The position numbers and the translations under genes are program-made. This document shows positions 1 to 19,683 of a DNA stretch of 19,683 nt, piece by piece (position 1 is the stretch's first letter; every line of letters starts with the position of its first letter). A model generated the notes under the pieces. The model saw nothing but the letters and a program-made list of their open reading frames with translations, made no database searches and had not been told where the DNA came from. The stretch comes from Bacteroidales bacterium (GTDB taxonomy: Bacteria > Bacteroidota > Bacteroidia > Bacteroidales > Dysgonomonadaceae): positions 1 through 19,683 of the forward strand of contig JAAZLV010000237.1 of the NCBI GenBank assembly GCA_012799155.1, given 5' to 3'.

Positions 1-236
1 GAGTTCATCGGGAAGATACGTTCCACGCCAATGTTATCCGACATCTTGCGAACAGTGAAGCGTTTTGCATCACCATGGCCGGAGATCTTGATCACCACTC
101 CGCGGTAGAGCTGGATACGCTCTTTGTTACCTTCGGCAATACGATAGGCCACCGTAATGGTGTCACCGCTCCTGAAACTGGGGAATTCCTTCTTTTCTTT
201 GGCAAAAGAGGCTTCCGCTACTTTAAGTAAGTCCAT
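1..236 (-). CDS. rplS: 50S ribosomal protein L19 (partial, C-terminus outside window)
   Basis: This is a structural protein of the large ribosomal subunit, lying at the 30S-50S interface. The first 78 residues are visible. They begin MDLLKVAEAS and contain the L19 signatures FRSGDTITVAYRIAEG, RIQLYRGVVI and VRKMSDNIGVERIFP, which cover most of the family's roughly 115-120 residues. The start is the ATG read from 236 down. A -7 box on the same strand at 323-330 leaves a 5' leader of about 80 bases. The gene runs off the left edge, so the remaining C-terminal part cannot be judged. The upstream neighbour is divergent and unrelated. The identification is secure because L19 is highly conserved. 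Confidence 0.95.
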   Translation of the reverse strand, partial: MDLLKVAEASFAKEKKEFPSFRSGDTITVAYRIAEGNKERIQLYRGVVIKISGHGDAKRFTVRKMSDNIGVERIFPMN

Positions 237-322
237 CCTATAATAAGCTTTATGTTAATAATTAACCAGTGTGAACGCAATGTAACGGAATATTGACCGA
301 CAGAGATTGCGCAAAGCGGATG

Positions 323-330
323 CAAAGTTA
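323..330 (-). promoter_or_regulatory. -7 box of the rplS promoter
   Basis: On the minus strand this reads TAACTTTG, an exact match to the Bacteroidetes -7 consensus TAnnTTTG. It lies about 87 bases upstream of the rplS start. No TTTG sits at the ideal distance upstream; the nearest is 24 bases away, so the -33 element is weak. Confidence 0.5.
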
Positions 331-390
331 GCAAATCCATTTGAAATCACCATACAAATAACGAATTAATCCACATTTTTTATGTAGCAC

Positions 391-421
391 TTGATGCACT
401 GGCGAAAAAACCCTATTTTTG
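391..421 (+). promoter_or_regulatory. Promoter of the nucleotidase-GH3-aroB operon
   Basis: TTG at 391-393 is followed after 20 bases by TATTTTTG at 414-421, matching the Bacteroidetes -33/-7 arrangement. Transcription would start near 428. This excludes the upstream in-frame TTG/ATG codons at 391-396 as translation starts and supports an initiation codon at 460-481 for the first gene. Confidence 0.55.
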
Positions 422-459
422 AGCTGCGTAACATCTGTTTCAACACGCCCAACCCAACT

Positions 460-1233
460 ATGAGATACAACAGCATGAATATGAAAACGTTCACGATCCT
501 TCTCACGGCATTGATCCTTCTCTCCTGCAAGCCGCAATACCATATTGCAGAGATGAGAGGCAGCATCACAGAGATAAATAGCAGCTTCGACACCCCACAA
601 CATGCAGCCATGCATGCCCTGGTACTCTCCTACAAGAGTGAACTGGATGAAAAGATGAACGAGGTGATCGCCACCTCCGAGCAGGCGATGATGTATGGGC
701 GACCGGAGAGTCTGCTGACCAATTTCACCTCCGATGTAATGAAAGCATATGGCGACGAGCAGCTGGAGGAAGGTGCAGATGTGGCGATGATGAATGTGCA
801 TGGCCACCGTGCCTCAATGCCCAAAGGTGAGGTCACGGTGGGCAATCTCTTTGAGATCTACTCGTTCGACAATGCCATCACTTTTCTCGAGATAAAGGGG
901 AGTGACTTGATGGAGCTCTTCAACTCCTATGCACGCATCGGAGGGGCGGGCATCTCGTCCAATGTACGGTTGATCATCGACAACCGTAGCGTCAAGGAGG
1001 TAACCATAGACGGAAAGACAATTGATGCAGAACGGATATACCGGGTGGTTACACTCGACTATCTGGCAGAGGGGAACGACAACATGAGTGCCATGCGCAA
1101 CGCCATCAAGCAGCACAACACCGGCGTTACCCTTCGAGACGTGATGATTGATCATGTGAAAGAGGAGACCCGCCGGGGCAACCCTATCCGCTCAACCCTC
1201 GATGGACGAATAACCATAACCAACCAAGAGTGA
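460..1233 (+). CDS. Lipoprotein with isolated 5'-nucleotidase C-terminal domain (UshA C-half)
   Basis: The protein carries only the C-terminal, substrate-binding half of the UshA/YhcR 5'-nucleotidase family, without the metallophosphatase half. Visible family features are GRPESLLTNFTSDVMK, then MNVHGHRASMPKGEVTVG (the N-x-G-x-R loop), YSFDNAITFLEIKGSDL and LDYLAEGNDNM. In intact family members this domain binds the nucleoside base and covers the catalytic site. Three in-frame ATGs are possible (460, 475, 481). The one at 481 gives a standard lipoprotein signal, MKTFTILLTALILLSC, with the lipidated Cys at residue 16. The promoter at 391-421 rules out an earlier start. The next gene encodes the missing metallophosphatase half and starts 5 bases after this stop, so the two presumably act together in the cell envelope, with the usual domain order inverted at gene level. 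Function as a two-piece nucleotidase is inferred. Confidence 0.88.
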   Translation: MRYNSMNMKTFTILLTALILLSCKPQYHIAEMRGSITEINSSFDTPQHAAMHALVLSYKSELDEKMNEVIATSEQAMMYGRPESLLTNFTSDVMKAYGDEQLEEGADVAMMNVHGHRASMPKGEVTVGNLFEIYSFDNAITFLEIKGSDLMELFNSYARIGGAGISSNVRLIIDNRSVKEVTIDGKTIDAERIYRVVTLDYLAEGNDNMSAMRNAIKQHNTGVTLRDVMIDHVKEETRRGNPIRSTLDGRITITNQE

Positions 1234-1238
1234 ACAAG

Positions 1239-2066
1239 ATGAAAAAAAATACTCTCACCCTGCTGCTGTTGCTGACAATCGTCGTCACGGCCACTGCCCA
1301 GAAACAACTAGTGATCCTGCATACCAACGATACCCACAGCCGCATCGAGCCACTGCCCGCAAGCGACCGCAATGCTCCCGACAAGGGTGGTGTGGAGCGG
1401 CGCATCAACTATATCCAACAGATGCGTGGAGAGCATGAAAACCTGCTGCTCTTCGATGCGGGTGATTTCCTGCAGGGCACCCCCTACTTCAACCTTTTCA
1501 AGGGAGAGGCAGAAGTAAAGGCGATGAACCTGATGGGATACGACGCCGTGACCCTTGGCAACCATGAGTTCGACTATGGCCTGGAAGTGCTGGAGCAGGT
1601 GGTAAAGGCAGCCCGCTTCCCCATCATCTCTAGCAATTACGATTTCAGCAAGACCCCCCTGGCGGGAAAGATCAAGCCCTACCTCATCCTTAAAAGAGGA
1701 GGCGTCAAGATCGGCGTGATGGGAATCAATATCCAGCCAAGGGGGCTTGTCTCCACGTCCAACTACGACGGCATGGAGTACCTCGACCCCTTTACCACCG
1801 CCAATATGCTTGCCTACCGGTTGCGCACACAATACGGGTGTGATCTGGTGGTGGCTCTCTCTCACCTCGGCTACCAGCCCGATACAAGGCTCGCTGAAGC
1901 TTCGCGCAACATCGACATCATCATCGGCGGACACAGTCACACCTACACGGAAGAGCCCGATATCCGTAAGAACATGGACAACCGTGAAGTGCTAATCTAC
2001 CAGACTGCCGGCAGAGGAGTGTATGTGGGACGGATCGACGTGACCATGGCGAAAATCAAGAAATAA
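1239..2066 (+). CDS. Secreted metallophosphatase, N-terminal half of 5'-nucleotidase (UshA type)
   Basis: This calcineurin-like metallophosphoesterase of 275 residues has a signal peptide (MKKNTLTLLLLLTIVVTATA, cleavage near residue 20), so it is exported to the periplasm. Metal and catalytic motifs are complete: DTH (D31, H33), DAGDFLQG (D76), GNHEFDYG (N108, H109, D112), SHLG (H209) and GGHSHT (H232, H234). These correspond to the di-metal site and the His-Asp pair of UshA-type nucleotidases. The protein stops after the catalytic domain; the nucleotide-binding C-terminal domain is in the preceding gene. A GTG at 1230 would overlap the upstream stop, but ATG 1239 gives the better signal peptide. 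The likely role is hydrolysis of nucleotides or related phosphoesters for phosphate and nucleoside salvage. The exact substrate is not visible. Confidence 0.9.
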   Translation: MKKNTLTLLLLLTIVVTATAQKQLVILHTNDTHSRIEPLPASDRNAPDKGGVERRINYIQQMRGEHENLLLFDAGDFLQGTPYFNLFKGEAEVKAMNLMGYDAVTLGNHEFDYGLEVLEQVVKAARFPIISSNYDFSKTPLAGKIKPYLILKRGGVKIGVMGINIQPRGLVSTSNYDGMEYLDPFTTANMLAYRLRTQYGCDLVVALSHLGYQPDTRLAEASRNIDIIIGGHSHTYTEEPDIRKNMDNREVLIYQTAGRGVYVGRIDVTMAKIKK

Positions 2067-2090
2067 GAACATACAGACCTCCACGAGACA

Positions 2091-5069
2091 ATGCGAAAAT
2101 GTGTACTGCTTTTTATCCTGGGTGCATTCCTTTATTTGGCAGAGGCACAGTCACAGGTGCCCGTCACGCTCTATGAGCAGACAGACAAAGAGGAGATGAA
2201 CCGCTGGGTAGATTCCATCTACACCCAACTCACCACGGAACAGAAAATAGGACAGCTCTTCATGCCGATCGTGGAAACCGGTAGCGGCTGGAAAAAACGC
2301 ATCGGGGGATATATCGAAGAGCAGAAAATTGGGGGATTGCTCTTCTCAAAGAGCAGGCTGAGCAATCAGGCCGACGTGACAAACTATGCACAGAGCCACT
2401 CACCCGTACCGCTGCTCATCGCCCTCGACGGAGAGTGGGGTCTCGCCATGCGGCTGACCGATGCACCCCGCTACCCGCGCAACCAGGTGATTGGTGCCAT
2501 ACAGGATGAGGAGACGATACGTCTCTACGGCAACGAGGTGGCCCGGCAGTGCCGCGAAATGGGTATCCATGTCAACTTCGCCCCCACTGTCGATGTGCAT
2601 ACCAACCCCGCCAACCCCGTCATCGGCAACCGCTCATATGGTGAGAATCCCCAAAAGGTGGCACGCCAGGCAATCGCCTTTGCCAAAGGAATGGAAGAGA
2701 AGGGTGTACTTGCGGTGGCCAAACACTTCCCCGGCCATGGTGACACCGACGATGATTCACATCACTCACTGCCACTGATTACCCACGACTCCATACGGCT
2801 CGATTCGGTGGAGCTATATCCGTTTCGTGAATACATCAATGCCGGCCTCTCCGGTATGATGATCGGTCACTTGGATGTACCTGCTCTTAACACGAAGGGG
2901 ATGCCGGCATCCCTCTCGCCGGAGATAGGCGTCGAATTGTTGCGCAACAAGATGGGATTCAGGGGGCTCACCTTCACCGACGGAATGGCCATGAAGGGTG
3001 TCTCCGATCAGCCCGACGCCAGCGTGAAGGCACTCTTGGCCGGCAATGACATCCTACTGGGTGATGCAAACCTCTCAAAGGCTTTCCTTTCTGTCAAAAA
3101 GGCGGTAGAAGAGGGCGTGATACCCTACTCGCTACTGGAAGAAAAGGTAAGAAGAGTCCTTGCCTACAAATACATCGTGGGGCTCGACACAATCATCCCC
3201 ATTGACCATTCCAAAGTCCACAACAGAGTGAACAGCGCGGGTGCTGAGTGGATGCAACGTAAGATCTACGACAAAGCAATCACCCTGTTGAAGAATGATT
3301 CAGAGCTGATACCCTTCAAAGGGCTGGAGCGGTTGAAAATTGCATCGGTAGCCATTGACGCCGACGACGACAACCCCTTTCAACAGTACCTCAACAAGTA
3401 TGGAAAGGTGACCACCTTCACCCCATCCTCCTCATCCATCGGTGCCCTGCTTGACGAGCTGGATGCATTCGACCTGGTCATCATCTCGATGCATACTGAC
3501 AAAAATGACGACTCCCCACACCTGCAACAGTTGGCAAAGTCGAAGAAAAGTGTGCTGGTACTCTTCACTCCTCCAACTCAATTGCAACGTTTCAGAAATA
3601 CGGCAATGGAGGCATCAGCGCTGCTGTTGGCCTACGACCAATCGGAAGCCGCACAGATCAGTGCCGCGCAGTCACTCTTCGGCGGTATTGCCCTCTCGGG
3701 ACGCCTACCTGTCGCCGCGGACAACTACCCCGAAGGAGCAGGGCTTCAGACAGAGAAGACTCGACTCGGTTATTCACTCCCGGAGGAGGTGGGAATCCAC
3801 TCCGAGAAGCTGGAACGGATTGAACAGATTGCCCTGGAGGGTATCCGCCAGCGGGCCTACCCCGGATGTCAGATCCTGGTGGCAAAAGATGGAGTGGTAA
3901 TCTATGAAAGATCGTTTGGCACACTCGACTATGGATCGAATGACGAAGTTACCCCACAGACGATCTACGACCTGGCATCAGTAACCAAGGCAGCAGCCAC
4001 GTTGCCCGCTGTGATGAAGCTGTTCGATGAGAAAAAGATGCGGTTGCAGGATCCCATCAGCAAGTTTGTAAAAGAGACACGCGGTAGTGACAAGGCATCA
4101 ACCACCATCCGCTCACTGCTCTTTCACGAGTCGGGCATCACCTCTTTTATCCCCTATTACACAAGTGCCATCGATCCTGAGAGCTATGAAGGTACCCTGT
4201 TCGGCCGTAAGTCATCACGCTACCATGTCAAATACGCGGGTGTTTGGGCGCGCACCGACTACTCCTTCCTGCCCGATTTGATCTCCCGCAAACAGTCGGA
4301 ACGATTTCACTTGCCCGTAGCCAAAGGACTTTATGGCAGCGACAAGATGCACGATGCACTGCTACATGACGTCATACAATCGCCCCTACAGCGCAAGGGA
4401 CGCTATCTCTACAGCTGCCTCAACTTCATGTTGCTCAAGGAAGCGGTCGAAGCCACCACAGGAGGCAACCTCGACAGCTACCTGAAAGAGAGCTTCTATC
4501 GCAAGCTGGGAGCCAACAACATCACTTTCCGCCCCTTGGAACAACACCAGGAGGAGCTGATCGCCCCTACCGAAGAGGATCCCTTCTTCCGGCGACAGCA
4601 CCTGCGCGGGTATGTACATGATGAGGGAGCTGCACTCTTCGGAGGCATATCGGGCAATGCCGGCCTCTTTTCCAACAGTAACGACCTGGCCAAAATAAGT
4701 CAGATGTTGTTGAATGGAGGAAGCTATGGTGGTGAGCAGCTACTCAGCCCTGAAACCGTCAAGCTCTTCACCACCATGAAGAGCAGCGTCAGCCGTCGCG
4801 GCCTGGGCTTCGACAAACCCGATCCCAGCAACAGCAAGTTAAGCCCCACAAGTCCCGCCACACCCGTGGAGGTATATGGACACACCGGCTTCACCGGCAC
4901 CAGTTTCTGGATAGACCCGGTGAACAACATGATCTACATCATTCTCTCCAACCGTGTCAACCCGTCACGCTCTCCCAACCGTTTCTCAACGCTGAGCATT
5001 CGCGAACGGGTACAGGAGGAGCTCTACAAGGCCATACGGAACGATTCACCCATCACAAACCAACAGTAA
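2091..5069 (+). CDS. Secreted GH3 beta-N-acetylhexosaminidase-like protein fused to a beta-lactamase-fold domain
   Basis: This 992-residue exported protein (signal peptide ending AEA near residue 19) has a glycoside hydrolase family 3 N-domain at about 35-365. That domain carries the NagZ hallmark loop KHFPGHGDT followed by DSH (D222 and H224 form the acid/base dyad) and the nucleophile in FTDGMAMKG (D297). A GH3 C-domain-like segment follows to about 560. From about 565 comes a serine beta-lactamase/penicillin-binding-type domain with SVTK (S630, K633), YSC at 774-776 and HTG (931-933). Such fusions of about 1000 residues are typical of Bacteroidetes. The likely role is to trim GlcNAc from peptidoglycan fragments, with the second domain acting on peptides or esters. 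At the YxN motif, Cys776 stands where Asn or Asp is usual. The gene starts 24 bases after the metallophosphatase and ends 9 bases before aroB, so it is part of one operon. Confidence 0.92.
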   Translation: MRKCVLLFILGAFLYLAEAQSQVPVTLYEQTDKEEMNRWVDSIYTQLTTEQKIGQLFMPIVETGSGWKKRIGGYIEEQKIGGLLFSKSRLSNQADVTNYAQSHSPVPLLIALDGEWGLAMRLTDAPRYPRNQVIGAIQDEETIRLYGNEVARQCREMGIHVNFAPTVDVHTNPANPVIGNRSYGENPQKVARQAIAFAKGMEEKGVLAVAKHFPGHGDTDDDSHHSLPLITHDSIRLDSVELYPFREYINAGLSGMMIGHLDVPALNTKGMPASLSPEIGVELLRNKMGFRGLTFTDGMAMKGVSDQPDASVKALLAGNDILLGDANLSKAFLSVKKAVEEGVIPYSLLEEKVRRVLAYKYIVGLDTIIPIDHSKVHNRVNSAGAEWMQRKIYDKAITLLKNDSELIPFKGLERLKIASVAIDADDDNPFQQYLNKYGKVTTFTPSSSSIGALLDELDAFDLVIISMHTDKNDDSPHLQQLAKSKKSVLVLFTPPTQLQRFRNTAMEASALLLAYDQSEAAQISAAQSLFGGIALSGRLPVAADNYPEGAGLQTEKTRLGYSLPEEVGIHSEKLERIEQIALEGIRQRAYPGCQILVAKDGVVIYERSFGTLDYGSNDEVTPQTIYDLASVTKAAATLPAVMKLFDEKKMRLQDPISKFVKETRGSDKASTTIRSLLFHESGITSFIPYYTSAIDPESYEGTLFGRKSSRYHVKYAGVWARTDYSFLPDLISRKQSERFHLPVAKGLYGSDKMHDALLHDVIQSPLQRKGRYLYSCLNFMLLKEAVEATTGGNLDSYLKESFYRKLGANNITFRPLEQHQEELIAPTEEDPFFRRQHLRGYVHDEGAALFGGISGNAGLFSNSNDLAKISQMLLNGGSYGGEQLLSPETVKLFTTMKSSVSRRGLGFDKPDPSNSKLSPTSPATPVEVYGHTGFTGTSFWIDPVNNMIYIILSNRVNPSRSPNRFSTLSIRERVQEELYKAIRNDSPITNQQ

Positions 5070-5078
5070 CAAGAGACG

Positions 5079-6134
5079 ATGCAAAAGGTTATCAAGAGCA
5101 GCCAGTTGGTTGCCGACACAGAAAACATTATCAGTAATATCCGTTACGACAAGCTCTTCATCCTCACCGATGCCAACACGCACCAGCACTGCCTGCCATT
5201 GCTCGGCAACCTGTCCATGATCAGCGACGCCATAGAGATCGTGATCCCGGCCGATGACATCAACAAGACCATCGCTATACTTTCGGGAGTATGGGAACAA
5301 CTGACCGCAGGAGGAGCCACCCGTCATTCGCTGCTCATCAACCTGGGCGGAGGGATGGTAACCGATCTGGGAGGCTTTGCCGCCGCCACCTTCAAGCGGG
5401 GCATTCGCTACATCAACATCCCCACAACGCTCCTGGGTGCCGTCGATGCTGCCGTAGGCGGCAAGACAGGCATCAACTTCGGCGGCTATAAGAATGAGAT
5501 CGGCTCCTTCTATCCTGCGGAGTTTGTGATCATCTTCTCCGATTTCTTCCGCACCCTCACCCACGAAGCCCTTCTCTCAGGCTATGCAGAGATGATCAAG
5601 CATGCACTGATTCACTCGGCGGAGGAACTTGACAAATTGATTGCCTTCCCACTCGACAGCCCCGACTACGGACTGTTGAACGAGATGGTTTTTCTTTCGG
5701 TAGGCATCAAGCGACAGATTGTGGAGAAGGATCCCTACGAGCAAGATATACGCAAGGCGCTGAACCTGGGGCACACCACCGCCCACGCCTTCGAGAGTCA
5801 CGCCTTGAAAGCAGGCACACCTGTACCACACGGATTTGCCGTGGCTTGGGGATTGATTGTAGAGCTCTACCTCTCGCACCGCATCTGTCGTTTCCCCAAG
5901 GAGAAACTGCTTAAGACGGTACGTTTCATTCGAGAGCAGTATGGTGCCTTTGCGATCAGCTGCGACAATTATGAGCAGCTCTATGAGATTGCACTCCACG
6001 ACAAGAAGAACCGGGGAGGAGTGATCAATTTCACCCTTCTCTCCGAAGTCGGCAATGTTCAAATCGATCAGACAGCCGACAAGGAGCTCTTTTTTGAAGC
6101 ACTCGACTTCTATCGCGATTCGGTTGGGTTATAA
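5079..6134 (+). CDS. aroB: 3-dehydroquinate synthase
   Basis: AroB converts 3-deoxy-D-arabino-heptulosonate 7-phosphate to 3-dehydroquinate, the second step of the shikimate pathway, in the cytoplasm with NAD and a divalent metal. At 351 residues it has normal family length. Visible signatures are the dinucleotide/phosphate region LGGGMVTDLGGFAA, the segment IPTTLLGAVDAAVGGKTGIN, and the metal ligands E171 (SGYAEMIKH), H232 (LNLGHTTAHAFE) and H251 (PHGFAVAWG). It begins 9 bases after the GH3 fusion and is co-directional, so it is probably the last gene of the operon starting near 428. The link between aromatic biosynthesis and envelope hydrolases is not obvious and may be simple co-transcription. 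The next gene is convergent. Confidence 0.96.
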   Translation: MQKVIKSSQLVADTENIISNIRYDKLFILTDANTHQHCLPLLGNLSMISDAIEIVIPADDINKTIAILSGVWEQLTAGGATRHSLLINLGGGMVTDLGGFAAATFKRGIRYINIPTTLLGAVDAAVGGKTGINFGGYKNEIGSFYPAEFVIIFSDFFRTLTHEALLSGYAEMIKHALIHSAEELDKLIAFPLDSPDYGLLNEMVFLSVGIKRQIVEKDPYEQDIRKALNLGHTTAHAFESHALKAGTPVPHGFAVAWGLIVELYLSHRICRFPKEKLLKTVRFIREQYGAFAISCDNYEQLYEIALHDKKNRGGVINFTLLSEVGNVQIDQTADKELFFEALDFYRDSVGL

Positions 6135-6189
6135 GTCGCACATTGTTGCTGCATACCAAGAAAGTGGTAATTCGATAGATTGGAGAGGA

Positions 6190-6204
6190 GTGACCGTTGG
6201 TCAC
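6190..6204. terminator. Short hairpin in the convergent gap between aroB and the glycosyltransferase
   Basis: GTGACC (6190-6195) and GGTCAC (6199-6204) form a perfect 6-base-pair stem with a 3-base loop in the 83-base gap between two convergent genes. There is no T-run on either side, so it is at best a weak or bidirectional terminator. Confidence 0.25.
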
Positions 6205-6217
6205 CTGTCGCTTCACG

Positions 6218-7294
6218 TCAACAGATTTCCTGTATGAAACGCTCTTCTGCCTGATGCACCCAGTCGCGAAACGTTTCATCAGGCTTGTAATACGGAATGA
6301 AATCGACCAACCGGTCCAGCTCGAAACGTTTGCCGGTAATGCCCGCACCGGAGAGGGTAGCATCGTAGGCATTGAACTCCTGCTCCACATGAACCGGAAT
6401 CATCAGGATTGGCTTGCGGTAGTAGAGTGCTTCACAGAGCGACTCGAAGCCGGCGGTAGTGGCATAGGCCATACTCCCGGCCATGCTCTTTAGGAACTTC
6501 TCATCATGGAGACGGGTGATCGTGAACCGATCGTCCACCTGCACCTCCTCCGCGGCATCACTCTTGTCCCAAAAAAAGCGTAGCGGCACTTCCGGATAGC
6601 GTGCATGCCAGTTGGCAATCTCGTCATAGTAACCGGCATTGAGCATGTAACCGTGAATGTAATCTCCATCAGAGGGTACCGAGTGGAACACTTCCGAACG
6701 CAACAATGGTGGCACGGTAACGATCCGCTTGTCAGGTGCATCGGCCATATCACGAAAGGAGAGGGCAAGAATACGGGCAGCACGGTTGGAGGTGATGCGC
6801 GAGAGCATCCTCAGAAAATAGTACTTCATATCCTGTTCAGCACTGGTCTTGTAATTTGGATTGAGGAGGATGTACTGATGCGCCACACAAATCATCTCCA
6901 CCCCCATCTTCTTGTCGAACCGGTAAATACCGTAAGCCATACCAGTGATCATCTCATAAAAATTGATCACCTTATCGGGCCGGTACTCTTCAATCTTATG
7001 CCGGATGAGCTGAAGGCTTTTGCGGAAGATAAAGGGACGTGAGATGTTGGTCGCTACACTCAACAGGATGTTGGGTCGCTTTTGTTTGTAGAAGGATGTG
7101 AAATTGGGGCTGTTGAAAACAGTGACCGGTGAAGCGATTTTCTCGGAGAAGAACGTTGGAATCTCACGGTGGTCGCTCTTACCCACCAGCACGGCCACCA
7201 CCTCATGGCCCTGTTTACGTAGAATGGCAGCAAGCGAAAGCGCCTGTGTGTAGTGGCCTCTGCCTTCTCCCTGTACAGTGAACAAGAATCTCAC
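6218..7294 (-). CDS. GT28-like (GT-B fold) glycosyltransferase
   Basis: This 358-residue cytoplasmic glycosyltransferase resembles MurG/UGT-type enzymes. The N-terminal glycine motif QGEGRGH (8-14) is the family's acceptor-side loop. The C-terminal sugar-nucleotide signature is at about 279-305: TTAGFESLCEALYYRKP, then HVEQEFNA, including the Glu-Gln typical of nucleotide-sugar binding. No membrane segment is evident. The start is a GTG at 7292-7294, directly before RFLFTVQGEG; no ATG fits. A -7 box at 7323-7330 suggests it can be transcribed on its own, although pyrC lies upstream on the same strand 100 bases away. The donor and acceptor cannot be told from sequence; a lipid or cell-wall glycan precursor is plausible. 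The fold call is firm, the substrate is unknown. Confidence 0.85.
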   Translation of the reverse strand: MRFLFTVQGEGRGHYTQALSLAAILRKQGHEVVAVLVGKSDHREIPTFFSEKIASPVTVFNSPNFTSFYKQKRPNILLSVATNISRPFIFRKSLQLIRHKIEEYRPDKVINFYEMITGMAYGIYRFDKKMGVEMICVAHQYILLNPNYKTSAEQDMKYYFLRMLSRITSNRAARILALSFRDMADAPDKRIVTVPPLLRSEVFHSVPSDGDYIHGYMLNAGYYDEIANWHARYPEVPLRFFWDKSDAAEEVQVDDRFTITRLHDEKFLKSMAGSMAYATTAGFESLCEALYYRKPILMIPVHVEQEFNAYDATLSGAGITGKRFELDRLVDFIPYYKPDETFRDWVHQAEERFIQEIC

Positions 7295-7322
7295 AAAAAA
7301 AAGATTTTTGATGTTTCAGCTG

Positions 7323-7330
7323 CAAAAATA
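7323..7330 (-). promoter_or_regulatory. -7 box upstream of the glycosyltransferase
   Basis: On the minus strand this reads TATTTTTG, matching TAnnTTTG, in the 100-base gap between pyrC and the glycosyltransferase. Its distance to the GTG start is about 28 bases. No convincing -33 element is visible. Confidence 0.4.
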
Positions 7331-7394
7331 CAAATTAAAAGGCAGATGTCCTCATCTTTTCGGTTAAGGTATAGTAACGTCGTAAAAAAGTGAC

Positions 7395-8735
7395 TCAACG
7401 TTCAAAGGTAAGCAACTCTCCTGCGGCACAATCCGATACCCGCCCCTCATCGTAAGCCAGTCGTCCATTGACATATGTTTTCCTCACGCTGTTGCCGAAG
7501 GTGACCCCCTCGAAAGGAGACCAACCGCATTTGTAAAGGATGTTTTCCGGTGATACTGTGAAGGGCGTAAAAGGATCGAGCAGCACCAGATCGGCATTGT
7601 AACCCTCCCGGATGAATCCTCTTTCCCGGAGACCAAAAAGGCGTGCAGGAGCGTGACACATACGCTCCACCACCATCTCACGGGTGAAGATCTCCTTATC
7701 GGCCATCTCCCACATCGCGGTCAGTGAGTGTTGTACCAGCGGTCCTCCCGAGGCGGCCCTGATGGCGCCGCCCTCCTTTTCGCTCAGCAGGTGAGGTGCA
7801 TGGTCGGTGGCCACCACATCAAGACGTCCGCGTCGCAGTGCCTCCCGGAGCGCCTCCATATCAGCCCTTCCCTTTACTGCCGGGTTCCACTTGATGCGGC
7901 TTCCCAAACGGGCATAATCCTCATCGCTGAACCAAAGGTGGTGAACACATGCCTCCGCGGTAATTTTTTTATCTGCCAATGAACCTTCGCTAAAAAGAGT
8001 CAATTCCTGCGCTGTCGAGAGGTGCAACACGTGCAGACGACTGCCGTAGCGGTCGGCCAGTTCCACCGCCTCCGCCGAAGAGCGGTAGCAGGCCTCGGCA
8101 GTCCTGATCAGCGGATGCATCGCTACAGGCATTTCCTCGCCATGCAAACGGATCATTCGATCCCTGTTCTCACGGATCAGCTCCTCGCTCTCGCAATGGG
8201 TAGCAATCAACATCTCCACCTCGGCGAAGATCTGTTGCAGCGTCCTGCGGTCATCTACCAGCATGTCACCCGTGGAGGAACCCATAAATACCTTCACCCC
8301 ACAGGTAGTAGCAGGATCTACCTTCTGCAGCTCCCGGATGTTATTGTTGGTGGCACCCATGTAGAAGGAGTAGTTGGCAGCAGAGCGTCCCGCAGCCAGT
8401 TCCTGCTTGCGACGAAGCTCATCGTTGGTAATGGTCTGGGGCAATGTGTTGGGCATCTCCATGTATGAGGTGACCCCTCCTGCCACGGCAGCCCTGCTCT
8501 CGCTGAAGATGTCACCCTTGTGTGTCAGGCCCGGTTCACGGAAATGCACCTGATCGTCAATCACGCCAGGTATCAGGTAAAGCCCTCTGGCATCGATCAC
8601 ACTGTCACAACGGGAACGCATTTGCTCCGGCACCTCTTCACAGTAGATGCGGGCAATTCGTTCGCCCTCGATCAGAAGTGAGCCGGTAAAGGTTTGTCCC
8701 TCGTTGATGATGGTTGCTTTCTCTATCAGTATCAT
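7395..8735 (-). CDS. pyrC: Dihydroorotase
   Basis: This enzyme catalyses reversible cyclisation of carbamoyl aspartate to dihydroorotate in de novo pyrimidine synthesis. The 446-residue protein is an amidohydrolase-fold dihydroorotase. Visible motifs are DDQVHFREPGLTHKGD (60-75), MEMPNT (92-97), GVKVFMGSSTGDM with the probable carboxylated Lys148, ATHCE (H180), HVLHLS (H235, H238) and ATDHAPH (D311). The usual metal-binding H-x-H near residue 62 is Q-V-H here, a variant I associate with Bacteroidetes enzymes. The start codon overlaps the stop of the upstream mannosyltransferase gene as ATGA, so the two are almost certainly co-transcribed and translationally coupled. Confidence 0.94.
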   Translation of the reverse strand: MILIEKATIINEGQTFTGSLLIEGERIARIYCEEVPEQMRSRCDSVIDARGLYLIPGVIDDQVHFREPGLTHKGDIFSESRAAVAGGVTSYMEMPNTLPQTITNDELRRKQELAAGRSAANYSFYMGATNNNIRELQKVDPATTCGVKVFMGSSTGDMLVDDRRTLQQIFAEVEMLIATHCESEELIRENRDRMIRLHGEEMPVAMHPLIRTAEACYRSSAEAVELADRYGSRLHVLHLSTAQELTLFSEGSLADKKITAEACVHHLWFSDEDYARLGSRIKWNPAVKGRADMEALREALRRGRLDVVATDHAPHLLSEKEGGAIRAASGGPLVQHSLTAMWEMADKEIFTREMVVERMCHAPARLFGLRERGFIREGYNADLVLLDPFTPFTVSPENILYKCGWSPFEGVTFGNSVRKTYVNGRLAYDEGRVSDCAAGELLTFER

Positions 8736-9493
8736 GATGGCAGTTGTTTGGTTTGTTTACGTGGTTTAATCTGGCCCAGTTCTTTTCTCCAACGCAGGTT
8801 GATCACGCCAAAGAATGCTTCACCGAAGATGCTGCTGTTCATCTTGGAGGTGCCCAGCTGCCGGTTCACGAAGATGACCGAAACCTCCTTAATGCTGAAT
8901 CCCAGCACCTTGGCAGAATACTTCATCTCAATCTGAAAGGCATAACCCTTGAAACGTATCTGATCCAGGTCGATGGTCTCAAGCACCTTGCGACGGTAGC
9001 AGACGAAGCCCGCAGTGGTATCCTTCACGTTGAGGGCCGTCACCAGGCGTACATACTTCGATGCGAAGAAGGACATCAGTACACGCCCCATGGGCCAGTT
9101 CACCACGTTCACGCCGGTGGCGTAACGTGATCCCACCGCCACATCATAGCCTTCGTCGTGACAGGCGGCATAGAGTCGTGGCAGATCCTCCGGGTTGTGC
9201 GAAAAATCGGCATCCATCTCGAAGATATAGTCGTAGGTACGCTGCAATGACCACTTGAAACCATGGATGTAGGCTGTACCCAGTCCCATTTTCCCCTTCC
9301 GCTCTTCCAGAAACAGGCGCCCTTGAAACGGACCGCTCATCAGGTGTTGCACGATGGCCGCAGTGCCGTCGGGTGAGCCGTCATCAATTACCAGGATATG
9401 AAACTCTTTGTCAAGAGAAAAAACAGCATTGATGATCTGTTCAATATTCTCTTTCTCGTTGTAGGTGGGAATAATCACTACACTATCTGCCAT
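8732..9493 (-). CDS. Polyprenol monophosphomannose synthase-like GT2 glycosyltransferase
   Basis: This 253-residue family 2 glycosyltransferase of the dolichol/polyprenol-phosphate mannose synthase type transfers a hexose from a nucleotide sugar to a polyprenyl phosphate at the cytoplasmic membrane face. Visible motifs are IPTYNE (8-13), DDGSPDGT (37-44), the metal-binding DAD of EMDADFSH (94-96) and the late motif RQLGTSKM. There is no C-terminal membrane domain, as in short bacterial Ppm1-like enzymes. The start chosen is the ATG at 9491-9493. An upstream in-frame extension to 9688 would run antisense through the tRNA and the promoter region, so it is rejected. Its stop overlaps the pyrC start by 4 bases. 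The product could feed protein or surface-glycan glycosylation; mannose specificity is inferred from family resemblance. Confidence 0.9.
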   Translation of the reverse strand: MADSVVIIPTYNEKENIEQIINAVFSLDKEFHILVIDDGSPDGTAAIVQHLMSGPFQGRLFLEERKGKMGLGTAYIHGFKWSLQRTYDYIFEMDADFSHNPEDLPRLYAACHDEGYDVAVGSRYATGVNVVNWPMGRVLMSFFASKYVRLVTALNVKDTTAGFVCYRRKVLETIDLDQIRFKGYAFQIEMKYSAKVLGFSIKEVSVIFVNRQLGTSKMNSSIFGEAFFGVINLRWRKELGQIKPRKQTKQLPS

Positions 9494-9531
9494 TGGATTC
9501 AATTTTAAAATCAAATGTACACCATTTGGCG

Positions 9532-9539
9532 CAAAAATA
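9532..9539 (-). promoter_or_regulatory. -7 box of the mannosyltransferase-pyrC promoter
   Basis: On the minus strand this reads TATTTTTG, matching TAnnTTTG, 38 bases upstream of the ATG at 9493. No well-spaced TTTG is found, so the -33 element is weak. It sits back to back with the tRNA promoter at 9558-9588. Confidence 0.45.
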
Positions 9540-9557
9540 AAAAAGTTGGCCAAATAT

Positions 9558-9588
9558 TTTGTATTACCAAAACAATGTTCTATCTTTG
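9558..9588 (+). promoter_or_regulatory. Consensus promoter of the initiator tRNA gene
   Basis: TTTG at 9558-9561 is followed after exactly 19 bases by TATCTTTG at 9581-9588. Both elements and the spacing match the Bacteroidetes housekeeping promoter. The predicted start, near 9595, lies about 18 bases before the mature tRNA. Confidence 0.8.
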
Positions 9589-9612
9589 CAGTCCCATTAA
9601 GGGAAACTATAT

Positions 9613-9685
<73 letters not shown>

Positions 9686-9694
9686 CATTTTTTT

Positions 9695-9725
9695 AAAGGA
9701 AAGCAGTCAAGCTTTCCTTTTTTTT
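9695..9725 (+). terminator. Intrinsic terminator after tRNA-fMet
   Basis: A perfect 10-base-pair stem (AAAGGAAAGC at 9695-9704 with GCTTTCCTTT at 9711-9720, 6-base loop) runs straight into further T residues to 9725. This is a classic Rho-independent terminator, 9 bases after the tRNA. Confidence 0.85.
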
Positions 9726-9765
9726 GTGTTTATTTGCAGGGTTGAACCGATAATGAGCCCTGTCG

Positions 9766-10254
9766 ATGATTCGAATCCTTCATTTCACAGCACTGTTGCT
9801 CCTGTTGATTCTGCCATCAGCAGCACAGGCACAACAGACTGAACAGGTCCGTGGAAAGGCCTCATACTATGCCAAACGTTTTCACGGCCGGAAGATGTCA
9901 AATGGAGTCTCCTACCATAGAGACAGCCTCACCTGTGCACACCGCACCTATTCTTTCGGCACTTTGCTGGAGGTGACCAATCCCCATAACAACAAGACAG
10001 TAATTGTGAAGGTAACCGATCGTGGACCCTATAAACGCAACCGGATCATCGATCTCTCTCACGCAGCAGCCCGCCAGTTGGACATGCTGGATCATGGTGT
10101 AGTAGAGGTAGTGATCAAGGAGTACGTTCCGATGCCATTTACTCCGCTGGTAATCCCCATCGACAAGAATGGCATATTCTTAAAGGTGGAGCAGCCGGCA
10201 GCGCTACGGAAGGCTACAATTTCACCGGCAATTTCTTCCGGAAGGCATCCTTGA
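9766..10254 (+). CDS. RlpA-like septal ring lytic transglycosylase family protein
   Basis: This 162-residue exported protein has a signal peptide ending AQA (cleavage after about residue 22) and one double-psi beta-barrel domain of the RlpA type at about 28-120. Visible family motifs are GKASYYAKRFHGRKMSNG, TCAHRTYSFGT, LLEVTNPHNNK, VTDRGPYKRNRIIDLSHAAA and the Asp of VTDRGP. RlpA proteins cleave peptide-free (denuded) peptidoglycan strands in the envelope. This copy has no lipobox Cys and no SPOR domain, so how it localises is unclear. The start ATG at 9766 is the first that gives the signal peptide. Its last 41 bases overlap the convergent lrp-family gene. Enzymatic activity is inferred from the family; many short RlpA-like proteins are untested. 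Confidence 0.88.
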   Translation: MIRILHFTALLLLLILPSAAQAQQTEQVRGKASYYAKRFHGRKMSNGVSYHRDSLTCAHRTYSFGTLLEVTNPHNNKTVIVKVTDRGPYKRNRIIDLSHAAARQLDMLDHGVVEVVIKEYVPMPFTPLVIPIDKNGIFLKVEQPAALRKATISPAISSGRHP

Positions 10255-10675
10255 AACAGATCAGGGTTTCGGTACGGGAGAGGCCCAAAGGTTGCAGTTC
10301 GGTGTGGATGATGCGCAGCAGATCCTTGTTGTTCTTCGCGTATACCTTGATCAGCAGGTCATACTGTCCGGTGGTGTAATAACACTCCACCACCTCGGGT
10401 ATCTTTTCCAACTCTTTCACCACATAATCGAACGTTGAAGGCGATACGAGAAAAATACCCACGTAGGCACAAGTCTCGAAGCCAATCTTTTCCGCATCAA
10501 CAACAAACTCCGATCCTTTCACCACGCCCAGTTGAATGAGTTTCTGCACCCGCTGGTGTATTGCCGCACCGGAGACACCACATTCGCGGGCCACCTCCAG
10601 AAAGGGTATGCGTGCATTGTCAATGATCAGTCTCAGAATCTTCTCATCCAACTCATCCAGTTCATGTTGTGCCAT
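10214..10675 (-). CDS. Lrp/AsnC family transcriptional regulator
   Basis: This 153-residue cytoplasmic DNA-binding regulator has normal family length. An N-terminal winged helix-turn-helix spans about 6-62 (LDELDEKILRLIIDNAR, then VSGAAIHQRVQKLIQLGVV). A C-terminal ligand-binding RAM domain spans about 70-148, with VGIFLVSPSTFDYVVKELE, then VVECYYTTGQYDLLIKVYA. Family members bind amino acids or related metabolites and form octameric assemblies on DNA. A TAATTTTG box 42 bases upstream gives it its own promoter. It lies 90 bases downstream of a co-directional M20 amidohydrolase gene, but targets are not deducible. Its 3' end overlaps the convergent rlpA-like gene by 41 bases. Confidence 0.93.
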   Translation of the reverse strand: MAQHELDELDEKILRLIIDNARIPFLEVARECGVSGAAIHQRVQKLIQLGVVKGSEFVVDAEKIGFETCAYVGIFLVSPSTFDYVVKELEKIPEVVECYYTTGQYDLLIKVYAKNNKDLLRIIHTELQPLGLSRTETLICFKDAFRKKLPVKL

Positions 10676-10716
10676 TGTGTATGTTTTAATCTGTTAGAAA
10701 AAAAGGGTTATTTGTG

Positions 10717-10745
10717 CAAAATTAGTAAAATATTCGGTTCTCAAG
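10717..10745 (-). promoter_or_regulatory. Promoter of the Lrp/AsnC gene
   Basis: On the minus strand CTTG (10745-10742) is followed after 17 bases by TAATTTTG (10724-10717), an exact -7 consensus. The -7 element lies 42 bases before the ATG, in a gap of 90 bases. Confidence 0.55.
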
Positions 10746-10765
10746 ACATCAAACAAATCAAATCA

Positions 10766-11956
10766 TCACATTTTTAAGCATTTTAAAGCTATGGCAGCAA
10801 GCAATCCGGTGGCGGTGTGCAGTGCCTCCTCGTCGATGAGGAAGGTTCCGGAGTGGAGGGCGCCAGTTTTCTTGTTTGATGCCGACACCCCGAAACGGTA
10901 GTAACAACAAGGGTATTGTTGGGTGAAGAAGCCGAAGTCGTCGGCGGTCATCCGTCGCGGATATTCTCCCACCCGTTCTTCGCCCAGCCATTGAGCTGCC
11001 GCTGCCTTGACCTCGCGGGTAACTGCCTCGTCACTAACCACGCAGGGATAACCCTCCGGCAGCAGTGTCTCACACTGGCAACCGTAGGCGGACGCTGTAT
11101 CGGAAGCGATTTTCGGAATCAACACAAGCATCTTTCGCCGCTCTTCCTCGTTCATGCAGCGCAGGGAACCGGCGAGTGTCACCTCCGGCGGTATCACGTT
11201 GGTGGCACCGGCAGCAATGAAGCGTCCGAAGGAGAGCACGATAGGATGAAAAGGATTGCTCCTGCGACTGGCCAGCTGCTGCATGGCCACCACAATCTGC
11301 GAGGCCGCCAGCACGGTGTCGTTCAGCTCGTGCGGCAGTGCGCCATGCCCCCCCTGCCCCTTCACGGTGAGGTGTACCTCGTCGGCCGAGGCCATCACGG
11401 TGCCGCTCTGAAAGGCCACATGGCCAGCAGGCAAATCAATATAAGCATGCTGCTTTATGATCATGCGGGGTATCTGCTCCCCGAAGAGATTGTCGCGTAG
11501 CATCAGGTCGGCTCCCCCGGGCGATTGCTCCTCGCCGGGCTGGAAGACAAAGAGCAGTGTGCCGGCAAAATGGCGGCGTAACGAGTGGATCATCTTCACC
11601 GCTCCCATCAGTGCCGCTGCCTGTGCATCATGGCCGCAGGCGTGCATCACCCCCTCATTCACCGACCGGTAGGGTACCTCATTTTCCTCCTGCACCGGCA
11701 GCGCATCCATATCTGCCACGAAAGCGATGCAGTCATCCAGCAATTCCTTCTCTCCCTTCACCTCAGCCACGATGCCGTAGCCGCCAATTCCGTTCCGGAA
11801 AGGGATCCCCTCCCTTTGCAGGAAGGCGGTGATGTAGGCAGCCGTCTCTTGCTCCCGGTAGGAGAGCTCGGGATGGCTGTGGAGGTGGCGGTAGTGACCA
11901 ACCACCTCCGGGAAGAGTTGTTCAGTCAGCTGACGAACCTGCTGCAGGATGTCCAT
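10766..11956 (-). CDS. M20 family amidohydrolase (N-acyl amino acid / hippurate hydrolase type)
   Basis: This 396-residue cytoplasmic metallopeptidase-fold amidohydrolase is of the M20D type. It has no signal peptide. Visible motifs are HSHPELSYRE (26-35), ADMDALPVQE (81-90), the metal-binding MHACGHD (C107, H109), QPGEEQSPGGA with catalytic and metal Glu at 142-143, H170, and a C-terminal ALHSGTF containing the last metal His. This family hydrolyses N-acetyl or N-aroyl amino acids and indole-acetyl conjugates; the precise substrate is not visible. The start ATG overlaps the stop of the upstream DUF1015 gene by one base (TGATG), so the two are translationally coupled. It is rich in Cys (9) and Met (13), a useful contrast with the uptake genes after 14394. 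Confidence 0.92.
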   Translation of the reverse strand: MDILQQVRQLTEQLFPEVVGHYRHLHSHPELSYREQETAAYITAFLQREGIPFRNGIGGYGIVAEVKGEKELLDDCIAFVADMDALPVQEENEVPYRSVNEGVMHACGHDAQAAALMGAVKMIHSLRRHFAGTLLFVFQPGEEQSPGGADLMLRDNLFGEQIPRMIIKQHAYIDLPAGHVAFQSGTVMASADEVHLTVKGQGGHGALPHELNDTVLAASQIVVAMQQLASRRSNPFHPIVLSFGRFIAAGATNVIPPEVTLAGSLRCMNEEERRKMLVLIPKIASDTASAYGCQCETLLPEGYPCVVSDEAVTREVKAAAAQWLGEERVGEYPRRMTADDFGFFTQQYPCCYYRFGVSASNKKTGALHSGTFLIDEEALHTATGLLAAIALKCLKM

Positions 11957-13197
11957 CAGTGTAGGTTATGGATCACCAGTCCCGAGCGCAGCTTCGGCTC
12001 GAACCAGGTAGTCTTGGGCGGCATGATGTTGCCGGTGTCGGCGATATCCATCAGCTGCTTCATCGATACCGGGTAGAGGGCGATGGCCAGGGCCATCTCA
12101 CCGCTGTCGACCCGTTGTTTGAGCTCTCCTAGTCCCCGGATACCCCCCACGAAATCGATCCGCTTGTCGCTGCGCAAGTCCTTGATGCCGAGGATTTCAT
12201 CTAGGATGAGGCCCGAGGTGATGGTGACATCAAGCTGGCCGATAGGGTCGCCATCGTCGTAAGTACCCGGCTTGGCGGTGACGCTGTAGGAGCGTCCGTC
12301 AAGATAGAGGGAGAAGTTGTGCAGCTGCTTCGGCTTCTGAATCTCCGATCCGGTGGGCTCTACCGTGAAGTTCTTCTCCAGCTGGGCCAGGAACTGATCG
12401 GGAGTGAGTCCGTTAAGATCCTTCACCACCCGGTTGTAGTCGATGATGGTGAGCTGGTTGTCGGGGAAGCAGACCGCCATGAAGTAGTTGTATTCCTCAT
12501 CGCCCCGGTGGTCGGGATTGTTTTTCACCTTCTCGGCACCCACCAGTGCGGCGGCGGCGGAACGATGGTGGCCGTCGGCGATGTACATGGCCGGCATGGA
12601 GGCGAAGAGCTCTGTGATATGGTTGATGTCATTCTCATCAGTCACCAGCCAGAAGTGGTGTCCCACACCATCTACCGAAACGAAATCATATTCCGGAGCT
12701 GTGGCAGAGATCCGCTCCACGATGGTGTTTACCTCGCTGTTTTCTGGGTAGGCGAAAAAGACCGGCTCAATGTTTGCATCGTTCACCCGCACATGCTTCA
12801 TCCGGTCCTCCTCCTTGTCGCGTCGTGTCAGTTCATGCTTCTTGATCTTCCCGTTCATGTAATCCTCCACGGCGGCAGCCACCACCAGGCCATACTGCCT
12901 TTTGCCGTTCATGGTCTGGGCATAGACGTAATAAAGCTCTTTCTCATCCTGCAGGAGCCATCCCTTGTCGCAGAACATACGGTAGTTCTCCGCCGCTTTC
13001 AAGTAGACATCCTCGTCGTGTTCATCCTTGCCTGCAGGGAAATCGATCTCCGGCTTGATGATGTGGTAAAGCGACTTCTCGTTGCCTTCAGCCTCTCTGC
13101 GGGCCTCTTCTGAGTTGAGCACATCATAGGGTCGGGAAGCCACCTCGCGAACCATCGTACTGGGCGGCCGTACGCCCCGGAAAGGTTTAATTTTCAT
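11956..13197 (-). CDS. DUF1015 family protein
   Basis: This 413-residue protein is of the DUF1015 family (my recognition from KPFRGVRP near the N-terminus, KKHELTRRDKEEDRM at 119-133, and IADGHHRSAAAA at 206-217). The biochemical function is not established to my knowledge. The DGHHR-plus-alanines motif looks like the active or nucleotide-binding loop of the ParB/sulfiredoxin-like fold, seen in free-serine kinases; this is inference. The start ATG is at 13195-13197. An in-frame ATG at 13239 lies upstream of the -7 box at 13227-13234 and is therefore excluded. It is coupled to the downstream M20 amidohydrolase gene by a one-base stop-start overlap, suggesting both act in amino-acid metabolism. 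Confidence 0.85.
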   Translation of the reverse strand: MKIKPFRGVRPPSTMVREVASRPYDVLNSEEARREAEGNEKSLYHIIKPEIDFPAGKDEHDEDVYLKAAENYRMFCDKGWLLQDEKELYYVYAQTMNGKRQYGLVVAAAVEDYMNGKIKKHELTRRDKEEDRMKHVRVNDANIEPVFFAYPENSEVNTIVERISATAPEYDFVSVDGVGHHFWLVTDENDINHITELFASMPAMYIADGHHRSAAAALVGAEKVKNNPDHRGDEEYNYFMAVCFPDNQLTIIDYNRVVKDLNGLTPDQFLAQLEKNFTVEPTGSEIQKPKQLHNFSLYLDGRSYSVTAKPGTYDDGDPIGQLDVTITSGLILDEILGIKDLRSDKRIDFVGGIRGLGELKQRVDSGEMALAIALYPVSMKQLMDIADTGNIMPPKTTWFEPKLRSGLVIHNLH

Positions 13198-13226
13198 CTT
13201 CTCAAACGTTAAAAATGTTATGATCG

Positions 13227-13260
13227 CAAATGTAGCCATTTTCTCCTGAATAAAGACAAG
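13227..13260 (-). promoter_or_regulatory. Promoter of the DUF1015-amidohydrolase operon
   Basis: On the minus strand CTTG (13260-13257) is followed after 22 bases by TACATTTG (13234-13227), an exact -7 consensus, 30 bases upstream of the ATG at 13197. Confidence 0.5.
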
Positions 13261-13288
13261 CCGGAAGGCAGATTCGGAAAAAAACAGC

Positions 13289-13296
13289 TACTTTTG
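13289..13296 (+). promoter_or_regulatory. -7 box of the DMP19-family gene
   Basis: TACTTTTG matches TAnnTTTG and lies 27 bases before the ATG at 13324. No clear -33 TTTG is present. The box overlaps the alternative upstream start of this ORF, which argues for ATG 13324. Confidence 0.45.
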
Positions 13297-13323
13297 TTGA
13301 AACAACAGATTAAACTTTTTAGG

Positions 13324-13824
13324 ATGGTACAGATTGAGGAAAAGCAGATTATTGCAGCGGCGGAGAAGGGCATGGATGAGTTCCTGAAAGTGTTCACCGA
13401 CGTCTACCTGGAGCTGCTTGGCGGCGACATCACTGCGGAGAACATGGAAATGCTGAACGGCTACCAGCACACCCTGCTGGCCTATCGGTTCTTCACGGAA
13501 GAGGTGAATGAGGGGGGCTTCGTACAGCTCATCCAGAACGGCTACGGCGGCTATATCTTCAACAACCCGGTAGCGAAGGCATTGAAAGAGATGGGTGCCA
13601 AGGGAATGTCGAAGATTCTCTACAAGGCAAAGGAGATCTACGATGCCCACCGTGAGGAGTTGGAACGGGAAACCAGCGAGGAGGAGTTCATGGCGATGTA
13701 TGTCGACTTTGAACAGTTCGATGAACTGGAGGAGAAGTTCTTCTACATCGAGGAGGAGGAGACCCTCCTGATTGCCCAGTATGTAGATGAGCACCTGGAA
13801 GATTTCGCAGAGGTAACAGCGTAA
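13324..13824 (+). CDS. DMP19 (DUF4375) family protein
   Basis: This 166-residue acidic cytoplasmic protein resembles the DMP19/DUF4375 family. The central segment is recognisable: an NGYQHTLLAYRFFTEEV stretch, then NEGGFVQLIQNGYGGYIF and NPVAKALKEMGA. The C-terminal third is very rich in Glu (SEEEFMAMYVDFEQFDELEEKF, then IEEEET). The family name comes from a Neisseria protein reported to mimic DNA through its acidic surface; whether this copy does so is unknown. The start at 13324 is preferred because the in-frame codon at 13294 falls inside the -7 box. It stands alone: its upstream neighbour is divergent and the leader region follows it. An imperfect hairpin without a T-run at 13828-13844 follows the stop and may be a weak terminator. 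Confidence 0.75.
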   Translation: MVQIEEKQIIAAAEKGMDEFLKVFTDVYLELLGGDITAENMEMLNGYQHTLLAYRFFTEEVNEGGFVQLIQNGYGGYIFNNPVAKALKEMGAKGMSKILYKAKEIYDAHREELERETSEEEFMAMYVDFEQFDELEEKFFYIEEEETLLIAQYVDEHLEDFAEVTA

Positions 13825-13920
13825 GAAGAGGAGTCACTCTCCTCATCCGAAATCGATGACTGCGAAAAAAAATAAAAAAAAATCATTTATTTTTTGGAGG
13901 AGTGAAAAAGAATTCATTCC

Positions 13921-13948
13921 TTTGCTTTCGAAACAGAAGCTAATTCTG
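13921..13948 (+). promoter_or_regulatory. Possible promoter of the leader-peptide/uptake operon
   Basis: TTTG at 13921-13924 and TAATTCTG at 13941-13948 (7 of 8 effective consensus positions if one T-to-C is allowed) lie 16 bases apart, shorter than the ideal 19. A second candidate, TA plus a T-run ending TTTG, is at 13888-13896. The rest of 13825-13975 is A/T-rich with one hairpin and no gene. Confidence 0.3.
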
Positions 13949-13975
13949 TTTAATATTTACAAAATCACAGCACAA

Positions 13976-14089
13976 ATGAGCAATAAACATCAGAATGGCA
14001 CAGCAATAGCCGGCAGATTAAATATGATCTGTTGTTGCTGTATGGAGATGTCTGTCTGCATCACTCCTCGTTGTGCCGTAAAGGAATAG
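13976..14089 (+). CDS. Leader peptide 1, Cys/Met-rich (37 codons)
   Basis: ATG at 13976 opens a 37-codon frame. Its first 16 residues are ordinary (MSNKHQNGTAIAGRLN), followed by a dense sulfur-amino-acid block MICCCCMEM and then SVCITPRC. Nine of the 17 residues 17-33 are Cys or Met, including four consecutive Cys codons at 14030-14041. It has no signal peptide and no recognised domain. The stop lies 22 bases before a strong intrinsic terminator. It resembles leader peptide 2 in layout and motif (CCCM-x-M, then C, then RC-x-V). I infer a regulatory leader whose translation reports Cys/Met supply; a small metal-binding or modified peptide is the alternative. I do not know a named family. A longer frame from 13856 is A/T-rich and unlikely to be used. 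Confidence 0.65.
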   Translation: MSNKHQNGTAIAGRLNMICCCCMEMSVCITPRCAVKE

Positions 14090-14111
14090 CATATATATAA
14101 AAAATATTTTG

Positions 14112-14153
14112 AAAGCTCTCCCGGGACAACCAACCCAGGGAGAGCTTTTTTTT
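14112..14153 (+). terminator. Intrinsic terminator after leader peptide 1
   Basis: An 11-base-pair stem (AAAGCTCTCCC at 14112-14122 with GGGAGAGCTTT at 14138-14148) has a GGG/CCC extension inside the loop and leads into eight T residues (14146-14153). This is a strong Rho-independent terminator placed before the second leader ORF. Confidence 0.88.
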
Positions 14154-14190
14154 AGGTTATTACACATTCAATCATTTATTCTTTACAACT

Positions 14191-14307
14191 ATGAAACGTA
14201 ATTCAATTCTATCCAACATCAATTGTTGTGCTTCATGTCAAATGATGACCTGTTGTTGCATGGCTATGTGCATGCAAAAGAGGTGCAATGTATCAGGAAT
14301 GGGGTAA
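14191..14307 (+). CDS. Leader peptide 2, Cys/Met-rich (38 codons)
   Basis: ATG at 14191 opens a 38-codon frame: MKRNSILSNI, then NCCASCQMMTCCCMAMCM, then QKRCNVSGMG. It has 8 Cys in total, and 13 of the 21 residues 12-32 are Cys or Met. Three consecutive Cys codons lie at 14251-14259 and a further pair at 14224-14229. The stop is 25 bases before a second intrinsic terminator and 86 bases before the binding-protein gene. Shared spacing and motif with leader peptide 1 suggest a duplicated module. No signal peptide, lipobox or known domain is evident, and no modification enzyme is encoded nearby within the window. I infer a Cys/Met-codon leader; real translation is unproven. Confidence 0.65.
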   Translation: MKRNSILSNINCCASCQMMTCCCMAMCMQKRCNVSGMG

Positions 14308-14332
14308 CAGAACTACAGCGACAACAAGTTAG

Positions 14333-14367
14333 AACTCCACCGGTACAGCACCGGTGGAGTTTTTTTT
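14333..14367 (+). terminator. Intrinsic terminator after leader peptide 2
   Basis: A perfect 12-base-pair stem (AACTCCACCGGT at 14333-14344 with ACCGGTGGAGTT at 14350-14361, 5-base loop) leads into eight T residues (14360-14367). It lies only 26 bases before the ATG of the first uptake gene, so it must be read through, or be followed by processing, for that gene to be expressed. Confidence 0.92.
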
Positions 14368-14393
14368 ATTCAAAAATTTAACAATAAACAACA

Positions 14394-15323
14394 ATGAAAA
14401 AAATCAGATTTATCCAGCTTACAATAGCATTGCTTGTGATAACTGCAAGTGCTTTCGGTCAAAATAATCATAAAAAGAGTATTCATATCAGCAGTGCCAG
14501 ATTCGCGACATCACTGGTTGAGAAATGGATCACAGAGTTCAACAAAAAGAATCCGGAATTTGATGTCATCTTATCCACCAACTCCTCAGACAGTGCAGTC
14601 GACCTGCAGTTCATCGGCCCACCTTCAACAGGCACAAGTGAGTTATCGGATGTGATAGTGACCTATACAGGGCGGTATGTCCTTCTTCCCATTACTAACG
14701 AAGAGAATCCCCTCTTACAAGAACTGAACAAAAAAAGATTAAACAGCAAGAGGTTGAAGGAGTTATTCTTCCTGGACGATCCGTTGGGTGACTTTACAAA
14801 TACTTCAAAGAAAACGGATGAAAAGGCAACAATCTATTCGGGAAATCAATCAAGTTCATTTGCCAACCTGTTTGCGCTGCATTTCGGATACACCACAGCA
14901 GACATAAAAGGTAAGAAGATAGCAGGTGATGACATCTACCTGAACAATGCGATACTGAAAGACCTGACAAGTGCCACCTTTAACCACCTCAATTACATTT
15001 TTGACATTGAGACACGGAAGCTGAAGGATGGACTGGCACTGTTGCCCCTTGATATAAAAAAAGGGCAACATGAGATCTTGAAAACAGCCGATATCGACCA
15101 AACGATTGCCCTGCTGGAAGAAGAGAGCATCCCCCTGATACCGGTGGGTAATATGGGATTTGCATTCCGGAAAGAACAGACTGAAGCAAAGGAATTTCTT
15201 TATTGGGTGCTGACTGAAGGTCAACGATACAACCATGCGTATGGATTTCTCAAAACCGAAGCCGATCACCTGGCGGAGCAGCTGAGAGCCATCGAAGATC
15301 CACGTTACGCGTCATCCAACTGA
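14394..15323 (+). CDS. PstS-like periplasmic substrate-binding protein
   Basis: This 309-residue exported protein has a signal peptide (MKKIRFIQLTIALLVITASAFG, cleavage near residue 22) and no lipobox, so it is probably soluble in the periplasm. The remainder resembles the phosphate/sulfate-type binding proteins (PBP-like domain): an N-terminal IHISSARFATSLVEKWITEFNKK, a central SSSFANLFALHFGYTTADI, and a C-terminal EAKEFLYWVLTEGQRYNHAYGFL, like the end of PstS. Such proteins bind oxyanions or small anionic ligands. No ABC permease is nearby; instead the gene heads a SusC/SusD operon, starting 26 bases after a terminator and ending 20 bases before susC. It contains no Cys and only two Met, including the start. 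The ligand is unknown; a sulfur compound is my inference from composition and leaders. Confidence 0.8.
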   Translation: MKKIRFIQLTIALLVITASAFGQNNHKKSIHISSARFATSLVEKWITEFNKKNPEFDVILSTNSSDSAVDLQFIGPPSTGTSELSDVIVTYTGRYVLLPITNEENPLLQELNKKRLNSKRLKELFFLDDPLGDFTNTSKKTDEKATIYSGNQSSSFANLFALHFGYTTADIKGKKIAGDDIYLNNAILKDLTSATFNHLNYIFDIETRKLKDGLALLPLDIKKGQHEILKTADIDQTIALLEEESIPLIPVGNMGFAFRKEQTEAKEFLYWVLTEGQRYNHAYGFLKTEADHLAEQLRAIEDPRYASSN

Positions 15324-15343
15324 TATACAAACAGCAAATCGAT

Positions 15344-18300
15344 ATGAATATTACATCACTTTTATCCAGCGTGGCCACCCCATCTGACAAATTCAAGCAA
15401 ATCACCTTCGCAATGCTGATCCTACTTTCTGTTTCTTTCAGCGGAAAGGGTCAGGAGATCCTGAAGGGAACGGTTGTGGACAGGAACAATGAGCCCCTTC
15501 CCGGTGTCAGCGTTGCAGTTAAATCGACCTCGGAGGGTACGGCAACCGATATCGACGGGCAATACAGCATCACCACGGAGCATCCGCTGCCCCTTTCACT
15601 CACATTTAGCTTCCTGGGATTCAGGACACAGGAGGTTGACGTTTATGAGTTTGGAGAGGAGATTCACGTTGTACTTTCTGAAGAAGCCAACATCCTCGGT
15701 GAGGTTGTGGTAACCGGTGTTGCACAGGGCACTTCGCGGAAGACTTTGCCTTTCGCACTCACAAAGATTGACAATGAGCTGATCAACACCGTACCTGCCA
15801 CCGATGCTTCCACATCATTGCGGGGGAAGGTCGCAGGACTGCGTATCGACCAGTCGGGAGGAAACAGGGGGGCTTCGGTTTACCTGAGAGGTTCCAAATC
15901 GGTATCGGGTGACATTGAGCCACTGATCGTGGTGGATGGTTTTGTTACAGGGCTGCGATTATCAGACATCAATCCCAATGACATCGAATCGATAGAAGTA
16001 GTGAAGGGTGCGGCAGCATCTGCCCTTTATGGCACCCGTGGAGAGGGGGGCATCATACAGGTACTCACCAAGAAAGGACGTAAAGACCGGAAAATCGACA
16101 TTGTGCTTGACAATGAGATTGGATTCACCGATATCCTGCTGTTGCCACCCACATCAAAATATCATCATTTCAAGGTAAATCCTGATGGCTCATTCCTGCT
16201 TGTTGACGGTGCCCGTGTAATTGATTACAAGGAGAACGGTTTTTCTGTGAACCTGCATCCTTATAAAAATTACCATGACAATACGGAGAATATACTCGGA
16301 AGGAATACATATTTCACCAATTCGGCAGCCGTCGCGGTAAACGGAGATAACCACACCGCCTACCTTTCCGTACAAAATCAGTACAAGGGAGGGATATCAG
16401 ATGCAGTGGATGCAGATACCAAACAAACCCTGCTATTTAATCTCGGCCACAAGCTCTCCTCCAAAATCAGCAGTGAGCTCACCCTGCAGTATGCACAAGC
16501 GAACAATCCATCGGAAGCGGTATCCTCGCGATCGGAAGGATTGCTGTATTCAACGTTGTTGGTGGAACCACACATTAACCTGGCTGAAAAAGATGCAGAC
16601 GGAAACTATCTGTTTTTTCCGGAAGGGAGCGAACTACTTGGTCAACAGTGGAACAACCCGCTTTATCGGCTTTCAAATCAGGAATACAGTTACAAGACAG
16701 AAAATCTGCTTTTGGGTGGGAAGCTGAAGTACAAAATCAACAACCACCTGGATGCGGAGGCATCGGCATCACTACAGACAAGCAATTACAATTCAGAGGA
16801 ATATTATCCCATAGGTTATCAGACAATCTCACCCAACCTGAACCTCAACAATGGGAACTACAGCCTTGCCACACAGCAAAACGTCACAAGAAACGGACAG
16901 TTGCAGGTCAACTACAACCGCACCACCGGGAATCTTGTGTGGGGTGTCGCCGCAAAGTATGCCTACGAGTTCTCAAAAACAACAGGTTTCAGTGGTTCAG
17001 GCCGGAACCTTACAGCTCCGGTAAAAAGTCTGGATGTTACGGAACCCAGTACGAGGGTGATCTCCTCGCTTTGGTCACAAACAGTCAATTACGGTTACTT
17101 CCTGAATGCGAAAGCTGCATGGAAAGAGAAACTCTTCATTGACCTGCTGGGCCGTCTCGACCAGAGTTCGAGATTTGGGAAAGAGGTGGGAACAGCATTC
17201 TTCCCACGAATCTCCGCGGGATATCGCATTACCGAGGATCTGAAGTTGGACCCGATCACGGAACTGAAACTTCGGGTTGCTTACGGACAGGCAGGTAGTT
17301 TACCCCCATTTGGTGCAAAAGATAGTAGGGTCGCAATCTCCAGCTCAGGCGGTGTAAGTTACACTCAGAACAACAACACCGATCTGAAACGGGCAATCAC
17401 GGAAGAGACCGAACTGGGGTTTGATGCGATACTGTTTAACCGACTCAATATTCAGTTCAACTATGCATTTTCACACAGCACGAATGATTTCATCTCCGTA
17501 CCGGCATTTGCACCGATCTCAGGCTCTGCAAACGTCTATGACAACCTGGGAGCTGTTAAATCAAACTCGTTTGAGCTGGAGGTGAATGGAGAGATTGTGC
17601 AGCAGAAAAATTTCAGTTGGAGCTCAGGCATCGCATTTAGCCGCATCCGAAGTAGAATCACTTCATTGGGTGATGTTCCCGAATTCACACAGAATGGGTT
17701 TCGAAAGGCGGTGGGGGCAAGCACCTCGGCAATATATGGTTACAGCATCTTTTCCAATTTGTCGCAACTTACTACCAACGAGTCTGGTTTTGTAACCAAT
17801 GCCGGTGATGGTACAAAACGGATCGATGACTATGTAGTGAATGAATTTGGGGTTGTGGTGGAAAAAGCAGCACTGGGGACGGCCAATGAGGCACCTGTAT
17901 TTTATGTGAATCCCTCCACCGGCAATTCGAAGATCATTGGTGAAGCATCACCCGACTTCATGGTTGGTTTTTCCAACACGCTTACATTCGGTTCTTTTAC
18001 CCTATATGGTGTGCTCGACTGGCAACAGGGGGGTGAGAAATTCAATGAAACAGCGCAGTATCTCACCTATGTATACCGTTCTGAGTTTTCCGACTTGTCA
18101 TCGCTTGCAGGCAAACCACTGAATTTCACCACACAGGTTTTCAATGCTTCACAGGTTACCGATTACTGGGTGGAGACCACAACACATGTGGCACTCAGGG
18201 AACTATCACTCTCCTACAGGATACCAACCGACATTGTCGGAGGCAAAAGATGGATTCAAAATGCAAACATCTCACTTATCGGGCGTAACCTTTTCATATG

Positions 18301-18400
18301 GACAAACTTCAAGGGTGTGAACGTCGATGGTATTGCGCGGGATGAATTCAACTATCCATCTTACAGGATTATTTCAGGAAAATTGACACTAACATTTTAA
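15344..18400 (+). CDS. SusC/RagA family TonB-dependent outer-membrane receptor
   Basis: This 1018-residue TonB-dependent transporter is of the SusC type. It has a signal peptide (hydrophobic core FAMLILLSVSF, cleavage near residue 36) and a CarboxypepD_reg-like domain at about 38-120 (LKGTVVDRNNEPLPGVSV, DIDGQYSI, LSLTFSFLGF). The plug follows at about 124-240 (GEVVVTGVAQG, VAGLRIDQSGGNRGASVYLRG, then the plug end SIEVVKGAAASALYGTRG). A 22-strand barrel follows, ending SGKLTLTF with a terminal Phe. It forms the channel for ligand captured by the SusD-like lipoprotein, powered by TonB. It lies 20 bases after the binding-protein gene and 10 bases before susD. By my reading it has no Cys and only three Met, two in the signal region and one in PDFMVGF; this is striking for a protein of this size. 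Substrate unknown. Confidence 0.95.
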   Translation: MNITSLLSSVATPSDKFKQITFAMLILLSVSFSGKGQEILKGTVVDRNNEPLPGVSVAVKSTSEGTATDIDGQYSITTEHPLPLSLTFSFLGFRTQEVDVYEFGEEIHVVLSEEANILGEVVVTGVAQGTSRKTLPFALTKIDNELINTVPATDASTSLRGKVAGLRIDQSGGNRGASVYLRGSKSVSGDIEPLIVVDGFVTGLRLSDINPNDIESIEVVKGAAASALYGTRGEGGIIQVLTKKGRKDRKIDIVLDNEIGFTDILLLPPTSKYHHFKVNPDGSFLLVDGARVIDYKENGFSVNLHPYKNYHDNTENILGRNTYFTNSAAVAVNGDNHTAYLSVQNQYKGGISDAVDADTKQTLLFNLGHKLSSKISSELTLQYAQANNPSEAVSSRSEGLLYSTLLVEPHINLAEKDADGNYLFFPEGSELLGQQWNNPLYRLSNQEYSYKTENLLLGGKLKYKINNHLDAEASASLQTSNYNSEEYYPIGYQTISPNLNLNNGNYSLATQQNVTRNGQLQVNYNRTTGNLVWGVAAKYAYEFSKTTGFSGSGRNLTAPVKSLDVTEPSTRVISSLWSQTVNYGYFLNAKAAWKEKLFIDLLGRLDQSSRFGKEVGTAFFPRISAGYRITEDLKLDPITELKLRVAYGQAGSLPPFGAKDSRVAISSSGGVSYTQNNNTDLKRAITEETELGFDAILFNRLNIQFNYAFSHSTNDFISVPAFAPISGSANVYDNLGAVKSNSFELEVNGEIVQQKNFSWSSGIAFSRIRSRITSLGDVPEFTQNGFRKAVGASTSAIYGYSIFSNLSQLTTNESGFVTNAGDGTKRIDDYVVNEFGVVVEKAALGTANEAPVFYVNPSTGNSKIIGEASPDFMVGFSNTLTFGSFTLYGVLDWQQGGEKFNETAQYLTYVYRSEFSDLSSLAGKPLNFTTQVFNASQVTDYWVETTTHVALRELSLSYRIPTDIVGGKRWIQNANISLIGRNLFIWTNFKGVNVDGIARDEFNYPSYRIISGKLTLTF

Positions 18401-18410
18401 TTGAAAAAGA

Positions 18411-19683
18411 ATGAAAAAGAGTATCTATTATACGGCGTTGTTGATGTTGATCCTTTCTTGTGAATCAATCAGCTTCGACGATCCCTCTACGCTCACTAAC
18501 GAGGAGGCAATCGAAAAAATAAAAAGCATAGGCTATGTGCTTACAACCAGCAGTATACAAACTGCATTCAGGACTACCACTAGCAACGCGGGAGGGTCAC
18601 ATTTCAGTCTTTGGGCTGATCAATCTACGAACACCAATGGAAGTCAGTCATGGTGGGACTTTGCCAATGAACCCCGATTACGACTGAACAACAATGCTGC
18701 CTACAGGGGGAATGCAGCAGTGAGAGAAATTTACGCCAATTTCTATCAGGCCAATCTCGATGCCACAAAGGTGATTGATTACATCGAAAACCAGCAACTC
18801 ACCATCTACGATGATGCGGGAAAAGATCGCACGAAAGATTGTCTTATAGGGGCATACTACGCCAAGGGCGTATCGCAGGGTTATCTGGGTGTCATCTTCG
18901 ACAGGGGCATCATCGTCGACGATGTGTCATTGACCACACGAGCGTTTCCGCATTCCTACAAGGAGCTCATCGAGAACGGCGTAAACCATCTGGATAAAGT
19001 GCTGGAACTTGTTGATGAACATCCTGATTTGAAGTTTGATTTCCTCAGTGGTGTGACAATCACCCGTGCACAGCTGATCAAACTGACAAATTCAATGGCC
19101 GCCCGCATCCTTTCATCGGTAGCACGAGACAAGGTGGAAGCGGCATCATTGGGTGACACCCATTGGAACAGGGTACTGGACTATGCAGCAAACGGATTTA
19201 CCGAGGATTTCATGATACCGTCGGTGTCGGGTGGTTATTACAACGCATTGATCACCGCTCTGGAACGACCCTCCAGCGGAGCCTCCCATGTACCGGTGGA
19301 TATTAAAATACCCTTCCTTGCCGATAAGAACCGTTCAACCCCCACATCCTATCCGGTTGATAACTCAATTATCCTCCCCCCGATTGAAACGGATGACAAC
19401 CGATTCTATGAATATTTCACCTATACTACAAATTTCGGCATCTTGCTGGAAGCAAGAGGGAGGGGTTTGTTCAGTAATTACATGCGATCCCGCTGGATGC
19501 ATCCCGAACGGTCCACATTGGATGTGGAAGGAGCCATCAACCCCTACTTCATTTCTGAGGAGTTGCGCTTGTTGCGCGCAGAAGCAAAATTCTGGCTGGA
19601 AGATTATCCTGCAGCAGCTGCAGAAATGAATGCGGCAGACGCAGCCCGTAAAACAAAGGGAGAGCTACCCGATGTGGCAGCCA
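18411..19683 (+). CDS. SusD/RagB family outer-membrane lipoprotein (partial, C-terminus outside window)
   Basis: The reading frame opens at ATG 18411, 10 bases after susC, and remains open to the window end (424 codons seen; the family is usually about 500-550). The N-terminus MKKSIYYTALLMLILSC is a lipoprotein signal with Cys17 as lipid anchor. Helical TPR-like segments follow, as in SusD: YANFYQANLDATKVIDYI, then YYAKGVSQGYLGVIFDRG, and the typical C-terminal helix EELRLLRAEAKFWLEDYPAA. It sits on the outer face of the SusC channel and captures ligand. Its Met/Cys content (7 Met, 2 Cys so far) is less extreme than in the two upstream proteins. Because the gene is cut, the end of the operon is not visible. 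Confidence 0.9.
   Translation, partial: MKKSIYYTALLMLILSCESISFDDPSTLTNEEAIEKIKSIGYVLTTSSIQTAFRTTTSNAGGSHFSLWADQSTNTNGSQSWWDFANEPRLRLNNNAAYRGNAAVREIYANFYQANLDATKVIDYIENQQLTIYDDAGKDRTKDCLIGAYYAKGVSQGYLGVIFDRGIIVDDVSLTTRAFPHSYKELIENGVNHLDKVLELVDEHPDLKFDFLSGVTITRAQLIKLTNSMAARILSSVARDKVEAASLGDTHWNRVLDYAANGFTEDFMIPSVSGGYYNALITALERPSSGASHVPVDIKIPFLADKNRSTPTSYPVDNSIILPPIETDDNRFYEYFTYTTNFGILLEARGRGLFSNYMRSRWMHPERSTLDVEGAINPYFISEELRLLRAEAKFWLEDYPAAAAEMNAADAARKTKGELPDVAA

Follow-up and report, generated by a model that had tools for sequence, protein, structure and literature searches.

The leader of an uptake operon in a Proteiniphilum-like bacterium most likely carries two ribosome-mediated transcription attenuators of the trp/his kind, each with Cys and Met as regulatory codons, placed in series before genes of the SBP-SusC-SusD type (SBP, periplasmic-binding-protein-like). 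An earlier note had proposed such a serial two-stage attenuator before this operon, and the proposal is now backed by an antiterminator overlapping each leader stop codon, by conservation in relatives and by modules outside the training set of a covariance model (R1), two of which precede a Cys/Met-metabolism gene. The window, i.e. the whole stretch of DNA analysed (19,683 nt), is an entire contig of a 2.1-Mb draft assembly that is 85% complete, and the operon closes it. Between the DMP19-like gene upstream and the SBP gene lie 569 nt, inside which the promoter candidate and both modules are located. The features are as follows.

13893..13924, + strand: candidate Bacteroidota-type promoter (-33 TTTG at 13893-13896; -7 box TTCCTTTG at 13917-13924)
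13976..14089, + strand: leader ORF 1 (uORF1), MSNKHQNGTAIAGRLNMICCCCMEMSVCITPRCAVKE, 37 codons and TAG
14024..14059, + strand: Cys/Met block of ORF 1, proposed stall region (from translation, shuffles and geometry)
14070..14090, + strand: antiterminator 5' strand 1, overlapping the end and stop codon of ORF 1 (duplex -16.9 kcal/mol, 7/1000 shuffles as good)
14112..14153, + strand: intrinsic terminator 1 (arms 14112-14125/14134-14148, T8 14146-14153, dG -23.2)
14191..14307, + strand: leader ORF 2 (uORF2), MKRNSILSNINCCASCQMMTCCCMAMCMQKRCNVSGMG, 38 codons and TAA
14224..14286, + strand: Cys/Met block of ORF 2, proposed stall region (from translation, shuffles and geometry)
14289..14305, + strand: antiterminator 5' strand 2, overlapping the end and stop codon of ORF 2 (duplex -15.0 kcal/mol, 27/1000 shuffles as good)
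14331..14367, + strand: intrinsic terminator 2 (arms 14331-14344/14350-14363, T8 14360-14367, dG -22.5)
14394..15323, + strand: controlled gene 1, SBP with a PstS-like fold (AlphaFold model)
15344..18400, + strand: controlled gene 2, SusC/RagA TonB-linked outer membrane protein (TIGR04056, E 1e-147)
18411..19682, + strand: controlled gene 3, SusD-position protein, cut by the contig end (assigned by position only)

TAnnTTTG is the -7 promoter consensus of Bacteroidota. The -7 box of the candidate has one mismatch to this consensus, and L081 and L082 carry TATCTTTG at the equivalent place. These sequences are consistent with a promoter at 13893..13924, a stretch for which a sigma-70 scan of the window reported nothing. 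The SBP matched no Pfam family above cut-off; its AlphaFold model (pLDDT 70.5) has phosphate-binding proteins as top PDB matches at a TM of about 0.5, and the fold search suggests a broad phosphate-binding-protein fold while pointing to no ligand. Gene 3, which has no family match in Pfam or NCBIfam, was named from its position in comparison with ORFs 3' of SusC in relatives. The sole Rfam match at gathering score in the window is a tRNA with a CAT anticodon (9613-9686, + strand).

Both ORFs, with 37 and 38 codons, are present as the earlier note had reported them, and a recount agrees with its Cys/Met density in the dense blocks (9 of 17 residues in ORF 1, 13 of 21 in ORF 2); the 10-mer common to both modules, CTGTTGTTGC, was likewise found, at 14029 and 14250. 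An equally dense block occurred in none of 200 dinucleotide shuffles of the 560-nt leader. The frame of uORF1 is open further 5', with another ATG in the same frame 77 codons ahead of the stop; since this ATG lies 5' of the inferred promoter, 13976 is the likely start, about 45 nt downstream of the inferred transcription start site (TSS). In the window the dense blocks end 33-39 nt 5' of the stop codons, with just an isolated Cys codon nearer. For comparison we used a set of 14 modules from nine genomes (the window, L079-L085 and L089), which lie upstream of orthologous SBP/SusC genes. In all 14 the last codon of the dense block stands 30-39 nt ahead of the stop.

Each ORF is followed by a strong terminator with eight T residues, as the note had claimed, 22 nt (module 1) and 23 nt (module 2) past the stop codons. 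The terminator helix covaries strongly, its covariation score being reached by 0/500 shuffles in alignments of both 14 and 19 modules. A generic terminator scan of the whole window gave 17 sites with 18.3 expected, i.e. no excess; it ranks terminator 2 first and misses terminator 1, which has a mismatch in the stem. Folding of module 2 gave a z of -2.0, with 7/200 shuffles as good. Module 1 folds strongly (z = -5.3, 0/200 shuffles as good), as might a protein-free RNA sensor, be it a riboswitch or T-box-like, that controls the terminators while the ORFs are incidental. We regard such a sensor as barely credible, since no Rfam family reaches the gathering score in the region (a weak His_leader match, E 0.059, stays below the cut-off) and the Cys/Met content is kept even where the RNA design differs. 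A T-box or SAM riboswitch was also tried as a candidate and rejected; the respective Rfam covariance models are not matched in the region.

Ribosome-mediated attenuation requires a competing structure, and in both window modules the final ~20 nt of the ORF can pair with the 5' arm and loop of the terminator. This duplex is predicted in 14/14 modules (-11.3 to -22.1 kcal/mol), and in 11 of them its strength is matched by at most 27/1000 shuffles. The weaker cases are L079_M1 (51/1000), L089_M1 (107/1000) and L081 (265/1000), the last two being no or little better than chance. The best 33-nt pairing partner sits at the stop codon in 10/14 modules. A nine-pair antiterminator helix is formed in 90.5% of alignment cells for 14 modules and in 91.2% for 19, and in 26-48% when the helix is slid by 1-3 columns. 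The number of doubly changed pairs is three for 14 modules and four for 19. Column shuffles support covariation of this helix only weakly: with 14 rows the covariation score was reached by 151/500 and the pairing by 72/500, with 19 rows by 36/500 and 14/500, respectively. They are less decisive here because the strand is well conserved. For the same reason, strands swapped in from other modules often give equally good duplexes.

The GTATCGG-like strand is read in one frame in 13/19 modules and in another in 6/19, so it appears to be kept as RNA and not as peptide. This bears on the alternative that the ORFs are genes for small Cys-rich proteins with a function of their own, or that the hairpins make short 5'-derived RNAs, and that the terminators just dampen transcription. 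Strong terminators by themselves would indeed dampen expression, and leaders from different loci are to some extent alike at the N terminus (FIQYN-like); with the antiterminator strand in two frames, however, the two module types end in different peptides, and leader length varies from 19 to 43 codons among the 14 modules, which makes this alternative very improbable. Leader peptides 1 and 2 had no match in Pfam or NCBIfam.

Taken as attenuators, the modules would operate as follows. When charged Cys- and Met-tRNA are plentiful, the leading ribosome would reach the stop codon and cover the antiterminator strand, whereupon the terminator hairpin would form and transcription would end. If Cys- (or Met-) tRNA is scarce, the ribosome would stall in the Cys/Met block and leave the end of the ORF free to pair with the emerging terminator 5' arm and loop, and RNA polymerase would read on. 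Very probably, the operon is transcribed only when a ribosome stalls for Cys or Met. Since the polymerase must pass both modules, the gates would multiply repression in the replete state and a steeper response is expected.

Occlusion folds, in which the ribosome edge is placed 16 nt away from the first base in the P site, agree with this scheme in 14/14 modules: while the 3' arm has yet to emerge, a ribosome in the Cys/Met block leaves 8-16 expected antiterminator pairs, and one at the stop codon leaves 0. In the predicted folds antiterminator and terminator thus exclude each other, the former being masked by a ribosome that has reached the stop codon. Without a ribosome, 6-16 pairs are expected, again in 14/14 modules, and therefore no clear protective 1:2 hairpin is apparent. 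At equilibrium in the stalled state, once the 3' arm is made, the terminator wins in 13/14 modules (L083_M1 is about evenly split), which means that switching and read-through must be kinetic. The no-ribosome result and the equilibrium result both set limits to the model. We infer translation of the leaders, stalling, the signal and this kinetic read-through from the sequences.

Conservation was followed through genus and family. The SBP or a relative is encoded in 27/101 family genomes, the weakest five matches being 23-26% identical. Among the 11 same-genus genomes with an SBP gene, six have two modules, in five distinct sequences (the window, L002, L003, L004, L006 and L013), and four have one (L005, L007, L008 and L009, the last identical to L085); in the eleventh, L016, the upstream sequence is too short to judge. 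The relatives include Proteiniphilum acetatigenes DSM 18083 (L079) and Fermentimonas sp. (L085). The expectation that homologous loci share the ORFs and terminators is thus borne out in ten same-genus genomes, but the double arrangement is not universal, four of them having a single module. The motif CCC-x-MxMCM gave one match each in 8/101 family genomes, all of them at most 370 nt upstream of an SBP gene, and its reversed-pattern control gave 0 matches in the 101 genomes.

We built the covariance model R1 on the 14 modules and searched 39 genus genomes, then 101 family genomes. Beyond the training loci it matched L204 (G051) and L205 (G088), which lie 54-55 nt upstream of a PF01053-type gene that is closest to methionine gamma-lyase, below the cut-off of that model. 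Other SusC genes are preceded by two modules in tandem in G054 (L203) and by one module in G088 (L202). One module was found in a different genus (G040), where a masked stretch separates it from a SusC gene 0.7 kb downstream; beyond this module, the terminator design was found in the genus of the window only. The antiterminator duplexes of the first five new modules (L202-L205) are matched by 15 to 50/1000 shuffles, and that of G040 is no better than chance (178/1000 mononucleotide shuffles). In L204 and L205 the Cys codons extend into the antiterminator itself, so that the clean spacing fails there. Two further matches, L206 and L208, carry Cys/Met ORFs close to contig ends, the terminator of L208 not being seen. 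The weak matches L207 and L209-L214 were rejected; none has a dense Cys/Met ORF, and they resemble ordinary terminators or chance matches. This tally leaves out the weak matches G052:C1, G083:C95 and G076:C144 as well as reverse-strand matches over the modules' own terminators. The occurrence of modules before SBP, other SusC and PF01053 genes suggests a small regulon. An (I/F)(Q/H)YN-like N-terminal stretch is common to the leaders of L079, L080, L202, L203, L204, L205 and L206; this likeness across unrelated loci suggests that modules were duplicated or that the start of the ORF is under selection.

For two modules, those before PF01053 genes, the regulated gene itself matches the regulatory amino acids, and for the SBP operon a match is suggested by the neighbourhood only. 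With neighbour clusters typed by one representative each, sulfur amino-acid gene clusters (PF01053, CysK/CBS, PatB, CysE) lie at most 4 kb from 20/80 SBP loci (best 80 of 380), PF01053 being near 13 of these 20. A genome encodes about two strong PF01053 members (range 0 to 5), hence roughly 1% of loci would have one nearby by chance. The sulfur genes are mostly upstream on the opposite strand and therefore not co-transcribed with the SBP gene. Moreover, they occur at 6/29 leader loci and at 14/51 other SBP loci (again the best 80 of 380), i.e. the association goes with the SBP, not with the leader. In G008 the SBP gene is followed by genes for an M14 protein, MetQ, an iron-sulfur protein and a PF01053 enzyme. 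Several relatives have genes for a DUF4369/thioredoxin protein and an M14 carboxypeptidase as the next part of the operon, and after these either an M20 amidohydrolase and an SDF symporter or thrA-apgM-thrC. The operon may import a source of sulfur amino acids, perhaps peptides; the thrA-apgM-thrC genes, which follow it in three genomes, and the resemblance of the SBP model to phosphate-binding proteins count against this reading. A ThiF-family gene cluster is near 14/80 SBP loci (best 80 of 380).

Cys-rich uORFs that sense copper are known from Bordetella. Nascent Cys/Met peptides could likewise bind copper or another soft metal, so that the ribosome would report metal rather than tRNA charging. 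The blocks are dominated by Cys, Met and sometimes His, and a gene with a heavy-metal-associated (HMA) domain is near 6/80 SBP loci, three of them with a leader (best 80 of 380). However, sulfur amino-acid genes are commoner in the neighbourhood, at 20 of the same 80 loci, and modules precede PF01053 Cys/Met enzymes. Furthermore, block sequences vary while their Cys/Met content stays, as expected of codons rather than of a binding motif, and the spacing between block and antiterminator fits a codon stall. We therefore regard metal sensing as improbable and retain attenuation by Cys and Met codons.

The his leader is a classical ribosome-mediated transcription attenuator. With the classical attenuators (trp, his, ilv) the window modules share a short ORF of regulatory codons, an antiterminator over the ORF end, an intrinsic terminator and perhaps a matching amino-acid gene; here, in contrast, Cys and Met codons occur together, two equal modules stand in series, the target is of SusC type and the host belongs to Bacteroidota. 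Actinobacterial poly-Cys leader ORFs are reportedly the subject of a study by Canestrari from 2020, with a leaderless start according to its title. The available part of another report covers trp and ilv attenuators and describes poly-Cys leader ORFs of actinobacterial cys operons without conserved terminator hairpins (Seliverstov 2005, PMC1262725). On that partial account, runs of Cys codons in a leader ORF upstream of sulfur genes are common to both systems, whereas the window modules have explicit terminators and antiterminators and mix Cys with Met. An actinobacterial-type poly-Cys leader, with Cys runs close to its stop codon and no terminator hairpin, was rejected for the window, where the modules have terminators, the block stands off from the stop codon and ORF 1 starts well past the inferred TSS. 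Tandem attenuators as such are already known: in Salmonella mgtCBR, as far as the accessible part of the report goes, two short ORFs sense ATP and proline additively (Lee and Groisman 2012, PMC3641672). That leader also has two short ORFs, but the modules of the window share one codon bias and resemble copies of each other. Within the phylum, excerpts report that leader-peptide attenuation has been proposed for amino-acid operons of Flavobacterium psychrophilum (PMC9723704) and that 5' UTRs of B. thetaiotaomicron contain sORFs (PMC7366714); in these excerpts, neither mentions a Cys/Met leader, a tandem device or a SusC target. Likewise, the string 'bacteroid' is absent from the main text of a broad survey (PMC2965389). 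In the literature covered, which includes few subscription journals, we found no description of a Cys/Met leader before a SusC operon. As far as these partly available sources go, the kind of control, classical attenuation, is known, and the Cys/Met, doubled, SusC-directed form was not found described.

SusC/SusD importers are usually seen as controlled by glycan-sensing regulators and sigma/anti-sigma pairs. If our reading is true, a tRNA-charging attenuator ties a SusC importer to the supply of sulfur amino acids, a control unexpected for an uptake gene of this type, and Cys/Met attenuation would hint at what an unannotated importer family transports. The natural one- and two-module relatives provide a compact case for studying gate number versus steepness.

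Other Cys/Met leaders occur in Bacteroidales. The SBP loci named here belong to the best 80 of 380. Of these best 80, 79 were examined, the window among them, and in 23 a Cys/Met ORF reaches the 1% level; when ORFs overlapping the SBP start are allowed, 31/78 reach a fixed score, 29 leader loci being kept after the candidates at L093 and L150 were taken as chance. In Dysgonomonas, Bacteroides and Prevotella, relatives of the SBP gene are often preceded by a Cys/Met leader built in one of two other ways, both lacking a terminator. The first is that of Dysgonomonas, Bacteroides luti and others, where MRMC-like runs close the ORF at the stop codon or a short way before it, and where no terminator was seen; compared with the available account of the actinobacterial poly-Cys leaders, this type is more like them than the window modules are. 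In the Prevotella type (L138, L139, L142, L144, L145 and L151), an MKRMCNMRM-like ORF overlaps the SBP start in another frame, which suggests translational control. Where Arg precedes Met in the terminator-less leaders, its codon is CGA in 18/19 cases (17 loci of several families, some closely related: L038-L043, L045-L047, L049, L096, L102-L104, L108, L112 and L157), while CGA makes up 10% of 2802 Arg codons in neighbouring genes. CGAATG(TG) at the leader ends looks like a conserved RNA element. Near the stop codon these leaders contain 25% C and 10-12% G, compared with 18% C and 14% G further upstream (26 loci, including five duplicates and L150), a composition that would perhaps suit Rho-dependent, tnaC-like control.

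The Dysgonomonas-type pattern CGAATGTSNATGNNNTGY had 21 matches in 19/101 family genomes, with 7 matches of the reversed control; 7/21 stand before an SBP gene, and the other 14 are without such a leader. Pattern ATGCGAATGTGYTGY had 13 matches in 11/392 genomes of the order, with 5 control matches; 4/13 precede SBP relatives confirmed by tblastn and 1/13 a SusC, while 8/13 were left unassigned. The Prevotella-type pattern CGAATGTGYNNNATGCGAATG was found in 0/392 sampled genomes of the order, hence this leader type rests on six loci. In addition, L169 from another Bacteroidales family has a leader ORF ending in MRMCC before a SusC gene (TIGR04056) without SBP, and L164, L170 and L171 have ORFs ending in or containing RMCC distant from any SBP gene.

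It is quite possible, if a little short of probable, that one Cys/Met-codon sensor is coupled to three interchangeable outputs before the same transporter gene, forming a sulfur-amino-acid starvation regulon of SusC-type importers in Bacteroidales. The first output would be the intrinsic-terminator attenuators, single or doubled, of Proteiniphilum-like genera. The second would use a Cys/Met run at the stop codon and C-rich, G-poor, terminator-less RNA (Dysgonomonas, Bacteroides and others), and the third a leader overlapping the start codon, perhaps for translational control (Prevotella); the latter two would have the CGA-AUG codon pair in common.

A palindrome, ATACCA-N6-TGGTAT with at most one mismatch, lies upstream in 54/79 SBP loci (best 80 of 380) and is absent upstream of the window SBP. 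It often stands 40 or about 62 nt before the TAnnTTTG box; examples are L084 (-299), L090 (-448) and L137 (-91). It is probably the operator of a regulator of the SBP gene, and suggests an older DNA-binding regulator.
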